Assembly: GCF_000223905.1 (NCBI RefSeq)
Contig: NC_015943.1
Coordinates: 124,001-188,000 of the forward strand
Direction of reading: 5' to 3'
Length of the DNA: 64,000 bases
Source of the DNA: Haloarcula hispanica ATCC 33960
GTDB lineage: Archaea; Halobacteriota; Halobacteria; Halobacteriales; Haloarculaceae
Translations under genes and position numbers: made by a program
Shown here: in pieces, positions 1 through 64,000 of the stretch
Position numbering within the stretch: position 1 is the stretch's first letter
Layout of the letters: every line of letters starts with the position of its first letter
The notes under the pieces: model-generated
Told to the model about the DNA's origin: nothing
Databases searched by the model: none
What the model saw: only the letters and a program-made list of their open reading frames with translations

Positions 1-6
1 ATAGTA

Positions 7-621
7 ATGTCGGATCTACTGACAGTTGGACTACTTGGACTGGGCATCCTCTTTTCAGAGGGGATCAGATCACGGTATGGACTCCGTGTCGGGGGCGTCA
101 TCGTAGTCCCACTCATTGTTATTATCGCGTTCCGAAACGGCTGGATGCTTTCTCTATGGGTTGGGACAGCCGTTCTTGCCTACGTTGCCGTGGCGATTGT
201 CCATTGGTGGACCTTACTGTATGGCAGGGTGTTACTGGGACTTGGAGTCATCATGGGATTGCTAGTGAGCATTTCGGCCACGACAGTGATTCCCGCGCGG
301 ACTGGACTACTGCCATTTTTTACGGGAATCCTAGGCGGTGTTACAGGCTATAATTTGCACGTCGTCCCGCCGGCAGAACGACGGGCGACTGTATCTGTAA
401 CTGGCAGTGTCCTTATTCTCGTCACAGCAGTGGCTAGGTTTCTAGTTATACCGCCACAGACTGGATTGCTTGTGTCTGTCTCAGGCAGTCACGTAGCTAT
501 CGGAGCAGCCGTTTGGCTTATAGCGTTGTATGAGCTATACCATCTTGAGCGAATACGCCCCAACGAGACTATCCCGGCGATTCCAACAGGTGTTGCTGAG
601 AGAGTGGATGATCAACAGTGA
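7..621 (+). CDS. pgsC: PgsC/CapC-like poly-gamma-glutamate membrane protein
   Basis: A 204-residue, very hydrophobic protein with about six predicted membrane segments between residues 5 and 175 and a short charged C-terminal tail. Size, topology and position directly before a PgsB-type ligase fit the PgsC/CapC family, the integral membrane partner of the poly-gamma-glutamate synthase complex. The ATG at 7 is the first possible start in the window, so an upstream start outside it cannot be excluded. Its TGA overlaps the GTG of the next gene, which indicates translational coupling. PgsC is poorly conserved in sequence, so the assignment rests partly on the neighbours. Confidence 0.75.
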   Translation: MSDLLTVGLLGLGILFSEGIRSRYGLRVGGVIVVPLIVIIAFRNGWMLSLWVGTAVLAYVAVAIVHWWTLLYGRVLLGLGVIMGLLVSISATTVIPARTGLLPFFTGILGGVTGYNLHVVPPAERRATVSVTGSVLILVTAVARFLVIPPQTGLLVSVSGSHVAIGAAVWLIALYELYHLERIRPNETIPAIPTGVAERVDDQQ

Positions 622-1814
622 GCCGGAAATGGCTACCAGATCTAGGTGTTGAGACTGCGGGAGAACTTCTTGATTTAGCGAAGGTAAGTGCGATGAACGC
701 AATCAGTGCTGGTCCAGCTCACCGACAGCGGCTGGACTCAATAGATACCCGTATTGTCGTCTCTGGCGTCCGGGGAAAATCCTCTGCAACGCGGTGGCTC
801 CATGATGTGTTCCACCGACGTGGCAGCGACACGTTCGCCAAGATTACCGGAGACGAACCTTTTACTCTGCACAACGGGAATAAGCGAAAAATAACAAGAA
901 GCGAGCAGGTGCGTCTATACGAGAATGAGCGGGAAATCCGGCGGGCCACTGGTGCGGATATTGCCATTGTTGAGAACCAAGGAATTCGGCAATATACGAC
1001 ACGACTAGTTAATGAAGCATTCGTCAGGCCGGACGTGATATTCCTCATTAATGTCAGAGAAGATCATATGGACACGATGGGACGGAACAGAACAGCAATA
1101 GCACGGTCATTATCGCGAGCGGTCTCTGAAAAGACAACGGTGATTGTTGGCGAGTCAAATCCAGCGCTCCGGTCATATCTGACCGCAGAGCTTGAACGAC
1201 GAAATGCGACAGTCAAATATGCTGATCCACCAGACTGGGCAGTTGAGTATCCTGGTTCAGAAGTGGTATTTGGGCTAAATAAGGTGCTCAAAGCACTAGA
1301 TGAGCCTCCGCTTCCAGCCTCCAAAGTAGACCGGAAGCTTTCCACAATGATGCCTGAATGGCAGGTTCTTCCCGACGGTCGAATCTATGACGCTGCAGCT
1401 GTCAATGATGTTCAGAGCACAGAGATCGTCCGCCGCGCACTCATCGGGAACTCCGATACAGTTATTGAACCGCTTGTCAACCTTCGCTCGGATCGTCGTG
1501 GCCGAACCGCCTCATTCCGCCGATACCTTGCCTCGTTAGTGACTGATGGGTATGTCGAGCAGGTACACACGCTCGGAGACGACCAGTATGTCTTCGCAAA
1601 CACGGCTGATTTCTCGGTTCAGAAACACGACGATACAATGCCACCTTCGACGCTACTGGAGGAATTATTCTCTGCCAGTAACCCCGTGTTCCTCATGGGG
1701 AACACTGTTACGGACACTATGCGGAAACTGCAGGCCGAAATTGAAAACCAGACGACCGGGCGGATACCTGCGGCAATCACACAGCAAGGTAGGAGGGACT
1801 TCGACGGTGACTGA
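618..1814 (+). CDS. pgsB: PgsB/CapB poly-gamma-glutamate ligase
   Basis: A Mur-ligase-like amide ligase of 398 residues. The ATP-binding loop reads VSGVRGKSSATRW (about residues 48-60), and the family signature INVREDHMDTMG lies near residue 145; both are typical of CapB/PgsB, which polymerises glutamate at the inner membrane face using ATP. The start is GTG at 618 and overlaps the TGA of pgsC. The C-terminal third holds the expected LRSDRRGR-type segment. The next gene starts 8 bp before this one ends, so the three pgs genes form one tightly coupled operon. Confidence 0.87.
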   Translation: MSRKWLPDLGVETAGELLDLAKVSAMNAISAGPAHRQRLDSIDTRIVVSGVRGKSSATRWLHDVFHRRGSDTFAKITGDEPFTLHNGNKRKITRSEQVRLYENEREIRRATGADIAIVENQGIRQYTTRLVNEAFVRPDVIFLINVREDHMDTMGRNRTAIARSLSRAVSEKTTVIVGESNPALRSYLTAELERRNATVKYADPPDWAVEYPGSEVVFGLNKVLKALDEPPLPASKVDRKLSTMMPEWQVLPDGRIYDAAAVNDVQSTEIVRRALIGNSDTVIEPLVNLRSDRRGRTASFRRYLASLVTDGYVEQVHTLGDDQYVFANTADFSVQKHDDTMPPSTLLEELFSASNPVFLMGNTVTDTMRKLQAEIENQTTGRIPAAITQQGRRDFDGD

Positions 1815-3921
1815 GCATAACTTTTCCCGACGAGATTTTATTAAAATATCCAGCCTCGCTGGAACTCTCGGACTAGCAGGTTGCAGTTCAGTCGCTGATC
1901 TCTTTCCAGCATCGGATCCAGCAGGTGACGGCCCACAGTCTACGGGTAATGCCATTACCGGTCGCGTTGTCGATACTGATAGTACACCAGTTGTTGGCGC
2001 ACGGGTTACCGCGCTCGGAGCTGCTGGCTCGACACTTGCTACTACCCGAACCGACGGGGACGGGCAATTCTCTCTCGCATTGCGTCGGCCTGTTTGGATC
2101 CGAGTCAGCGCGTCTGCGTATCGCTCGCGCGTCAGAGCCTGCGCGCCAGGTCCCTCAAACCGCCTCGTCCTATCGAAAGCCGCGGGATCGGCAACCATCG
2201 CTTTCGGAGGGGATACAATGTTTGCACGGCGATTTTACACTCAGTCGACGGATTCGTTGAATCCACGAGTGCAGATAGACCCAATGAATCGGCGTGCGGA
2301 CCACAACGCTATCTTATCATCGGTGAAGCCAGCACTTGCTGCCGCAGATTTCACGTCAGTAAATCTGGAAACACCACTGACCACTCGGTCGCTCCGCCAT
2401 CCGACAAAGCGCTTTGCATTCGCTTCACACCCAGTCGCCGCCGAAGCACTCTCGGCCGCCGGTGTTGACTATACAGCGCTTGGTAATAACCATGCCTTCG
2501 ACGCGCTGGGTCCGGGACTCAGGGACACGATTGATTCGCTTGAGGCCGCAGGCATCGGTCACTCCGGTGCGGGCCCCACGCCCGAAGCGGCTTGGGAACC
2601 ACACGTTCAGCAGGCCGGCGAACTCGACGTGGCATTCGTGTCCTGTACGACAATCGATGGGCGCCAATATGAGGTAGATTGGGCGGCGAACGGGCCGACG
2701 GAGCGACCAACAAGCATCACTATCGACGGGCAACAGCGAACTGTAGCGGCTGGGTCCGGTGTTGCCAGAGCTACAGCCGAGCGACTTCGAAACGCCGTCC
2801 AACGCGGCGAGGCGGCCGCTGATGTAGTTGTGGTACAGATTCATGGAGGTGAATCCTACCAGCCTTCCCCAACGAAGGAAATCCGCCGTCTCACTGAAAC
2901 TGCAGCGGTAGCCGGGGCCGATCTGATCGTCAATCATCATCCCCACGTCATCGGAGGCATCGAACGCATCGAAGGGGCCCTCGTCGCATGGTCGCTTGGC
3001 AACTTCATTTTCGATCAGAAGATCTGGCAAACGTTCCCTTCGTATCTACTGACCGTAACACTCACCGCTGATGGCGTCGCTCGCGCGAATATAGACCCAC
3101 TATTGCTTGATGGGTTCGTCCCACAGGGAGTCGTTGGCAAACCGAATCGAAAGATCACTTGGCAAACGTTAGGGTCGTCATCAGAAATGACGACGGTTAC
3201 GCGATCTGGACTCGCGCTCGGGGCTGGGACAGGGTCGACACAGGAAAAGACCGAGCAATTCAGTGGACAGAACATGATGTACGGACGCGAAGTCGGATGG
3301 GTTAGTGACGTTCTTACCGGATCGGTTCGTCTAGGACGGGACCTACTACTAACCGGTGGATTCGAGAGCATCAATGTTGATTCTCAGGGCTACGATGGGG
3401 CGCTATGGCGGTACGGTCGGACATACCCGACCGTCAGCGTGGGATACGGCCTCGGTGATTCCGGTGGTGTCGAACTTCGTCGCGTCGATGCGAACCGATC
3501 GCGTGCGGTTCTTTCGAATTCCCGGCGAATTCCCGTAGACGGATCGGTAACTGTGACATCAGGCTATCGTACCAACGATGATGGGTTGACTGGTGAGCTA
3601 ACTTGGTTCGAGGGTACGAGCGGATCTGAAATTGATCGGCAGGTGTGGGACCTCCCCTCGACCGCCGGAGATTGGCAGCGGTTCAGCCAGGATCTCTCAC
3701 CGCCGGACGGCGCAACACATGCCAATGTACTGTTCGCACTTGAACCTGGTTCGCTTGGAAGTAGAACGGCTGAAATTGATGATATCCGTCTTATTGAGTG
3801 GACCGACCGACGAGTTAACAAAGGGCGAGAATTCGATCATCTTAGGGTATCACAGCCGGCTACTATCGAATTCGAGGTGCCAAAGTACGCTGAAGAGGCC
3901 ATATGGTCTCGTGTCGATTAA
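1807..3921 (+). CDS. pgsA: PgsA/CapA-type metallophosphatase-fold lipoprotein
   Basis: GTG start at 1807, overlapping pgsB by 8 bp, chosen because it opens directly onto a Tat-lipoprotein signal: SRRDFIKISS followed by a hydrophobic stretch and lipobox LAGC (Cys about residue 26). Residues 45-110 resemble a carboxypeptidase-regulatory beta-sandwich (GRVVDTDSTPVVGARVTA). Residues 120-420 are the CapA domain with FGGDTMFARR, VNLETPLT, ALGNNHAFD, NHHPHVIGG and WSLGNFIFDQ, the metal-site motifs of the PgsA family. About 250 C-terminal residues form an extra, probably beta-rich domain. In bacteria PgsA is needed for polymer synthesis or export. The additional N- and C-terminal domains make it longer than bacterial PgsA (704 residues). 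Confidence 0.87.
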   Translation: MTEHNFSRRDFIKISSLAGTLGLAGCSSVADLFPASDPAGDGPQSTGNAITGRVVDTDSTPVVGARVTALGAAGSTLATTRTDGDGQFSLALRRPVWIRVSASAYRSRVRACAPGPSNRLVLSKAAGSATIAFGGDTMFARRFYTQSTDSLNPRVQIDPMNRRADHNAILSSVKPALAAADFTSVNLETPLTTRSLRHPTKRFAFASHPVAAEALSAAGVDYTALGNNHAFDALGPGLRDTIDSLEAAGIGHSGAGPTPEAAWEPHVQQAGELDVAFVSCTTIDGRQYEVDWAANGPTERPTSITIDGQQRTVAAGSGVARATAERLRNAVQRGEAAADVVVVQIHGGESYQPSPTKEIRRLTETAAVAGADLIVNHHPHVIGGIERIEGALVAWSLGNFIFDQKIWQTFPSYLLTVTLTADGVARANIDPLLLDGFVPQGVVGKPNRKITWQTLGSSSEMTTVTRSGLALGAGTGSTQEKTEQFSGQNMMYGREVGWVSDVLTGSVRLGRDLLLTGGFESINVDSQGYDGALWRYGRTYPTVSVGYGLGDSGGVELRRVDANRSRAVLSNSRRIPVDGSVTVTSGYRTNDDGLTGELTWFEGTSGSEIDRQVWDLPSTAGDWQRFSQDLSPPDGATHANVLFALEPGSLGSRTAEIDDIRLIEWTDRRVNKGREFDHLRVSQPATIEFEVPKYAEEAIWSRVD

Positions 3922-4122
3922 TATATCAGCAGTAGTCGTCAGAATAGAGGGCTCTATCTCAGGTCTAAACCCATCAAGACCGTGCCCTCAATTGGGGCAC
4001 ATTCTCGAAATTAGCTTAATAAATGACGTATGAAAGTGTTTATTGATCCAATTGTTAGCAATGGATATGCTGAAGTCAGTGGTATCTTCAAAATCATCGA
4101 TTCAAGCACTTCTTACAATCCC

Positions 4123-4499
4123 TCACGCAGCAGTCGTACTCTTCCCATTATAGTGTCCACCTTTACTTTCGTCGGGTGTTGAGCCACTAAGGTAAGACAG
4201 AAACCGGTTAATCCCTAGAAAAAGCGACGCTACCTGCCGATCCCACGCTATAATCTCGTAGCCCTGCGTAGCAAGCGTATTCTTGTACTCCCGACGCTTA
4301 TGATTATCCAGAATCTCAATCGGGACGTCGACGTTCCGCAGTTTGGATTGATACGAGAATCCTCGCGAACGCCGACGGCGAATCCAAGCCGGGAAGCATC
4401 GATTACGAACGGTTCCCGGTGAAGGTACCCGATGTACTCAGCCTGCTGTGCATCGCCGACAGCCGCCGCTGACCAAGAGTGTCGAGCCTCAGAAGACAT
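4123..4499 (-). pseudogene. frameshifted remnant of an unknown gene carrying the shared hairpin promoter
   Basis: Minus-strand ATG at 4499 opens a coding-like frame (AEYIGYLHREPFVIDASRLGF) that loses sense near 4370. A second frame then continues with coding-like sequence (VPIEILDNHKRREYKNTL, then GYEIIAWDRQVASLFLGINR) to a TGA at 4123-4125. Together they would make about 125 residues, so one small indel near 4365-4380 probably broke the gene. It carries the TTTTGTG-hairpin element upstream like its minus-strand neighbours. Family not recognised. Confidence 0.5.
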
Positions 4500-4523
4500 G
4501 AACAACACCGAGCGCACCGACCG

Positions 4524-4553
4524 GCGCGCCCAGCTGGCAGGCGCGGCACAAAA
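4524..4553 (-). promoter_or_regulatory. TTTTGTG-hairpin element (copy 1)
   Basis: On the minus strand TTTTGTG (4547-4553) is followed by the stem CGCGCC/GGCGCG with a 9-nt loop, about 25 nt before the ATG at 4499. The nine copies share the box but not the stem sequence. Confidence 0.55.
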
Positions 4554-4587
4554 CGACCCGGCGGCTTAAATACGGAGACGGGAAGAA

Positions 4588-5484
4588 GTGTCGAGCAGAA
4601 TGAAGGAAGGTATCGAATCGCAGTACGACGACCCTGACAGCTACCGGGGCGACTACCCACCAGACTGGGCGTACCGGATCGTCTTCCGGAAGCAGTTGGA
4701 CAACAACACTTGCACCAACTGCGGGACGCGGTTCCCTGCGGAGGATTTGGAAGTCGTGCGACGAATCCCCGCCGAGAACGGCGGGACAAACAAGACCACA
4801 AACCTCCTGACAGTGTGCTCGTTCTGCGAAGAAGACATCACACAGACGGGACGCCTGAACCTGCCAGAGTCAGCGAAACAAGAGCCAGCAAGCAGTCCCG
4901 AAACGGACTCCCACAGAGTGCTTGCATTGCAGAGCGAGGTCCCGATCACCGAGGAAGTCGAGGGCGAAACGGAGGGCAACGGGCAGTCTCGTGGTGTCTC
5001 CCGGCTGGAAGCCAGCCACGTCGAGACACAGTCGAGGAGCCCTCTTGCAGTCACCACGACGACTGGGGGAGGCGACGAGCAGTCCGTCCAGGACGACACC
5101 GACGGGCGTGCTGGATGGCGACGGCTATTCGTCGCATCTATCGGAGGCACAGCGATGTTTCTGGGATATCTCTGTGCGTTTGGTATCTCCTACTTCCTGT
5201 CCCCAATTGCGGGTAATGTAGCGTTCTACGGCCTCCCGCTGGCCGGGCTCGTAGCGGGAGTCCGATGGCGACTGTCAACAGCCATTGCGTCCGTCTACGT
5301 TGTTTTGATGTACGCTGCCGTCTGGGACTCCATCTCGACAGAACTGTTCATGACTCCGTTTGCGTGGGTTCCCGTGGTTGCGCCACTGACTGGGATTGCC
5401 TACGGAGTCGTAGCCGAGCGTACTGAGTTCTCGCTGCGGAACCTGCCCTCAGATCCGCGACTGGTGGTCCAGCGCTTCCGTTGA
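4588..5484 (+). CDS. HNH-like zinc-site protein with C-terminal membrane domain
   Basis: GTG start at 4588 (an ATG at 4600 is also possible), just after the TATA-like CTTAAATA. Residues 30-75 carry an HNH-type frame with two Cys pairs (CTNC and CSFC) and the PAENGG...NLLTVC core. However, the catalytic His pair is replaced (VVRRIP) and the last His is Glu/Asp, so nuclease activity is doubtful. A low-complexity linker follows, and about four membrane helices lie between residues 175 and 285. It may be a membrane-tethered DNA- or metal-binding protein. Its 3' end overlaps the convergent neighbour by 36 bp. Confidence 0.65.
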   Translation: MSSRMKEGIESQYDDPDSYRGDYPPDWAYRIVFRKQLDNNTCTNCGTRFPAEDLEVVRRIPAENGGTNKTTNLLTVCSFCEEDITQTGRLNLPESAKQEPASSPETDSHRVLALQSEVPITEEVEGETEGNGQSRGVSRLEASHVETQSRSPLAVTTTTGGGDEQSVQDDTDGRAGWRRLFVASIGGTAMFLGYLCAFGISYFLSPIAGNVAFYGLPLAGLVAGVRWRLSTAIASVYVVLMYAAVWDSISTELFMTPFAWVPVVAPLTGIAYGVVAERTEFSLRNLPSDPRLVVQRFR

Positions 5485-6201
5485 CGGGATATACGCCGAC
5501 AACTGGTCCACGACCGACGGATCGAACGAGTCGGAGACGTGTCGCACGTTCCACAGTCCAGACTGATACACCTCGGATTTCGGTGAATGATATCCAAGCC
5601 AATCGAGGTCCGATGGCCCTGCGGATCGACGATACCTCGACACCATCGCGATGGTATGTGACTCAATCTCGGCTCTGTCACACTCGGGTCCGGGGTCGCC
5701 CGGAACGTCAACCCACAGAAACGGCAAATCCCGGATGTACTCCGACACGCGCTGTTCAAGTTCGTGTTCCTGCTCGCGAACAGCAGTCGTCTCGGCGTCG
5801 GGATTCGGTTCGCCCCAGTGAGGATACTCGTCGTGCCAGCCGTGCTTCTCGATCAGCGCCCGTCCAACGTGCAAGCGAAAAATCGAACCACGATGGTTGC
5901 CACCGCCGGCGTACTTCCCGCGAACATTCCCACGATGTTGCCTGAGTCGATTCCAGAGCGTGTTCGACGAACCGGTACTGACGCCGACGGTGCCGATTCG
6001 GGAGAGTCGCCAGTCGACCGCTGTCGTTGCCCGGAGGTCGCTTGCTGGCGAGAAAAAGAAGTACACTCCTCGGTCGGGCCACTCCAACCGCCCGTTGGCA
6101 TCTCCGAGGTAGTACGGCCCTCCAATCTGGTCACGCAAGTCAGCTAAGACACTCAAAAACTGTCCGACAGGACTGCCACCTGACGCTGCTGTGGAACGCA
6201 T
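5449..6201 (-). CDS. GIY-YIG-like domain protein
   Basis: A 250-residue protein. Residues 45-125 resemble a GIY-YIG nuclease fold: GVYFFF in the first strand, RIGTVG in the second, then LWNRLRQHRG with the expected Arg and His, and GSIFRLHVGRAL after that. The remainder is not recognised. The ATG at 6201 lies 35 nt after a TTTTGTG-hairpin element, placing the gene in the shared-promoter group. GIY-YIG proteins in mobile elements are usually endonucleases; the substrate here is unknown. Confidence 0.65.
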   Translation of the reverse strand: MRSTAASGGSPVGQFLSVLADLRDQIGGPYYLGDANGRLEWPDRGVYFFFSPASDLRATTAVDWRLSRIGTVGVSTGSSNTLWNRLRQHRGNVRGKYAGGGNHRGSIFRLHVGRALIEKHGWHDEYPHWGEPNPDAETTAVREQEHELEQRVSEYIRDLPFLWVDVPGDPGPECDRAEIESHTIAMVSRYRRSAGPSDLDWLGYHSPKSEVYQSGLWNVRHVSDSFDPSVVDQLSAYIPSTEALDHQSRI

Positions 6202-6205
6202 ATTC

Positions 6206-6236
6206 GACTCCCTCGCCCACCAGGGGAGTCACAAAA
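6206..6236 (-). promoter_or_regulatory. TTTTGTG-hairpin element (copy 2)
   Basis: On the minus strand TTTTGTG (6230-6236) runs straight into a perfect 7-bp stem GACTCCC/GGGAGTC with an 11-nt G-rich loop, ending 5 nt before the ATG at 6201. Confidence 0.7.
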
Positions 6237-6275
6237 CACTCCTCTCAAGCACGTCTGGAAAGATACCGCTCCCTC

Positions 6276-7238
6276 TCAGCTGGCACCTTCGACGGCGTCG
6301 ATCAGATCCGCCGCAGTCGACGAGATACGGTCCAGCCGGTCCCGCAACGTCTCTGGTGCGTCGCCGTCCCACGCTGCGAGGTAGAACGCCGAGTTGTCGG
6401 GGTCCAGCCCGAAGTGACGACTGACCACGTAGGCGACTGCCTCGGCTTCGACTTCGCGTTTCGACCGCTCCGCCTCATCCTCGACATCGAAGTGAAGCTC
6501 TGCATGGGCGAACTCGTGAATCAGTGTACTCGCGAGGGCGGCCCGATTGTCTCGGTCGACCGCTTCGACCATCGGATTTGTCGTCATGACGTTCCGACGC
6601 TCGCAGACACCCCGTGCAGACCCATGCTCCCACTCTTCGGGAGCGACGATTCTTGCGTCGACGCCGATCTCGTCGGTGGCGTCCAACAGGTCCTCGACAA
6701 GTCCATCCGGGTCGCCGTGTGCTTCTGTCTCCAGTTCGGGAAGCGGCTCACCCTCTGTCTGGGAGATATCGAACACCGACGTTGGCCGGAACCCGACCAG
6801 CCCTCGACGCCATTGTTCGGGCTCTGTCTCATCGTACTCGCAATCAGTGTTCTCGTGATACGACGGCGAATTGCCGCATTCGGGGCACTTCTTCGTGATG
6901 ATCGGAGCCCAGATCCAGATCGCGTCCTCGCCTTGCTGGACGTAGCGGTCGAACTCGTCTTGCCACGTATTGTAGCCGGCGACTTGGGTTGCTTCGGGAC
7001 ACTGGAGCTTGATCAACAGCGTGTTCCGAGCCGAGTAATCGTGGAACTTGCTCTGCACATCGAGCCACTGCTGGAACTGCTCGCTAGCTTGGGCCTCGCT
7101 CGTGAGGTCGGCAAGATCCTCGACCCACGCATCGAGTTGGTCGCGCATCTCCTCGTCCCGGGAGTCCGAATCGTCGAAGGTGCAAGTGGTCTGCTGGCTG
7201 GACGACTGCTCTGGAGTCTCTGACTGTATCGTTGACAT
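6276..7238 (-). CDS. ardC: ArdC-like antirestriction protein (ssDNA-binding plus zincin domain)
   Basis: The ATG at 7238 (MSTIQSETPE) is preferred over an upstream in-frame ATG because the hairpin promoter element lies between them. Length 320 residues. Residues 30-150 match the ArdC N-terminal ssDNA-binding layout (a helix, SARNTLLI, then TQVAGYNTWQDEF and IWIWAPI) with an inserted Cys pair (CPEC). The C-terminal half is a zincin-like peptidase with HEFAHAELH (HExxH) followed by EAEAVAYVVSRHFGL, supplying the third ligand. ArdC proteins protect entering plasmid DNA from restriction during conjugation, so an establishment role is likely. Confidence 0.8.
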   Translation of the reverse strand: MSTIQSETPEQSSSQQTTCTFDDSDSRDEEMRDQLDAWVEDLADLTSEAQASEQFQQWLDVQSKFHDYSARNTLLIKLQCPEATQVAGYNTWQDEFDRYVQQGEDAIWIWAPIITKKCPECGNSPSYHENTDCEYDETEPEQWRRGLVGFRPTSVFDISQTEGEPLPELETEAHGDPDGLVEDLLDATDEIGVDARIVAPEEWEHGSARGVCERRNVMTTNPMVEAVDRDNRAALASTLIHEFAHAELHFDVEDEAERSKREVEAEAVAYVVSRHFGLDPDNSAFYLAAWDGDAPETLRDRLDRISSTAADLIDAVEGAS

Positions 7239-7270
7239 TGATCTGTCTCTGGGACGCGCTCTCGGGCACG

Positions 7271-7299
7271 CCCCCGCACCTCCACTGGGGGTCACAAAA
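7271..7299 (-). promoter_or_regulatory. TTTTGTG-hairpin element (copy 3)
   Basis: On the minus strand TTTTGTG (7293-7299) is followed by the stem CCCCC/GGGGG with loop AGTGGAGGTGC. The ATG of the ardC-like gene follows 33 nt after the hairpin, the longest such distance in the 5-10 kb block. Confidence 0.65.
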
Positions 7300-7335
7300 T
7301 CGACTGGCTGACTGAGCGAGAGCAGAGTGTGCTGG

Positions 7336-7884
7336 CTATCTGTACCGCTCCGGGGGATAGAAGACGACGTGGACAGCTGAGCCAAGGTTGTACCACGATT
7401 TCGGGAGGACAGAGACTTCTAGTCCCCACTCGGCAGCGAACTCGAAGACGTCGAACCAGAGATTGTGTGGCGGCTCTTGCGAATCCAATCGCTCGATATT
7501 CCCCGGATAGACGTGCATCGAGTATAACGCCGGCTCGCCATCGTCAAGCCAGAGTGTCGAGTGGTCGTCTGCTGGCGGGCTGTGAGGCGGCCCCTTCGGG
7601 TCGCTGTCGGCGTCAAGCGGCGAGTGAGGGCACTCGTCGTCGCCCGTGATAAGACGCCGTATGCAGGCTGTCTCGGTAGGCGCATCGAGGTCGAAGGCTT
7701 GGGCAAACGCATCGCGCTGGTACTCGCCCATGATCGCGCCGAGTGCTTTCCAAATGTCCGCCCACGTTGGGTCCTCTGGCTTGTGATCCAGATAGTCGTG
7801 GACAGCCTCGCGCAGCTGTCGGTACTCGTCCCATGCCGGGACAGGCTCGTTCGGGCCGGGTGTCGGCCAGTCAGTGCGGTCCAT
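7336..7884 (-). CDS. hypothetical protein (182 aa)
   Basis: Not recognised. The acidic 182-residue protein starts at ATG 7884 (MDRTDWPTPGPNEP), which fits the position of the upstream split palindrome at 7961-8002; the longer in-frame start would overlap that site. It has a mixed helical N-terminal half (YRQLREAVHDYL, WKALGAIMGEYQRDAFAQAF) and an aromatic C-terminal half (LWFDVFEFAAEWGLEVSVLPKSWY, without Cys or His clusters). It lies between the ardC-like and 85-residue genes in the same orientation. Confidence 0.65.
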   Translation of the reverse strand: MDRTDWPTPGPNEPVPAWDEYRQLREAVHDYLDHKPEDPTWADIWKALGAIMGEYQRDAFAQAFDLDAPTETACIRRLITGDDECPHSPLDADSDPKGPPHSPPADDHSTLWLDDGEPALYSMHVYPGNIERLDSQEPPHNLWFDVFEFAAEWGLEVSVLPKSWYNLGSAVHVVFYPPERYR

Positions 7885-7960
7885 ACGCTTGGGGAAATTC
7901 CGATGGGGTATCAACTCTCGGGACGCGCCCATACGCCGCATCAGAGAAGAGGTCCTGACG

Positions 7961-8002
7961 CTAACCAACACCGAGTAGAATGTGGGGCACTGTGTTGGTT
8001 AG
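7961..8002. promoter_or_regulatory. CTAACCAACAC split palindrome (site A)
   Basis: Perfect 11-bp half-sites CTAACCAACAC (7961-7971) and GTGTTGGTTAG (7992-8002) separated by 20 bp, between two minus-strand genes. Near-identical sites occur at 8317-8357 and 43332-43373 with the same overall length, as expected of a dimer- or tetramer-bound operator. Confidence 0.7.
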
Positions 8003-8014
8003 CCTTCGAGTTGG

Positions 8015-8272
8015 CTACTCCTCGCTTCTAGCCTCCCACCCCTTGTGGAAGTACACCAGCGCCACGTCGGAGTCGAAACACTGTCCGGACGGAACGTGCT
8101 GCAAGACTTCGTGTTCTGGAATTGGCTCAACGACGCCCTCGTCAAGCAGACTGGTGACCACCTCACGCCCTCGTGGCTCGTCGATCTCGACGGTATCGAG
8201 ACGCCGTCGGTCACGGTCCTGTGCGATCTGTTCGCGCTCGAAGCGTTCGTAGTCTGGAACGGTCTGGTCCAT
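8015..8272 (-). CDS. hypothetical protein (85 aa)
   Basis: A small charged protein starting at ATG 8272 (MDQTVPDYERFEREQ). It has a helical N-terminus rich in Arg, Asp and Glu and a central VDEPRG/REVVTSLLDEGVVEPIP-like segment; no family recognised. Both a TTTTGTG-hairpin (8283-8310) and split-palindrome site B (8317-8357) lie directly upstream, so it may answer to two layers of control. Confidence 0.65.
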   Translation of the reverse strand: MDQTVPDYERFEREQIAQDRDRRRLDTVEIDEPRGREVVTSLLDEGVVEPIPEHEVLQHVPSGQCFDSDVALVYFHKGWEARSEE

Positions 8273-8282
8273 AGAGGAAAAT

Positions 8283-8310
8283 CCCCTCACCCAGCCAGGG
8301 AGACACAAAA
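8283..8310 (-). promoter_or_regulatory. TTTTGTG-hairpin element (copy 4)
   Basis: On the minus strand TTTTGTG (8304-8310) is followed by a weaker stem TCCCT/AGGGG (one G-U pair) around loop GGCTGGGTG. The ATG lies 38 nt from the box. The element directly abuts split-palindrome site B. Confidence 0.6.
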
Positions 8311-8316
8311 TTAGCG

Positions 8317-8357
8317 CTAACCAACAGTCGAGAAGTATGGCGGTCGGTGTTGGTTAA
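8317..8357. promoter_or_regulatory. CTAACCAACAC split palindrome (site B)
   Basis: Half-sites CTAACCAACA (8317-8326) and TGTTGGTTAA (8348-8357); one outer base is lost on the right. Spacing matches sites A and C. Confidence 0.65.
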
Positions 8358-8395
8358 GACACACCACCGTTTCCGCAAAACCACGGGGAGCCGAG

Positions 8396-9268
8396 TCAGT
8401 TCGGGAGCTTCGGCGCGATAACGAATTGCATCGCTCCATCGGCGTCGGGGAACTCCGATTTCAGCACGAGCGGGACTGAGTCTCCGATATGGAGAACCCG
8501 ATTCGTGCCGTCTGGCAGGCCAGAATTCGCCGATTTGACCAGCGATGCGTCCAGTTTCACTTCGACATCCGCAGGCTCGAAGGCGATGAGATCGGTGTCG
8601 TCCCACCGGTAGGTCATGCTGTCAGTGTCGCCGTCTGCGGCAAACCGCACTTCTCCGGCATCGGCGTCAACAGAGAGGTCAAACCGGTCGGCGAGCATAT
8701 CCGCTGCGTCAAGACCGAGCGAGATGTCGTCTGGACTCAGATGGACGGTTGCCGGGATGTTGATATCCGGCATCTCGACAGGGTAGCGGAGCGATTCAAC
8801 CGCCTCAAGATCAATAGTGCGCGTTATCCCGTCGATATCGATTTCCAGTTTGCTATTCGCTGCATCAAGTACGAACTGTGCAAGGTCGCCTGCATCGCCG
8901 ACCGAGAGTGCATCGCGAACTCGTCCGACGTCCACCCCCAACGTCCCCCTCCCTGCATCGAAAGAGGTGAACGAACTCCCAGAAACACGCAAGTCGACCA
9001 TCGCGTGTCCCTGCAGGTCAGCCGCCCGGATGGCGATTCCCGACTCTGTAATTCCTATCCGTGTCTTGTCTGTGACCGTGCCAGCCGCCGCGAAAATCCG
9101 CTCAAACAACTGGACCTCGCCGCTGATCCGGAGGTGCTGTGGGGCATCGAGCGACAGGAGGTCCGCAGTGTCGATTTCTGCGTCACCGTCCGCCGGCGTC
9201 TCTGGCACGCTCGTTTCGGCGTCGGTGGTTGCTGCTTCGGTGCTGCTGGCCGCTGTAGACTGTGACAT
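8396..9268 (-). CDS. divergent PCNA-like sliding clamp
   Basis: A 290-residue protein starting at ATG 9268 (MSQSTAASSTEAA). A roughly 50-residue acidic, Ser/Thr/Ala-rich leader precedes the PCNA-like body of about 240 residues. Clamp features include ITESGIAIRAADLQGHAMVDLRV, matching the first-domain loop and strand of archaeal PCNA, plus a second-domain-like half with DTDSMTYRWDD and a conserved beta-rich C-terminus (APKLPN). Host clamps are about 247 residues and lack the leader, so this is likely an element-borne paralogue, useful for copying incoming DNA. It carries hairpin-element copy 5. Confidence 0.78.
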   Translation of the reverse strand: MSQSTAASSTEAATTDAETSVPETPADGDAEIDTADLLSLDAPQHLRISGEVQLFERIFAAAGTVTDKTRIGITESGIAIRAADLQGHAMVDLRVSGSSFTSFDAGRGTLGVDVGRVRDALSVGDAGDLAQFVLDAANSKLEIDIDGITRTIDLEAVESLRYPVEMPDINIPATVHLSPDDISLGLDAADMLADRFDLSVDADAGEVRFAADGDTDSMTYRWDDTDLIAFEPADVEVKLDASLVKSANSGLPDGTNRVLHIGDSVPLVLKSEFPDADGAMQFVIAPKLPN

Positions 9269-9276
9269 TTCGATTT

Positions 9277-9304
9277 CCCTCCACTTGCCGGAGGGCACAC
9301 AAAA
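9277..9304 (-). promoter_or_regulatory. TTTTGTG-hairpin element (copy 5)
   Basis: On the minus strand TTTTGTG (9298-9304) is followed by a perfect 6-bp stem CCCTCC/GGAGGG with a 7-nt loop. The ATG of the PCNA-like gene lies 8 nt after the hairpin. Confidence 0.7.
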
Positions 9305-9387
9305 TGTGGCGGCGTCGATGTCACGTTTGGTGTGAATACGATTCTGTATCCATCAGAGGAGGTGAAACAACTGCTCTGGAAGCGTGC

Positions 9388-9573
9388 TTATCGACCGCGA
9401 AGGAACGGGGACACAAACGCATAGGCGCAGATGAGTAGTGTGATAATAAATAGAGGAAATCCTAATCCATCTTCGTCAGCGATGATGAGTCCGGCTGTGA
9501 GGATTGATACCGCCATAGCGACGAGTGCTGTGCGGATTGAACGGAGGTTACGGAGCGTGGCTTCATCCGTCAT
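9388..9573 (-). CDS. small two-helix membrane protein (61 aa)
   Basis: Charged N-terminus (MTDEATLRNLRSIRT) followed by two predicted membrane helices, around residues 15-32 and 38-56, ending with RGR. No family is recognised. Such small membrane proteins are common between element genes. It has no hairpin element, and an AT-rich stretch just upstream could hold its promoter. Confidence 0.55.
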   Translation of the reverse strand: MTDEATLRNLRSIRTALVAMAVSILTAGLIIADEDGLGFPLFIITLLICAYAFVSPFLRGR

Positions 9574-9697
9574 ACGTATGCCGGATATGGATTCAATATC
9601 AGCCTTGCGAAGCTAATGTATTATACCGAATCCTGCTTGTCCGATTTCTGCTGACTGCTGCCGTCATGAATATGTTCGCCGTATTCACAACGGCCGG

Positions 9698-10735
9698 TCA
9701 GGGGACCACCGACGCCAGGCGATGAGTATTGTAGTCGAACGTCCATCGCGAGTAGTTCCGTGTGATCCGGTACTCGCGAACGACTGCAACGTCTTCCAGC
9801 GACTCTTCGGGTTGTTCCCACGTAAACTCGTAGCCGGCGATCACGTCTCCCTCGTCGAGATATCCAACCGGATGATCCGGCCCGTCCCACTCAACCGAGA
9901 TTGGGTCGCCACCACTGGGTGGCTGGACTCCACGGCTGACTGTCCCCTGGATGACGGATGGGTCATTCGTCAACCCATGCAGTTGTGCTAAGTCACTGGC
10001 TTTGATCGTGAACTCATCCTCCTGGCCGACGAACGAGTGCTGGGTTTGCCCGCGTACTGTTGCGTACTCTACGCTCTCGATATCGACACCGAGAGCGTCG
10101 GATAGCAGGTGGGTAAACTCAGCGGCTCCCGTGCGGACTGTTTGGTTCTGTTCCTCGATCTGCAGGGTTGTCTCTGGCGTCCGAAGCTCTCTTGTGTATG
10201 GGTTCTCCGGCCGTTCGACGGGCATACAACTGCACAGGAGCGTCCCTTCTGGCCCCGTCAGAATCCACGGCTGTTTCCCACACGGGATGGCGGTATATTG
10301 CGATGCAGTGTATCGGCCACCACCAGTGAGGACTCGCAATGCCTTTTCGAGTGCTTGGCCGTCGATCCCGTAACCGTAGCTGTCAGCGAGCCCGTCGACG
10401 AATGTGACTTGGGTGTCGACTGAACTGAAGTCGCCGTACGTGCTTGGGATTTGCAACAGGTCGCCAGTTGCGTACTGTTCAACGTAGTCTCCGACGTCCC
10501 CGTCGACGACCCACCGCGTTTGCTGTTTGATTGCTCGACCAGCCGACGTGTTGATCGACGACACCGGCCGCTGCGTTGTCAGCCCCCAGTCCTCGTCTGG
10601 GGCCGCCCAACTGCCGTCGTCACGATCAGGAGCGCGACACGTCGTCGCGCATCGGGCGATGCTTGCAGCATCGGGATCGAGGTCGTCGTCGGCGCTGTCT
10701 CCGTCTCCGAACGTGCCGAGTGTCAAGTCAGTCAT
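9698..10735 (-). CDS. hypothetical protein (345 aa)
   Basis: Not recognised. The ATG at 10735 (MTDLTLGTFGDGDS) follows the hairpin element immediately, so the message may be leaderless. The N-terminal 60 residues are acidic with a Cys pair (ARCATTCRAP), and another Cys pair (LLCSCMP) lies near residue 170. The rest looks globular with beta-rich stretches (YRITRNYSRWTFDYNTHRL at the end). It is the farthest upstream of the minus-strand accessory block at 4-10.8 kb. Confidence 0.68.
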   Translation of the reverse strand: MTDLTLGTFGDGDSADDDLDPDAASIARCATTCRAPDRDDGSWAAPDEDWGLTTQRPVSSINTSAGRAIKQQTRWVVDGDVGDYVEQYATGDLLQIPSTYGDFSSVDTQVTFVDGLADSYGYGIDGQALEKALRVLTGGGRYTASQYTAIPCGKQPWILTGPEGTLLCSCMPVERPENPYTRELRTPETTLQIEEQNQTVRTGAAEFTHLLSDALGVDIESVEYATVRGQTQHSFVGQEDEFTIKASDLAQLHGLTNDPSVIQGTVSRGVQPPSGGDPISVEWDGPDHPVGYLDEGDVIAGYEFTWEQPEESLEDVAVVREYRITRNYSRWTFDYNTHRLASVVP

Positions 10736-10762
10736 CCTCTCACCCGCCAGAGGAACACAAAA
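10736..10762 (-). promoter_or_regulatory. TTTTGTG-hairpin element (copy 6)
   Basis: On the minus strand TTTTGTG (10756-10762) is followed by CCTCT/AGAGG with loop GGCGGGTG, directly abutting the ATG at 10735. The box-to-ATG distance of 27 nt is what a leaderless archaeal transcript would have if the box acts as the TATA element. Confidence 0.65.
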
Positions 10763-10763
10763 C

Positions 10764-11342
10764 ACACTGAGCCCCATAGGCACCCTGTCGTAGATGATGT
10801 ACGGGCTAGTGAAGGATATTTATATTCTATAACGGAGAAGACGAATGAATCAGGGTATGGTCTGAACAAAGACTGGGACATCGCGACTACCCGCGAGCGC
10901 CGGCGCTTCCACCGTCGGCTGAGAAGTTCCCTAAGACCTTACCCACCCGTACGCTGGGCAATAGCAAGAAACCGTGATTTTCGGGGACACCGACCAGAGT
11001 GAGGGGTCGAAACGTCAATATCCGCATTCATGTACCTAGACATCGCGGACGAGACGAGGATGACCCCGTCCCACGGCAGGCGGGTTTCGCCTGCGTGAAT
11101 ACACGGCCAGTCGGGAATTACCATGGTTCTGAGAAAACCCTAGCTGGCAACCCAGCTGGGTGGGAGTATTACGGTCGAAGTCGCCTGAAGCGAACACCAG
11201 GGTGGGCTACTGACGCGGGTGGAGTCACGGACTCCCGGACGGCAGCACCCACGGTCTTCACCGACGGTTCGCCTAATGCTTACTTCCCAATCGTCAAATG
11301 AATCTCAGAGGGGCTTGCCGACTGAAAGTGGGATTCGCTCAC
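10764..11342. other. no intact gene; possible decayed sequence
   Basis: A 579-bp stretch without a convincing gene. The plus strand from about 10860 has broken coding-like segments in more than one frame (for example AGNPAGWEYYGRSRLKR near 11150) and several small hairpins. It may be the remains of a mobile element, but no family signature was found. A TATA-like ATTTATATTC lies near 10820. Confidence 0.3.
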
Positions 11343-11567
11343 TCAAAAGAAAAGAAATTTTGAGCCAAAGCCTCCAAACAAGTAGACTAGTAGTGCCCAT
11401 AATACGATAGCCCACCAATCTGCCCACGGTGATGATGTTTCAGTGTCTTCATCGATCCACACCCAATCAAAGAGATACGAGGAGATCACGGATAATAAAT
11501 ATATACTAATAAATGCCAGAATGGCTCTTTGCTCTGGCTTACACAGAACCCAGAGACATTCACTCAT
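11343..11567 (-). CDS. small membrane protein (74 aa)
   Basis: ATG at 11567 (MSECLWVLCKPEQR), with an alternative ATG 12 bp upstream. Two predicted membrane helices (AILAFISIYLLSVISSYLFDWVW, residues about 15-37, and WAIVLWALLVYLFGGF, about 52-68) flank a short acidic loop (DEDTETSS). No family recognised. Its AT-rich composition differs from the surrounding GC-rich sequence. Confidence 0.5.
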   Translation of the reverse strand: MSECLWVLCKPEQRAILAFISIYLLSVISSYLFDWVWIDEDTETSSPWADWWAIVLWALLVYLFGGFGSKFLFF

Positions 11568-11893
11568 CGAAGAACTCACAGATTATTATCCTTGAAAGCA
11601 GTGATGCCACAGGACTTGTAGGCGTATCTCTACGAGGGCGACATTCTTTATCGCCCGGTCGGTCACGGTTCCGTTGATGATATCTGTCCAGGCGTGGATC
11701 TCTAGCCAATCGTGTGTTTAGGACAAACTCCAACGCCAATTGAATCGTTGCGGGTCTTGGGATGCTACCACGATGCAAGTTTAGATTCCAGTTTTGTATA
11801 TACTTTCTGCGGCGACGGTTGAGTATATGAGGAGGTGCGGTTTATACGGGACCGTAGAAAGCACTACCTTTGGACGGCAGGAGCACTGACGTA
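11568..11893. other. intergenic, leader-distal flank of the CRISPR array
   Basis: Nothing convincing. An open minus-strand frame here has no family match and poor codon structure. Confidence 0.4.
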
Positions 11894-12772
11894 GTTTCAG
11901 CCTTTCAAAAGTTCGGCTGAAACTCTATCGACCAGCGCGAAGTAAGACTGTGTGTGCCGAGCTTCAACCCCACGAGGGTTCGTCTGAAACTCGACCAGTC
12001 CGTAACGTTCAGATTCGTGTACTTGCTTCAACCCCACGAGGGTTCGTCTGAAACTGTGATGGGTCTGGCGACCAGCCAGTGCGGCGAGGCTTCAACCCCA
12101 CGAGGGTTCGTCTGAAACTTGCGCCATCGCCACCTCACCACAGCCGTCACAGCTTCAACCCCACGAGGGTTCGTCTGAAACGGGTAGAGCAACCCGGCGA
12201 CGAAGCCACCGATGGCGCTTCAACCCCACGAGGGTTCGTCTGAAACCGGCATTACTCCTCCGTTGCCAGACCGCCAGTGTAGCTTCAACCCCACGAGGGT
12301 TCGTCTGAAACACGAGCGCGGCGGTCTTGTTCATGCTCCCGCCGAGGCTTCAACCCCACGAGGGTTCGTCTGAAACAGTAGCGTTGTTGCCATTGGTATT
12401 GAGTTACTCGCGCTTCAACCCCACGAGGGTTCGTCTGAAACTCCGATCTGGCTCTCGTGGTTCTGTGACGAGATAGGGCTTCAACCCCACGAGGGTTCGT
12501 CTGAAACTCTCGGCGGAACCACCGCCGATCACGACAACGAGGTGCTTCAACCCCACGAGGGTTCGTCTGAAACCCTGCAGGTCCGCGCCGGCCGCCGGCA
12601 ATGACGTTCGCTTCAACCCCACGAGGGTTCGTCTGAAACCAGGCAGATCAGATGGATATAGACGCGATTCTCGACGCTTCAACCCCACGAGGGTTCGTCT
12701 GAAACAACGTTATCGGAGGCGATGACTGATGGCAGAAAGCAAGCTTCAACCCCACGAGGGTTCGTCTGAAAC
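11894..12772 (-). CRISPR. type I-B CRISPR array, 14 repeats and 13 spacers
   Basis: Thirteen identical 30-bp repeats begin at 11961, 12025, 12089, 12152, 12217, 12282, 12347, 12412, 12478, 12544, 12610, 12676 and 12743; a degenerate one lies at 11894-11923 (21 of 30 matches). Spacers are 33-37 bp. In minus orientation the repeat starts GTTTCAGACGAACCC and ends GGGGTTGAAGC, the haloarchaeal I-B form, predicting the crRNA 5' handle GUUGAAGC. The degenerate end repeat and the position of cas2 place the leader at the right, so transcription is leftward on the minus strand. By eye, no spacer matched the rest of the window. Confidence 0.98.
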
Positions 12773-12877
12773 CATGCCCGATATACGGGCCATAAGGCTG
12801 CTAACGGCGGGTCACAGTAAAGACCTTCCGTCGACCATCAATAAGGTGCTTCCCCCCGGGGGGTCGACGGAAACCGA
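12773..12877 (-). promoter_or_regulatory. CRISPR leader and cas2-array spacer with an 11-bp inverted repeat
   Basis: A 105-bp region between the first repeat and the cas2 stop, expected to hold the leader. It contains a perfect inverted repeat TTCCGTCGACC (12826-12836) / GGTCGACGGAA (12862-12872) around a C6G6 palindrome. This could terminate the cas operon transcript or be a leader-anchoring site for adaptation. Confidence 0.6.
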
Positions 12878-13138
12878 CTATAGAAACCGCTGATCCTCAG
12901 TTGGATCGTCGCCGTAGACTGTCCGGTTGAGCAGTGTATCAGAAGACAGCTCGTAGATAATTGTCGATTCACCTGGTTTCAGCAAATCATCAATCTCATT
13001 CTTGAGGTTAGAAAGGTCACCCTCGGAGATTTCGCCTTCAAGAACTGAGTTCTGTACGTGAGTCAGATATCGCCGACCAATTTTGAGCGCTTTCTGCGTT
13101 CGATCCGCTTCCAAATCGTATACCATCACCACGTACAT
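12878..13138 (-). CDS. cas2: Cas2, CRISPR adaptation protein
   Basis: An 86-residue ferredoxin-like Cas2: MYVVMVYDLEADRTQKALKI forms the first strand and helix with the conserved Asp (D8), and the C-terminal strand reads STIIYELSS. Cas2 dimers bridge two Cas1 dimers in the spacer-integration complex. It is the last gene of the cas operon, next to the array leader, and its start lies just after the cas1 stop. Confidence 0.95.
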   Translation of the reverse strand: MYVVMVYDLEADRTQKALKIGRRYLTHVQNSVLEGEISEGDLSNLKNEIDDLLKPGESTIIYELSSDTLLNRTVYGDDPTEDQRFL

Positions 13139-13139
13139 T

Positions 13140-14135
13140 TTACCACCACCGTTGGAACGAGTCGTATGCTTCTCCGGTGAGGAGATGCTTTTTCAGTTTG
13201 TATGCTTCGAGACGCATCAGGTACTGATAGCTAACTTTTCGGTTGAGCGTCGGGTGTTCAACAGTACGTTCAAGCATTTCTTCGAACGCCTTCGTGTACG
13301 TTTTCCGACCAGCTTCGTTCAACAGACAGGAGCCGAGCTCGGTCTCGAAATCACTTTCCGAAATTTGATTCCGATTCACCAACCGGAATAGTACCCGGTC
13401 TGCGAGCACGGGTTTGAATAAGTCAGCGATATCAAGAGATAGCGAGTACCGCCGCTCACCGGGCTCGTGTAGGTAGCTAATCGTCGGGTCGAGTGCAGTG
13501 GCTCGAATTGCTGAGACGCAGTTGGCGTAGACCATCGAATTGCCGAACGAAATGAGGCTATTAATCTCATTCGGTGGTGGGTTGTATTCCCGTTGGGAGA
13601 GCTGGAACTCACTCGGAAGAATTTGGTTGAAGCTACGGTAGTAGGCCTTTTTTGCGGTCGCCTCGATACCCATCAGTTCGTCAATCGGGAGACTCTCGTC
13701 AACGCGTGTTGCTGCGGCTTCCAAGTCCTCAATTACACTGTCGAGATCGTGATCTCGGCCGTTGTAGTAGACCACATTGGTTCGCATATTGTGGATACTC
13801 CCCTTCACAATCGCGGCGGCCAGTTGTCGTCGGTGTTGACTGTCCTCATATGCTCGAACTTGGTTGACTACAGTTTTCCCAGAGGTTTGGCCGCGTTTCG
13901 GCATCACCGAGCCAGCATAGTAATCCTCCCAGCCGAAGATGTGTAGCGCGACCGTCCGATCGTTGAGGAACGACATCAGCCGCGTGTTGAAATCGATCTG
14001 ACCGTGTAAAAAGAACGCCTCAGCGTTCTCGATTGGAATGTATTGCTTGTCCCCATCGTCGTCAGGGACGAGTCTGAGCGTGTCGTCACTGCGTTCGAGT
14101 CGACCGTCGGAAAAGACGTGGTAGTTCCTATCCAT
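13140..14135 (-). CDS. cas1: Cas1, CRISPR integrase
   Basis: A 331-residue type I-B Cas1. The ATG at 14135 (MDRNYHVFSDGRLER) sits 3 bp after the cas4 stop and is preferred to a start 12 bp upstream. The expected metal-binding residues are visible: Glu in GIEATAKKAYY, His in YLHEPGERRYSLSLDIADLFKP and the following Asp. With Cas2 it inserts new spacers at the leader end; in I-B systems Cas4 helps choose protospacers next to a PAM. Confidence 0.96.
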   Translation of the reverse strand: MDRNYHVFSDGRLERSDDTLRLVPDDDGDKQYIPIENAEAFFLHGQIDFNTRLMSFLNDRTVALHIFGWEDYYAGSVMPKRGQTSGKTVVNQVRAYEDSQHRRQLAAAIVKGSIHNMRTNVVYYNGRDHDLDSVIEDLEAAATRVDESLPIDELMGIEATAKKAYYRSFNQILPSEFQLSQREYNPPPNEINSLISFGNSMVYANCVSAIRATALDPTISYLHEPGERRYSLSLDIADLFKPVLADRVLFRLVNRNQISESDFETELGSCLLNEAGRKTYTKAFEEMLERTVEHPTLNRKVSYQYLMRLEAYKLKKHLLTGEAYDSFQRWW

Positions 14136-14137
14136 TG

Positions 14138-14686
14138 TTAACACCAACAGAAGTCATGGTACGCACAGGAGTCACAGAATGGTTTCTCCTCGGCTGGCGG
14201 TGGCGATGACTGATTGACGATATCGTGAATTCCGCGGATCGCAGTTTCGACTTTTTCACTCCGCTCCGTCGTAAGTTCGACCGGCTCACGCTTCCGCTCG
14301 CGTGGGTGAGCCAAGACGCCGTCTCGTTGGATATCGGCGACGCGGTCGAGATACCAGAGGTAGTATGACAACTGCATTTCAGCGGGTTCGGTAAGCGTTG
14401 ATGAAGGTTTGACCTCAACGACACGGCCGTCGTCAAGCAGATCCAGTGAGATCATTCCGAGATGGAGGTTCTCGCGTTTGTCGCTGTAGGCTGTCTCATC
14501 AACACGGGTGCCACGGACGACGGTCGCGTTCTCGCGGTCGATTTCGAGGTTTCGGCTTTCGAACCAGAGTTCGCGTTTGCAAACGTAGTAGTACTGCACC
14601 ATCACGCCGGTCACGCGGAACGGTTCGTCAACTGGCTCGCCGCGAGCGGTTGCGAGGAGGCGGTTGACTGGATCTGCATCGGTCAT
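14138..14686 (-). CDS. cas4: Cas4, Fe-S nuclease of adaptation
   Basis: A 182-residue RecB-like nuclease. One Cys lies in YYVCKRELWF and three near the C-terminus (FCDSCAYHDFCWC), as for the 4Fe-4S cluster of Cas4. The nuclease core has VEVKPS and a QLSYYLW helix. The start ATG overlaps the cas3 stop (ATGA). Its role is trimming and PAM selection of prespacers before Cas1-Cas2 integration. Confidence 0.94.
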   Translation of the reverse strand: MTDADPVNRLLATARGEPVDEPFRVTGVMVQYYYVCKRELWFESRNLEIDRENATVVRGTRVDETAYSDKRENLHLGMISLDLLDDGRVVEVKPSSTLTEPAEMQLSYYLWYLDRVADIQRDGVLAHPRERKREPVELTTERSEKVETAIRGIHDIVNQSSPPPAEEKPFCDSCAYHDFCWC

Positions 14687-17313
14687 AAGATCCGCCTCTC
14701 AGCAGTGCTGTCCGGTATGACGAACCCGGTATTCTGATCAAAATACTGGCTCAACCCGTGTTTGCGGACATCAAGACACAGTACATCCGTATCGGAATGG
14801 ACTGGATTCAATTGCCCCAGCTTTTCTTTTTTATCAGACTCACCGTGATAGATAGGGAACGAGACTCGTATCTCCTTGAGTCCATCCATCAACCGACGGA
14901 CACGGTCGAACTCGTACCGCTTCCACGCTTCGCGCACCTGTTCTACTTGCCGCCGTTCGGCTTCAGTTCGGCAAATGATGATGTCCACAGCGTTACGCTG
15001 GTTGATCAGCGACAACTCCGCCAGTTTGTCCCCGCGTGCATTGTCGACATACTCGGCGTACTCTTGCTTGCCAACGTTCTTGTCAGTATGTAGTTTTTTG
15101 TAATATTCTGTAACTGCTGTGCGGGCAACAGTGGTCTCGGAGAGCGATTCATCTGCTTCACGAACAGTGTCGAGCGTTTCAGCCGCCACAGGAAGCAGTG
15201 TCGCCCCTCGATTGTAGACCGCCTCTGCAGGCGTTTTTTGCTGCTCATCCGGCACATCAAGCCACCAGACAATAACACGTCCTTGTTCTCGCTCGAACGA
15301 CCGATTACAGCGACCGGCTGCTTGGACAATACTGTCAATTGGAGCCAGATCACGGTAGACGCGGTCGAAGCTGATGTCGACGCCGGCTTCGATGAGCTGT
15401 GTCGAGACCGTGATGAGACCATGTCCGTTGTCGGTGAGTTCTTTTGCGGTTTCGATCAGTTTGAGGCGATCCACTGGACGGAGTCGTGTCGACAGGTGGA
15501 GAATCGACTGATCGCTTCGCTTAGTGATACGAGTTGCAAGAGTTTGTGGATCGATGTCCGCTGTCGATTCAACTTTGCTGAGTTCGTCAGCGTAGATATC
15601 ACCCACATTAAGAAGCGAGTCTTGGATGTCGATGAGTTCGTCAAAGAGTGCTCGTGCACTATCGATTGTGTTACAGACCGCAAGCGTTGACGCCCCTGCG
15701 TCAACTGCAGTCAGCAGTTCAGCACTCGCGTCGGCGTATGGTTTCGGGATTTCTTGGGTCTCAATATACCGCTCAGTCGACTCGTCAAGTTCGTACTGGA
15801 CGCGCTCGGTGGCCTCGAAGTACACATCAGGCTCGTCGACCAATTCAGTCACCTCTTCTCCTCGGTCGGTTGCTTCATCGAACAACTGTGGTTGCGTTGC
15901 AGTCATAGCGATGACCGTTGCATCGTACCGCTCGGTCAGTATTGCAACAAGACGGGGGACGAGCTTCCACCAGTCGAGCGGCAAGCTCTGTGGCTCATCA
16001 AGGATAACTACACTGTCACGGAGAGCGGGAATCTTCATCGACTGTTTGTTGGCTGGCCCAGCAAGGCTCTCGAACAACTGCACGAACGTTGTAACTGTGA
16101 GCCCAGCCCGCCAACTTTCGGCGAGAATCCCAGCAACGTCGTCGTTCTTATCCGCTTTGTCGGCGTCTACGTCATCTTCGTCAACGATCTTGGTTTCCGA
16201 AAGATGGTGGTGAGCCGTCAGTAATCGTCCTAATGTATCGGTCTCGTAGATATCTTTGACTTCATCGACGACCTGATCGATGATGCTAGTAAACGGAAGT
16301 GCATAGACGACACGTTCGCCGTCGAGTTCGTCACGAACCGTCTGTGCGGCCGACAGCCCGGAGAGTGTTTTCCCCATTCCGGTTGGCAGTGTGAGCGTCG
16401 CTACGCCACCGCCATCCTCCGCAAATTGCTTCGCGTTTTCTGTAACAGCTGCCCGTGCGCGTGAACGATAGTGGTTGAGTCGCTCCGTTCTGGAACCGTC
16501 CGGATCAGCAGGCGAGGACGCTTCCAGATCCCCTACATATTCGTCTAACACCTGTAGTGACGGCTGCACTGCTTCGTACGCCGACTCCGAGGCAGTATTC
16601 TCACTGCGACTTGCTGCACTCGTCTTATCTGCGAGCACGAGCGATCCCCATATTTCGAGGACTAGACCATAACAAGAGTCTGAGAGCGACTCTCGATTGA
16701 TTGTCGTCCCGCTCTCTGTGGCAACGGCAGCGGCAATTTCATCAAGAAGCTCTTTGTACGACTGCCGAAATCCGTCCCACGATCCATCGTTATCAGTTGC
16801 AGCAACGAAGAGGTCGGCCGCAAGCTCGGGGACGTGTTCCTCGATATTGTTGAGCTGCATAGCGATTGCTGCCTGTTGTTGTTCGGCGTTGGTTTGGGCT
16901 CCAGCCGTTGAGTTCTCTGAGTTGTACGCACGGTCGTGGATATACTGGGTCACATCTGGAAGCCGGCCGTGATGTTTGGCGACCGCGACGAAGCCGGCCA
17001 GACAGGTCTCAGATTCAAACCCCTGTGCATCGAGGGCGTAGTAGGCGGCGAACGAGCCGATTGGAGCGTGATACCGACACGGCTTGTACTCGGGCTCGGT
17101 ATTGTGTCGGAGGTACTCCTGAAAGAACGTCGTCGCTTTCCCGAAGTCGTGAACGTAGGCAAGCGTCTCAACGACTCGCTGTAGCGACTCATCATCAGGT
17201 GTTGTCGCTTCAGCGGGAACGATTTCGTTGGCCCGTCGGGCAACATCATCCAGATGCGTCCGAAGATAGACACCCTCATAGCCCTCTTCGGGTGGATGAG
17301 AGTACATAGTCAT
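14683..17313 (-). CDS. cas3: Cas3, HD nuclease-helicase
   Basis: An 876-residue Cas3 with an N-terminal HD domain (His20 in RTHLDD; His55-Asp56 in YVHDFGK) and a superfamily 2 helicase: Walker A LPTGMGKT near residue 308, motif II ILDEPQ (DEPQ in place of the usual DExH) near 417, and motif VI QAAGRCNR. It is recruited by Cascade to unwind and cut target DNA. The ATG at 17313 overlaps the cas5 stop; a second ATG two codons later is possible. Confidence 0.96.
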   Translation of the reverse strand: MTMYSHPPEEGYEGVYLRTHLDDVARRANEIVPAEATTPDDESLQRVVETLAYVHDFGKATTFFQEYLRHNTEPEYKPCRYHAPIGSFAAYYALDAQGFESETCLAGFVAVAKHHGRLPDVTQYIHDRAYNSENSTAGAQTNAEQQQAAIAMQLNNIEEHVPELAADLFVAATDNDGSWDGFRQSYKELLDEIAAAVATESGTTINRESLSDSCYGLVLEIWGSLVLADKTSAASRSENTASESAYEAVQPSLQVLDEYVGDLEASSPADPDGSRTERLNHYRSRARAAVTENAKQFAEDGGGVATLTLPTGMGKTLSGLSAAQTVRDELDGERVVYALPFTSIIDQVVDEVKDIYETDTLGRLLTAHHHLSETKIVDEDDVDADKADKNDDVAGILAESWRAGLTVTTFVQLFESLAGPANKQSMKIPALRDSVVILDEPQSLPLDWWKLVPRLVAILTERYDATVIAMTATQPQLFDEATDRGEEVTELVDEPDVYFEATERVQYELDESTERYIETQEIPKPYADASAELLTAVDAGASTLAVCNTIDSARALFDELIDIQDSLLNVGDIYADELSKVESTADIDPQTLATRITKRSDQSILHLSTRLRPVDRLKLIETAKELTDNGHGLITVSTQLIEAGVDISFDRVYRDLAPIDSIVQAAGRCNRSFEREQGRVIVWWLDVPDEQQKTPAEAVYNRGATLLPVAAETLDTVREADESLSETTVARTAVTEYYKKLHTDKNVGKQEYAEYVDNARGDKLAELSLINQRNAVDIIICRTEAERRQVEQVREAWKRYEFDRVRRLMDGLKEIRVSFPIYHGESDKKEKLGQLNPVHSDTDVLCLDVRKHGLSQYFDQNTGFVIPDSTAERRIL

Positions 17314-18110
17314 CAGACGAACACCACGGTTCGACCGTCGACACTGGCTGCTGTCGTATCTCGCACGTTAAGCGAGTCGGCATCAGGATTGTAGGCGTAG
17401 TTCGTGAATCCAGTTGTCGTCCGACCACCGGAATCGGACTCCATAAACGCGGGTGATTCTTCGATCTGACAGCGTGTTCCTGCGTCCAGAACGACATCGT
17501 CAACGGCATTTGGGACAGCCGAGTCGACTTCCACAGTATCGGTCAGCGGTCCATCCGCGATATCGAATTCGCCGTGATACTCGATATCAGCGAGATGCTC
17601 CGAAAGGCCAAGACTCGGTACGTAGTGTGATTCGCCTGCGGCGAGCGTCTCGCGCAGTTCGGTATACCACTGCTCGTCGGCAAGTGCAACATCGATTCGG
17701 TAGGCTGGATCGACTAGTACCTCATAGTTGTGTTGCTGCCGGAGTGTGGTTGGATCTGGGAGTCTTACACTGATCTTCCCATAGCTGTTCAGCGTCTGTA
17801 AGTTCCCATCAGCGGTCGACAGTGTGTTCATCGGCATATTGACCGTCCTAATCTCCCGAACGGGTTCGATGGCGACTGCCGAGCTATCGGGCGCGAACAG
17901 GTCGTAGTAGCTATCCCGTTCAATCCCAAGAACGGCTGCTAGGAGCCCAGCAACGGTGGTCCGGGGTATGATTCGATAAGTTTGCTTGACAATATTGCCC
18001 TCAATCCGTCGGAAGTGACCCCACGGGCCGCGAACGGTAAACGAGAGACAGCGGTCAGGCTGGCCGTCGTTTCCGTTTGCCGTCCAGCTGTCCAGCGATT
18101 GTTGTGACAT
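17313..18110 (-). CDS. cas5: Cas5, Cascade subunit
   Basis: A 265-residue Cas5 of the haloarchaeal I-B type. The N-terminal strand reads DRCLSFTVRGPWGHFRRIEGNIVKQTYRIIPRTTVAGLLAAVLG, with the expected RxxEG and 'P-R-T-T-V-x-G-L-L-x-A-x-L-G' signature. Cas5 caps the crRNA 5' handle within Cascade. It is coupled to cas3 by overlap and separated by 2 bp from cas7. Confidence 0.95.
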   Translation of the reverse strand: MSQQSLDSWTANGNDGQPDRCLSFTVRGPWGHFRRIEGNIVKQTYRIIPRTTVAGLLAAVLGIERDSYYDLFAPDSSAVAIEPVREIRTVNMPMNTLSTADGNLQTLNSYGKISVRLPDPTTLRQQHNYEVLVDPAYRIDVALADEQWYTELRETLAAGESHYVPSLGLSEHLADIEYHGEFDIADGPLTDTVEVDSAVPNAVDDVVLDAGTRCQIEESPAFMESDSGGRTTTGFTNYAYNPDADSLNVRDTTAASVDGRTVVFV

Positions 18111-18112
18111 CG

Positions 18113-19195
18113 TTACGCCGTGTCGTCGTCACTCGGGAGTGTCGCGGTCTGTTCGTCATAGACATCGATTTCCTCTACGGCATCCGCTCCCACTGCGTCT
18201 TCGAGAGCACCGTAAAGTATCGATGGTCCTCCGAGTTCGCCATCGTAGGAGAGCTGGAGCACGTCGCTGGCGACAACTCGAACACGTTTAATTCGGTCAC
18301 TCGCCCCATCGAGTCGGTCTACAAGATCTGTCACGTCAAGCGTGAGGTCACGAACCGTTCGAAGTTCCTCGTCGGGTTTCGAATGCTCGCCGTCGATTTC
18401 GAGATCGCGGTCGAGGCCGCCGAGGTGGAAACTCTCATCGGCGTACTCAATGCGACAGTAGAGTCGCGGTTCTTGGCCGACTTTGCTCCGACTGATAGTC
18501 TGGTTTTTAATCGCCCGCCAGCAGAGAGTGTCGAGCCGTTCGACATCCGCTGCGGTGAGGTTTGTATCGGCAGCACCGTGTTCGTCGACGAGTCCGTGGA
18601 ACCGGATCAACCCATACTGAATCCTATGGTCGTCGAGATCGAATCCTCCTTGTTGTTTGTTCTCCTGCGTGGCGATTACGCTCGTCAGACTATCGTACTC
18701 CTCGTTTTCGTTGACCGCGTGCATCGATTTGCCGGGTGAGAACTGAACTGGACCGGTGAAATGATCTGGCAGGTGCTTAGCATATGCTTCGTCAGTATCC
18801 ACAGACATGGTCGCGCCGAAGTACCTTACATCGACGCTCTGGTTCAAAAACTCGCCGAAGATATCGTCGCGGAACTCTTCGACTTCCTCATCGTCATCAA
18901 GATCGTAGTCGTCGGGATCGACCTCTTCGAGGCGATCTTCGAGGAGCTGGCCGCGCGTGTACTGATCGCCGTCTTCCTGCACGTTTCGAATGTAGACGCC
19001 GTGGCCGTCGTCGTCAAGTTGATCGCGGAGATACCGCTTCAGACGAACGTCAGTGACGATGGCCTGCTGTGTCTGTGGATCGATTCGTGGCCGGTTGGCA
19101 CCGGACAGCGGATTGCCGTTCGGGTTGGCATCGACGGCATCATACAGAAAGACGATTTCTGAGCGGTTCGTTACGGGGTCAACTGTGTCGGACAT
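18113..19195 (-). CDS. cas7: Cas7 (Csh2), Cascade backbone
   Basis: 360 residues from ATG 19195 (MSDTVDPVTNRSEIVFLYD), one base after the cas8b stop; the upstream in-frame ATG would overlap cas8b and is rejected. The sequence DAVDANPNGNPL...RIDPQTQQAIVTDVRLKRYLRDQL is the hallmark of Csh2/Cas7 RAMP proteins. Several copies coat the crRNA and flip out every sixth base, a point relevant to the CreA pairing described for the cas8b-cas6 gap. Confidence 0.96.
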   Translation of the reverse strand: MSDTVDPVTNRSEIVFLYDAVDANPNGNPLSGANRPRIDPQTQQAIVTDVRLKRYLRDQLDDDGHGVYIRNVQEDGDQYTRGQLLEDRLEEVDPDDYDLDDDEEVEEFRDDIFGEFLNQSVDVRYFGATMSVDTDEAYAKHLPDHFTGPVQFSPGKSMHAVNENEEYDSLTSVIATQENKQQGGFDLDDHRIQYGLIRFHGLVDEHGAADTNLTAADVERLDTLCWRAIKNQTISRSKVGQEPRLYCRIEYADESFHLGGLDRDLEIDGEHSKPDEELRTVRDLTLDVTDLVDRLDGASDRIKRVRVVASDVLQLSYDGELGGPSILYGALEDAVGADAVEEIDVYDEQTATLPSDDDTA

Positions 19196-19196
19196 A

Positions 19197-21359
19197 TTAA
19201 TGTTCCTCCTCGGAAGTTGAGTCGTCAGCGTCGGCTTCATCTCGGTTCCACGGGTGGTCGTTCATCCCGTACGTCACGCCAAGGGCGTAGTAGAAGCGGA
19301 GATCGTCGGTTTCGATCTCCCACTCTTCTGGATCGGGATTGAGAATCGTATCACGAAGTCGGTCGACGATATGATCCGCCTTCGTGCCGGGGTAGTTCCC
19401 CTGCTGTTTCTTTTCCTGACGCGTGTAGGTCAGCGTCTTGGCGACGGTTTCCTGTGTCACCTTCTTGATCCGTGAGCGCGTGATCGATTTGACCGGGTAC
19501 TGATCGACAAGCGTTGTCGACCGATCCTCGCTGTACTCTTGATAGCTACCGATGTCGCCGACAAGCGCACCAAGCAGGAACGCTCCACGACGCTGACTCG
19601 TTACGGAGTCCGGATCGTCGTCGTGGTCGGGAGACAGTGCAGGTGTTTCGTTGATGAACGATTCGAGTTTCGGTGCGGCGGGGTGTCCCCCATCCGCGAT
19701 TAGGATTTCATCTACTGATGGCATACTTTTCGTATCATAGCTCGGTTGCTGTGTAATCTGGTTTTTTGACGCATCGGTCGTCTGCAGTAGTCTGAGGTCT
19801 TCATCCGCAAGCACGCAGAGTTGTGCGAACTGACTGGCAACGAGGAACGAGGGGAATCCTTCATGCTCGCTGTCATCGGTCTGATCGTCAATGATTCGGT
19901 TCACGTACTCTTCGAGCAACACATCGACGGCTATCTGTTTGCCACTCAGCACGCTGACGAGAGCTTCGATTCGCGGATCGTCAGCATCAGCGTTATCGTC
20001 ATCACGTTCGGCGAAGGTCTGTCTGAAATACCAGCCAGTCGAGACCGCGTGCAACTGCTCGTCGTTCGTTTCCAGCAGCCCCCAATTTTGATTGGTTGGA
20101 AGCGGTGCCGTCCACTTCGTGTAGTGGTCCCTATTAAACGCCGAGACGGTTTGGACGAACTCGTTGTGTGCGATTGCGAGTTGTTTAGGATAGTGGAGGC
20201 GGCCGTTCAGCGTCTCGCCGAATACGTCGTATCGAGACATCTGATGCGGCATCACGGCCGAGACGTAGAATCGGAAATCCTGCTCCTCAATGGTTTTTCG
20301 ACGTTCCTCCTCATATGCGTCTTCGATTGGTGTCGTCTCTTCGTCTTCGACAGTCCGGTAGAGCAATTCGTATAATCGATAAACCTTCTCAGGAGCCAAG
20401 CGACCGAATACGTACGGAAGGTAGTATACTTTTGCACCGAACGTCCGGTAAGTGCAGGCTTCAACAAACGTCTCAGCTTTCATTACCGTGATTGCGGCAT
20501 CTTCCGAAATCGGATGTGACCGCCAAGCTTCTTCGATATCAAGTCCCGGAAACTTCTCAAGCTGCTTGCCGAGGAAGTAATTTTGCGGATCCTCGGACGT
20601 ACCGACGGTTCGAGCTGGCGAACCTGTGACGAGATCGGTCGCGTCTCCGGACGAGTCATCTGCCTTATTTTTGGTAACGAGTTTCGAGAGTTTCCGCTGC
20701 CGCATGGCCTCGCGGAATACGTCTATGTCACCGGGCCATTGGTACTCGCCGTCAGGCTCTGTCTTCACTTGCACTGTCAGCAGCGCGGTTGTCGACTCAC
20801 CACCCAGTTTTCGCGTGAGTGTTTCTGTAATCGTATCCAGTGCGGTCTCGTTCTCACTGAATTCGGCAAGCTGGTCGATTATCCAGCCGTCAGGATGTTC
20901 GGTGGCAGCTTCGGTGACCACGTCGTCAGTGGCCCACTTGGTTAGCCGTTCTTTCGCATAGCGGGCTAATTTCTCCGGATCGCTGTTTCGCCCAGCTTGA
21001 TGTGTCACACTGTGATCGATTCCGCGGGCGGCTGGATACTTACAGTGACCGACTTGCTGAATCAGGTCGTCAGTGTATCTCGTCACCTGTATCGGGCCGA
21101 GTTTGTCGTCAGCCAGTTGTGGCTCATCACCGGACACGTCAACCCGAGCCACGATTAGGCTATTATTGGTGTCAACGAGATCGCCAGCAGCGTCGGGTGT
21201 GAGATACGGAGCATACTCTCCACCGCCTGTCGTAGCGAGGGTGTAGAGTTTCCCGTAGAGATACTGGAGGTCCCGAAGTGAACCGATAGGAGAATCTGGC
21301 AACTCATCGGTTAATTGATTCTCAGGATACTCCTCGCGGAATTTCTCTGGTTTCAACAT
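19197..21359 (-). CDS. cas8b: Cas8b, Cascade large subunit
   Basis: 720 residues from ATG 21359 (MLKPEKFREEYPENQLTDE), which matches the usual N-terminus and length of haloarchaeal Cas8b. The earlier in-frame ATG would read back through AT-rich promoter sequence. N-terminal LRDLQYLYGKLYTLATTGGGEYAPYL is characteristic. It recognises the PAM and holds target DNA. No small subunit gene is seen; in I-B it is often made from an internal start of cas8b. The gap to cas6 contains the CreTA-like module. Confidence 0.94.
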   Translation of the reverse strand: MLKPEKFREEYPENQLTDELPDSPIGSLRDLQYLYGKLYTLATTGGGEYAPYLTPDAAGDLVDTNNSLIVARVDVSGDEPQLADDKLGPIQVTRYTDDLIQQVGHCKYPAARGIDHSVTHQAGRNSDPEKLARYAKERLTKWATDDVVTEAATEHPDGWIIDQLAEFSENETALDTITETLTRKLGGESTTALLTVQVKTEPDGEYQWPGDIDVFREAMRQRKLSKLVTKNKADDSSGDATDLVTGSPARTVGTSEDPQNYFLGKQLEKFPGLDIEEAWRSHPISEDAAITVMKAETFVEACTYRTFGAKVYYLPYVFGRLAPEKVYRLYELLYRTVEDEETTPIEDAYEEERRKTIEEQDFRFYVSAVMPHQMSRYDVFGETLNGRLHYPKQLAIAHNEFVQTVSAFNRDHYTKWTAPLPTNQNWGLLETNDEQLHAVSTGWYFRQTFAERDDDNADADDPRIEALVSVLSGKQIAVDVLLEEYVNRIIDDQTDDSEHEGFPSFLVASQFAQLCVLADEDLRLLQTTDASKNQITQQPSYDTKSMPSVDEILIADGGHPAAPKLESFINETPALSPDHDDDPDSVTSQRRGAFLLGALVGDIGSYQEYSEDRSTTLVDQYPVKSITRSRIKKVTQETVAKTLTYTRQEKKQQGNYPGTKADHIVDRLRDTILNPDPEEWEIETDDLRFYYALGVTYGMNDHPWNRDEADADDSTSEEEH

Positions 21360-21436
21360 TTTATTTTTTGATTTGTGGTTGGCCACATAGTGACGTCTAA
21401 TCGTATATTCTGTCGCATCATATATAGTTCTAGGGT

Positions 21437-21459
21437 ATAGCACAAGGGAAAATATTTTG
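21437..21459 (+). promoter_or_regulatory. creT promoter with CreA target and TTC PAM
   Basis: TATA-like AAAATATTTT (21450-21459) lies about 26 bp before the expected creT start. On the minus strand the overlapping sequence reads TTC (PAM, 21448-21450) then CCTTGTGCTAT (21437-21447). It matches the CreA pseudo-spacer CCTTGGGCTAT at 10 of 11 positions, with the only mismatch at position 6. Confidence 0.85.
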
Positions 21460-21477
21460 TGAGTGCCGGTTGAATGT

Positions 21478-21570
21478 GTTGACAAGAAGGGTGATCACAT
21501 GAGAAGATGATACTCTGGCTGGCATCTGTCCTTGGAAACACTCATGCCAGCCACGATCAGGAGTATAGGA
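21478..21570 (+). ncRNA. creT: CreT-like toxin RNA (rare-Arg-codon mini-ORF)
   Basis: The region contains a strong Shine-Dalgarno GGGTGATC (21489-21496, complementary to the 16S rRNA tail) and then ATG-AGA-AGA-TGA (21499-21510). This is the organisation reported for CreT of Haloarcula hispanica, whose tandem AGA codons sequester the scarce tRNA-Arg(UCU). A stable hairpin follows at once: ATACTC (21510-21515) and TGGCTGGCA (21516-21524) pair with TGCCAGCCA (21545-21553) and GAGTAT (21561-21566). The ends given are estimates. Transcription opposes the cas operon. The position between cas8b and cas6 is as in H. hispanica. Confidence 0.85.
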
Positions 21571-21611
21571 GAACTCCCTCAATCATATATAGCTACCCGA
21601 GACAATGTAGT

Positions 21612-21694
21612 TTTACTGGGTCGGGGACATTCCAGATGAACAAAGGTTGGGTTGAAGTCCTTGGGCTATTGTCCCGATCCCAGTTCATTTTAAT
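21612..21694 (+). ncRNA. creA: CreA-like crRNA-resembling antitoxin RNA
   Basis: A TATA-like CATATATAG (21583-21591) lies about 25 bp upstream. A degenerate CRISPR repeat occupies 21629-21658: 21 of 30 positions match the array repeat, including GATGAAC and the handle GGGTTGAAG. The pseudo-spacer begins at 21659 with CCTTGGGCTATTG and matches the creT promoter beside a TTC PAM. An imperfect 15-bp inverted repeat (21615-21629 and 21670-21684) encloses the repeat. In the known system Cas6 processes CreA, and Cascade carrying it represses creT. No second pseudo-repeat was recognised; the ends are estimates. Confidence 0.85.
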
Positions 21695-21697
21695 AGA

Positions 21698-22495
21698 CTA
21701 CTTCCGTTGAGTCAATATGGCTGGGTTTTTTTCCGTGACGTTCATAAATCCGAGCCCCAGAGAGTTCCGTTCGCCGAGGCCGCAGTCCAACGCGAGGTTG
21801 AGATGCCGCCGATGGTGGTCGTCCCGAACTGTATACTCGAATTTCCACTTGCTCAGTACGTAGGTCATTTCCTGGCCCTCGGTGACAGTCAGGGGGACGG
21901 CGAACGTCTTGAGCAGTTCGTAGCCGTCGAACAGATCGCCGTCAACATCGCTCGGACCCGGCAGGTGATCGTGGGCGAAGCGGTCATGTTTCTGATCAAG
22001 ATTGTCCTCCAGCTGCTTCCGGAGCGGTGCCATCGAATGTTCCGGCCGCCAAAAGACGGCGGTGTCACCGCCGGGATGGTCGATCCCGTATTCCTCGCAT
22101 CGCCACGGTGGAATCCGAACCAGTAGACCGGTTCCGGTTTCAATCGTCCCGCGCGTGCCCGGTTCGCCGACATCGGGCGCTAGCGACGTGACGTCGTCAA
22201 CGCGAAACGGCATTTCGCCGATGTTCAGTTCCGGTTCCTCCAGCAAGTCAGCAGCGACGTGTGCCAGTAGCTCCTCCTCTGGCGAGGCGACCAATAGCTT
22301 CCGGTCATCACCTGCCTCCATATCGTGGGGAGGAAACGGGTTGGAGTAGACGAATCCCGGCGGCTCGCCGTCGTCATGGCGTTGGTCATACTTGGTATCG
22401 TCAAGCGCGTCCCAGAGCCGGCCACGGAGCTTGTGGTGATAATCGTTCTGATAAGCTGCATCCGTGCGTGCCGACAAATGAGCCATTACACGCAC
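21698..22495 (-). CDS. cas6: Cas6, crRNA-processing endoribonuclease
   Basis: 265 residues from GTG 22495 (MRVMAHLSARTDAAYQ); the first strand is typical of haloarchaeal Cas6, so the internal ATG three codons on is less likely. NDYHHKLRGRLW near residue 20 supplies the probable catalytic His region, and the C-terminal Gly-rich loop GLGERNSLGLGFMN is diagnostic. It cuts repeat RNA to leave the 8-nt handle and would also mature CreA. It is the first gene of the cas operon; its 3' end abuts the CreA module. Confidence 0.94.
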   Translation of the reverse strand: MRVMAHLSARTDAAYQNDYHHKLRGRLWDALDDTKYDQRHDDGEPPGFVYSNPFPPHDMEAGDDRKLLVASPEEELLAHVAADLLEEPELNIGEMPFRVDDVTSLAPDVGEPGTRGTIETGTGLLVRIPPWRCEEYGIDHPGGDTAVFWRPEHSMAPLRKQLEDNLDQKHDRFAHDHLPGPSDVDGDLFDGYELLKTFAVPLTVTEGQEMTYVLSKWKFEYTVRDDHHRRHLNLALDCGLGERNSLGLGFMNVTEKNPAILTQRK

Positions 22496-22508
22496 TCGGA
22501 TGACTCAC

Positions 22509-22545
22509 CGTTACCAATCATACAATCTGTAATATATATTGGTAC
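22509..22545 (-). promoter_or_regulatory. cas operon promoter
   Basis: TATA-like sequence AATATATATT (22531-22540 on the plus strand), 36-45 bp before the cas6 start, in an otherwise gene-free AT-rich stretch. It predicts a leader of roughly 12-15 nt. Confidence 0.6.
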
Positions 22546-22697
22546 AATAAAAAACACAGGTGGTATTGAAAAATATTATACACCAATAACATCAATTTGA
22601 GAGAGAATAGCCCTATTGGTCGTGATTATCGTAGCATGCAGGTGGATTCAACCGTATAGACACGATTGACCGGCTATCAATCGCGTTCTCAGCCTCG

Positions 22698-23930
22698 TCA
22701 GATGCAATCTATCTTGTTGATTGCTTCGGTCGCGAGCGCACCCAATTCATCGGCCTCGATGTGCGAGTAGCGCTTGCGAATCATCTTCTCCGAGTTATCG
22801 AGATATCGAGCAGCAACCGTGTATCCGAACCCACGGACAAGGATTTCTCCCATTCCCCGTCGGCCTCCATGAGGAGCGAGATAATCGTGTTTCGGATGCT
22901 CAATGTCGACCTCCGCTGCCTCTGAGAGCCGCTGGAGAATCGACCGTGCCCCATCTGTCGTAATCGATGGCGGGTGGATATCCTCGTCGAGAGCCAACAA
23001 GAAGTCCCGAGCGTACTCATCACGGTAGTCATCTATTGCGCCTTGCTCGCCCAGTTCGTCCCGCACGAGCGTTGCGAGCGTCCGCTGGTCGAACGTTGGG
23101 AACACAGGCCATTGTACCGTTGGTGGGTCCATCAGCGTTTGATAGCTCCGGAGTGGCGCAATCACTGGCTCGGGGAGGCTCGCAACGTCCCATTGCTGTT
23201 TCTTTCGGTAGACATCCATGCTCCCGTCGTCTAACGAAACCTCTCCCCACTGGATCCCACGCCGGCGTGGGTCGTTTGGGTCACGAAGGATTTCACCAAC
23301 TCGAACAGCTGTGTATGCGATAACAAAGACAAGAGCACGGTCACGAGCCGCCTTCAGAATCATATATCGTGCTCGCTGCCTGTCGAGCGAATCGACATCA
23401 TCTGAAAGGGCTCTATACGTCTCGATTGCATCGTTGACTCGGTCATCAACGTACCGGGTGAGTGTGTGGCGTTGCTCGGGTGTCCATATCTGCTGGTCGC
23501 CGGGTTTGCGACCGTCGTCCTCTGGGAGCGGTGCCATCGAGCTTGCCCGCCAAGCATAGTGCCCCTCAAGATATCCCTCGTTCGCGCACCAGCCACACCA
23601 TGCAGAAATATAGTGGTAATACGTGTGTATGGTGTTTTGCTTGAGCGCGCGGTCACCGCCGAGGTATCGGGCGTATGTCCGGAATACTCGTTCATCAAGA
23701 TCTTCGAAATTCGGGTCCCTGTCGATATCATCTGGTACTATACCCGCCCACTCGCTCCGGCCACGGTCACCGGTAGCCCACTGAGTGAACCGTTCGAGTT
23801 CCCTGGCTGCATTTCGTCGGTAGTTCCCGCCATCGCCACCACGCCCTTTCCCTTTGTCTTGGAGGTAGCGTTCAATGGATTCGTTGATGGAAATTCCTCT
23901 TGTTCGGTCTGATAGTGTATTCGGGCACAT
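22698..23930 (-). CDS. tyrosine recombinase / integrase
   Basis: 410 residues with an N-terminal SAM-like core-binding domain (residues about 10-140) and a C-terminal catalytic domain. The catalytic set is visible: Arg in TAVRVGEIL, HxxR in APHGGRRGMGE, His in the box preceding the nucleophile, and Tyr in KRYSHIEADEL. It resembles XerC/D-like and phage-type integrases of haloarchaea. No neighbouring tRNA gene or obvious attachment-site repeat was found, so it may resolve multimers or serve integration elsewhere. Confidence 0.9.
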   Translation of the reverse strand: MCPNTLSDRTRGISINESIERYLQDKGKGRGGDGGNYRRNAARELERFTQWATGDRGRSEWAGIVPDDIDRDPNFEDLDERVFRTYARYLGGDRALKQNTIHTYYHYISAWCGWCANEGYLEGHYAWRASSMAPLPEDDGRKPGDQQIWTPEQRHTLTRYVDDRVNDAIETYRALSDDVDSLDRQRARYMILKAARDRALVFVIAYTAVRVGEILRDPNDPRRRGIQWGEVSLDDGSMDVYRKKQQWDVASLPEPVIAPLRSYQTLMDPPTVQWPVFPTFDQRTLATLVRDELGEQGAIDDYRDEYARDFLLALDEDIHPPSITTDGARSILQRLSEAAEVDIEHPKHDYLAPHGGRRGMGEILVRGFGYTVAARYLDNSEKMIRKRYSHIEADELGALATEAINKIDCI

Positions 23931-23956
23931 AGCACTCTCTTAGAAGACAAAGAGAC

Positions 23957-24475
23957 TCAGGCACAGAGACAGACGCCACCCTCTCGAATCTGGCTCACCA
24001 CAAACTGGTGAACAGCAGTTGCGAGTTCGGTCATTGCTTCGGCTTGTTCTTCGGTCGGACGACCACCACCGTAATAACTCTCAGTTCGATTCTCGCTGTA
24101 GAGTTCCTTCATTTCCACAGCCGTATCTCTCTCGAATAGTCCGATCTGGTGTGCCCGGTCGTAGCTGAACTGGTGGTCTTGGAAATCCTGGAGCGTGTCG
24201 TTGGTCATCGAGAGCGCATACGCCTCTATTGACCGTTCTATCGCCCCGAAGCAGACCTCTATGACGGCTGTGTAGTACCCGTCCTGTGCTTGGAGTGTGT
24301 CGACGACTTCGAGGAGCCGACAGGCTTTGGTCAGCTGCGTCTCCCAGTCTGCGTCGGCGCTGATTCCCTCTTCGAATACCGTCCTCCCTCTGCCGACCAT
24401 CTCGAAGGCGTCCTGCGCCCGTCCAATGGCGTCAAGCACGGCAGCAGGGTCCGAACCGTTACTCATTGTCGGCAC
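23957..24475 (-). CDS. HEPN-domain toxin of a HEPN-MNT pair
   Basis: 172 residues, helical, with the features of HEPN toxins paired with MNT antitoxins: a central helix with AIERSIEAYAL and the putative active segment SENRTESYYGGG (Arg followed by YY). It overlaps the upstream nucleotidyltransferase gene by 17 bp, as is usual for such pairs. HEPN toxins of this class are RNases, inactivated by AMPylation from the MNT partner. A paralogous pair lies at 49235-50426. The C-terminal Cys (CLCA) have a counterpart there (CSCDDRK). Confidence 0.75.
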   Translation of the reverse strand: MPTMSNGSDPAAVLDAIGRAQDAFEMVGRGRTVFEEGISADADWETQLTKACRLLEVVDTLQAQDGYYTAVIEVCFGAIERSIEAYALSMTNDTLQDFQDHQFSYDRAHQIGLFERDTAVEMKELYSENRTESYYGGGRPTEEQAEAMTELATAVHQFVVSQIREGGVCLCA

Positions 24476-25154
24476 CCTCCTCTAGAAGGAGGTTTTCGAC
24501 GGTTTCGAAGTCGCTCGTCTTGTAGACCGGAATGCCTGAGACGATAATTTCCCGAATATCATCCGTGTAGGCTGGAATCGCCTGGACAGCCTCAACGTCG
24601 ATATCGTAGGCGTACCGGTCCCCATCGAATACCATGTCTTCGAGGTCCCGGGCGACGGCGTTCGCTTCCCGCTGGCTCTCTGCCCGCCCGGAACGAGTGA
24701 GGACCCAGATATCGATATCACTCCGTCGGTCAGCATCGCCCCGAGCAACGCTACCGTACAGGATGATTCCGACAACGTCGCTGATGGTGTCACGGAGCTT
24801 CGTGACCGCCGTTTTGACCGGCTTGTGATACTCCGGTTGGGGAATCCGAAGAATAGGATCGTCTGGGATAGACAGTCGGTCCCTGTTGATCTGTACGAGT
24901 CGCTGGTTGCTTTCGGGAGATTCAATCACCAGGTCATTCGAACTGAGAACATCTACTGCTCGTCGCACGGACTGGTGTGAATGGCCGATCTGTGTCGCGA
25001 GTTCTCTCAAGGAAAAGTCGCTAAATCGGTGGTTAGTTAAAAATAGAAGAATATCGCTCGTTGCTTTGTGTTTGAATAAATCTGGATCTGAAGTGGGTAT
25101 CGGAAGCGAAACAGAGGCACCAATTAAATCAGTGCCTTCCGTCTGACGGTTCAT
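24459..25154 (-). CDS. MNT nucleotidyltransferase antitoxin with N-terminal winged helix
   Basis: 231 residues from ATG 25154, about 25 bp after a TATA-like TTTTATAC, consistent with a leaderless message; an ATG 12 bp earlier is also in frame. Residues 30-95 form a winged helix (FSLRELATQIGHSHQSVRRAVDVL), probably for autoregulation. The polymerase-beta-type core has GSVARGDADRRSDIDIWV, the GS-x10-DxD signature of MNT enzymes, which AMPylate HEPN toxins. It is the first gene of the pair. Confidence 0.82.
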   Translation of the reverse strand: MNRQTEGTDLIGASVSLPIPTSDPDLFKHKATSDILLFLTNHRFSDFSLRELATQIGHSHQSVRRAVDVLSSNDLVIESPESNQRLVQINRDRLSIPDDPILRIPQPEYHKPVKTAVTKLRDTISDVVGIILYGSVARGDADRRSDIDIWVLTRSGRAESQREANAVARDLEDMVFDGDRYAYDIDVEAVQAIPAYTDDIREIIVSGIPVYKTSDFETVENLLLEEGADNE

Positions 25155-25166
25155 ATGCCGTAACAC

Positions 25167-25474
25167 GGACCACTAGTATAAAAATATTATATGTATTTCA
25201 GACCTTTCATAAATATCTAACTCGGGATCAACACTACCATGCCCAGGGAGACTGACTTCTGTGAGCGGACCTCAGCACGTTCAGTCTATGGGATAATCCG
25301 GCACCACGATTCGTGATCCACCGACAATGGCGAGGCGATTCGTACTGATCGTGATTATCTCTGTAATCAAGATCTTACACTTAGAGTGTCTCAGTCTCAA
25401 AAGTAGAGTTACCTATCCAACCCTCCGGGGAATAAAGTTGCAGGCTCTCAATTACAGTATATAGTTGACTGACT
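25167..25474. other. intergenic, divergent promoters
   Basis: No gene seen. It contains the TATA-like box of the MNT gene near 25170-25180 and a TATA-like GTATATAG at 25458-25465 before the next plus-strand gene. Confidence 0.4.
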
Positions 25475-25714
25475 ATGCCCATGAAACACACAGGTCAACC
25501 CCCATTCCCAGACTGGATCCAAAGTGCCTACCAGACACTGGAGAGGGCGTACGCCTCAGGCACTGACGAACTCCCCAAGAGTGAAGCACATGAGTTCCTT
25601 CTGGCTGAGTCTGAGCATATCGAGGAGCACACTGATGCAGTATACGTAATCGATCGGCTTCTTGACCGTGGCTGGCTCTACGAGGTCGATGGCCAACTCC
25701 GCAAAACCGAGTAA
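25475..25714 (+). CDS. hypothetical small protein (79 aa)
   Basis: MPMKHTGQPPFPDWIQSAYQ; the ATG at 25475 is given, but the one at 25481 fits better as a leaderless start relative to the TATA-like GTATATAG. It is a helical, acidic protein with a possible winged-helix-like C-terminal half (AVYVIDRLLDRGWLYEVDGQLRKTE). It stands alone between the MNT gene and the origin region. The family is not recognised. Confidence 0.65.
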   Translation: MPMKHTGQPPFPDWIQSAYQTLERAYASGTDELPKSEAHEFLLAESEHIEEHTDAVYVIDRLLDRGWLYEVDGQLRKTE

Positions 25715-26397
25715 CACAATCCTATCGGCCATGTCGATAATATTCTTCACTTCAGAGAAGATGATACAACCTCCCTGGAGCCGAGGACGCTATTTGAGCC
25801 GATAATGATCGTTCGTTGATTCGGCAGTTGCTTACGGATGGAGTAGCGACGAGGAACCACGACAGCTATCCCGAACTGAACTCACCAAGGCCGATTGCTC
25901 GTGGTCCAGCAGCTCAATGACATGGGGATCGTCGTTGCCGGAGTTGTTGACTCGTGACGAAATCTCGTCGGCGTCTACGTCTTTAACCAGCACGAGAGTG
26001 GTTCGGAGTGGGTTGTTGGTTATTTTGAGGCTCACGAGGTCGAACCCCCACACCCCGTGTGCGATATGAAATCGGGAGGAGAGTGGGAGGGGGTGGTCGA
26101 AGAGATAGACAACGAAACACCAGAAATCCGCGATTTCATGGAAAAGAATTCTCAAAGACAGCAATATTAAGCTGACTACATCTTATGGAAATCTTTATAT
26201 AGCTACCCTGTCAACTATATCCGTACCGGAACTAGGGTCTGTCGAAATGGAATAGTATATCTCGTGACATAACAACTCTCAATTGTTCCTTTGCTTTTTC
26301 CTGGGTTGACGGTCTTTGCCGGTCCTGTGTCTTCTCGTGGGTTCTCCGGGCGAATACCAAGTTCCTCAGATGATTCATCTCCGTTCCCCCTCTCGCT
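25715..26397. other. origin-proximal intergenic region with a reversed origin repeat
   Basis: No supported gene. An inverted origin repeat (minus orientation, ending in CGCACACGGGG) lies at 26046-26072. A minus-strand frame around 25840-26040 reads protein-like (SLKITNNPLRTTLVLVKDVDADE) but has no plausible start and may be a relic. Confidence 0.4.
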
Positions 26398-26722
26398 AAA
26401 TTCATATCGCACACGGGGTGTGGGGGTAGCTTAGTGACGAGATCCCATCTCACTCAGGATAGCCGAGAGATATTCTTGGTACTATCCGGCCCGAGACTAC
26501 GTCTGATATTTCATCTTGCACACGGGGGGTGCCTCCGCCGAGTTCTTTTGACTCGCCTTGACATCAACAGCTGTTTGATGAATTATTCGGGATTTCATAT
26601 CGCACACGGGGGGTGACTACGACCAATTGATTTCGCCCGCGGTTACCCAATCTCATCTACTACCCTCGCCTAAATGCACTCTACCTCTTGAATTCGGATG
26701 ATTTAACCTCGCACACGGTATC
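26398..26722 (+). repeat. origin recognition repeats upstream of orc1/cdc6
   Basis: Copies with core TCGCACACGGGG at 26399-26426, 26508-26532, 26592-26615 and a shortened one at 26701-26722. They have the form of haloarchaeal ORB sites bound by Orc1/Cdc6. The last lies just upstream of the orc1 TATA-like box (26727-26736), which suggests autoregulation. Confidence 0.85.
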
Positions 26723-26758
26723 ACTATTTATTTATAGTTTCGCCCTAACTGCGCAAAC

Positions 26759-28105
26759 ATGCCTGACGGCGACGATCAAGAATCCCTCTCACAATCTATT
26801 AAAGGCCGTCTTCAGGAGGGCGTTCAGAACTCTGTCTTTCGAGATAAGGGACTTCTCGACCCGGATGCCGTCATCGATGAGGACCGGATTGTCGGTCGCG
26901 ATGACCAACTGGACGACATTATCACCTACCTACGACCGGCACTGCAGGGGAATCGACCACCCAATATGCTCCTCTATGGGCCGTCGGGAACCGGCAAGTC
27001 ACTCATCATCAATGCGGTCTGTCAGCAGGTTCTCGAACTCGCGACCTCGCAAGGAGATCGGTTCGGTGTCATCAAAATCAACTGCCAGACGATCAAATCC
27101 CACGATCGGGCTGTCTATCGACTTGTGAAGAACGCGGCTGAAGAAGCTGGCGTCGACGTCGGCGTCCCAGAGAGTGGGATTTCGACTGACCAGAAGCTTG
27201 ATCGATTCTACGAGATTTTGAGCAATAACTTCGACTCAGTTATCATCATTCTCGACGAGGTCGACCTCCTAGTGGGTCGGCAACGTGATCCGAACGATGA
27301 GCCGGCGTATTCGAAACTGCTCTACCAACTGTCGCGAGCCTCCCAGCTTGGTCGCATCGAGGGGCACGTATCCGTTGCTGCGCTTACGAATGACCCCCGG
27401 TTCATGGAGGATCTCGACGGCCGGGCAGAGAGTTCGTTCAATCCGCAGGACGTCGTCTTTCCCGACTACGATGCGAACCAACTGCAGGCGATTCTCGAAC
27501 GCCGTCGCGACGCGTACCAAGACAACGTCCTTGAGGACGGAATTATTCCGATCAGTGCCGCATTTGCTGCTCAGGATCACGGTGACGCACGGAAAGCAAT
27601 CGATCTGTTCCGAAAGGCGGGTGAAATCGCCGACCGAGCTGAAGAAGATACGGTCCGTGAAGCGCATGTTCGCGATGCTCAGAAAGAGGCCGAACGGGAC
27701 CGAACGCTAACGCAGATGCAGGGATTATCAACGCAGAAGAAACTCTCACTTTACGCCACCGCGATTGTTCCTGTTTACTCGCAGCGAAATTTGAATGCCG
27801 TCCCCAGTACGGTTGCCTTCCGAGTGTACCAGTATCTCACCGACATTCTAGATGCTGCTGAAAAATCGCGCGACTCCTATTTGCGATATATGAATGAGGC
27901 TGAAACCTATAATTTCGTCACGTCTGAGAAACGTGGGCGCGGCTACGGCAGTGGTGTCCACAAGGAGTACACATTTGTCGACGATCCGGAAGTGGTCGCC
28001 GAGACACTCCAGACTGACTTCCGACTTGAGGGTGCTGAACACGAGGAAGATCTTGTCAAATCTGTTGTCAACGCGCAGATAGACGATTTCTTCGAAGGGA
28101 ACTAA
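26759..28105 (+). CDS. orc1: Orc1/Cdc6 replication initiator
   Basis: 448 residues. AAA+ ATPase with Walker A YGPSGTGKSLIIN (about residues 78-90), Walker B IIILDEVDLL (about 162-171) and sensor 1 ALTNDPRFM, followed by the lid and a C-terminal winged helix (YQYLTDILDAAEKSRDSYLRY region). The ATG at 26759 follows a TATA-like TTTATTTATA. Repeats on both sides of the gene make this the probable replication origin of the replicon and show that the initiator and its sites travel together. Confidence 0.95.
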   Translation: MPDGDDQESLSQSIKGRLQEGVQNSVFRDKGLLDPDAVIDEDRIVGRDDQLDDIITYLRPALQGNRPPNMLLYGPSGTGKSLIINAVCQQVLELATSQGDRFGVIKINCQTIKSHDRAVYRLVKNAAEEAGVDVGVPESGISTDQKLDRFYEILSNNFDSVIIILDEVDLLVGRQRDPNDEPAYSKLLYQLSRASQLGRIEGHVSVAALTNDPRFMEDLDGRAESSFNPQDVVFPDYDANQLQAILERRRDAYQDNVLEDGIIPISAAFAAQDHGDARKAIDLFRKAGEIADRAEEDTVREAHVRDAQKEAERDRTLTQMQGLSTQKKLSLYATAIVPVYSQRNLNAVPSTVAFRVYQYLTDILDAAEKSRDSYLRYMNEAETYNFVTSEKRGRGYGSGVHKEYTFVDDPEVVAETLQTDFRLEGAEHEEDLVKSVVNAQIDDFFEGN

Positions 28106-28131
28106 CACGAAGAGACGCCGACGGCGGCATC

Positions 28132-28364
28132 AAATTCGTTTCGCACACAGGGGAGTGGCCTCGGTGAGCGTATTATTAGAATGACTAAGTATGTCTGACA
28201 ACAGTACGCAAGATTTCATTTCGCACACGGGGTGTCTCCTCTAGACTGATCAGTCAATTCAGCTCTCACACGGGGTCCACGCGGAAAGCGACCAAAATCA
28301 TATCGCACACGGGGAGCCCTACCTCGACTCCGTCGGCGAATTCACTTCGCACACGGGGGGTGTG
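28132..28364 (+). repeat. origin recognition repeats downstream of orc1/cdc6
   Basis: Five further repeats: 28132-28157, 28212-28234, 28257-28278 (degenerate), 28294-28316 and 28339-28364, all in the same orientation as the upstream cluster. The best read as TTCACTTCGCACACGGGG. Together with the upstream set, ten sites surround the initiator gene. Confidence 0.85.
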
Positions 28365-28392
28365 ATCCGACGAAATAACAACAGTTGTCGTC

Positions 28393-28920
28393 TTATTCGT
28401 CCGGGTTGACTGGCCCTTTATATTTGGAGATTACCTTATCGTCTTCCCGCCACTGCCAGTAATAATAGCGGTTGTCGTTGATCTCCTTGATCGTGACTGT
28501 GGCTTTCGGCGGGACGTTGTCCGGAAGCTCATCCTGCTGCTCGTCAACCTCGTCGGGACGGCTGTTGTCCGTGACCCACGCTGCGGTGTACTTGGTAGTC
28601 TCGAAGGTGGGTTCCTCCGTGGACGCCTCCGCCGTGGTCGTCTCGCTGGATTCCACGATGGCTCGTGTCTCATTGGCCAACCGGGTGTGGTCGGCTTCTT
28701 CACCCACACGCTTCTCGTAGCCGGCGAGGCCCTCACCAGTGCGTCGGTCAACGAGCTCTGGAATTGGCTCCTTGTCCGACTGGTCTGCTTCGGGGAGATG
28801 CGCCAGACCGAGGCTTTCAGCCACTTCCGCGTCCGATTTGGTTTCGTACTCACTATGGTCCAGTTCCTCGGTTTTACTTCTCTTGTGGTATCGTTTACCG
28901 GCGCCCAGAGTTGACGACAT
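28393..28920 (-). CDS. hypothetical protein with DUF6788-like C-terminus
   Basis: 175 residues from ATG 28920 (MSSTLGAGKRYHKRSKTEE). The N-terminal 120 residues are acidic and of low complexity. The C-terminal 40 residues (VTIKEINDNRYYYWQWREDDKVISKYKGPV) resemble the DUF6788-like strand-rich motif found in many haloarchaeal plasmid proteins. It is convergent with the origin repeats and divergent from the conjugation operon. Function unknown. Confidence 0.7.
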   Translation of the reverse strand: MSSTLGAGKRYHKRSKTEELDHSEYETKSDAEVAESLGLAHLPEADQSDKEPIPELVDRRTGEGLAGYEKRVGEEADHTRLANETRAIVESSETTTAEASTEEPTFETTKYTAAWVTDNSRPDEVDEQQDELPDNVPPKATVTIKEINDNRYYYWQWREDDKVISKYKGPVNPDE

Positions 28921-29471
28921 GGGGGTGTGTGCGGCGACATTGATGACATGGGAGTGGTCCACGACATGGACGACCCAAAGCTCTGATTTCAATCTGGCTC
29001 GTTTACTGCCCCGCTTTTGTCTTTCTATGAAACTAACCTAATGACTGTTCTATTGATCCGATTCTATAGCTTCACTGCAGTCATCTTTGGCTGACCCAAT
29101 TATGTTAAATATACCACCAGCAGACACCGTCAATATTAGCTCTTTAATTACCGTAATATCTGACATAGTATCTGGGATTTCTGAGGCTGAATGAATAGTT
29201 AACAAGACTACTAGTTGATGTACTAATACGTATTCCACTTAGCATTAGGATTCATGCGGTTCGAAAATTAAGGCATTGCCGAGTAAGACTACCTATCACA
29301 ATCTAGAACCCTTCATCTTGTTCACAAGTTTTTTGATAGTCTCACTGTCAATACGTGCTGGCGAATTCAGAATAGGATTCACCAACTGTGTAAGAAAGGT
29401 AACACAACAGCGGTAGCGGATCACCTGTGGGGAATCGGTGGGCAAGCAAGACCGCAAAACCAGAGACATCT
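28921..29471. other. intergenic region before the conjugation operon
   Basis: AT-rich, with no strong gene. A minus-strand frame at 29050-29166 could encode a 38-residue peptide (MSDITVIKELILTVSAGGIF) but support is weak. The operon promoter should lie here; no clear TATA element was singled out. Confidence 0.35.
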
Positions 29472-29927
29472 ATGTCAACGCAAACCAACGAATCGAACGC
29501 ATCGAACACACAACCAACACTTTACACTCACGCGAAGCGGCGGTTTGCTGACGCGTGGCTCACGCCCGGCGTGCGACAGGCGACCCAACTGCTGTTGATC
29601 CTCACGCTGTTTGCTGGCTCGGCGATGGGCCAGACCGACGTCGGGAACATCTACTGTGACACTGCTGTCGAGGACGGCGTCGACGTCGTCTTTGGCGCAC
29701 TGGCTGGTCTTGGCCTGCCAGCGACGATGGTGTTCGTCGGTCGCAGTGGCCTGTCGTATATGCGAGCCTCTGGCAACCCGAACCAGCAAAACGAGGCTCG
29801 CCGGGACCTTATCCTCTCGCTGGTCGGCCTCGGCGTCGTCGTGCTGGCAATCGTGGCTCCAGAACTCATCACGAAGTTCGGGGACAACGTCGGTTTCGGC
29901 TTCTCTGACTGCGTGACGCCATTCTGA
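29472..29927 (+). CDS. pilin-like VirB2/TrbC-type protein
   Basis: 151 residues from ATG 29472 (MSTQTNESNASN). A hydrophilic N-terminus precedes a signal-like helix (QATQLLLILTLFAGSAMGQ, about residues 36-54) and two membrane helices (VVFGALAGLGLPATMVFVG and LILSLVGLGVVVLAIVAPELI) joined by a short polar loop. That is the layout of VirB2/TrbC conjugative pilins. It is the first gene of an eight- to nine-gene plus-strand operon that includes VirB4-, relaxase- and VirD4-like genes. Confidence 0.68.
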   Translation: MSTQTNESNASNTQPTLYTHAKRRFADAWLTPGVRQATQLLLILTLFAGSAMGQTDVGNIYCDTAVEDGVDVVFGALAGLGLPATMVFVGRSGLSYMRASGNPNQQNEARRDLILSLVGLGVVVLAIVAPELITKFGDNVGFGFSDCVTPF

Positions 29928-29934
29928 AGATACG

Positions 29935-32010
29935 ATGCCATCACTCCGCTCACTGCTGATGATCGCGGCCCTTTGCTCGCTGCTCTCGACAGCCGCAGCT
30001 GCGGGGCCGGCGGCCACTGGCAGCAACCCAGCCCAAATTGAGCGGGGGACGGCACACTCCCTTCCCGACGCGAGTCACGGTGGCGTGGGGATACTCCAAC
30101 AGAACGCCACCGCGCCGAATGGCTCCAACAGCGAGGGAACACAGACGAATCGCACTGACAACAACGACTCCAGCGTCCAAGACCCAGCAGGCAACGAGAC
30201 AGCAGGCAACAGGACAACAGCCAACGGAACCGAGGGCAACGAGTCCGTTGATCGAGGGCCAGCGGCGAACCAAACAGAAGCAAACAGATCCGTCGAACTC
30301 GGAGCAAGGCAGAACCTCAGCGCGAAAGTCTCGTGCTACGAGAACGCCTCGAACCCGCCGGCCAATGCGTCAGTGGGAGAAAACGCGACAGCAGGCGTTG
30401 TGCCCCCGAACCGGTCCTACCACCACAACCACACGTTCTTCCGTGCGCTGTGGTCTGGCGACCCTGACCATCCGAACCTTACGCGGGCCGACCGGACCGG
30501 GGCTGAGAACGGCACGCTGGCCGTCCTCCCCTCTTGCACGGGAGATATGGTCTCTCGCGAACCATCGAACACAACGCTGTGGAACCGGCCCGAACACGAC
30601 TCGTTCCGGACTGGCATCGAGAACGCCTCGCACCCAGTGAACGTCACGGACACTCGCTCTGGCATCTGGATTCGTGACGCCTACGTCGCGTTCTTCAGCA
30701 TCGAGCCATCAACGGTCGTCCACAAAAAGTCGGGTACGGAACGGCTGGTCCGTGCGAACGGGACCGTGCGTGCCATTCACGACTACCGGGTGTACATCTC
30801 GGAGTTCTTCGAGGACGACTTCCGCGTCCTGAATACGTCGACGAACACGACGCTGTACGCCAACGGCACTGCGATGGACAACAGCACTGCCGCCCAGCCC
30901 ACGCTCAACTACACGGAGATCAACGGGACCACGGAACTCCAGTTGGTCACGACGATCTCGACGAATCTCTCGGAGATTGGCGATGACGAGATTGACGAGT
31001 ACGAACTGACGGTTACGGACTCGCGGACGGTCCAGGTGGAAAACCTCTCCGAGCGGGAGATGGTCGTCGAGCCCGGCGTCGTCCCGAACGGCAGAGGGGC
31101 CACGACCGACGACTATCGGATCGGGACCGTAATCCCCGGCAGCTGGCAGAGCGTCCAGTTCGATGGCGGATACGAGGTCCAGAGCAAGTGGCGGTTCTAT
31201 ACCCGCTCACCGCCCGGCTGGGCGAACTGGTCGGAGAACACGACCACGCCAGTACGGCCACTCGAAACCCATGCTGTCCGGACGACGGAAGGTCCGGCAG
31301 TCACGGTCAACCGCGTCCAAAATGAGAGTTCCGACGGCTGGCGGTTCGTGCCGTCGCTCGAAGCGACGTATCCGACGAATGCGACTGTGAACACGACGGC
31401 GAACGCGACCAACAGGACGACGCTCCCGCCGGAGATTCGGATCAACCGTTCGGAGACGTTCACGACGGCAGATCGGTTCACGATACGGAGTGCGGAACAA
31501 CTCCGGACAGAGAACTTCGAGATCAACGGACTGGTTCGCGGGAACAGCATCGAACAGCCAGCGGACTCGACGAACCCGACGCTAATCCGCGAGGTCAACA
31601 TCACCTCTGAGGTCGTCAACTCGACTGACAACTCGACGGACCTGCTGGTCCGGGTCGAACCGACGGCTGGCTTCCCGATTGCGGCAGGGAACGTTACCGT
31701 CGCAACGGGACAGTCCCGGGTCGAACGGCCACTGTCTGGCGATGATGAGATTACGGTCACCGTCGACCAGGGCGAAGTCTCCTCGGCGATAGTCACGTAT
31801 CGTCCGGCCCAAATCTGGTGGGAGCAAGGGCGTGCTGTCCCGGTACGAGACACCCAAGAGCGGGTCGCCTACGAAGTGAATCTCCCCGACCTTGCGGAGT
31901 TCATCGACCTCGCTGTAGTGACGCTCCTGACGGTGTTGCCGGCTGTGCTGGCGCTGTATGGCTACGACGTCTGGACGAGAGGCAAATTTGTTGGTTGGTA
32001 TAATCCATGA
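29935..32010 (+). CDS. large exported sequon-rich membrane-anchored protein
   Basis: 691 residues with an N-terminal signal peptide (residues about 1-24, ending AAAAG) and one C-terminal membrane helix (LAVVTLLTVLPAVLALYGYDVW) followed by a short positively charged tail. The exported part is crowded with N-x-S/T sequons, especially in residues 55-190, predicting heavy N-glycosylation. No conjugation family is recognised, but the place between the pilin-like and lipoprotein genes suggests a surface component of the mating apparatus. It overlaps the next gene by 4 bp. Confidence 0.7.
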   Translation: MPSLRSLLMIAALCSLLSTAAAAGPAATGSNPAQIERGTAHSLPDASHGGVGILQQNATAPNGSNSEGTQTNRTDNNDSSVQDPAGNETAGNRTTANGTEGNESVDRGPAANQTEANRSVELGARQNLSAKVSCYENASNPPANASVGENATAGVVPPNRSYHHNHTFFRALWSGDPDHPNLTRADRTGAENGTLAVLPSCTGDMVSREPSNTTLWNRPEHDSFRTGIENASHPVNVTDTRSGIWIRDAYVAFFSIEPSTVVHKKSGTERLVRANGTVRAIHDYRVYISEFFEDDFRVLNTSTNTTLYANGTAMDNSTAAQPTLNYTEINGTTELQLVTTISTNLSEIGDDEIDEYELTVTDSRTVQVENLSEREMVVEPGVVPNGRGATTDDYRIGTVIPGSWQSVQFDGGYEVQSKWRFYTRSPPGWANWSENTTTPVRPLETHAVRTTEGPAVTVNRVQNESSDGWRFVPSLEATYPTNATVNTTANATNRTTLPPEIRINRSETFTTADRFTIRSAEQLRTENFEINGLVRGNSIEQPADSTNPTLIREVNITSEVVNSTDNSTDLLVRVEPTAGFPIAAGNVTVATGQSRVERPLSGDDEITVTVDQGEVSSAIVTYRPAQIWWEQGRAVPVRDTQERVAYEVNLPDLAEFIDLAVVTLLTVLPAVLALYGYDVWTRGKFVGWYNP

Positions 32011-32855
32011 CAAAGCAAAATATACCACGAAATAGCAGTATCGACCGCAGAACAGTGCTTGGACTCCTTAGCGGGAGCCTTGCCGCGCTTGCAGGCTGCA
32101 GTGGCGGGCTGTCTAATAGCGGTGACGGAGGTGACGGAAGCGCCGGCCCACCAGAAGAGCAGTCCGACTACATCGAAGAGACGTCGATTGAGATTGTCGA
32201 GAACGGCCGTCAATTGGCTCTGGAAGTGGCTGTGACCGATGAGATCGAGCCCTCATCGGTCAGCATCATCACAGAGTCCGGGCGGGAGTTCGTCAGCGAC
32301 TATTTCAGCCCCGGTGAAACCCGGACACGCCTTTCGCTAACAGAGGGCGAGGACTCGAATGAGCCGCTGCCTCGGGGCCAGCACACACTCTATCTCCGTG
32401 GTGACGACGTCGAAACTAAACTCCCACTCGAACTGGGCACCACGTTTGAGTTTGAAGAAGCCGTTCCTGGGACTGAGCACGAAAAGATCCGCGACGATAG
32501 CTTAGGGGTGGTTGTCCGGAATGTGGGCCAGCGAACTGGCGCAGCAACGCGGACAATCCTCAATGGAGAAAACAAAGACAGCAAAGCATTTGAACCAATA
32601 AAGCCGGGTGAAACCGGGATTGTCGAATTTACTTTTCTCCTCTCCGATGGCCCACACTGCGTAAAAGTCGAAGAAACGACTCTAAGAGAGGAGGAATTGA
32701 CTGTTGGATTCCTCTGGAGTGACCCGGTTACTGTCATCCAACCTATCAAGTATACTGACAGGTTTGACAGCACCGGTAACGGGTGCAAACGAACCCTAGC
32801 TGGTGAGCCAGAAGAGGTCACCACAACCCCGACAAAGACGGAGACGGAGACGTAG
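32007..32855 (+). CDS. Tat-exported lipoprotein
   Basis: 282 residues. A twin-arginine signal (SIDRRTVLGLLSGSLAALAGC) has its lipobox Cys near residue 32, then a Gly/Asp/Ser linker. The mature part looks like two beta-sandwich domains (residues 50-150 and 155-260), followed by a Thr/Glu-rich tail. Start ATG 32007 overlaps the previous stop. It is probably an envelope part of the conjugation machine, in the position of accessory VirB lipoproteins; no homology claimed. Confidence 0.72.
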   Translation: MTKQNIPRNSSIDRRTVLGLLSGSLAALAGCSGGLSNSGDGGDGSAGPPEEQSDYIEETSIEIVENGRQLALEVAVTDEIEPSSVSIITESGREFVSDYFSPGETRTRLSLTEGEDSNEPLPRGQHTLYLRGDDVETKLPLELGTTFEFEEAVPGTEHEKIRDDSLGVVVRNVGQRTGAATRTILNGENKDSKAFEPIKPGETGIVEFTFLLSDGPHCVKVEETTLREEELTVGFLWSDPVTVIQPIKYTDRFDSTGNGCKRTLAGEPEEVTTTPTKTETET

Positions 32856-32857
32856 CA

Positions 32858-34522
32858 ATGCAGTCGGGAATTGCTGGGGAAATCGTGAAGGAGGTTGTCG
32901 AGAGAGTGGTTGGAGAACTCTCATCGGCAATTACAGCTGGTATCAGCGGCTTCTTTGCTCAACTTAAAACGCAGATAATCAATTATCTTGATGGGTTTTT
33001 CCAAGCCATTATTGATCCGATGGTGCGGACGCCTGCTCCTGAAGGACCGAATTCAGCAGCCCCCGTCGACATTGCATTTGAGTCTGCGAGTAATGTCCCA
33101 TGGGACTCGCTAATATCGGGTATCTATTTTGAGGGGGTAGTCGGGCTAGCACTCGGACTGCAGTTCATCGTCTTGGCGATGATTGGGCTTAGATACGGGT
33201 CGATGAACCCGATTATCCGGAAGAAACTCCTACGTCGCCTCGGAGTAGCATTTCTTTCGCTGTTCTTCTGGCTCCCGGTAGCCTCGCTGGGGACGCAGTT
33301 CTTCGACGCTATCGGAAATGTAATCTACCGTTCCGGTCAGTCGAAAGAAGAGATTGCTGCACTAATCAGCTCAGCCCAGCAGATTGCGGATCTCAGCCTT
33401 GGGATCTTCGTCGTTCTGATGATCGTCGGACTGTACGTTTACCTCAAGGCGGCGTTCATCTTCATCACTCGGTGGCTGCTGGTCTTCCTGCTGACGCTGT
33501 CGATGCCACTGGTTGCGACGTTCTGGGCAGTCGAAGTCTGGCCGCTGAACCGCTTCTCGGGACTGGCAAAACAGGTCGCCGGCGCGTATCCCGGAGTCCT
33601 CGCTGCGGGTATCCCGCCTGCAATCTTGATCCGCATGAGCTTCGAGGCGACAAACTGGGGACTTCCCTCTAAGCTATCGCTGTTCATCAGCCTCGTGACG
33701 CTGTACTTGGCGGCGAAGTCTCAGAAGGTCCTCATCCAGCGCAGTAGCCGTGTGGCAATCCAAGTCAGCGAACAGGCGCTCGCCGGCGGCAAAAAACCAC
33801 TCAAGATCGGTGCGGCGGCTGGTGGTGCGGCGGCGACAGCCGGCGCTGGCGCGGTCGGCGGCCCCGGCGCAGCAATGGCGACGGGTGGCACGATTCGAGC
33901 TGCCTCAGGCGCTGCAAAAGGGCGTGTCGGCAGTGCTGCCACGGGAGCCCAGATGGTCCACCGCCAGATGGCAGCTAACCCCGCTGGCATGAAGAGGGGT
34001 TCTAGCGGCGGCCCCACCGGCTCCGGTGGCGGCAGTAGTCCCACCGGCTCCGGAGGTGGCGGCAACAGTGGCTCCGGCGGCGGTGGCTCAGGCGGTTCCG
34101 CTCCGCCTTCTGGCGGCGGCAGTGGCAGTAGCGGGTCTGGTGGATCTGGTGGCTCACCGCCCTCTGGCGGCGGGAGCGGCAGTGGAAGTCCCCTCAACAG
34201 CCGATTCACCAACGGTGGTTCGTCCGGCTCGTCCGGCGACTCTAAGAGTGACGACACCCCGATTAGTGAACTCCAGACGAAGATGGAGCAGCAAACCAAG
34301 ATGGAGCGCCAGACGCAGATCAACTCTGGCGATACCAGAGTCTACGAGTCTGACTCAGACCCGCCGTTCTCGGATGGGAAACCCGACGAAAACGGGACCG
34401 ATACCGACTCTGGTGGGTCCGAGTCGTACGACTCGCTCAAGGATGTGTTTGCGACTGATGACGATATATTAGGGCCGGATGTGTACCGCGACGGCCTGCC
34501 GCACAAGGAGGATGACGACTAA
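32858..34522 (+). CDS. VirB6/TrbL-like polytopic membrane protein
   Basis: 554 residues. An N-terminal amphipathic region (GIAGEIVKEVVERVVGELSS) leads to about six membrane helices between residues 75 and 300, including LALGLQFIVLAMIGL, LGIFVVLMIVGLYVYLKAAFIFI and WLLVFLLTLSMPLVATFWAV. The C-terminal 250 residues are Gly/Ser/Pro-rich low complexity. The arrangement fits VirB6/TrbL channel proteins, which often have long variable tails. The ATG of the next gene overlaps its last base, so translation is coupled. Confidence 0.8.
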   Translation: MQSGIAGEIVKEVVERVVGELSSAITAGISGFFAQLKTQIINYLDGFFQAIIDPMVRTPAPEGPNSAAPVDIAFESASNVPWDSLISGIYFEGVVGLALGLQFIVLAMIGLRYGSMNPIIRKKLLRRLGVAFLSLFFWLPVASLGTQFFDAIGNVIYRSGQSKEEIAALISSAQQIADLSLGIFVVLMIVGLYVYLKAAFIFITRWLLVFLLTLSMPLVATFWAVEVWPLNRFSGLAKQVAGAYPGVLAAGIPPAILIRMSFEATNWGLPSKLSLFISLVTLYLAAKSQKVLIQRSSRVAIQVSEQALAGGKKPLKIGAAAGGAAATAGAGAVGGPGAAMATGGTIRAASGAAKGRVGSAATGAQMVHRQMAANPAGMKRGSSGGPTGSGGGSSPTGSGGGGNSGSGGGGSGGSAPPSGGGSGSSGSGGSGGSPPSGGGSGSGSPLNSRFTNGGSSGSSGDSKSDDTPISELQTKMEQQTKMERQTQINSGDTRVYESDSDPPFSDGKPDENGTDTDSGGSESYDSLKDVFATDDDILGPDVYRDGLPHKEDDD

Positions 34523-37500
34523 TGGCTGACTCAGAAGAAGAGTACAATACGAACATTATCCACGAATCCCTCGGAGATTCGACCAACTTCTGGGGCGACT
34601 ACACACTCGGGGAACTTATCCTGTTCCTCATCCCGCCGTTTGGCTTCCTCGTTGCGATGGGGATGCCGTTCGTGCCGGCGGCGCTGTTCTTCCCCACGTT
34701 GGCACTCACAGCGGTCGTGGAAGTCTTCCTGTACATCCTGCACAAAGTCCGGCCAGATCACTATCGCCTGACTGAGTGGCTGCGAGTCAAACTGTTCTGG
34801 CTCGTCAAAAAGCGCCAGTACACTCACGGCCAGGGGAATCAGGATACTCGGCAGGTCACGCGACTAGAGCGGGTTATGCCCCACGGCATTGAGCGCGTCG
34901 ACGGAGCGTACGTCGGTGCGGTCGAAGTCGAGCCCGCCAATATGTCGCTACAAGATGACGAGAAATGGGACAAAGCCGTCAAGTCACTCACACGCCTGTC
35001 TGAATCCCTGACTGGGCGGGCGAAACTCCATGTCACGACGGCCGAAGTCGACAACGAGTCCCACATTCAGGCACACGTCGACCGACTCGACGACCCCGAT
35101 GCGAAGAGCCATTCGATCTTCCGGGGCGTCCTCATGGAGTTCGTCAACCGCTACACCGACGACAGCGGCAACGTTGAGACTGAGACTGAACTCCAGCGCA
35201 AGTACTACATCGTCGTCTGGGTCACTGACGACGATATCCATGATCTCCAGATGAACAGCGACTCCATCGCGGATTACCTGACTGGGATACCGGTCATTGG
35301 GCGGCTGTTCACTCGGTTCGACAGTGACACGCTCACTGACGCCGAGCGAGAGGAGTTCAAAGCCAAGAAGCTCCACGACCGGCTCGAAACCGTCGACAGA
35401 GCAGTCAACAATATGTTTCGGTGCCGTAGCCGGTCGGTCAGCCCCCACGAACTGGCGCACTTGACCGAGGACTACTGGGCCTGCGAAACGCGGTCCGAGC
35501 GGGAGTACGAAGAGGCGGCCTCCGTCTCCCCGGTGACGTACTCGGCACGGGAACTCATCAAGCACGGCGAGGGTGCCGCAGCCCATGACGCTGCGGAGGG
35601 GATGGACACCGACGACGTCGGTGGGACCGACTACGAGGTCGACGAGACCGACTTCGTCTCCCAACTCCACCGGCCCGGTGAGAACCATCGGTCACTGGTC
35701 GCGCCGACAGATATCGAGTGGGAAGCCGACCACGCCCTCATCGACCAAGAGACGTACACCCGGTGCTTCTGGATCGAGACGTATCCCGAGCATCCGACGA
35801 GTGGGATGCTGGAGCAACTGCTATTGGATACGGACCTTGCCGTCGACGTCTCAATCCACATCGACCCATACGACGCTGATACAGCAGTGTCGGTGATGAA
35901 AGAGTGGATCTCCTCCCTGAAGATGCTGCAAAACGATAAGGGGGAGCTGGAAGCGGAGGATATCGAACAGGAAGTCAACCAGGCAAAGTACATCCGGCAG
36001 ATGGTCCGGCGCAATCACACGTCGCTGTTCCGTGTCGGAGCGTTCATCCGGCTGACGGCTGAGACCGAAGAAGACCTCCGGAAGCAAACGAACCGGCTCG
36101 AAACGCTGCTGCGCGACTCGCCGTCGAACTGCGGCGTCAAGCGAACGACCCGCCGGCAGGAAGCAGGACTGGTGACTGTCTCGCCGATCGGGGCCAACGA
36201 ACTCGGACAAAACCGACTCTCCTCAATGACCGGGGAAGCGCTCGGGTCGCTGTTCCCGTTCTCGTCGAACTACCTGCGGATGGAGGACGGCATCGAGTAC
36301 GGACTGCACGGGCACAACGACTCCTCGCTGTTGATCGACCCGTGGGAACTGGAAACTGGCCACTCGGAGCTGGTGACTGGAATGCCCGGCGGCGGGAAAA
36401 CCCACGGCACGCAGGCTCGGGCGATGCGGATGCTGAAAAAGCGGTCGGACGTCAAGCAGATCTACATCGACCCGGTCGGGGATATGCACGGCAGCGCGAA
36501 GATGCTGGATGCAAAGACGATCACAATCAGCGGCGAGACGCCGCTGAACCCGTGCGAGATGCATCCGACGCCTCAGCATGTCCTCGAACAATCCCCGGAT
36601 ATGCAGCCGGTCTCTGCCAAGAAAGACGAAGTGTACGGGGTCATCGAGAACTTCCTGCAATCGCGGGATGTCGATCTGGAGATGCACAGCGGCCTCATCA
36701 CGTTCCTGATCGACACGATATTCTCCGAGTCCGATATCGACCCAGCGGACCCGTCGACGCACACGCCGGAGAACTCGCCGGACCTGAGTGACTTCCTCGA
36801 AGTGGTCGACCGTCTCCAGGAAGAGCCGGGAATGTTCCCCGGAGCGACAACGGAGTCCTCCCAGCAGAAAATCCAGCAGTACGCAAACGAACTCTCGATT
36901 GCGCTGCATCCGTTCCGACCGGGGAGTACGTTTGGCAACCTCTCGAAAGAGTCGGACCTGCGGCTGATCGACGACAGCAGCAAGGCCGTCTATCTGGACC
37001 TCCAGCAGGTCGAAGGCTCGGGCAGTGGCCTCGGCAAGCAATCGTTCATCATGCAGTTGCTGCTGAGCACGCTGTACCAGCAGGCCAAGAATATGCAGCA
37101 GAAGGTCGAGATCATCATCGACGAAGCTCACTACCTGTTCAACGACGACGCGAACTTGGAGTCGCTGAACCAGATTGCTCGCCACCAGCGCCACGCTGGA
37201 CTCCGGCTAGTGATGCTGTCCCAGACGCTCTCTGAGTTCGAGGATAAGGGAGCCGCTGAGGAAATCGCAGGAATGTGCCCGATCAAGGTGCATCACCGCG
37301 AGCCGGAACTGGGCGATGAAACCGCAACAAGCGCTGGCCTGACGGACGAACAGCAGTCCTACATCCAGCACGCCGAAGCCGGCAAGGAGTCGCTGGGCGA
37401 CGGACAGGGCTACTCGCAAGCACTGGTTCGCGTCGACGAACATGGCGATTACCCGCTGACGATCAAGACGTCGTGGGAGGAAAAGCAGATCATTGACCTC

Positions 37501-37776
37501 GACGCTGACGCGGAAGATGCGCTCGACGTTGTTGCTCACGAGGCTGACTCCCGCGCTGCTGATTTCGAAGAGTTCGTCCATTCCAAAGCAGTCGAACAAG
37601 AGCTAACGAATCACGGATTATCGCCTGAGAAGGCTGAACACGTCCTCAACGGACTCAGCGAAGACGAGTTGGTGGATGTGGTGTCTGTAGCGCTTGACCA
37701 GACACAGCCAGAAGCAGTTGTCGCTGACGGTGGTATCGAGGCAGAGACTGATGCGGAGTTTGACACTACGGAGTAA
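34522..37776 (+). CDS. virB4: VirB3-VirB4 fusion, conjugation ATPase
   Basis: 1084 residues. Residues 25-80 hold two membrane helices (LILFLIPPFGFLVAMGMP and ALFFPTLALTAVVEVFLYIL) like the small VirB3/PrgI protein. The remainder is a VirB4-type ATPase: Walker A MPGGGKTHG near residue 622, Walker B EIIIDEAHYLF near 863, and the RHAGLRLVMLSQ motif. VirB4 powers assembly of the secretion channel and pilus. Fusions of VirB3 to VirB4 are known in bacteria and fit here. The acidic C-terminal 150 residues include helical repeats. Confidence 0.88.
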   Translation: MADSEEEYNTNIIHESLGDSTNFWGDYTLGELILFLIPPFGFLVAMGMPFVPAALFFPTLALTAVVEVFLYILHKVRPDHYRLTEWLRVKLFWLVKKRQYTHGQGNQDTRQVTRLERVMPHGIERVDGAYVGAVEVEPANMSLQDDEKWDKAVKSLTRLSESLTGRAKLHVTTAEVDNESHIQAHVDRLDDPDAKSHSIFRGVLMEFVNRYTDDSGNVETETELQRKYYIVVWVTDDDIHDLQMNSDSIADYLTGIPVIGRLFTRFDSDTLTDAEREEFKAKKLHDRLETVDRAVNNMFRCRSRSVSPHELAHLTEDYWACETRSEREYEEAASVSPVTYSARELIKHGEGAAAHDAAEGMDTDDVGGTDYEVDETDFVSQLHRPGENHRSLVAPTDIEWEADHALIDQETYTRCFWIETYPEHPTSGMLEQLLLDTDLAVDVSIHIDPYDADTAVSVMKEWISSLKMLQNDKGELEAEDIEQEVNQAKYIRQMVRRNHTSLFRVGAFIRLTAETEEDLRKQTNRLETLLRDSPSNCGVKRTTRRQEAGLVTVSPIGANELGQNRLSSMTGEALGSLFPFSSNYLRMEDGIEYGLHGHNDSSLLIDPWELETGHSELVTGMPGGGKTHGTQARAMRMLKKRSDVKQIYIDPVGDMHGSAKMLDAKTITISGETPLNPCEMHPTPQHVLEQSPDMQPVSAKKDEVYGVIENFLQSRDVDLEMHSGLITFLIDTIFSESDIDPADPSTHTPENSPDLSDFLEVVDRLQEEPGMFPGATTESSQQKIQQYANELSIALHPFRPGSTFGNLSKESDLRLIDDSSKAVYLDLQQVEGSGSGLGKQSFIMQLLLSTLYQQAKNMQQKVEIIIDEAHYLFNDDANLESLNQIARHQRHAGLRLVMLSQTLSEFEDKGAAEEIAGMCPIKVHHREPELGDETATSAGLTDEQQSYIQHAEAGKESLGDGQGYSQALVRVDEHGDYPLTIKTSWEEKQIIDLDADAEDALDVVAHEADSRAADFEEFVHSKAVEQELTNHGLSPEKAEHVLNGLSEDELVDVVSVALDQTQPEAVVADGGIEAETDAEFDTTE

Positions 37777-37781
37777 TTCAC

Positions 37782-38159
37782 ATGGATGAAACAGTTACAG
37801 TTCGGTTGAGTGCAGAGCAGCGAAAAGAGATCGTGAAGCAGGCTAACAAAACGGGAGAAGGGGTTTCAGAGTACATTCTGAAAGCTACGGAACAGCGTAT
37901 ATCTCGTGAACTACAGGAACAGCGTGCGGGGGAATTAAATCTTGGATCGGAACTGGACTACATCGCTGATGCCGTCGTCGAAGACGTTGAGGAAGCAACA
38001 AACGTTGACACGGATCAGGAACTGTTCTACTCGGTCGCTCTGTGGGATTTAATCTCCTCAGAATTCCCGGCAGACAAGCGCGCTACTGCGATGGAGGAAG
38101 CGACTGGTAAACTAGAGGAAGAGGTTGAAACCATCCGAAACAAGGAGGGTCAGGAATGA
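37782..38159 (+). CDS. RHH/MobC-like relaxosome accessory protein
   Basis: 125 residues. The N-terminal VTVRLSAEQRKEIVKQANKTGEGVSEYILKATEQRI is a ribbon-helix-helix-like segment as in MobC and other relaxosome proteins; the rest is helical and acidic. The gene lies between the virB4-type and the relaxase-type genes, just where relaxosome accessory factors occur. It overlaps the next gene by 4 bp (ATGA). A role in recognising the transfer origin is inferred. Confidence 0.65.
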   Translation: MDETVTVRLSAEQRKEIVKQANKTGEGVSEYILKATEQRISRELQEQRAGELNLGSELDYIADAVVEDVEEATNVDTDQELFYSVALWDLISSEFPADKRATAMEEATGKLEEEVETIRNKEGQE

Positions 38160-38629
38160 CTGAGAGACGCACTCTACTCCAGATTTACACGACCGAAGAG
38201 AACAAAAAATTGTTTGACCAGCTGGCTGACGCCGCGGGGACATCCACCTCCGAATATGGACACGAGGTTATCGAGGACTACGTTGAATGGGAGACTGGAG
38301 AGAGTCAGTATCAGCGGTACAGCACTAACACAAAAATCGAAGCTCTGCTGGAGGAGGCAAAACGCGAGGTGACAGAGCTGTTAGAAGAATTTGAGTCTGG
38401 AACAATGGAGGAGGTAAAAACCGTCCAAAAAGTCCGGACGGCATACACCATCGCGATCTGGAAACTGATTCAAGATGACTACTCAGCTGAACAGCGACGG
38501 CTTGCGCTGAAATTTGCCGGCGAGCATGTTGGGAGAGATCCAGACATAGAATCGCAAACACCAGACGAGGAAAGCAACCCTGAGTCAGATGCCTCGACCG
38601 CTGCTGAATCGGCAGGTGAGAGTGCATGA
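38156..38629 (+). CDS. second RHH/MobC-like relaxosome accessory protein
   Basis: 157 residues with the same plan as its neighbour: a strand and two helices at the N-terminus (TLLQIYTTEENKKLFDQLADAAGTSTSEYGHEVIEDYV) followed by a coiled-coil-like helix (IEALLEEAKREVTELLEEF) and an acidic tail. The two may be diverged duplicates working as a pair. Its stop overlaps the ATG of the relaxase-like gene. Confidence 0.62.
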   Translation: MTERRTLLQIYTTEENKKLFDQLADAAGTSTSEYGHEVIEDYVEWETGESQYQRYSTNTKIEALLEEAKREVTELLEEFESGTMEEVKTVQKVRTAYTIAIWKLIQDDYSAEQRRLALKFAGEHVGRDPDIESQTPDEESNPESDASTAAESAGESA

Positions 38630-39381
38630 TGCTGAAAACAGATTATCAGGAGGGTGGTGCAGGGAACCTCGTCGATTACATTCAGCGTGATCGCGAACAG
38701 GACGCCGGCGCGACGGTCGACCTCCGAAACCCCGCCGGGCGAGAACTGTCTGACTCAGAGGTGAATCGGTTTGTCGACAAGAGCCGCGAGTTCGGATTCC
38801 AGCGGCATTTAATCGTCTCGCCAGACCCTACAGGACAATATTCGCCAGAAGAAGTCCGTGATAACACTCGGGAGCTGGTGAATAGCGGGCTGGCTCAACA
38901 GCCGACAACCGACTGCGTGTATGGCGTTCACCGAGACACAGAGTTTCCCCATGCACATATCGCGGCGACTGGCGAGCGTGCGGAATTAGAAATGGGTCGG
39001 GAAGATATCCGGCAGATGCGCGAACAGGCAGCGACCGCGTTTGAAGAACCCGCTCGAACACGCGACCCAACGGCTGCCCCTCGCGATGCTCCGGAGGACA
39101 TTGGCCGAGTCGTGGATCAAGAAGCTCGGGAGCAGTACCACGAGGCAGAACTGTCGCTGAACCCCGAAGCAGAAAAAGCCCTCAAGCGCGCGACTGAGAA
39201 GGGCCAGCAGAAAGACGTCGGACAACCCACGGCTGAGAAAGCGAGCGATGAGCGCCAAACTGAGCCACTCTCAGAACGTGCTGCGGAGAGAGCCGAAGAA
39301 CAGGCGGCAACTGAACGCGAACCCGAAGCTGCGCTTGAACGCGAGCAGGAACCCGAACGCGAAGTCGGGTGGTGGCAGTGA
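38626..39381 (+). CDS. MOBP-like relaxase (HUH endonuclease)
   Basis: 251 residues. The first 120 have the relaxase plan: candidate catalytic Tyr (Tyr7 or Tyr18 in NLVDYIQRD), central strand FQRHLIVSPDP (residues 58-68), and the metal-binding signature VHRDTEFPHAHIAA with His102, His109 and His111. This matches the 'H-x-D-x-x-x-P-H-x-H' motif of MOBP/MobA-type relaxases. It is short, ending in a Glu/Arg/Ala-rich coiled tail without a primase or helicase. Two MobC-like genes precede it and a coupling protein follows, overlapping by 4 bp. Confidence 0.8.
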   Translation: MMLKTDYQEGGAGNLVDYIQRDREQDAGATVDLRNPAGRELSDSEVNRFVDKSREFGFQRHLIVSPDPTGQYSPEEVRDNTRELVNSGLAQQPTTDCVYGVHRDTEFPHAHIAATGERAELEMGREDIRQMREQAATAFEEPARTRDPTAAPRDAPEDIGRVVDQEAREQYHEAELSLNPEAEKALKRATEKGQQKDVGQPTAEKASDERQTEPLSERAAERAEEQAATEREPEAALEREQEPEREVGWWQ

Positions 39382-41594
39382 GTTCTAGTTCCTCTGCACC
39401 ACCGGGACAACGCTCCGGAGAGGTTCCGAATAGCCTCAAGTACGACAACGTCGTCGGGTTCGTCTGGGCCGGGTTCATGCTGTTGTTCCCACCGATGATC
39501 GTCGATAGTGACAAGGTCCTTCCGAAGCGGTTCTGGGCGTGGCGCTACATCTACCTCGGGTTCGGACTCATCAGCACGGCGTTCTTCTATGACGTGCTTG
39601 TCCAGACACCCAGCGCAGCGCTGTTGTTCCCGTTCGCACACGTTCTGGCTGCCATCTCAGTCGGAACACTATTCGCTGACTTCACCGTGCCGGGGCTATC
39701 GCTGCCGATGGTCTCGTACTCGACCACGGTGCTCCTGTATGCCATCTCAATCGGTATCGTGTTCTCAGGGGAACTGCTCCGCCGGACCTCGCCGGAAATG
39801 CTCGCGATGAACCAGTGGGACCACGACGACGGAGAGTCCGTCGTCCCACTCGAAGAGGTCTCTCACGAACACGAAGAGGCTGAGATGCCGTTCACGCTCG
39901 ATCAGGATGTCTCTACAGCCGTCGTAGGGGAAACCGGGAGTGGGAAGACGTCGATGATGAAGCTGCTGGCCTACCAGTTCCCGTACTACAGTAACACGGC
40001 AGTCATCGCCCACGACACCGGCGAGGACTTTCAAGCATTCTACGAGGAGTTGGGCTTCGACGTTCAGCGCATCCGCCACGAAGACAGCGACGTAGTCTGG
40101 AATCTGTTCAAGGACGCCGATTCAGAGTCGGACTTCCGCGAGGTCGCCGGCGCGATCTTCGGCGAAGCCGACGGCCACGACCCATTCCATCGGCCCGCCA
40201 AACAGACCTTCGCGGAGATGCTGATGTACCTCCATCTCAGCGCGAAAAAGAACAGTCGCCGTCACGCGCTCTGTCATGCCGATATCGTCTCGCTGCTCAA
40301 CGAGGGCCACATCGCGCTCAAGAAAGCCCTTGACGAATTCGACCGGCTGGACTCGGGTCACATCGACCCTGACAAGGGGAAAGGCGCACAGAACGTCTAC
40401 CAGACGATCAAAGAGAACGTCGATCCCGTCTTCACTGGTGACTTCGGAGACTACGGGGAGTTCTCCCTGCAAGAGTACATCGAGAACCCGGAAGGCCGGG
40501 TCCTAATTATCGACTCGAACCCAACGGAACTGGAAACGCTTGGGCCGATGTATCAGCTGCTCGCGGACTGGTCGATCCGCTACGCGATGAATGCCTCGAA
40601 CCCGACGGTCCATATCCTCGACGAGATTGACGCGCTGCCGGCGCTTACTCAGGTAACGAACCTCACGGCCCGAGGCCGGAAACACAAGGCTCGGGCACTA
40701 GTCGGCGTGCAAACAATCGGCCAGCTCAAGGACACGTACAGTACAATCTCTGGCATTGTCGGCAACTGTCCACAGGGAGTTTACTTCGGACCTGGTGACA
40801 GCGAGTCGACGGACTTCATCCTCGACGAACTCGGCGAGAGTCGGCAGTATGATCGCTCCGAGATGGTGTCGATGAGCCACCAGGGACGCGGCGAGAACCC
40901 CCGAACACAGGCTCGGGACACGTACAAAGAGAAGGACAAGACGCCGGTCACATCCGGCCTGCTCCGAGACTTCCAGCCCGGTGAGTGCGTTGCCGTCTCT
41001 CGGACGACGTGGGTCCACGGGCAGTCTTATGAACTGGCGGACGTTCGCGATAGCCTTCCGGCGCAAGGTGCGGAGTCACCGGGCAGTTCGGAACCGGAAC
41101 CCACCGAGGATGATACCGACATCGAGAGTGACAGCTGGTTCTCGTTCACTCGGGCCCGACTTGATGATGTGCTCTATGGGTCACTTGGTGAGGACGACGA
41201 CGATGAGTCCAGAGAGAGTGGCCCGGATCGTGACCCCGAAGTCGAGCCGACCGTCGACGCGACAGACGGGTTGGGCGACGACGAGTCGAGCGACCCACTC
41301 GACCAGACAACAGCAAACACTGCCGTCACGTCTCCGGACACAGATCACCCGAACCTATCAGATTCAGAAGATGAGTATGACGGTGGCGATCACGACCAGC
41401 AGTCCGACGACAACACTGGCGGACTCTTCTCTGAGCCGGACCCAGATCCCAGCTTAGGAGGGACGGAATCTGCCGAGCAGGAAGGTGGTGAATCACCCAC
41501 TGAATCAGATGCAGAGGGGGACTCAAACGAGACTGAAGAGCGGGACGAAACTGAGTCAAAAGAGGAAGAGCGCGACGTATCTGAGTTCATGTAA
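39378..41594 (+). CDS. virD4: VirD4/TraD-like coupling protein
   Basis: 738 residues from GTG 39378, which overlaps the relaxase stop (GTGA). About three to four membrane helices lie in residues 15-135, then Walker A VVGETGSGKTSMMKLLAYQ near residue 183 and Walker B VHILDEIDALPAL near 411. The C-terminal 200 residues are very acidic, Asp/Glu/Ser-rich and disordered. Type IV coupling proteins bring the relaxosome to the VirB channel and pump DNA. It is the last gene of the conjugation operon. Confidence 0.88.
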   Translation: MSSSSSAPPGQRSGEVPNSLKYDNVVGFVWAGFMLLFPPMIVDSDKVLPKRFWAWRYIYLGFGLISTAFFYDVLVQTPSAALLFPFAHVLAAISVGTLFADFTVPGLSLPMVSYSTTVLLYAISIGIVFSGELLRRTSPEMLAMNQWDHDDGESVVPLEEVSHEHEEAEMPFTLDQDVSTAVVGETGSGKTSMMKLLAYQFPYYSNTAVIAHDTGEDFQAFYEELGFDVQRIRHEDSDVVWNLFKDADSESDFREVAGAIFGEADGHDPFHRPAKQTFAEMLMYLHLSAKKNSRRHALCHADIVSLLNEGHIALKKALDEFDRLDSGHIDPDKGKGAQNVYQTIKENVDPVFTGDFGDYGEFSLQEYIENPEGRVLIIDSNPTELETLGPMYQLLADWSIRYAMNASNPTVHILDEIDALPALTQVTNLTARGRKHKARALVGVQTIGQLKDTYSTISGIVGNCPQGVYFGPGDSESTDFILDELGESRQYDRSEMVSMSHQGRGENPRTQARDTYKEKDKTPVTSGLLRDFQPGECVAVSRTTWVHGQSYELADVRDSLPAQGAESPGSSEPEPTEDDTDIESDSWFSFTRARLDDVLYGSLGEDDDDESRESGPDRDPEVEPTVDATDGLGDDESSDPLDQTTANTAVTSPDTDHPNLSDSEDEYDGGDHDQQSDDNTGGLFSEPDPDPSLGGTESAEQEGGESPTESDAEGDSNETEERDETESKEEERDVSEFM

Positions 41595-41759
41595 TCCGCC
41601 GTTGTGAACTCGTTCCTCTGTATAGAATATCTAATACTTTTGTGCTGTTCTGTGACTGTAATTCTCTCTACGCCGCTGGTAAGAGTGGATTGCAAGAACG
41701 TCTATCTCCAATTCTATCAAATTTCGACACTTACCTTTATTGCTACCATTATATCGTTG

Positions 41760-41878
41760 AAATCGCAAGACTGCGGCGGTTTTCACCCGGTCTGAATCAC
41801 CGGCAGTGAATCACCACCCCCGACTGACACAAACCCAAATCGCAAGACGGCGGTCGAATTATTCACCGAAAACCGCCG
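41760..41878. repeat. direct and inverted repeat cluster, candidate oriT
   Basis: Direct repeat AAATCGCAAGAC (41760-41771 and 41837-41848), each continuing towards GGCGGT, and a perfect 11-bp inverted repeat CGGCGGTTTTC (41774-41784) / GAAAACCGCCG (41868-41878). GAATCACC also occurs twice in between. It lies about 170 bp beyond the coupling-protein gene. Confidence 0.5.
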
Positions 41879-42383
41879 ATGTAACACACTCTTTATCTTG
41901 TCCTTTGGAGATTCAGTCGTGAGGCGGGCGCTGGAAGCAGCGGTACATAAGAAATAAAACATAAGAGTCGGTGACGAACAGCGGATTTCAGGTAGAATAA
42001 AACCCGCCCACTCAGCCCCGGCTATAACTATTGGAGAACAGATATATCTCACCTCACTCCCCAGAGTCCGACCGGGACTGCACATGGCGGGCCAGCCCCA
42101 CCGAGTGTCATGCGAGTCCACTGTGCCACGCACGTCGCCGGCCACGCACGTCTAGGGCCACGCCGATCACGACCACACTCGAGTTGAGCCAGCGCTGGCA
42201 GACCCACGCTCGACCCTCGCTCGCTTCGGCCCTCGTGGCGCACAACCCGGCAGCCACTGGCCGGCGACCACACCACTTTGTCCGGAGCTTTGTATCCGAA
42301 TCCCAACAAGTACAACACGCCTTGTTTTCGCATCTTCGTGGTATCGTAATTTAGTGCGGCATTCAGCCGGGGGACTGTCCGAT

Positions 42384-42598
42384 TCCCGGCGGGGATCGCG
42401 CCCGCTACTGCAGGCACGAGTGGACCGGCGTGAGGCGCGCGACCGCGCCGAGCGCAGCGCCCCGTCGTCCGAGTGAGCGAGAGTGAACGAGGACAGGACA
42501 GACGAGCATCGCGAGTCTGTCAGTGGCGTCGCGCGCTGGGACACTCCACCAGCCATCCAGCCCAGTTGCGCCCCGGCCGACAGACCCACGCCTGCGAT
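42384..42598. repeat. structured GC-rich repeat, copy 1
   Basis: About 215 bp, roughly 80% identical by eye to 45518-45736. Shared blocks include GGGATCGCGCCCGCTAC, GCAGGCACGA and GTGGCGTCGCGCGCTG, and it ends in the CCCGGCCG...CCCACGC motif. It contains several short hairpins. Confidence 0.65.
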
Positions 42599-42703
42599 AC
42601 ATCCGGGACTCGTGGAATCAGGACCTCGACGTGTGCCAGCTGGAGCCAGCCCAACCCGGAGCTTTTTGAGCGATGACGGACAAGTGTGCATCGCACCGTT
42701 CTC

Positions 42704-43069
42704 ATGTCACAGCCACACCTTTCTCCAGAGCAACAGCCATCCGACCAGCGCCAGATTCCGAGTATCGAAGCGATTGGGCCGGTCGTCGACGAAGTGATCG
42801 ACATCGCCCGGCAAGAACTCGATGCACCGCGGTCAGTGAAAATCAAAACATGGGAGGATCGCGAGTTTCTGGTGCGTGTCAAGCACGGCTCAGCACCAGG
42901 CGTAAACACCCGGTATGGATACGAGACAGCAATCCAGTATCACAGTGATCGGGAAACCGTCGAAGCCTTCCTGATCGAAGAGGATACCCACACTGATGAA
43001 GCAGAACGCCTCCTGAAGATGGAACTCGGAACGATACCCGATCCAGTACGAGAAAAAATTGGGGAGTAG
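42704..43069 (+). CDS. hypothetical protein (121 aa)
   Basis: ATG 42704 (MSQPHLSPEQQPSDQRQ); a GTG 18 bp earlier is in frame. The compact globular core (VVDEVIDIARQELDAPRSVKIKTWEDREFLVRVKHG...YETAIQYHSDRETVEAFLIEED) has alternating helix and strand. No family recognised. It is transcribed away from the conjugation operon's end and converges on the next small gene. Confidence 0.65.
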   Translation: MSQPHLSPEQQPSDQRQIPSIEAIGPVVDEVIDIARQELDAPRSVKIKTWEDREFLVRVKHGSAPGVNTRYGYETAIQYHSDRETVEAFLIEEDTHTDEAERLLKMELGTIPDPVREKIGE

Positions 43070-43078
43070 ACGACTGAT

Positions 43079-43231
43079 TTACTTGTCTGTCAGTTCTCGA
43101 TGGCAGTCCTCACAGACCTGCTCGTACTCTTCATCGCGCTCTGGGTCGTAGAAGGACCCGGCGCGAAACCGCACGGGGTTGTACCGGGTATTGAAGACTT
43201 CCTCACAGCGTGGACACTGGACGTCTCCCAT
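43079..43231 (-). CDS. small zinc-ribbon protein (50 aa)
   Basis: ATG 43231 (MGDVQCPRCEEVFNTRYN). Two Cys pairs, CPRC near the N-terminus and CEDC near the C-terminus (YEQVCEDCHRELTDK), form a minimal zinc ribbon. The start follows the Shine-Dalgarno-like GGAGGTGATT. The gene has both a TTTTGTG-hairpin (43262-43290) and split-palindrome site C upstream, linking it to the genes at 7-9 kb although 34 kb away. Confidence 0.7.
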   Translation of the reverse strand: MGDVQCPRCEEVFNTRYNPVRFRAGSFYDPERDEEYEQVCEDCHRELTDK

Positions 43232-43261
43232 TTGAGAAATCACCTCCCGGCGGCCCTGTCT

Positions 43262-43290
43262 GGCCGCCACCTGCCTGCGGCCACACAAAA
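43262..43290 (-). promoter_or_regulatory. TTTTGTG-hairpin element (copy 7)
   Basis: On the minus strand TTTTGTG (43284-43290) overlaps by its neighbour base a perfect stem GGCCGC/GCGGCC with loop AGGCAGGTG. A second GGCGGCC-type arm follows, and then a Shine-Dalgarno and the ATG at 43231. Confidence 0.65.
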
Positions 43291-43331
43291 TTGAATCAAG
43301 TACTGTCCGGGACACCGGGCCCAGAAAACAG

Positions 43332-43373
43332 CTAACCAACACGAGCGGGGTCAAACCGATTAATGTGGGTTAG
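43332..43373. promoter_or_regulatory. CTAACCAACAC split palindrome (site C)
   Basis: Left half CTAACCAACAC (43332-43342) and right half TGTGGGTTAG (43364-43373) with one substitution; total length 42 bp, as in site A. It lies 40 bp upstream of the hairpin element of the zinc-ribbon gene. Confidence 0.65.
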
Positions 43374-43465
43374 AGCAGGTTGGCATCCCCACGCTCGTCG
43401 CTGATTCCGAGCACAACCACATGGTCGGGTCTGAGCTTGTCGCGTACTTTTCGAGAGAGGGTCAT
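43370..43465 (-). CDS. possible 31-residue peptide
   Basis: ATG 43465 opens MTLSRKVRDKLRPDHVVVLG and ends at a TAA that overlaps the right half of site C. Its composition is protein-like (a basic helix followed by a strand), but it may equally be a relic. No family recognised. Confidence 0.3.
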   Translation of the reverse strand: MTLSRKVRDKLRPDHVVVLGISDERGDANLL

Positions 43466-43805
43466 AGAAATATGCACAGCTGATTTACTTTGGCGCACCC
43501 TGGCTGAGGAAGTATTGAGATAGAGAGTGTATGAAAGCCAGTGCAAGATATAGAGCTTCTATGCAGCAACAGATAGCGTCGGAAATAGAAGCCTGTCGAA
43601 CCCCGAAATTCAGTATCCACTAGTAGGCACACCCCGTACTCAATATATAACTTCACCTGATGTGCGGCTATCTGATGTTGATACCTGCCAACCGCCGAGC
43701 CCTTATACAAAGAGAATAATATGGGTTGGAGACCCTGAAGCATCCATATCCGGCTAAGAAATACGATGAAAGAGATAAAGTGATTCGGTGCTAAGGTGTA
43801 GACAT
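43466..43805. other. intergenic
   Basis: AT-richer stretch with no supported gene. A 93-codon open minus-strand frame is Cys- and Leu-rich without a plausible family, and is left out. Confidence 0.4.
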
Positions 43806-44828
43806 ATGCTCACCCCCGGAGACGAGGAATCCCTTCTTTTGGATATAAAAGAGGGAATCCAGTATGCACTCTATCTCGGTAAACAGGAGGGGCGATTTAC
43901 TGAAGACGAAATCTATCTCGATAAGATCCGTCTGAACAAGCTCCAGTATATTGTTAACGAGGACCGCGACTTGGGGCTAACTTTCGGCTGGTTCAAATAC
44001 GGTCCTGCCCCTGAGGATGTTACCACAGACACCGGAGTAGCGTTAGGTCCACAGCCGGGAGATGACATCGCACACTTAGAGGAAAGTAGACTGCCGAGCA
44101 AAGACCATCTTTCGACAGAAGCATTTGCGTACTATTTCCTGAGAGAACTTGACGACGAATTTGATAGAATCGTGACTACAGAGGAGACGAAAGTCTACTT
44201 GGTAGACTTCTACGATGAGTATGCGCCAAAAGATGAGTATGCCACTCGATTTACTGATTTATATAAGGCCAGCGCACGCCTCCAACAAACACTTGATGCA
44301 ATTGGGGGCGGGAAAGATTGGCATCAGAACTCGACAGAGTTCTATTATGAACTGGACAAGAAGTTCCTTCCGGTGAGTGAGGAAATAGCGAAGCTTGACT
44401 CCTTGGAACACACTCTAGAGCCGCTTGAAGAATACCGGAAGTTGCTGACCAGTATTATTTCAGAAGCTGACGCAGAAGAGGAACTATCATCGAGCCAGCA
44501 AGCCTTTATTAATAATGCTATTCGGAAGTTCTATAACACAGTCTGGGACTTCGTGGGCCAAGAAATCTCTCTTGAGACGATGAGGGGAGAGAATGTTGAT
44601 GAGCTTCGTCCCAAGGTTGAGACGAATGCGAAAAAATACCGGAACGGCTCATGGAAAGCCGAGCTCAACTCTCTGGCAGAGAGGAGAGAGTCAGTAGGAT
44701 TGGACCCAGAAATAGAGGATATGGAGAAACTAGAGTCGGGGGGAAACGGAGAGGATGACGAGCAGTCGCTAGATGAGGAAATGGTTAAACGCGTCTCCGA
44801 AATGGGTGCAGAGGTGATTAGCAATTGA
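43806..44828 (+). CDS. Panacea-like (SocA/DUF4065-type) putative antitoxin
   Basis: 340 residues from ATG 43806 (MLTPGDEESLLLDIKEG). The N-terminal 70 residues (LDKIRLNKLQYIVNEDRDLGLTFGWFKYGPAPEDV) resemble the Panacea/SocA fold, in which 'KLxKLxY' and 'WxYGP' motifs recur. The middle is helical (residues 110-300) and the last 40 residues are acidic. Its stop overlaps the TTG start of a MazF-type gene, so it is probably the antitoxin of a two-gene module. Panacea domains neutralise many unrelated toxins; pairing with MazF would fit. Confidence 0.6.
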   Translation: MLTPGDEESLLLDIKEGIQYALYLGKQEGRFTEDEIYLDKIRLNKLQYIVNEDRDLGLTFGWFKYGPAPEDVTTDTGVALGPQPGDDIAHLEESRLPSKDHLSTEAFAYYFLRELDDEFDRIVTTEETKVYLVDFYDEYAPKDEYATRFTDLYKASARLQQTLDAIGGGKDWHQNSTEFYYELDKKFLPVSEEIAKLDSLEHTLEPLEEYRKLLTSIISEADAEEELSSSQQAFINNAIRKFYNTVWDFVGQEISLETMRGENVDELRPKVETNAKKYRNGSWKAELNSLAERRESVGLDPEIEDMEKLESGGNGEDDEQSLDEEMVKRVSEMGAEVISN

Positions 44829-45196
44829 GTTTCCCAGAATACGGGGACCTCATTCACGTTGACTTTACACCTTCTGAAGACTCCGAGCCGGGCGAATTTG
44901 AGGACCCTCATCCAGCAGTTGTAGTCCAATATACGAATTCCGATGACAGGGCAGTGGTCGTTGCCCCAGTTTCATCGCGTGACAAACAGAGCTTCTCTCG
45001 TGAAGTCAGACTTCCTGGAACAATTGATGGGCTAGACAGTGACTCAGTAGCTATTCTGAATTTGATAACCACTGTATCATTTGAGGGGCGAGTGAGACCG
45101 GAGGGCGATGATTCGGATTCGTGGCGTCTCGGAAAAGTTCCGCCGCAGAAGATGGAAGAGGTCCAAGAAAAACTTGAACGTCTGTTCCGAATTTAG
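44825..45196 (+). CDS. MazF/PemK-type toxin
   Basis: 123 residues from TTG 44825, overlapping the preceding stop. The MazF/PemK frame is visible: YGDLIHVDFTPSEDSEPGEFEDPHPAVVVQYTN at the N-terminus, then AVVVAPVSSRDKQSFSREVRLP and the conserved VAILNLITTVSFEGRV strand. Such proteins cut mRNA at short motifs. The catalytic Arg and Ser/Thr of the family have plausible counterparts in 'SSRDK' and 'ITTVS'. The presumed antitoxin is the preceding gene, in the usual antitoxin-first order. Confidence 0.75.
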   Translation: MSFPEYGDLIHVDFTPSEDSEPGEFEDPHPAVVVQYTNSDDRAVVVAPVSSRDKQSFSREVRLPGTIDGLDSDSVAILNLITTVSFEGRVRPEGDDSDSWRLGKVPPQKMEEVQEKLERLFRI

Positions 45197-45517
45197 CTAT
45201 ATCACAAATCGGTAGATATTCTCCCGATAGAGGTCTTCGATGTTTTCGTAGTAGTTTGGAAATAGAAGCCAATTGGATCAGTATTTACTCTTTCTTGACT
45301 GATCGCCGCGAATATACTTCACCAATCAACTGTTTGCGTTTACTTCCATCTTGTGCTGGCTGTGAGCCTTGATCTTGCACGCAATCTTGACAATACTCGG
45401 ACAGATAGGCCTGAGAACTATTCTATGAGATGCTCTTCCCGCCGCTATCTCAGATACTTGACTCCAGTAAGGGCCACACGCTGCAGACGGACTAGCGAAA
45501 GATCGGTTCCCGTCCAC

Positions 45518-45736
45518 TTCCCGGCGGCAGGCCGGGATCGCGCCCGCTACCGCAGGCACGATGGACCGCCGCGAGGCGCGCGATAGCGCCGAGCGGAGCG
45601 TCCCGTCGTCCTCGTGAGCGACAGCGAACGAGGGCTCGACAGACGACCAGCGGGAGTCTGTCGGTGGCGTCGCGCGCTGTCGCGACCCACCAACCACCCA
45701 GCCCGGTTTCTCCCGGGCCGGCTGGCCCACGCTCAC
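45518..45736. repeat. structured GC-rich repeat, copy 2
   Basis: Second copy of the repeat at 42384-42598, in the same orientation. It contains the hairpin CCTCGT/ACGAGG (about 45609-45632) and a GGCGC/GCGCC stem, and ends in CCCGGGCCGGCTGGCCCACG. It lies in the gap between the MazF gene and the ssDNA-binding protein gene. Confidence 0.65.
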
Positions 45737-45800
45737 ACACACACCAGAACATCGGCTCTCTCACAGCCCCCACCAGACTGACCCACGTTGACGCGCTGGT

Positions 45801-45896
45801 GCGGTGGCGTGCCAGTCCGTGCGCGCGGTTGTCTCGCCGCCGCCCGCTGTGCCGGAGGCGGCGGCGAGGCCGCGTGCGCGAGCACCGTCGCACCGC
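45801..45896. terminator. nested hairpin downstream of the OB-fold gene
   Basis: Perfect 10-bp stem CGCCGCCGCC (45835-45844) / GGCGGCGGCG (45857-45866), nested inside GCGCGCGG/CCGCGTGCGC and GCGGTG/CACCGC arms. It sits 47 bp beyond the stop of the minus-strand gene, so termination or 3'-end protection is plausible. Confidence 0.4.
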
Positions 45897-45942
45897 CTGA
45901 GGAAGCCCCCCGCTCGATGGGGAACGCCCCCGGTGTCGGGCG

Positions 45943-47169
45943 TCAGTCGGCCGTCTGTCCGTTCTTCACATCCCGGTAGGTCGAGGTGAAGACCGTCACC
46001 GGCCCATCACCTTCGTTCTCAGCCTCGTCGTCTGAGTGGACCATGCCCTGATGAGTGGCGGCCCCATGCTCAGTGTCGAACAGGTCCGAACATCCGGGTT
46101 CAGGACAGCGGGCCTTCCCGAGCGTCACGGCGACCGCGCGGTCAGAATCCCGCTCGTTGGCCCACTGATGGGTGTCTGATTCTGCTTCCCACGACGCCGC
46201 CGTTCGACTATCGCCGGACGAACCGAACGAGCCGCCCCCGTGTCCGGTGGGCGCGGGACCGTCGCCGCGCTCGATGATGCACATGAGCGTGTCGCTCGTG
46301 ACGGCCACCGTCTTGATACCGTTGTAGTCGTCGGGCTTGCCCCCGGAGATTCGCACCCGGTCGCCCTCGTGGAGCGTGCGCACCATCTCGCCGCCATGCA
46401 TGGACTTGCCCCAGACCGTGACCTTCGCGCTCGTTCCCTCGTCGTCCTCGATATAGAGGACCTGATACTGATTGCGGGCGTCTGGCTCCGCGATGATGTG
46501 GGTCACTTCGCCCTCGACCGTACACTCGTAGCCGTAGGGCGAGACATCCGCGATAGGCGTGGGAGTTGCCAGTTCGTTCTGGGCCTCGTCCAAGACAGTA
46601 AAGGAAGCCTCATACAGGCTGTTACAGTCGCCCATCTGCCCGGACACAAGGGCCGCAAGTCGGCGGCTCGCCGCCGCCTGCGACAGACTGGTTTTGTCTG
46701 CCAGCGTCGCGGCCTGCTGGTTGACTCGCGCCAGCGTGTCGCGGTCCATCCACTGCCGAGGGTCAGCCGGAGAGCGGAACCCGTCAGCCCGTCCGGTTTC
46801 GGCGTCGGTGAGCTGGCGAGCCGAGGCTTCGCGGTCGGCACCGTCGACGTGGGCGCGTGCGACCTCGGAGTGTCGGGCTTGCTCGGCTTCGCGCCCGTGG
46901 CGTTCTTCCTGCTGTTCCAGCGTTTCGCCAAAGCGCCGGTCCGGACCAACCTCGGTCGAGCGGGTCCAATCATATGCCTCCTCCTGCCGGGCGTAGAAGT
47001 TGCCACGGCTATCGCTACCTCGATTCATCCTGAAATCGAGTTCGTCGCCGTGTTCGGTCTCTGCAACCGCCTCTAGAAGCTGTTCGGGGCCACCGTCGAC
47101 GTGGGCCGAAAGGGAAACCGTCTGGTTGCTTGCCGATGCTTTCTTACCGCTGGAATTGCTAGCGTACAT
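45943..47169 (-). CDS. OB-fold ssDNA-binding (RPA-like) protein with C2H2 finger
   Basis: 408 residues. The N-terminal 170 are helical and Arg/Glu-rich (HGDELDFRMNRG, SARQLTDAETGRADG). Residues 195-290 form an OB fold (PIADVSPYGYECTVEGEVTHI ... YIEDDEGTSAKVTVWGK ... EGDRVRISGGKP) as in archaeal RPA. Near the C-terminus CPEPGCSDLFDTEHGAATHQGMVH is a classical zinc finger. It is likely an element-borne single-strand-binding protein. Long inverted repeats lie upstream at 47184-47277; no TTTTGTG box is present. Confidence 0.78.
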   Translation of the reverse strand: MYASNSSGKKASASNQTVSLSAHVDGGPEQLLEAVAETEHGDELDFRMNRGSDSRGNFYARQEEAYDWTRSTEVGPDRRFGETLEQQEERHGREAEQARHSEVARAHVDGADREASARQLTDAETGRADGFRSPADPRQWMDRDTLARVNQQAATLADKTSLSQAAASRRLAALVSGQMGDCNSLYEASFTVLDEAQNELATPTPIADVSPYGYECTVEGEVTHIIAEPDARNQYQVLYIEDDEGTSAKVTVWGKSMHGGEMVRTLHEGDRVRISGGKPDDYNGIKTVAVTSDTLMCIIERGDGPAPTGHGGGSFGSSGDSRTAASWEAESDTHQWANERDSDRAVAVTLGKARCPEPGCSDLFDTEHGAATHQGMVHSDDEAENEGDGPVTVFTSTYRDVKNGQTAD

Positions 47170-47183
47170 TGTCTTTCATAGCT

Positions 47184-47277
47184 CGTACGGAAAGACACTT
47201 GTCGGGTGTTCCCGCACCCGATTTCTGCGGCGTGAAACTGCCCTGCCAGCGCCGCGTGCGTCGTGTCTTTCCGTACG
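47184..47277. promoter_or_regulatory. wide inverted repeat upstream of the OB-fold gene
   Basis: Perfect 15-bp arms CGTACGGAAAGACAC (47184-47198) and GTGTCTTTCCGTACG (47263-47277), 64 bp apart. Within them is a smaller hairpin CGGGTG/CACCCG (47203-47220). The first arm lies 15 bp from the ATG at 47169. It may be an operator pair or looping site for the gene. Confidence 0.6.
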
Positions 47278-47470
47278 TAAAGGCATGGGTGCCGACTACT
47301 TAAAGATAACGGACCATTTGGATTGTTTCAAGTGCAATATTCGGGTGTCTGAGTGGTTTCTAAGCGGCGTCTTGTGTTTCGCGTTTCAAGAGAGAATAGT
47401 ATATAAAGACCGTAGGTGGTTGACACCCCGGCGGGCGGTCCCATCGTGTGCGGTTGCGGTGAGCCAGCAT

Positions 47471-47592
47471 CCCGCGCGGCCAAGCGAGTGCCGGATGGGT
47501 GAAAGCCCGGCAGCGCAACGAAGTGAGCAGCCCGGAACACAGGGCACGCAGTGCCCGTCCTCGTTCCGGCGAGGGAGCGCCGGCCGCGCGGG
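47471..47592. ncRNA. candidate structured RNA (three-arm fold)
   Basis: Closing stem CCCGCGCGGCC (47471-47481) / GGCCGCGCGGG (47582-47592). Inside are arm 1, TGCCGG/CCGGCA with inner GGG/CCC (47489-47512), and arm 2, CCGGAAC/GTTCCGG (47532-47538, 47563-47569), capped by GGGCAC/GTGCCC (47542-47556). The DNA is symmetric, so the strand is not known and a DNA role is also possible. Confidence 0.4.
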
Positions 47593-47668
47593 TTCCTCAG
47601 CCGGATCGCGCGCGACTCCGACGCGTGCGTTCGATTCTGCTGTGTTGTGCCGTAGCAGTCGGGTGGGA

Positions 47669-47776
47669 CTGAAAGGGGCACGCCGCTGGCGCTTGTTGTA
47701 GTCGGGTCAGCGGCCCCTATCCGAACGTAGTGAGGATATGTCGCTGAGCGACCGCCAGCGGCGTGGGGCTTTCAAG
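47669..47776. repeat. imperfect inverted repeat, possible MITE-like element
   Basis: Left arm CTGAAAGGGGCACGCCGCTGG (47669-47689, extending to 47691) mirrors 47753-47776 with few mismatches; about 60 bp between. No target duplication was identified. Confidence 0.4.
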
Positions 47777-48069
47777 AGCTGCTGGGCCGACACCGAGTCC
47801 GCCGTCGCGATGCTGTTCGGAGTAGTGCCGTAGGTCCCAGCAGTCCCGTCGAAGCCAGCAGTCCCGCCCACAGCAGTCCCACGAGTCCCGCCGTCCGAAC
47901 CGTCGCCTCCCACGCCATCGTCACGAGTGCCACAGGACTCGCCTCCATCCCCAGCAGTTCCAGAACCTCCTGCCCGCCACACACGAGACACACGCCACCT
48001 GTACCCTCTCTGTCCGCCTTCGGTCTACGCACCGGCTCCGGCAAGAGCGAGCGTGCCGCCCAGCGGCGG

Positions 48070-48142
48070 CTGCCCGGCGGTCAGGCGTCACACCAGCCAG
48101 CCACCCGTATCTGCCCGGCCGTCAGTCCCACGCTGACACACA
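48070..48142. repeat. short CCCGGCCGTC-CCCACGCTGA repeats
   Basis: 48111-48142 reads CCCGGCCGTCAGTCCCACG followed by CTGACAC; a shorter relative is at 48070-48094. Close relatives occur at 42571-42594, 45712-45740 and 48819-48844. Confidence 0.5.
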
Positions 48143-48298
48143 CTCGTCTCTCGCGCTCTCAGCCCGCCTGCCAGCCCCACGCTGCTATCCATCAGGCATC
48201 CGAGGGTGCCATACAACGTTCCCCACACCACTCATGACTCTCCCAACAAACGGTCAGTACAGGCAAAGCACTTACCGGAGTCGCCGGAGGGCTAAGTC

Positions 48299-48718
48299 AT
48301 GAAGCGGCGGCAGTTCCTTCGTGTTACTGCAGGTGGGGGAATCGGCTTTCTGACGGGCTGTTCCTCTACTGGCAGTAAGGGGTATGCGACGATGCAGGAA
48401 TTCAGTTTGGTAAACACAGGATCTACTGTGGTTCCAGTGGAATTACGGATAGAACACACTGATACTGGTGAAATAGTTCATACGGAGACTCGTGAACTGA
48501 CGGTAGACCCTGGTTGGATTATCATCGATTGTGTCTGGCCAGATGCACCCTTAACGGTAATGGTCCGTCATCAAGATGGAGAGTGGAATAACTTCAAGAC
48601 AGAAGATAGAGACGGCTGTGTAGGTGTCATAGCTCAAGTACGGCGGGACCAGAGAACATCATTTTACGCGCATAACGCTGAGTGTCCAATTGATGACCCG
48701 AGTTGCCATACTAATTAG
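48299..48718 (+). CDS. small Tat lipoprotein (139 aa)
   Basis: Twin-arginine signal MKRRQFLRVTAGGGIGFLTGC with lipobox Cys at residue 21. The mature part is one probable beta-sandwich domain (residues 30-135) with three late Cys (GCVGVI, ECPIDDPSCH). It resembles uncharacterised haloarchaeal lipoproteins that probably sit on the outer face of the membrane. It stands alone, in AT-richer sequence than the flanking GC-rich repeats. Confidence 0.75.
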   Translation: MKRRQFLRVTAGGGIGFLTGCSSTGSKGYATMQEFSLVNTGSTVVPVELRIEHTDTGEIVHTETRELTVDPGWIIIDCVWPDAPLTVMVRHQDGEWNNFKTEDRDGCVGVIAQVRRDQRTSFYAHNAECPIDDPSCHTN

Positions 48719-48818
48719 TCCGCATACTTACTGAGAAGGTAGTTCTCTCTCAAGAGTGGTGAAACAAACTACCCTATGAACTGTTCCATGACACCGTAAT
48801 CAGGTATACCTCTGTTTC

Positions 48819-48844
48819 GCCCGGCCGTCTGCCCCACGCTGAGA
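48819..48844. repeat. short CCCGGCCGTC-CCCACGCTGA repeat
   Basis: GCCCGGCCGTCTGCCCCACG then CTGAGA; the best match to the copy at 48111-48142. Confidence 0.5.
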
Positions 48845-48924
48845 GGGACCGACTGCCAGCGCGAGTGGAGTCGTGTCCCTCTCGTCTCCAATCGCGCGTT
48901 TCGAGTAGTGAGATACGCGGACTC

Positions 48925-49161
48925 GACCACGACTGAGACCACCCTTAATCTCGACGGCCTCCAAGCTGTCCTTCGGGAGCATCCGGTCCGGCTCGCAATT
49001 CTCTTCGACTCTCACGCCACCGAGACGACCCACGGACGAAACGGACCGTCCGGACGTACCTCTCCAAAATGACGCAGTACAACCTCCTCGAGGCGGAGAG
49101 GACGAGTCGAGACCGAAAGTACTCGCTCGTCGATTCGGCAGCTGCGTCGCCGATGCAATAG
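48925..49161 (+). pseudogene. decayed nucleotidyltransferase and winged-helix fragments
   Basis: One frame to a TGA at 49070-49072 reads LDGLQAVLREHPVRLAILFDSHATETTHGR, an MNT-type N-terminus in which the essential GS of the catalytic motif is DS and the following DxD is lost. A second frame ending at TAG 49159-49161 reads RTYLSKMTQYNLLEAE and RDRKYSLVDSA, like the wing of a winged helix. Both are fragments next to an intact MNT gene. Confidence 0.45.
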
Positions 49162-49234
49162 GTCGAGACAGCTCCGAGAACTCTGTATCTCTTCAGTATC
49201 AAGATTTTTGGCCCTTTGAACCATTAGACCAGCC

Positions 49235-49927
49235 ATGAATGGTGACGCAGTTCAAAGTGAGAATCCGAAAGAGGGATCTTACGTTCGGCTCCCCATCCCG
49301 CTCGGTGAGCCCGACGCTTTCCGATATGGGGCAACTGCTGATATCCTCCATATCCTCGTCGACAACCCAGATCGAAGGTTCACGAATCGAGAGCTCCACC
49401 GGGTGACGGGAAAAGGACTGAGTAGCGTGAATGCCGCCGTCGATACGCTCGAAGCACTTGGCGTGATTACCGTCGACCGATCTGGCCGGGCGAATGCTGT
49501 TCAGATGGATTCAGCAATGCTTGTCAAGGCCGATGATCCAGTGACGACCATTCCACAAGCAGCGTATCACGCACCAGTCAGAGCAATTCTGAGTAGACTA
49601 GAAGAACGGGTTACCGACGAAATCGGCGTCGTCCTCTTCGGCAGCGTCGCACGAGGGAGCGCTGATCGAACGAGCGACATCGACCTGTTCGTCGTTGTCG
49701 AGGGCGACCGAATGCAGGCACAGCGTGAGGCCCACACCATCGAACAGGAGATCGCCGACGAGGAATTTGACGGCGATCGGTACGAGGCCCATATCGTCGT
49801 CGAACCCCGCGAGTCGGCCGCGAACCACGACCAGATCGGCAACATTCTTGCCGAAGGGCTGACGCTCCGAGAGTCGCCAGCACTCAACGCGATAAAACAG
49901 GAGGTGTTTGGAAATGGGTCTGAATGA
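49235..49927 (+). CDS. second MNT nucleotidyltransferase antitoxin with winged helix
   Basis: 230 residues. Winged-helix N-terminus (FTNRELHRVTGKGLSSVNAAVDTLEALGVITVD) and polymerase-beta core with GSVARGSADRTSDIDLFVVV (GS-x10-DxD). The same architecture as the gene at 24459-25154 but only moderately similar, so an older duplication or separate acquisition. Start ATG 49235. It overlaps the HEPN gene by 20 bp. The winged helix suggests autoregulation, and the core fits AMPylation of the partner toxin. Confidence 0.82.
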   Translation: MNGDAVQSENPKEGSYVRLPIPLGEPDAFRYGATADILHILVDNPDRRFTNRELHRVTGKGLSSVNAAVDTLEALGVITVDRSGRANAVQMDSAMLVKADDPVTTIPQAAYHAPVRAILSRLEERVTDEIGVVLFGSVARGSADRTSDIDLFVVVEGDRMQAQREAHTIEQEIADEEFDGDRYEAHIVVEPRESAANHDQIGNILAEGLTLRESPALNAIKQEVFGNGSE

Positions 49928-50426
49928 AGTCGTCGCCGCACTCGAACACGCCGAACAGTTGCTAGAGGATGACCAAACCGGGCCGGCACAGGACTCGCTC
50001 TCCTGGCAGCGGGCTGACGACGACGCTGACATCCAACTCGGGAAGGCCTGTGCCATGCTGGGGACGTGCCGGCAGCTTCGGCAGGGAACGAACAACTACG
50101 TGAGCATCGTCGAACTGTCGTTCAACGCCATCGAGCGCTCGTTCCAGTTCTACCTTGTAGAGATGACGGCGGCGGAGTCAGCAGATTACATTAAACACGA
50201 GGAAGTATTCGACGACATCGCAGTGCGAAACGTCTTCTCCGACGAGGACGTCGCTGGTCGGATCGAAGCCTTCCGCTCGGAACATCGGGCACGCTTCTAC
50301 TATGACATCGACCGGCCCGGTCGAGACTTCGCCATGGCAATGCACGACTTGGCGGAAGAAATCCACCAATATCTTGTGGAGTTTGCTGACGCTCACTCCC
50401 GGTGCAGCTGCGACGATCGAAAATGA
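49908..50426 (+). CDS. second HEPN-domain toxin
   Basis: 172 residues, the same length as the HEPN protein at 23957-24475. It has a helical bundle with NAIERSFQFYLVEMT and the putative catalytic segment FRSEHRARFYYDIDRPG, here with His beside the Arg, closer to the RNase-type HEPN motif. The overlap with the preceding MNT gene indicates a co-translated toxin-antitoxin pair. The C-terminus is Cys-rich (RCSCDDRK). A GGGG/CCCC hairpin 36 bp downstream may end the transcript. Confidence 0.75.
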   Translation: MEMGLNEVVAALEHAEQLLEDDQTGPAQDSLSWQRADDDADIQLGKACAMLGTCRQLRQGTNNYVSIVELSFNAIERSFQFYLVEMTAAESADYIKHEEVFDDIAVRNVFSDEDVAGRIEAFRSEHRARFYYDIDRPGRDFAMAMHDLAEEIHQYLVEFADAHSRCSCDDRK

Positions 50427-50461
50427 ATCCGTAAAGGAATTCTCTCAATTCAGGTAAAGAA

Positions 50462-50482
50462 CCTCGGGGTAAATCCCCAAGG
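50462..50482 (+). terminator. hairpin after HEPN gene
   Basis: CCT(C)GGGG / CCCC(A)AGG stem with loop TAAAT, 36 bp after the HEPN stop. No T-run follows directly, so the assignment is tentative. Confidence 0.35.
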
Positions 50483-50660
50483 CACTCGCCTTACCTATCT
50501 GTAGAGGCGATGGATAGCTCTCTATACTGGCCGATGTACATCATGAACAGAGTGAGTGACTGTGTTTCTTCCCCAGGTGATCGGATCGTAGATCACCCTA
50601 TCGAGATAGGACTTCTGGACACACACTGCCGCTGTTTGGAACCGGTAACAATCTAGGGTA

Positions 50661-50798
50661 TCATCGCTCACCGTGAGGACGCCCCGCAAAAACTTCGCCA
50701 CTCGTCTGTGCCTGCCGGTGCTGGGTACGAATGTCTGGTTGGTCGTCGGCTTCGGTGCTTGGAGACTGTTCGTCGACGGACTGCTGTTCGGTACTCAT
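50661..50798 (-). CDS. 45-residue conserved mini-protein, copy 1
   Basis: ATG 50798 gives MSTEQQSVDEQSPST and ends at TGA 50661-50663. The peptide is hydrophilic and Gln/Ser/Asp-rich with a more ordered C-terminal part (QTSGEVFAGRP). A second gene of identical length at 53011-53148 has the same N-terminal 15 residues and about three quarters identity overall. Both have a TTTTGTG-hairpin at the same distance. Duplication with kept frame and length indicates a real gene. Function unknown; it may act as a small regulator or inhibitor. Confidence 0.6.
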   Translation of the reverse strand: MSTEQQSVDEQSPSTEADDQPDIRTQHRQAQTSGEVFAGRPHGER

Positions 50799-50808
50799 GT
50801 TCGGGAAA

Positions 50809-50836
50809 CCCCTCACTCTCTCGGGGGGACACAAAA
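50809..50836 (-). promoter_or_regulatory. TTTTGTG-hairpin element (copy 8)
   Basis: On the minus strand TTTTGTG (50830-50836) is followed by a CCCC/GGGG stem with a 12-nt purine-rich loop. The ATG at 50798 is 38 nt from the box. Confidence 0.65.
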
Positions 50837-50837
50837 T

Positions 50838-51474
50838 TGAGGGGTAGTACCGTCACCAGACTGGCCGGTACAATATTTCAACTACATTTTGACGAAAACG
50901 TCTGGATGCTCGACCTGATACAGAGATGTAACGAAGCGGTTTCGTCTGTCGACAAAACGGTTGATTGGGCTGTTGGTGGCTCTTGAAAACGAATCTTGAC
51001 TCATTGCATATATCTTGTTCTCATAACGTACAAGCATAACCCAACAGCTATTGCTGAAATATATAACATTGCCAATGCTGTCTCACCAACATATATCAGA
51101 CCAGCTATCATTAGCAAAGAAAAGGAATAAGCGGACATTTCCGACCACGAAACTTGATACGCTGTCATACTCTTGGATAAGAGAATCTCTGATTACGCGA
51201 CAGTGTCATTAAATAACGAAATTCTGTCGCATGTTGATTATGTATCCTAACGATCAATTTGTATTTCATACCGACTTAGTGTTTCCGGAAATATATGCGT
51301 TTACAATCACATTACTTCTACAAATATCGACAGACTCCAGACGGGTACATTGTGTCTGAAGAAATGTATTTACGCATAGTAGCTGAAAAGATGATGAAAT
51401 CACGAATGAATATATTCAACTAGATACTTCTCGCTCGTATTCGATTTCGACGACGGCATTGGTGCAACCTAGAA
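50838..51474. other. AT-rich intergenic region
   Basis: About 640 bp, markedly AT-rich from 50990 on, without a supported gene or long repeat. Probably decayed DNA or foreign sequence. Confidence 0.4.
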
Positions 51475-51480
51475 CACAAC

Positions 51481-51802
51481 AGCAAACACGAGGACGGCTC
51501 TGTGGGCCAGAGTCTGGCGGCCGAAGCGCTCAAATCCGTCGTCGGCAAAGACAGTCGGCACAGTCGTTGGCGGCGCTGCAGGCTGGGCCACCCAGAAAGG
51601 CGTCGAGCGATACGGCGGCGGTCTCGCCAAGCGCCTGCCCGACGGCGTCCGCACTCGATTCAACGACACTGTCGATACCGTCACCACCAAAGCTGATATG
51701 TGGGCCAGTGACGTCAAAATTGGATACGATGCCGTTACCGGTGGAGTCCAATCTGGTGGTGCTGGTGACGGGAACGCCGACAAAACCACGAAATTCGAAT
51801 GA
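51481..51802 (+). pseudogene. frameshifted gene remnant
   Basis: One frame reads EDGSVGQSLAAEALKSVVG up to about 51546. The next frame then continues with KTVGTVVGGAAGWATQKGVE and on to ADMWASDVKIGYDAVTGG, ending at TGA 51800-51802. The two halves look like one protein split by a single-base shift near 51547. No start is visible, so the 5' end is also lost. The stop overlaps the ATG of the next gene (ATGA), showing they once formed an operon. Confidence 0.5.
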
Positions 51803-52524
51803 ATATGGATACTAACATCATCGGTCATGACGAGGAGGATTGTGGTGTGGAAGTGTTTGACGAACGGGGGAACCGCCATGCAGTGACCATGTCCTGGGAC
51901 GGGCAAGTGTGGGAACACGGAACTGGCGACTATCCACACAAACGCGAAGACCGAACAGACGAAGAACAACGAATAATGACCCAGGTCGAGGCTCGAGCAC
52001 GGTTCGCCGCCCAACAGGAGTTCCCGGACGCGGATATCCTGAGCCCGATGTGGCGGCCAGACCACATCAAGGCCGGCATCGAAGCGTTCAGCAACTATCC
52101 CATGGAAGAGTTCCTCAACGACTTCCGGGAGTACTACGACGCCCTTCGAGACCCGATGCAGTACATCGACGATAGTCCCGTCAACGAAGAGTCTATCATC
52201 ATCAATGTGATAGTGCACTTCAATGACGGCGAGGTACTCGACGTTTCAGATGTGGGTATCCACTACAAACTCACCGACGGCAGCGAACATCGCACTGGCC
52301 CACTGCCATCCTATCCCAACAAGGAACTCATCTTCGCGATGCCGGAACTGGAATTCGCCGATGGGTTCGATTACGAAGAGGAATTCGCCGACGTGATTAT
52401 GTCACACTTGATGGCCCAGATACGGGACATCTACCTCAACATGGGCGAAGACCCACCAGCCGAATACCGGGTCGAAGGCATCGGGAAACTCAACATCGTC
52501 GGCGACGGCATTGGCGCGACCTAG
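51799..52524 (+). CDS. hypothetical protein (241 aa)
   Basis: Acidic protein MNMDTNIIGHDEEDCGVEVF; an in-frame ATG two codons later is possible. Residues 1-45 form a small strand-rich unit (GNRHAVTMSWDGQVWEHG), residues 60-130 are helical, and residues 135-235 are mixed with IIINVIVHFNDGEVLDVSDVGIHYKL. No family recognised. It follows the frameshifted gene with overlap, so its translation may once have been coupled to it. Confidence 0.7.
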   Translation: MNMDTNIIGHDEEDCGVEVFDERGNRHAVTMSWDGQVWEHGTGDYPHKREDRTDEEQRIMTQVEARARFAAQQEFPDADILSPMWRPDHIKAGIEAFSNYPMEEFLNDFREYYDALRDPMQYIDDSPVNEESIIINVIVHFNDGEVLDVSDVGIHYKLTDGSEHRTGPLPSYPNKELIFAMPELEFADGFDYEEEFADVIMSHLMAQIRDIYLNMGEDPPAEYRVEGIGKLNIVGDGIGAT

Positions 52525-52604
52525 AACTCTGACACAATCGCAGTCCTCCGTGGCTCTGAGCCAAAGTCGGCGACCGTTACGACGACTCCCAGTCAGGGTC
52601 ATCC

Positions 52605-52796
52605 GTGACCGACAACACGGCCCAGGACCTCTCAGCCACGTCGGCAGTGGCTCCGAGAGGCGGTGCGGGCGAGGGAATCACCAGAGGCTCCGAATACCTG
52701 TATCCAGATGACCACACAGAGTCACGGAAACTGACTAGCATCCTTTATGCGGCAGACGTAGCACAATGGTGCCGGAACTCCTCCTTCCCGACTTGA
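52605..52796 (+). CDS. possible small protein (63 aa)
   Basis: GTG 52605 gives MTDNTAQDLSATSAVAPRGG; the C-terminal half (SRKLTSILYAADVAQWCRN) looks like an ordered helix. Codon use is compatible with coding, but there is no family match and no clear promoter. Confidence 0.35.
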   Translation: MTDNTAQDLSATSAVAPRGGAGEGITRGSEYLYPDDHTESRKLTSILYAADVAQWCRNSSFPT

Positions 52797-53010
52797 TCGG
52801 ATTCGGTTCTGGAGGGAACGGAGGGCGGTCATTCAGAGTCGTTATTTTTTATCGACACATATCCATCTGCCTGTTGCTTTCTAGTGGCTGGTCGTCTCAT
52901 GAGCCGGTGTACTGACCCCCAGTGACCACGAATCGAATGAGAGTTCGTGTGTAAATCAACCTATCAAGATGGGATACGTCGACAGAGACATTCACTGACT
53001 ATCTGGGAAC

Positions 53011-53148
53011 TCATTGCCCACCACGGGAACGACCCGCAAAAACTTCGCCACTCGTCTGTGCTCGTTGGTGCTGGGAACGAATGTCCGGTCGGTCGTCGGC
53101 TTTGGTGCTTGGAGACTGTTCGTCGACGGACTGCTGTTCAGTGCTCAT
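53011..53148 (-). CDS. 45-residue conserved mini-protein, copy 2
   Basis: ATG 53148 gives MSTEQQSVDEQSPST, identical to copy 1 over these residues; the differences are mostly conservative (Glu to Lys, Gln to Arg, Thr to Ser), and GEVFAGR is kept near the end. The upstream hairpin element is nearly identical too, so a block of at least 180 bp was duplicated. The flanks beyond differ. It lies downstream of two other small minus-strand genes and may be cotranscribed with them. Confidence 0.6.
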   Translation of the reverse strand: MSTEQQSVDEQSPSTKADDRPDIRSQHQRAQTSGEVFAGRSRGGQ

Positions 53149-53158
53149 GTTCGGGAAA

Positions 53159-53186
53159 CCCCTCGCCCTCTCGGGGGGACACAAAA
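53159..53186 (-). promoter_or_regulatory. TTTTGTG-hairpin element (copy 9)
   Basis: On the minus strand TTTTGTG (53180-53186) then the CCCC/GGGG stem. Only a few bases in the loop differ from copy 8. Confidence 0.65.
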
Positions 53187-53214
53187 TACGGGCGAGTACG
53201 CGGCCGACGGGGAC

Positions 53215-53394
53215 TCAGGCCTCAGCGACGTCCCGGACAGAGAGATGACCGCTGGAACAGACGCCGGCGTGACGCCCGACAGCCATGCAGGGCCCGTACG
53301 CTCCGTCGACAGACGCGATGCGCTCGGCGTCGAAGATCGGCGCGTCGCACTCGTCGGTTCTGCAGGTCATATACTGAGACGAGTCACTAGACAT
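53215..53394 (-). CDS. small Cys-rich (possible zinc-binding) protein (59 aa)
   Basis: ATG 53394 gives MSSDSSQYMTCRTDECDAPIF, overlapping the upstream gene's stop (ATGA). Cys residues in TCRTDEC and later GPC and GVCSSGH could bind one zinc ion. It is the middle of three short minus-strand genes ending with the 45-residue mini-gene. Function unknown. Confidence 0.55.
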   Translation of the reverse strand: MSSDSSQYMTCRTDECDAPIFDAERIASVDGAYGPCMAVGRHAGVCSSGHLSVRDVAEA

Positions 53395-53678
53395 CACGCA
53401 TCGCCCTCCATCGCTTGGTGACGGAGCTCACTTTCGTCTGGTAGATCCCAGCCGTGGTACTCGCGAGCGATGTGGCGGGCTCGCCTAACGTTGCCCACGA
53501 CGCCGGCTGCTAGAGACTGATGCGCCTCAACGCGCTCTTTCACGTATGCAGGATGGTTGCGTGTGTACGTGCCAAAGCCGAGGCTGTCTGGCCCGCTCTG
53601 AGCTCTATGAACACTGAGTCGATATATACAAGAGTCTGTATTTGATATTAAAATGTAACATTTCATGCAGTGATTCAT
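53394..53678 (-). CDS. small helical protein, start uncertain
   Basis: The last 60 residues (AYVKERVEAHQSLAAGVVGN, then RRARHIAREYHGW) look like a genuine helical domain. The only upstream ATG (53678) abuts the divergent gene's start, and a TATA-like TATATATC (about 53621-53630) lies inside the frame. The true start is therefore probably a later non-ATG codon, or the 5' end is lost. The stop overlaps the next gene. Confidence 0.5.
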   Translation of the reverse strand: MNHCMKCYILISNTDSCIYRLSVHRAQSGPDSLGFGTYTRNHPAYVKERVEAHQSLAAGVVGNVRRARHIAREYHGWDLPDESELRHQAMEGDA

Positions 53679-53680
53679 TT

Positions 53681-53953
53681 ATGTCGAAACCTAATGTCAA
53701 ATCTGTAGCTAAAGACGTCGCGATACTCGCAGTAGGCACATTCATCACCGGCGTTATTCTGGAGTTTCGAAATATCTCAACCCTTGACCTTGGAGTATAT
53801 ACTGTGGGGTGTCTAGTGATTCTTGCGTCCTCTTGGTTGATCTATCCCGGATCCGGTGAGGACCACACACTATACGATGGGCAACGGTTAAAATCGTATA
53901 TTTTGACTGTTGTTGGAGTGTTTTTACTCACTCTTGCGATCCCTAAAGGGTGA
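53681..53953 (+). CDS. small three-helix membrane protein (90 aa)
   Basis: ATG 53681 (MSKPNVKSVAKDVAILAVG), about 30 bp after a TATA-like TATTAAAATG, consistent with a leaderless message. Three predicted membrane helices: residues about 10-28, 35-55 and 70-88. It is typical of small haloarchaeal membrane proteins; no family recognised. Confidence 0.6.
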   Translation: MSKPNVKSVAKDVAILAVGTFITGVILEFRNISTLDLGVYTVGCLVILASSWLIYPGSGEDHTLYDGQRLKSYILTVVGVFLLTLAIPKG

Positions 53954-54314
53954 CAGCGCGGACACCGACCAGTATCAATAGTGGCTGCAACAGGCCGGTT
54001 GGAACCCCCGGAGATGCGCGGAACTACTATGAAATCAGTATCAAAATATATGCCTCGGTTTTAGATATAGCGGCAACATAGGCTGGTACATACCCTGAAT
54101 TAGTTCAGACATCCTGTTAAGCGCCGTGTTGATAGCGGTCTCTGAACCGTGGTGAAGCTATGCTGGTCTTGAATCCACCACTGTCAGCAGCTCACAAGAC
54201 GAATCAAATTGCGACCGAACACGAAGATCCCGCTATTCAACACAGCAGATTTCCTCGGCTTCGTCCTTCTAACCCGTGATAACCACCGATTAGATCGCTA
54301 TTCAACGCAGCAGG
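53954..54314. other. intergenic with short repeats
   Basis: No gene seen. Direct repeat CGCTATTCAAC(A/G)CAGCAG at 54231-54248 and 54296-54313. An inverted repeat CACCGATTA/TAATCGGTG (about 54283-54324) overlaps the stop of the J-protein gene and may act as its terminator. Confidence 0.45.
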
Positions 54315-55976
54315 TTAATCGGTGATGGGGTCGATTATAATACCGTATACATATGCGAATATCGCTACCCCACCGATGAGATACTGGTGAGCGAATGGAT
54401 ATGCCACTGGCGCTTGATATGTGGGCCACATAGCCCAGATGATGACACCGACTCCAGCGCCAGTAAGTGCGCTCCAGACAGTATATGGAATCTGTTGTTT
54501 AGATGGGATTTTGTGCCAGCCGACATCCCATCCCATGAATAGTACTTCGACAATTGCTGCGAAGAGGAAGTGCCAGCTCAGTGCTAAGATAGTTAGTAGG
54601 ATACCACGGGGTCTGATCCCGTTTGAGACGGCATAGTAACCTCCCTCAGACAGTAGATAGCCAGGCATGATAGGCTCGAACCATGGGAAGTGAACGACTA
54701 GACCGATAACCATCATCGAGACTAACGTAGTTCCTGTTGGGACCTCTCTGCCCCCTATGAGTCTTGTGTATGTGTAGGCCAGAGCGAGAGATGGACCAAT
54801 CAAGACGAAATAGAATTTGAATGATCCATAGTATAGTAGATGGAAGGACTGGGAAGCCATGTAAACCGGCGTGTGCAGTGCTAGTAGAAAGAAGACACCG
54901 CCGGGGAGCCACGTCAGGGTCGGTGAGATATTCAGCCATTCGTCAACAGTTGGGATATCTTGGTCCTTATTTGGATATCGACTCACTGCAAGAACACTCA
55001 TCAGCCCCCCTGACCCAGCGGCTGCAACTAGAGTGGCTGTTGGTACTGAAAGGTCTGTCACTACACTTTGGACAGTAATCGGTGCTGCGACTCCTCCTAG
55101 AATAGATAAAAAGACTCGGGGGAGACGGAGAAATCGCCAGAGGACTTTTATTTTCCGAAACGTTCCTGTGATAGCTAGTACCGATGGGATAGTGAACGAC
55201 AAACGTAGCGATATGTCCGGTTCAATGACTCTTGATGCAGCAGTTGAATCACTCAGCGCGTTGTACTGCCCCCTACTGAGAAACGCAGTAGCGATACAGC
55301 CAACTATAACTGCAAAGAGATGGAGAATCCTTGACCGACTAGGAGGTCGTTTTGGAAACGCTTTGACGCCAAGGTAGCCCCCTCCCCTGAAGCCATAAAA
55401 TGGCTCCCAGCTTGTGAACTCTTCCCAAGCCTGTTGATGTATCTTTGTCCTGTCGTCAACAGTCTTCTCACCAGATTCTGTTTCCGCTTTCGTCTCAGAG
55501 CTGGTTTGCTTTCGTTGATGCTGTTCTTTGTCACTCGCAGACTCTTGGTTACCCGTTGAGCTACCTGCTCTGTTAGTACGCCAGTCGTTACTGACTTCCC
55601 GATTACGTGTCTGGCCGTGGGTTTCGTTTTGCCAGCTTGACTGGGTGGCTTGCGATTTACTCTCCGTCCTTGACTCCGATCGAGAGTTTGGTGACGAGTT
55701 GTGAGCGTCCGTAGCGTTACCGGTGGGGCTGGTTGACTGGGTATTGCCACCCTGAGTTGTGGATGAGTTGGATTGTGATGATTTGGATGTTTCAGCGGCG
55801 AGAAGAACCTTGCGTGCTTTTTTCACTTCCAGAAACTTCTTGCGAGCGTTTGGCAGATCTGACGTATCCGGGTGGTATTCTTTTGATTTCTCCCTGAATG
55901 CCTTTTGGATATCGTCGTCATCGAGATACCTATTCTGCGGGAGGTCAAGTACGTTACGCGCTGTATTACTGTCCAT
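54315..55976 (-). CDS. membrane-anchored DnaJ-domain protein
   Basis: 553 residues. A J-domain at residues 5-62 carries the HPD motif (KEYHPDTSDLPNARKKFLEV) needed to stimulate Hsp70. A Ser/Thr/Gln-rich linker of about 120 residues follows, then a short soluble segment and eight to ten predicted membrane helices from residue 225 to the end. It is placed 6 bp after the DnaK-type gene, so the pair is one operon. It may recruit the Hsp70 to the membrane, in the manner of Sec63 or similar J-proteins, but the membrane part is not recognised. Confidence 0.78.
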   Translation of the reverse strand: MDSNTARNVLDLPQNRYLDDDDIQKAFREKSKEYHPDTSDLPNARKKFLEVKKARKVLLAAETSKSSQSNSSTTQGGNTQSTSPTGNATDAHNSSPNSRSESRTESKSQATQSSWQNETHGQTRNREVSNDWRTNRAGSSTGNQESASDKEQHQRKQTSSETKAETESGEKTVDDRTKIHQQAWEEFTSWEPFYGFRGGGYLGVKAFPKRPPSRSRILHLFAVIVGCIATAFLSRGQYNALSDSTAASRVIEPDISLRLSFTIPSVLAITGTFRKIKVLWRFLRLPRVFLSILGGVAAPITVQSVVTDLSVPTATLVAAAGSGGLMSVLAVSRYPNKDQDIPTVDEWLNISPTLTWLPGGVFFLLALHTPVYMASQSFHLLYYGSFKFYFVLIGPSLALAYTYTRLIGGREVPTGTTLVSMMVIGLVVHFPWFEPIMPGYLLSEGGYYAVSNGIRPRGILLTILALSWHFLFAAIVEVLFMGWDVGWHKIPSKQQIPYTVWSALTGAGVGVIIWAMWPTYQAPVAYPFAHQYLIGGVAIFAYVYGIIIDPITD

Positions 55977-55982
55977 CGATAG

Positions 55983-57575
55983 CTATCGGTGAAGAGCGGG
56001 AAGGTCAGGATTCGTGCCCCCGAGCGTCTCTTCTTCTCTATTAAATCGAGTTTCGATTTCGGTCGTGTCCGATACATCTGCATCAAGTGAAACGGCAGTG
56101 AAAGTGATAATTCCGTCAGAATCGATCTCCATAGTGGCACGCTGGCTGTACTCGTCTAATTCTTTCGGCGGGTACGGGCCAAGAACGAGTTCGCCGATTT
56201 CGTCGTTTCCTTCGAGTGTCCCTTCGTCCCCCTGGTAGATTGTGAACCTCGTTTTAGTTTGGTGTGCTCGAACAGGGGTGACGTTGATTTCAGCACGTGC
56301 TGGGATTGACTCCCCGCTTTGTATGAGCGGTTGGAAGTAGGTATCGTTCGTTTTTGGCTCCTGAAGCTCAACGCCAAGTGTCCGGGGCAGTGCATCAATA
56401 AGGATTGGGTTTGAACCCTCGTTGATAGCGGCTTCCCCTTGGGATACTTCGGTAGATGGAACAATATTTGTGGTAGAAACTGCTGGAACTTCGATGTCAT
56501 TCAAGATGGCTGCCTGTGTAGCGGCCCCTAACGCAACGATCTGGTCTGGGTTGAGGTCTGTCCGAGGCTCCTGCCCGAAGAACTGCTCGACGGCAGACCT
56601 GATGGCGGGTATCCGAGTAGCTCCGCCAACCAAGAGGACGTCGTCGAATTGACTGGGGGTGAGTCCAAGGTCGTTGAGGAATCCGTTCATGATGTCGATT
56701 GTTTCTTGAGTTGGGCCGGCAGTGATCTCAGCAAATTCTCCCCGGGTTATGTTCAACTCATAATCAATGGTGTCCCCATTCTGAAGTTCAAGGAAGGGGA
56801 GTTGATGAATTGCCGATGTTCGGCTCGATAACTCGTGTTTGACTTCTTTCGCTGCTCCGAATAGTCGCTGATTAACCTTCGGATTATTAAGAGCAGGAGG
56901 ACTCCCGTATTCGTCTGCAATGGTATCAGCAACCCAATTAACTATGAGACTATCGTAGTCGTCGCCCCCAAGATCAGTCGCTCCGTCGACGCCTAAAGTT
57001 TCAATGACACCGTCATCGATCTTCACGGCCGAGCAGTCGAAGGTGCCACCGCCAAGGTCGTAAACGAGGACCCGCTTTCCGGCTGTAGATTGGAGTCCAT
57101 AGGCGAGACAGGCGGCTGTCGGCTCTGGAAGCACGCGGTCGACATCGATCCCAGCAATTTCCCCGGCTCGTTTGGTAGCGCGGCGCTGTGCATCTGAAAA
57201 ATATGCTGGGACGGTAATGACGGCGTTAGAGAGGGGTCGATTCAGTTCATTTCCGGCGTCTTCAATGAGTTTCTTGAGGATGAGGCCACTGATTTCTTCG
57301 GGATGATATTGATCTGGTCCAAGTGAGAACGTTTCGTCTGTCCCCATGTGGCGCTTGACTGATTTGACCGTCTTCTCAGGATGGTGAATGGCTCGATTAT
57401 CGGCCTGCCTGCCGGCAAACACACTCTGGGAGTCTTGATCGTAGCTGACGACTGAGGGCGTTTTCTTGTCTCCACGCGCATTTGGGACAACCTCAAATCC
57501 GCCGTCGGAGACGGTTGCGACGACACTGTTGGTAGTGCCGAGGTCAATCCCGATTGGAAGATTGGATAGTGTCAT
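55983..57575 (-). CDS. DnaK/Hsp70 homologue lacking the C-terminal lid
   Basis: 530 residues against about 620-640 for host DnaK. The ATPase domain is complete: IGIDLGTTNSVVA (residues 8-20), VPAYFSDAQRRATKRAGEIAG, DLGGGTFDCSAVK and VLLVGGATRIPAIRSAVE. The beta-sandwich substrate domain follows (residues about 385-510), and the protein ends where the helical lid would begin. This is therefore probably an accessory, specialised Hsp70 working with the co-transcribed membrane J-protein. Confidence 0.88.
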   Translation of the reverse strand: MTLSNLPIGIDLGTTNSVVATVSDGGFEVVPNARGDKKTPSVVSYDQDSQSVFAGRQADNRAIHHPEKTVKSVKRHMGTDETFSLGPDQYHPEEISGLILKKLIEDAGNELNRPLSNAVITVPAYFSDAQRRATKRAGEIAGIDVDRVLPEPTAACLAYGLQSTAGKRVLVYDLGGGTFDCSAVKIDDGVIETLGVDGATDLGGDDYDSLIVNWVADTIADEYGSPPALNNPKVNQRLFGAAKEVKHELSSRTSAIHQLPFLELQNGDTIDYELNITRGEFAEITAGPTQETIDIMNGFLNDLGLTPSQFDDVLLVGGATRIPAIRSAVEQFFGQEPRTDLNPDQIVALGAATQAAILNDIEVPAVSTTNIVPSTEVSQGEAAINEGSNPILIDALPRTLGVELQEPKTNDTYFQPLIQSGESIPARAEINVTPVRAHQTKTRFTIYQGDEGTLEGNDEIGELVLGPYPPKELDEYSQRATMEIDSDGIITFTAVSLDADVSDTTEIETRFNREEETLGGTNPDLPALHR

Positions 57576-57926
57576 TATAACAAGGATGCTACATTAACAC
57601 TGCATTATCTTGAGTGGTTTTCATGTATATGTCGTATTATCATTTTATACGAAAAATATTTTGCTCTACTTCTTACGTCTGCTATCAATTATAAGATCTA
57701 GATTGTAGATCCGGATTTATTACGAGTAGTGTCCGCTATGTCTTATTTTAACGTTTCCATCTTATTTCAGTTAGAAAAACTGGTAGCTGCGATCTATAAA
57801 TTTAGCACTTAGAAATCGTGAGTGTAGTGTTAATAATGGCCGCGCCAAGATTATCATATTAGATATTATCTCGGAACATGGCAAACATTTATTGTAACTA
57901 CAGTTCTATAAATAGCAAGTATAAAA
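57576..57926. other. AT-rich divergent promoter region
   Basis: Between the DnaK-type gene and the IS-split gene. TATA-like sequences occur on both strands (for example TTTTATAC near 57636). No gene seen. Confidence 0.4.
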
Positions 57927-58187
57927 ATGAGTGAGCAAGTCGATCCCGTCTCATTCAGCTATCAAAAGAACACGTTGGAAGCGAAGCCCCAATTCTCTAA
58001 AGTTCTTAATTACATAACCGAAGGTGAGCAGTTCAGTCAGACAATAATCCAACTGGGTATACTTACCGAACAGCTGTATACTTTAGAGAAATATATGGTT
58101 CTTGAAACAAATAATCGCACGACTACAAACGATGATTTCAGGCTTGAAACGAAGCGGGATGATGAGCTAATAAAAAGAGAAGCAACA

Positions 58188-58196
58188 AAGATAGAA
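58188..58196. repeat. target-site duplication, left copy
   Basis: AAGATAGAA, identical to 59193-59201. IS1595-type elements usually duplicate 8 bp, so one base may belong to the element. Confidence 0.8.
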
Positions 58197-59192
58197 CGCT
58201 CTTGTGAAGCACGTTGTTGATTTTCAGAGGACGGCGTTGAGAGCAAGTTTGAGCGCTTCTTCACCTGGTTTTCTGTAGAGTTCGCGGCGGAGCTGAAAGG
58301 CTCTAAGATACGGCGTTAGCTTGTCTTTTGACACTCCTCGGTGGGGCGAGAGCCACCGTCGCGTCAGCGACGCGTGGCTCTCGCAGGTGTTGACGTGGAT
58401 GTCGCCGTCAGCGTATTCTCCGTCGCCGTGGACGACGTATTTGCGGGTGAATGCGTCGTCTTCTTCGAGCGGTTCGTACGCCCGAAATCCGTCTGTGTAG
58501 ACAGTCAGTGACTCCTCGTCGTGATTTTCGAGCAGGAGTCGAATTGTCGATTCGTCGGCGGATTTCGCTGGCACGACGTACCGATCGTCCGAGCCACGAT
58601 CGACCAACGTAAACACCGGCGGCTTATCGCCGGCGTACGATCCTCGCCCACGCGTGGACAGGCCACGCGAGCGCGACTCTCGGTCGCGCTCGCGGCCTTT
58701 CTTCCCAGCAGAGACGTACACTTCGTCGATTTCGACCGGCCCAGACAGCGTGATCGAAGGCGCGTCGAGCGCCTTGGCGAAGCGCTCGACGCGCAGTCTC
58801 ACTGTTCTGTACGAAAGATTGAGTTCGGCCTCAATCTGCCGAATGCTCGTGTTAAACCGTAAGAACACGTAAATCGTAAAGTACCACTCTTTGAGCTTTA
58901 GTTTCGAGTGAGCGAAGATCGTGTCGGTCTTGTCGTTGAACGTCCGACCGCAATTCTTACACAAATACCGCTGATACACCCGATAGCTGCCGTTTCTGAC
59001 CGTCAGGTCAGAACGGCAGCGGGGGCACTCAACGCCATCACGCCAGCGAACCTGTTGGAGCAGGTCCGCTGCAGCCGATTCCGACACGAACCGGCGTAGT
59101 GGGAACATATCGGGCACCGCTGGCGCGGTGCCCTTGCCCTCTTCGACTTTCAGCTGCAGCTCTCGCTATCAACAATCTACCTCGCAAGAGCG
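58197..59192 (-). mobile_element. IS1595-family insertion sequence (996 bp)
   Basis: Ends are CGCTCTTG (58197-58204) and CAAGAGCG (59185-59192), extended by a partly matching inner repeat with TTGTTGAT (left) and ATCAACAA (right). It is flanked by a 9-bp direct repeat and contains one transposase gene on the minus strand. The complete ends and intact transposase suggest a recent insertion. Confidence 0.85.
58224..59117 (-). CDS. IS1595-family transposase
   Basis: 297 residues. N-terminal zinc ribbon (CPRC and CKNC, residues about 30-60), helix-turn-helix (SIRQIEAELNLSYRTVRLRV), then a DDE-type core with Asp in VEIDEVYVSAGKKG, Asp in VYTDGFRAY and the third acidic or polar position around HVNTCESHASLTRRWL. 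This is the ISXO2/ISH4-like transposase layout. It appears intact. Confidence 0.88.
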   Translation of the reverse strand: MPDMFPLRRFVSESAAADLLQQVRWRDGVECPRCRSDLTVRNGSYRVYQRYLCKNCGRTFNDKTDTIFAHSKLKLKEWYFTIYVFLRFNTSIRQIEAELNLSYRTVRLRVERFAKALDAPSITLSGPVEIDEVYVSAGKKGRERDRESRSRGLSTRGRGSYAGDKPPVFTLVDRGSDDRYVVPAKSADESTIRLLLENHDEESLTVYTDGFRAYEPLEEDDAFTRKYVVHGDGEYADGDIHVNTCESHASLTRRWLSPHRGVSKDKLTPYLRAFQLRRELYRKPGEEALKLALNAVL

Positions 59193-59201
59193 AAGATAGA
59201 A
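59193..59201. repeat. target-site duplication, right copy
   Basis: AAGATAGAA, matching 58188-58196. Confidence 0.8.
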
Positions 59202-59474
59202 AGAACAGTATTGGGGGAAGCTCGTCATGTTGAGATCAATATGAGTGAGTATTCTGAGCGCACGTTGCACGCGGTACAGTGGCTCCTATCGAAACTAAGC
59301 CAGGATTTTGATGATAGGAGAAAAGAGGCAATTGGAACGTTTTGTGCGGAGACCGGTCTCAACGGAATCTTTGAAGAGCCTGAGCGGAACGAACAATCGC
59401 GATCTACAAACAGTGAGCCCCTCCAATCGCATCTCTACAATAATCAAAAGATGCCACACGTAGGGCAGCTATAG

Positions 59475-59795
59475 ATGGCGATGAGGAAGATAGATATCGT
59501 CTCACGAGTTCCACAGATCGACTCAATCATATGTTTTTGCGAACCCCACAGTACCGAGTACGGTAATAAAGTCTATGTCACCTGCCCATACAGAGCTAAA
59601 GGCGCACTCAAAGATTTGGACTGGAGTGAGACTCACAGACAATGGGATTCCGAAGATGAAATGTGGCAGATTGATCTGAGCGGACTTGCATATGCAGCCG
59701 AAACCCTCGCAAAAAAGGGGTACAACTTGGCTGTTACAGAGGATGTAGCAGCAGAAGTCTTGGATGAGCCAGACCCGGAGATTGAATTCGGATAG
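59475..59795 (+). CDS. hypothetical protein with HARP-like segment (106 aa)
   Basis: ATG 59475 directly follows the stop of the split gene. The segment ALKDLDWSETHRQWDSEDEM then WQIDLSGLAYAAETLAKKGY resembles the short 'RWD-x-W' unit of HARP-type annealing-helicase domains; this is a pattern match only. Cys residues (ICFCEP, YVTCPYR) might bind metal. It was probably cotranscribed with the split gene, so its expression may be affected by the IS. Confidence 0.6.
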   Translation: MAMRKIDIVSRVPQIDSIICFCEPHSTEYGNKVYVTCPYRAKGALKDLDWSETHRQWDSEDEMWQIDLSGLAYAAETLAKKGYNLAVTEDVAAEVLDEPDPEIEFG

Positions 59796-60187
59796 GTGCT
59801 AAGATAAGAGAACGATCGCGGAGTAGCGCCTATTTTCCCACACCACACCTTTTATCGACGGAATTTGCTGAAATCCAGTAGAGTAGCGACTGGCCCACGA
59901 TATAAACCGGCTCCGGCAAGAGATCCACTTGCATTGATTTGAACTCAACCAGATCTAACCGCTGATTCTCGGATCAATTCACCAGTCAAGAAGGATACTG
60001 AGTTTGTGAAGCATTTCACAGCCTGTTAGTCGCTTGGAGGTAATCAAGCGTAACTCACCACACTACTAGTGCTCTCCTGTACTCACTGTAGTCATATCTA
60101 GTCTTACTGGAATTCGTACGGTAATGAAATAGCATTTTTTATACATTTCATGGCAACTTTTTACCGTGTATATATAGACGTATTACT
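59796..60187. other. intergenic
   Basis: No gene seen. TATA-like TTTTTTATACATTT near 60135 and GTGTATATATAG near 60167 precede the helicase gene. Confidence 0.4.
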
Positions 60188-62350
60188 GTGGATTTCATAC
60201 CGACCGAAGTCGATACAGGGCAGAGAGGTAGTGAGGCTGAGTTGCCGGTCTGGGATGCAATCAAAAGCGCGTTCGGAGCGGACGATCTGGGTATAGCCTA
60301 CTACAAGTATCCAGTCATCGACAAGAGCGGTGAGGACTATGTTCGAGAACCTGATTTTGTGGTTCTGCATCAAGAGCTGGGGCTCATTGTTATCGAGTGT
60401 AAAGGCTACCAGATTGACCACATTGATACAATCCAAGGACAGGTATGGAATCTCCAGGGACTAACCCAGTCGAAGGCGAAACCTCATCCACAAGCCCGGG
60501 ATCAGGCGTTTAAGATTCGGTCGTATTTCGCTCGGGAAAGCGAACTCACTGACGAGATGGGCCGGTGTAAGATTCCAGTGAACGTGTTCATTGCGCTCCC
60601 CAACATCTCGCGTGAGGAGTGGACCGAATGCGGGTATGATGAACTCCCGTCGACACCGCGGGTACTCACCTCAGACGACCTTTCACCCCAGTCACTTCGT
60701 GACCAGTTAAACAAGACACCGAAGATGGAGGCACTCTCCAGTGAGGAATTCCGTGCTGCTCGGTCAGTCCTCGGTGGTGGAACCGTCATCGGCAACGAGG
60801 GAACTGCTGCACCACCAGATCCAACTACCAAAGGAGAGTTCTATGATACAGTTGAACAGCGCCTCCCGAAGCTTGATCAAAAACAGGAGGAGATCGGGAT
60901 TCAGATTCCCCCTGGCCCTCAGCGAATCCGGGGTATTGCAGGCTCTGGCAAAACCATTCTGATGGCGATGAAGGCAGCCCGGATGCACGCAAAACATCCA
61001 GAGTGGGATATTGCGGTCACGTTTATGACCAAGAGTCTCTATCCCCAGATCCAGAGTCTTATTTCTCGCTTCTACTGGCATTTCGCAGAGGAAGAGCCAA
61101 ACTGGAACAAATTGCGACTGCTCCACGGCTGGGGTGGCCACACAGTGCTTGATGGGATGTACTATGTTCTTTCACAGAACACGCAAACACACGAATTCCT
61201 CAACGTCGGCGACGCTCGTGCTCGGTTTGGCCGATTCGAAAAAACACCGGACTTGCTTGATTCCTGCTGTGGCTCTCTTATCGAATCGGGAGAAGTCCCC
61301 ACGATGTTCGATGCGGTCTTGATCGACGAGGCCCAAGATTTCCTCCCGAATTTCTTCAAAATGTGTCGCGAAGCACTTCGCGAGCCCAAACGGCTTGTCT
61401 GGGCGTATGATGAGGCCCAGAGCCTGAACTCACTCACGGCACCTCGATCCGAGAATATCTTCGGGACTAACGACGATGGCGAGTTGCTTGTTGATCTGAG
61501 CGGGTCATATGAGGGTGGTATCCAGAAGTCCCAGATAATGCGGAAAGCGTACCGCTCACCGCGAGAGGTTCTCATGGCGGCCCACTACTTTGGAATGGGA
61601 CTGAAACGAGAGCAGGGTGCCGTGCAAGCGATCACAACAAAGCCCGGCTGGGAAAATCTCGGATACGAGGTCGTTGATGGTGACTTCCGCCGCACAGGCG
61701 AGGATGTCCGAATTCGTCGCCCTGAAGAGAATTCGCCACATCCGCTGAGCGAACACGAAGAGGCTCGTCCATTCGTCCGCTTCTCCGCTGCTGAGACGAA
61801 ACGCGAGGAAATAGAACTGATTGCTGAGAGTATCTCACAGGATATTACGGCTCACGGGCTTGACCCAGAGCAGATCATGGTCATTCTCTTGGATCGAGAA
61901 ACACAGGAGAATGCGGATGAGCCGACGGATCGTCTCGATGAAGCCACGGCTGATGATATCGTCTTCAACCGAGTGTGGGACGGTGAATCGAGCGTGTTCG
62001 CGGTCGACGATGAAGTAACCGTTACTCGGATCAACCGTGCGAAAGGGAACGAAGCGGCAATGGTCTATATTTCTGGGTTAGAGCATGTCGACAATGTCTC
62101 TAGTGGGCAATCACTGGTCCGGCGACGCAATCAGGCCTTTGTCGCGATGACTCGGACTCGTGGGTGGTGTCACGTTACTGGGACTGGTTCGTGCGACGCG
62201 TTCGATGAGATGCGATCAGTGCTTGATGGGGTCACGGCAGATGAGCCTGAAATGGTTTTCCCCGCTCCTGATCCACAGTCACTTGAAAACGAAATGGAAG
62301 CAGAGCCCGAACCAACGACACTCACTGATTTCATCCCGGAAGAGGAGTAG
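60188..62350 (+). CDS. NERD-domain UvrD/Rep-like helicase
   Basis: 720 residues from GTG 60188. Residues 10-130 form a NERD nuclease-related domain (REPDFVVLHQELGLIVIECKGYQ, with the Asp and Glu-x-Lys pattern of PD-(D/E)xK folds). A superfamily 1 helicase follows: Walker A IAGSGKTILMAMKAAR (about residue 249), Walker B VLIDEAQDF (about 376), and the C-terminal motifs VTRINRAKGNEAAMVYI and RNQAFVAMTRTRGW. NERD-helicases often belong to DNA repair or defence islands; the role here is not fixed. Confidence 0.85.
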   Translation: MDFIPTEVDTGQRGSEAELPVWDAIKSAFGADDLGIAYYKYPVIDKSGEDYVREPDFVVLHQELGLIVIECKGYQIDHIDTIQGQVWNLQGLTQSKAKPHPQARDQAFKIRSYFARESELTDEMGRCKIPVNVFIALPNISREEWTECGYDELPSTPRVLTSDDLSPQSLRDQLNKTPKMEALSSEEFRAARSVLGGGTVIGNEGTAAPPDPTTKGEFYDTVEQRLPKLDQKQEEIGIQIPPGPQRIRGIAGSGKTILMAMKAARMHAKHPEWDIAVTFMTKSLYPQIQSLISRFYWHFAEEEPNWNKLRLLHGWGGHTVLDGMYYVLSQNTQTHEFLNVGDARARFGRFEKTPDLLDSCCGSLIESGEVPTMFDAVLIDEAQDFLPNFFKMCREALREPKRLVWAYDEAQSLNSLTAPRSENIFGTNDDGELLVDLSGSYEGGIQKSQIMRKAYRSPREVLMAAHYFGMGLKREQGAVQAITTKPGWENLGYEVVDGDFRRTGEDVRIRRPEENSPHPLSEHEEARPFVRFSAAETKREEIELIAESISQDITAHGLDPEQIMVILLDRETQENADEPTDRLDEATADDIVFNRVWDGESSVFAVDDEVTVTRINRAKGNEAAMVYISGLEHVDNVSSGQSLVRRRNQAFVAMTRTRGWCHVTGTGSCDAFDEMRSVLDGVTADEPEMVFPAPDPQSLENEMEAEPEPTTLTDFIPEEE

Positions 62351-62437
62351 TCCGTCTTGGTCATTTTGGGTTGAGCTCAATTGATGGGAAACTGAGACTG
62401 TAGAGGCGGTGCCAAGGAGTGGCGAGGTAGAGTGCCA

Positions 62438-62650
62438 TCACCTGTATGGGTTCTTTGCAATATCCCAGCGTCGCTCAGACATATCTGCTCGCGGGTTCGG
62501 ATAGCTGCGATACGTTTCGAGATTATCTGGTAGCGCTCCAAGAGTGTCTGGCGCCCTGTGTTGGACGCTGATTGCGTGACCAACCTCAAGTGGGTCCGGA
62601 CTTTGCCAGTTGTGGCGGCGTGGATATTCCTCGAACAGTGTCTCTACGAG
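62438..62650 (-). pseudogene. open 3' extension of the neighbouring gene
   Basis: Directly after the TAA of the next entry, the same frame continues for 70 protein-like residues (LFEEYPRRHNWQSPDPLEVG, HAISVQHRAPDTLGALPDNL, MSERRWDIAKNPYR) to TGA 62438-62440. There is no usable start codon at its beginning. It is either the former C-terminus of the upstream protein, cut off by a nonsense mutation, or a separate gene that lost its 5' end. Confidence 0.5.
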
Positions 62651-64000
62651 TTAGATGATATCATCTAAAGCATCCACAAGACCCGTCATCTGTGTGTCTT
62701 TGACGTGGACTTCGTGTCGAACACCGTATTCAGACTGGCCACCATACTCGCCCTGATAAACCTGCTTCAGGACTTCTCGATACGACGCTTTTGAAGCCCT
62801 ACCAGTTAGGTTATCTTCAAGACAATACAGCATAAACTCGCTGTACTCCCACTGAAGTGACCCTTGCTCGTATTCTCGGAGGTCTAACAGACACATGAAC
62901 ACAATCTTCGTAATGTAGGCTTTGAACTGTAGCGGAATCTCGGACGTTGACAGAATTTTCTCATGGCACGAGAACAGGATAATCACTGTCATCTCCGGAA
63001 TATTCCTCTGACCCCTACCTGTACTCATTCGCCCTAATCGAACGTGGTCACCGTACTCCTCTTGCTTGTCTTCGTCATCGGATTCATCGGAATCGTCCTC
63101 TCCACCAGCGGCATCATCAACATGCGATTCGCTATTGGAAGGTGTTCCATCCACATCTTCCGGAACAACATCTAGGTGGTAGGGAGGTCCACTGACGCCA
63201 CTGTCAACGTCCGGTTTGAGGTATTCATCCATCATCTTAATCCAGTCCCGCATGTTACTGATCATCTCATACAAGAGCCGGGAGTAGTCATTCGGCCACT
63301 CTGCATCTGGGTCACTATATTCGTTTATTTCGTAATTCCGACATATTTCACGAGTGAACGACTCATAATATGAGAGCCACACATGCCAGTCGATCTTCTG
63401 ATGAAATGCTTCCGTCACCAACACGTCAAAATATTGAACGCCGAGAAAAACTGGATCACTGAAAATATACTCGTCCGAAATATCTGTGTTCGTTAGGCGC
63501 TGATCGTTATACCTATCAATCTCCTCTCTCCGCTGATCTCGAATAATTTCTTTAGTTTTATCGCCGACTGGCTTGTAAACGTCTAATTCGACTGCCCTAT
63601 TGAAATCAGAGAATAATGCATATAATAGACGATTTTGCTCCTCCAAATCGTACCGATACAACCCGTCTTGATTGGTGTTCTGTTCAAGATCGCGGTACAG
63701 CAAACTGTTCTCGACTTTCAGCAATTCCCTTAAATAACGATGTACAACTTTTTTCCTCGGACGCCCGTTCAGCGAGTCGTCACGCAATATTCTTAATCCT
63801 AGTTCGGTGGCAACACTTGGGTATTGCTTGGAAAAATCTGAATCAAGCAAGAGAGCATTCGTGTACTCCGATGACCTCTCTGCTGTCTCTTTCAATCTAT
63901 ATCCGATCCGTCCAAGGTAATAATTAACTAAACGCTTCTTCTCACGAGCTAGTTTCCTCCATCCTTCAACCGGTTCGTAGTCTTCTCTATGTGCCCGTTT
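62651..64000 (-). CDS. hypothetical protein, 5' end beyond the window
   Basis: The frame is open to the window edge (KRAHREDYEPVEGWRKLARE at the far end), so only the C-terminal 449 residues are seen. The part is largely helical, with an acidic low-complexity insert (HVDDAAGGEDDSDESDDEDK, in the middle) and hydrophobic helices near the end (YITKIVFMCLLDL). No family recognised. It converges on the NERD-helicase gene. The TAA at 62651 may be premature. Confidence 0.65.
   Translation of the reverse strand, partial: KRAHREDYEPVEGWRKLAREKKRLVNYYLGRIGYRLKETAERSSEYTNALLLDSDFSKQYPSVATELGLRILRDDSLNGRPRKKVVHRYLRELLKVENSLLYRDLEQNTNQDGLYRYDLEEQNRLLYALFSDFNRAVELDVYKPVGDKTKEIIRDQRREEIDRYNDQRLTNTDISDEYIFSDPVFLGVQYFDVLVTEAFHQKIDWHVWLSYYESFTREICRNYEINEYSDPDAEWPNDYSRLLYEMISNMRDWIKMMDEYLKPDVDSGVSGPPYHLDVVPEDVDGTPSNSESHVDDAAGGEDDSDESDDEDKQEEYGDHVRLGRMSTGRGQRNIPEMTVIILFSCHEKILSTSEIPLQFKAYITKIVFMCLLDLREYEQGSLQWEYSEFMLYCLEDNLTGRASKASYREVLKQVYQGEYGGQSEYGVRHEVHVKDTQMTGLVDALDDII

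What the first reader, a model, noticed from the sequence alone, without database searches (positions are those of the whole stretch)
21437..21694. A CreTA-type RNA toxin-antitoxin hidden in the cas8b-cas6 gap
The only non-coding gap inside the cas operon carries, on the opposite strand, a TATA box, a strong Shine-Dalgarno, ATG-AGA-AGA-TGA and a hairpin. A second TATA box, a degenerate CRISPR repeat (21 of 30) and a pseudo-spacer follow. This is the set of parts published for CreT (sequesters tRNA-Arg UCU) and CreA (crRNA-like, matured by Cas6, used by Cascade to repress creT) in Haloarcula hispanica. It would make the host dependent on an intact Cascade.
Basis: partly seen in the sequence, partly recalled or inferred. 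Interest (0 to 1): 0.95.

Follow-up and report, generated by a model that had tools for sequence, protein, structure and literature searches.

The report
The original published CreTA RNA toxin-antitoxin
This gap in the CRISPR gene cluster of the salt-loving archaeon Haloarcula hispanica holds the RNA toxin-antitoxin pair that makes cells depend on an intact CRISPR system; it is real, but it is the very locus in which this kind of system was discovered and published in 2021.

Summary
The window lies on the 488,918-bp minichromosome of a 3,890,005-bp, three-replicon genome, and 4,001 bp around the gap are 100% identical to Haloarcula hispanica N601. That fits the type strain ATCC 33960, in which creTA was discovered (Li et al. 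2021 Science; described in PMC8501985 and PMC9458426). All the published parts are present: BRE/TATA, strong SD, ATG-AGA-AGA-TGA, hairpin, second TATA, one pseudo-repeat (21/30; none of 2,000 shuffles reached 21), pseudo-spacer, T-rich end. Added here: in 37 of 40 related loci cas6 and cas8b abut or overlap, so the gap looks like an insertion. Two homologues occupy the same place, in Halopenitus malekzadehii (80% identical, AGA-AGA kept) and Natrialba chahannaoensis (diverged, AGA-AGA kept, compensatory hairpin changes, start codon ATC). As a side finding, creTA-like modules upstream of cas6 in other haloarchaea, including H. marismortui, share a conserved ~30-aa peptide (PTxNWxxxxH).

The parts
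21437..21447 (-). Seed of the CreA target (protospacer CCTTGTGCTAT) in the creT promoter
   Evidence: 10/10 identity to psiS positions 1-5 and 7-11, mismatch only at position 6
21448..21450 (-). TTC PAM next to the protospacer, complement of the GAA in the BRE
   Evidence: TTC is the PAM of this system (PMC3936756)
21446..21461 (+). creT promoter: BRE (GGGAAAA) and TATA-like box (AAATATTTT)
   Evidence: sequence; by archaeal promoter spacing the start would fall near 21480 (inference)
21490..21496 (+). Strong Shine-Dalgarno sequence GGTGATC of creT
   Evidence: identical in the Halopenitus homologue
21499..21510 (+). creT mini-ORF ATG-AGA-AGA-TGA
   Evidence: SD plus ORF string occurs once in the genome; AGA-AGA kept in both homologues
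21516..21553 (+). creT stem-loop
   Evidence: fold; three pairs changed on both sides in L037
21584..21593 (+). Second TATA box (TATATA at 21586), possible creA promoter
   Evidence: sequence; a start near 21612 is inference
21629..21658 (+). creA pseudo-repeat (psiR)
   Evidence: 21/30 to the CRISPR repeat, 7/8 in the 5' handle; 0 of 2000 shuffles reach 21
21659..21691 (+). creA pseudo-spacer (psiS) and T-rich end (TTCATTTT), no second repeat
   Evidence: one-psiR creA with T-rich terminator as in PMC8501985
21698..22486 (-). cas6, matures CreA; C-terminus differs from that of relatives at the insertion point
   Evidence: Pfam Cas_Cas6_C; annotated cas6 in N601; C-termini compared
19197..21359 (-). 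cas8b, Cascade subunit
   Evidence: Pfam Cas_TM1802; annotated Cas8b in N601
18113..19195 (-). cas7, Cascade subunit
   Evidence: Pfam Cas_Cas7
17313..18110 (-). cas5, Cascade subunit
   Evidence: Pfam Cas_Cas5d
11961..12772 (-). CRISPR array, 13 identical 30-nt repeats, plus one degenerate terminal repeat at 11894-11923

Best explanation
This is the creTA module of Haloarcula hispanica, the founding member of the CreTA (type VIII, all-RNA) toxin-antitoxin family. CreA is a crRNA-like RNA made from the pseudo-repeat and pseudo-spacer and matured by Cas6. It guides Cascade to a TTC-flanked site overlapping the creT BRE/TATA and blocks transcription. If Cascade is lost, creT is expressed: its strong SD drives repeated translation of ATG-AGA-AGA-stop, which ties up the rare tRNA-Arg(UCU) and stops growth, so the cell is addicted to an intact Cascade. 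Shown here by sequence: all parts, the seed/PAM match, the rarity of AGA, and a single intron-containing tRNA-Arg(UCU) gene. Shown by others at the bench: Cas6 and Cascade dependence, the role of the AGA codons, and the roles of the SD and hairpin.
For: Identity of the locus: C1 = 488,918 bp, total 3,890,005 bp in 3 contigs, C3 = 2,995,271 bp, and a 489-kb minichromosome in ATCC 33960 that is split in N601. The region is 100% identical over 4,001 bp to N601 pHH126. Parts. Seed 10/10 with PAM TTC. Published description. tRNA-Arg(UCU): one Rfam tRNA hit at C3:22451-22555 reads as anticodon TCT with an intron, and no other hit called by ARAGORN has this anticodon. AGA: 12 of 341 Arg codons, 2.5 per 1000, in 11 window CDS. 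Homologues keep AGA-AGA, psiR and hairpin.
Against: None of substance. The primary Science paper is not held, so its figures were not compared letter by letter; the match rests on later papers by the same group plus strain identity. A separate creA start near 21612 is inferred from the TATA box only.
Confidence: 0.98

Rival explanations
1. The gap is only a promoter region and 5' leader for cas8b, with chance resemblance to a repeat and a mini-ORF.
For: Non-coding gaps in operons often hold promoters; TATA-like words also occur near the cas8b start.
Against: The repeat match exceeds all 2000 shuffles and the seed/PAM match is 10/10. 37 of 40 relatives have no gap at all. The module is experimentally characterised (PMC8501985, PMC9458426).
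Confidence: 0.01
2. The repeat-like unit is a CreR-type regulator (a crRNA-like RNA repressing cas genes) or an ordinary solo CRISPR unit rather than an antitoxin.
For: CreR and CreA share the layout of psiR plus a short seed matching a promoter (review PMC12737573).
Against: The seed matches the promoter of the mini-ORF on the + strand, which reads away from the cas operon strand, and that promoter drives an AGA-AGA mini-ORF with SD and hairpin, not cas genes.
Confidence: 0.01

Closest known systems
Haloarcula hispanica CreTA (Li et al. 2021 Science, doi 10.1126/science.abe5601; described in PMC8501985)
   Same: Same species, same cas6-cas8b gap, same AGA-AGA mini-ORF, one psiR, T-rich end, seed 1-5 and 7-11, TTC PAM
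   Different: Nothing found; it is this locus
Halobacterium hubeiense CreTA (PMC8501985)
   Same: psiR/psiS antitoxin, identical seed geometry, TTC PAM in the BRE complement, rare-tRNA toxin with hairpin
   Different: Lies upstream of the cas operon, has two psiR, is leaderless without SD, and uses AUA-AUA and tRNA-Ile(CAU)
Halopenitus malekzadehii creTA-like locus (L044, L047)
   Same: Same gap, 80% DNA identity, identical SD and ATG-AGA-AGA, psiR 23/30
   Different: Stop TAA instead of TGA; seed 9/10; about 45 nt of extra promoter sequence with a second partial target

Membership tests
CreTA (CRISPR-regulated toxin-antitoxin RNA pair, type VIII TA) | Linked to a type I cas locus encoding Cascade | tested here: met
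   cas6, cas8b, cas7, cas5, cas3 and cas1 by Pfam and annotation
CreTA (CRISPR-regulated toxin-antitoxin RNA pair, type VIII TA) | One or two degenerate repeats outside the array | tested here: met
   psiR 21/30, above all of 2000 shuffles; no second one
CreTA (CRISPR-regulated toxin-antitoxin RNA pair, type VIII TA) | psiS seed nt 1-5 and 7-11 matching the creT promoter next to a TTC PAM | tested here: met
   10/10 with TTC at 21437-21450
CreTA (CRISPR-regulated toxin-antitoxin RNA pair, type VIII TA) | CreT of the H. hispanica kind: strong SD, AUG, two AGA codons, stop, hairpin | tested here: met
   compensatory hairpin changes in L037
CreTA (CRISPR-regulated toxin-antitoxin RNA pair, type VIII TA) | Cognate tRNA-Arg(UCU) and AGA are rare | tested here: met
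   one intron-containing tRNA-Arg(TCT) gene read by eye; AGA 2.5 per 1000 codons in 11 window CDS
CreTA (CRISPR-regulated toxin-antitoxin RNA pair, type VIII TA) | Cas6-matured CreA represses creT through Cascade; loss of Cascade is toxic | not testable with these tools
   Shown experimentally for this species by others (PMC8501985, PMC9458426)

The most novel reading that the evidence does not exclude
The locus itself is known. The most novel reading left open concerns its relatives. In a second group of haloarchaeal creTA-like modules upstream of cas6, including that of H. marismortui whose CreT mechanism is described as elusive, the Cascade-repressed gene encodes a conserved ~30-aa peptide (PTxNWxxxxH) under protein-level selection. 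The toxin there may therefore act as a peptide rather than as a tRNA-sequestering RNA.
Probability: 0.4. Interest if true: 0.5.

Novelty: already known. Interest (0 to 1): 0.1.

Why it matters
CreTA explains how costly CRISPR-Cas loci are kept: cells that lose Cascade are poisoned. That importance is already established for this very locus. The additions here are small. The module looks like an insertion at the cas6/cas8b junction with homologues at the same place in two other genera, and the relatives point to a testable peptide class of CreT.

Tried and rejected
The primary Science paper and the ATCC 33960 genome paper are not held. A pattern search for an uninterrupted tRNA-Arg(UCU) found nothing because the gene has an intron. 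A search of 391 class genomes for SD-ATG-AGA-AGA gave nine genomes; only the own genome and G226 are at cas loci. No phage record carries the module. An RNA fold z-score was not convincing for the hairpin; compensatory changes were used instead. A chance or promoter-only reading was rejected on the shuffles and the seed/PAM match.

Full report
What the window is. The genome holding the window has 3,890,005 bases in three contigs. The window's contig is 488,918 bp and the main one 2,995,271 bp. The 4,001 bases around the gap are 100% identical to plasmid pHH126 of Haloarcula hispanica N601. N601 is a laboratory derivative of ATCC 33960 with four replicons instead of three (PMC3953195); its 363-kb minichromosome and 126-kb pHH126 correspond to the 489-kb minichromosome of ATCC 33960 (PMC4441112). 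The window is therefore H. hispanica, very probably the type strain ATCC 33960, in which CreTA was discovered.

The observation. The cas genes run on the minus strand: cas6 to 21698, cas8b from 21359, then cas7, cas5, cas3, cas4, cas1 and cas2 without gaps. The 338-nt cas6-cas8b gap carries on the plus strand BRE/TATA (21446-21461), SD GGTGATC (21490-21496), ATG-AGA-AGA-TGA (21499-21510), a hairpin (21516-21553), TATATA (21586) and a 30-mer with 21/30 identities to the CRISPR repeat (21629-21658). In 2,000 dinucleotide shuffles of the gap the best repeat match was 20. The SD plus mini-ORF string occurs once in the genome.

If psiS begins directly after the pseudo-repeat, its seed positions 1-5 and 7-11 match 10/10 a minus-strand site at 21437-21447 with a TTC PAM at 21448-21450. 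The only mismatch is at position 6, which does not pair in type I guides. The next best TTC site in the gap scores 5/10, and shifting psiS by one base destroys the match. The PAM lies in the complement of the creT BRE, as described for the H. hubeiense module (PMC8501985).

How it works. Published experiments on the H. [quoted passage not shown] PMC9458426; PMC10097628; PMC12737573). The sequence here agrees with each of these statements. In support, AGA makes up 12 of 341 arginine codons in 11 window genes. Of 44 Rfam tRNA hits, one (C3:22451-22555) reads as tRNA-Arg with anticodon TCT interrupted by an intron, and none of the genes called by ARAGORN has this anticodon. Transcript starts near 21480 and 21612 are plausible from the TATA boxes but were not tested.

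Comparison with relatives. The nearest of these, H. argentinensis, is 93% identical in cas6 and 91% in the cas8b N-terminal part and has a 14-nt overlap. Three have a gap: L025 (about 110 nt, estimated), Halopenitus malekzadehii (L044, 396 nt) and Natrialba chahannaoensis (L037, 411 nt). Where the module sits, the Cas6 C-terminus ends early or differs. The simplest reading is an insertion at the cas6/cas8b junction, with later loss in siblings as the alternative.

The two homologues. The H. malekzadehii module is 80% identical over 247 nt, with identical SD and ATG-AGA-AGA, stop TAA, psiR 23/30, and a TTC-flanked seed of 9/10 (mismatch at position 7) about 45 nt upstream of its apparent promoter. 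A second TTC site at the promoter matches positions 1-5 only. The N. chahannaoensis module is much diverged but keeps AGA-AGA-TGA after an SD. Its start codon position reads ATC, and two tandem TTC sites match seed positions 1-5 only. Its hairpin stem reads GGCCAGCG/CGCTGGCC against GGCTGGCA/TGCCAGCC here, so three pairs changed on both sides, which supports the stem-loop. Whether these two modules are still repressible is open.

A side finding. Using repeat plus PAM plus seed as a filter on the relatives' loci, complete creTA-like modules appear upstream of cas6 in L019, L023, L027 and L028. Each carries a small ORF between the promoter and the pseudo-repeat, with a shared peptide of about 30 aa containing PTxNWxxxxH. 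A profile of these four, run over 391 genomes of the class, hit ten genomes. Besides the four sources, L105, L106, L107 and L109 lie just upstream of cas6, and L105, L108 and L109 also show a pseudo-repeat with a matching TTC site. Over the 13-codon core, pairwise differences by codon position are 83, 52 and 158, as expected under selection on a protein. No Pfam family matches. One carrier is H. marismortui ATCC 43049 (NC_006392.1), whose CreT is toxic in H. hispanica and whose mechanism is described as elusive (PMC9458426). I found no description of this peptide in the papers held, but the 2021 Science paper could not be read.

Verdict. Because it is the original, experimentally characterised creTA, its novelty is nil and its interest low; the peptide in sister modules is the lead worth following.

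Noticed in passing
L028/L104 (H. marismortui, NC_006392.1:36956-37024), L019/L101, L023/L102, L027/L103, L105, L106, L107; related layout at L108, L109: creTA-like modules upstream of cas6 in other haloarchaea encode a shared ~30-aa peptide (PTxNWxxxxH) between promoter and pseudo-repeat; differences fall mostly on third codon positions (83/52/158), no Pfam match. It may be the active product of CreT toxins whose mechanism is unknown.
   Followed up: partly
L044:2605-3000 and L037:1385-1795: Two homologues of the H. hispanica module in the same cas6-cas8b gap, in Halopenitus malekzadehii and Natrialba chahannaoensis. In both, the seed match to the promoter is imperfect and partly doubled, and the Natrialba mini-ORF has ATC where the start codon should be; either may be decaying or rewired.
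   Followed up: partly
window 21690-21760 and 21345-21365: The module sits exactly at the cas6/cas8b junction, which overlaps by 14 nt in close relatives; the last residues of Cas6 differ from those of relatives (ends NVTEKNPAILTQRK instead of NITEKTRPGESELEGSDAFA).
   Followed up: yes
window 26386-28373: Several copies of a TTCAT(A/T)TCGCACACGGGG(G/T)GTG repeat on both sides of an Orc1/Cdc6-like gene (26759-28105), which looks like a replication origin of the minichromosome.
   Followed up: no
window 11893-11925: Degenerate terminal repeat of the CRISPR array (21/30), at the leader-distal end.
   Followed up: no
window 22698-23930: A phage-integrase-like (SAM-like domain) gene lies directly beyond cas6 and is also found on plasmids of other Haloarcula without this cas locus in the match.
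   Followed up: no
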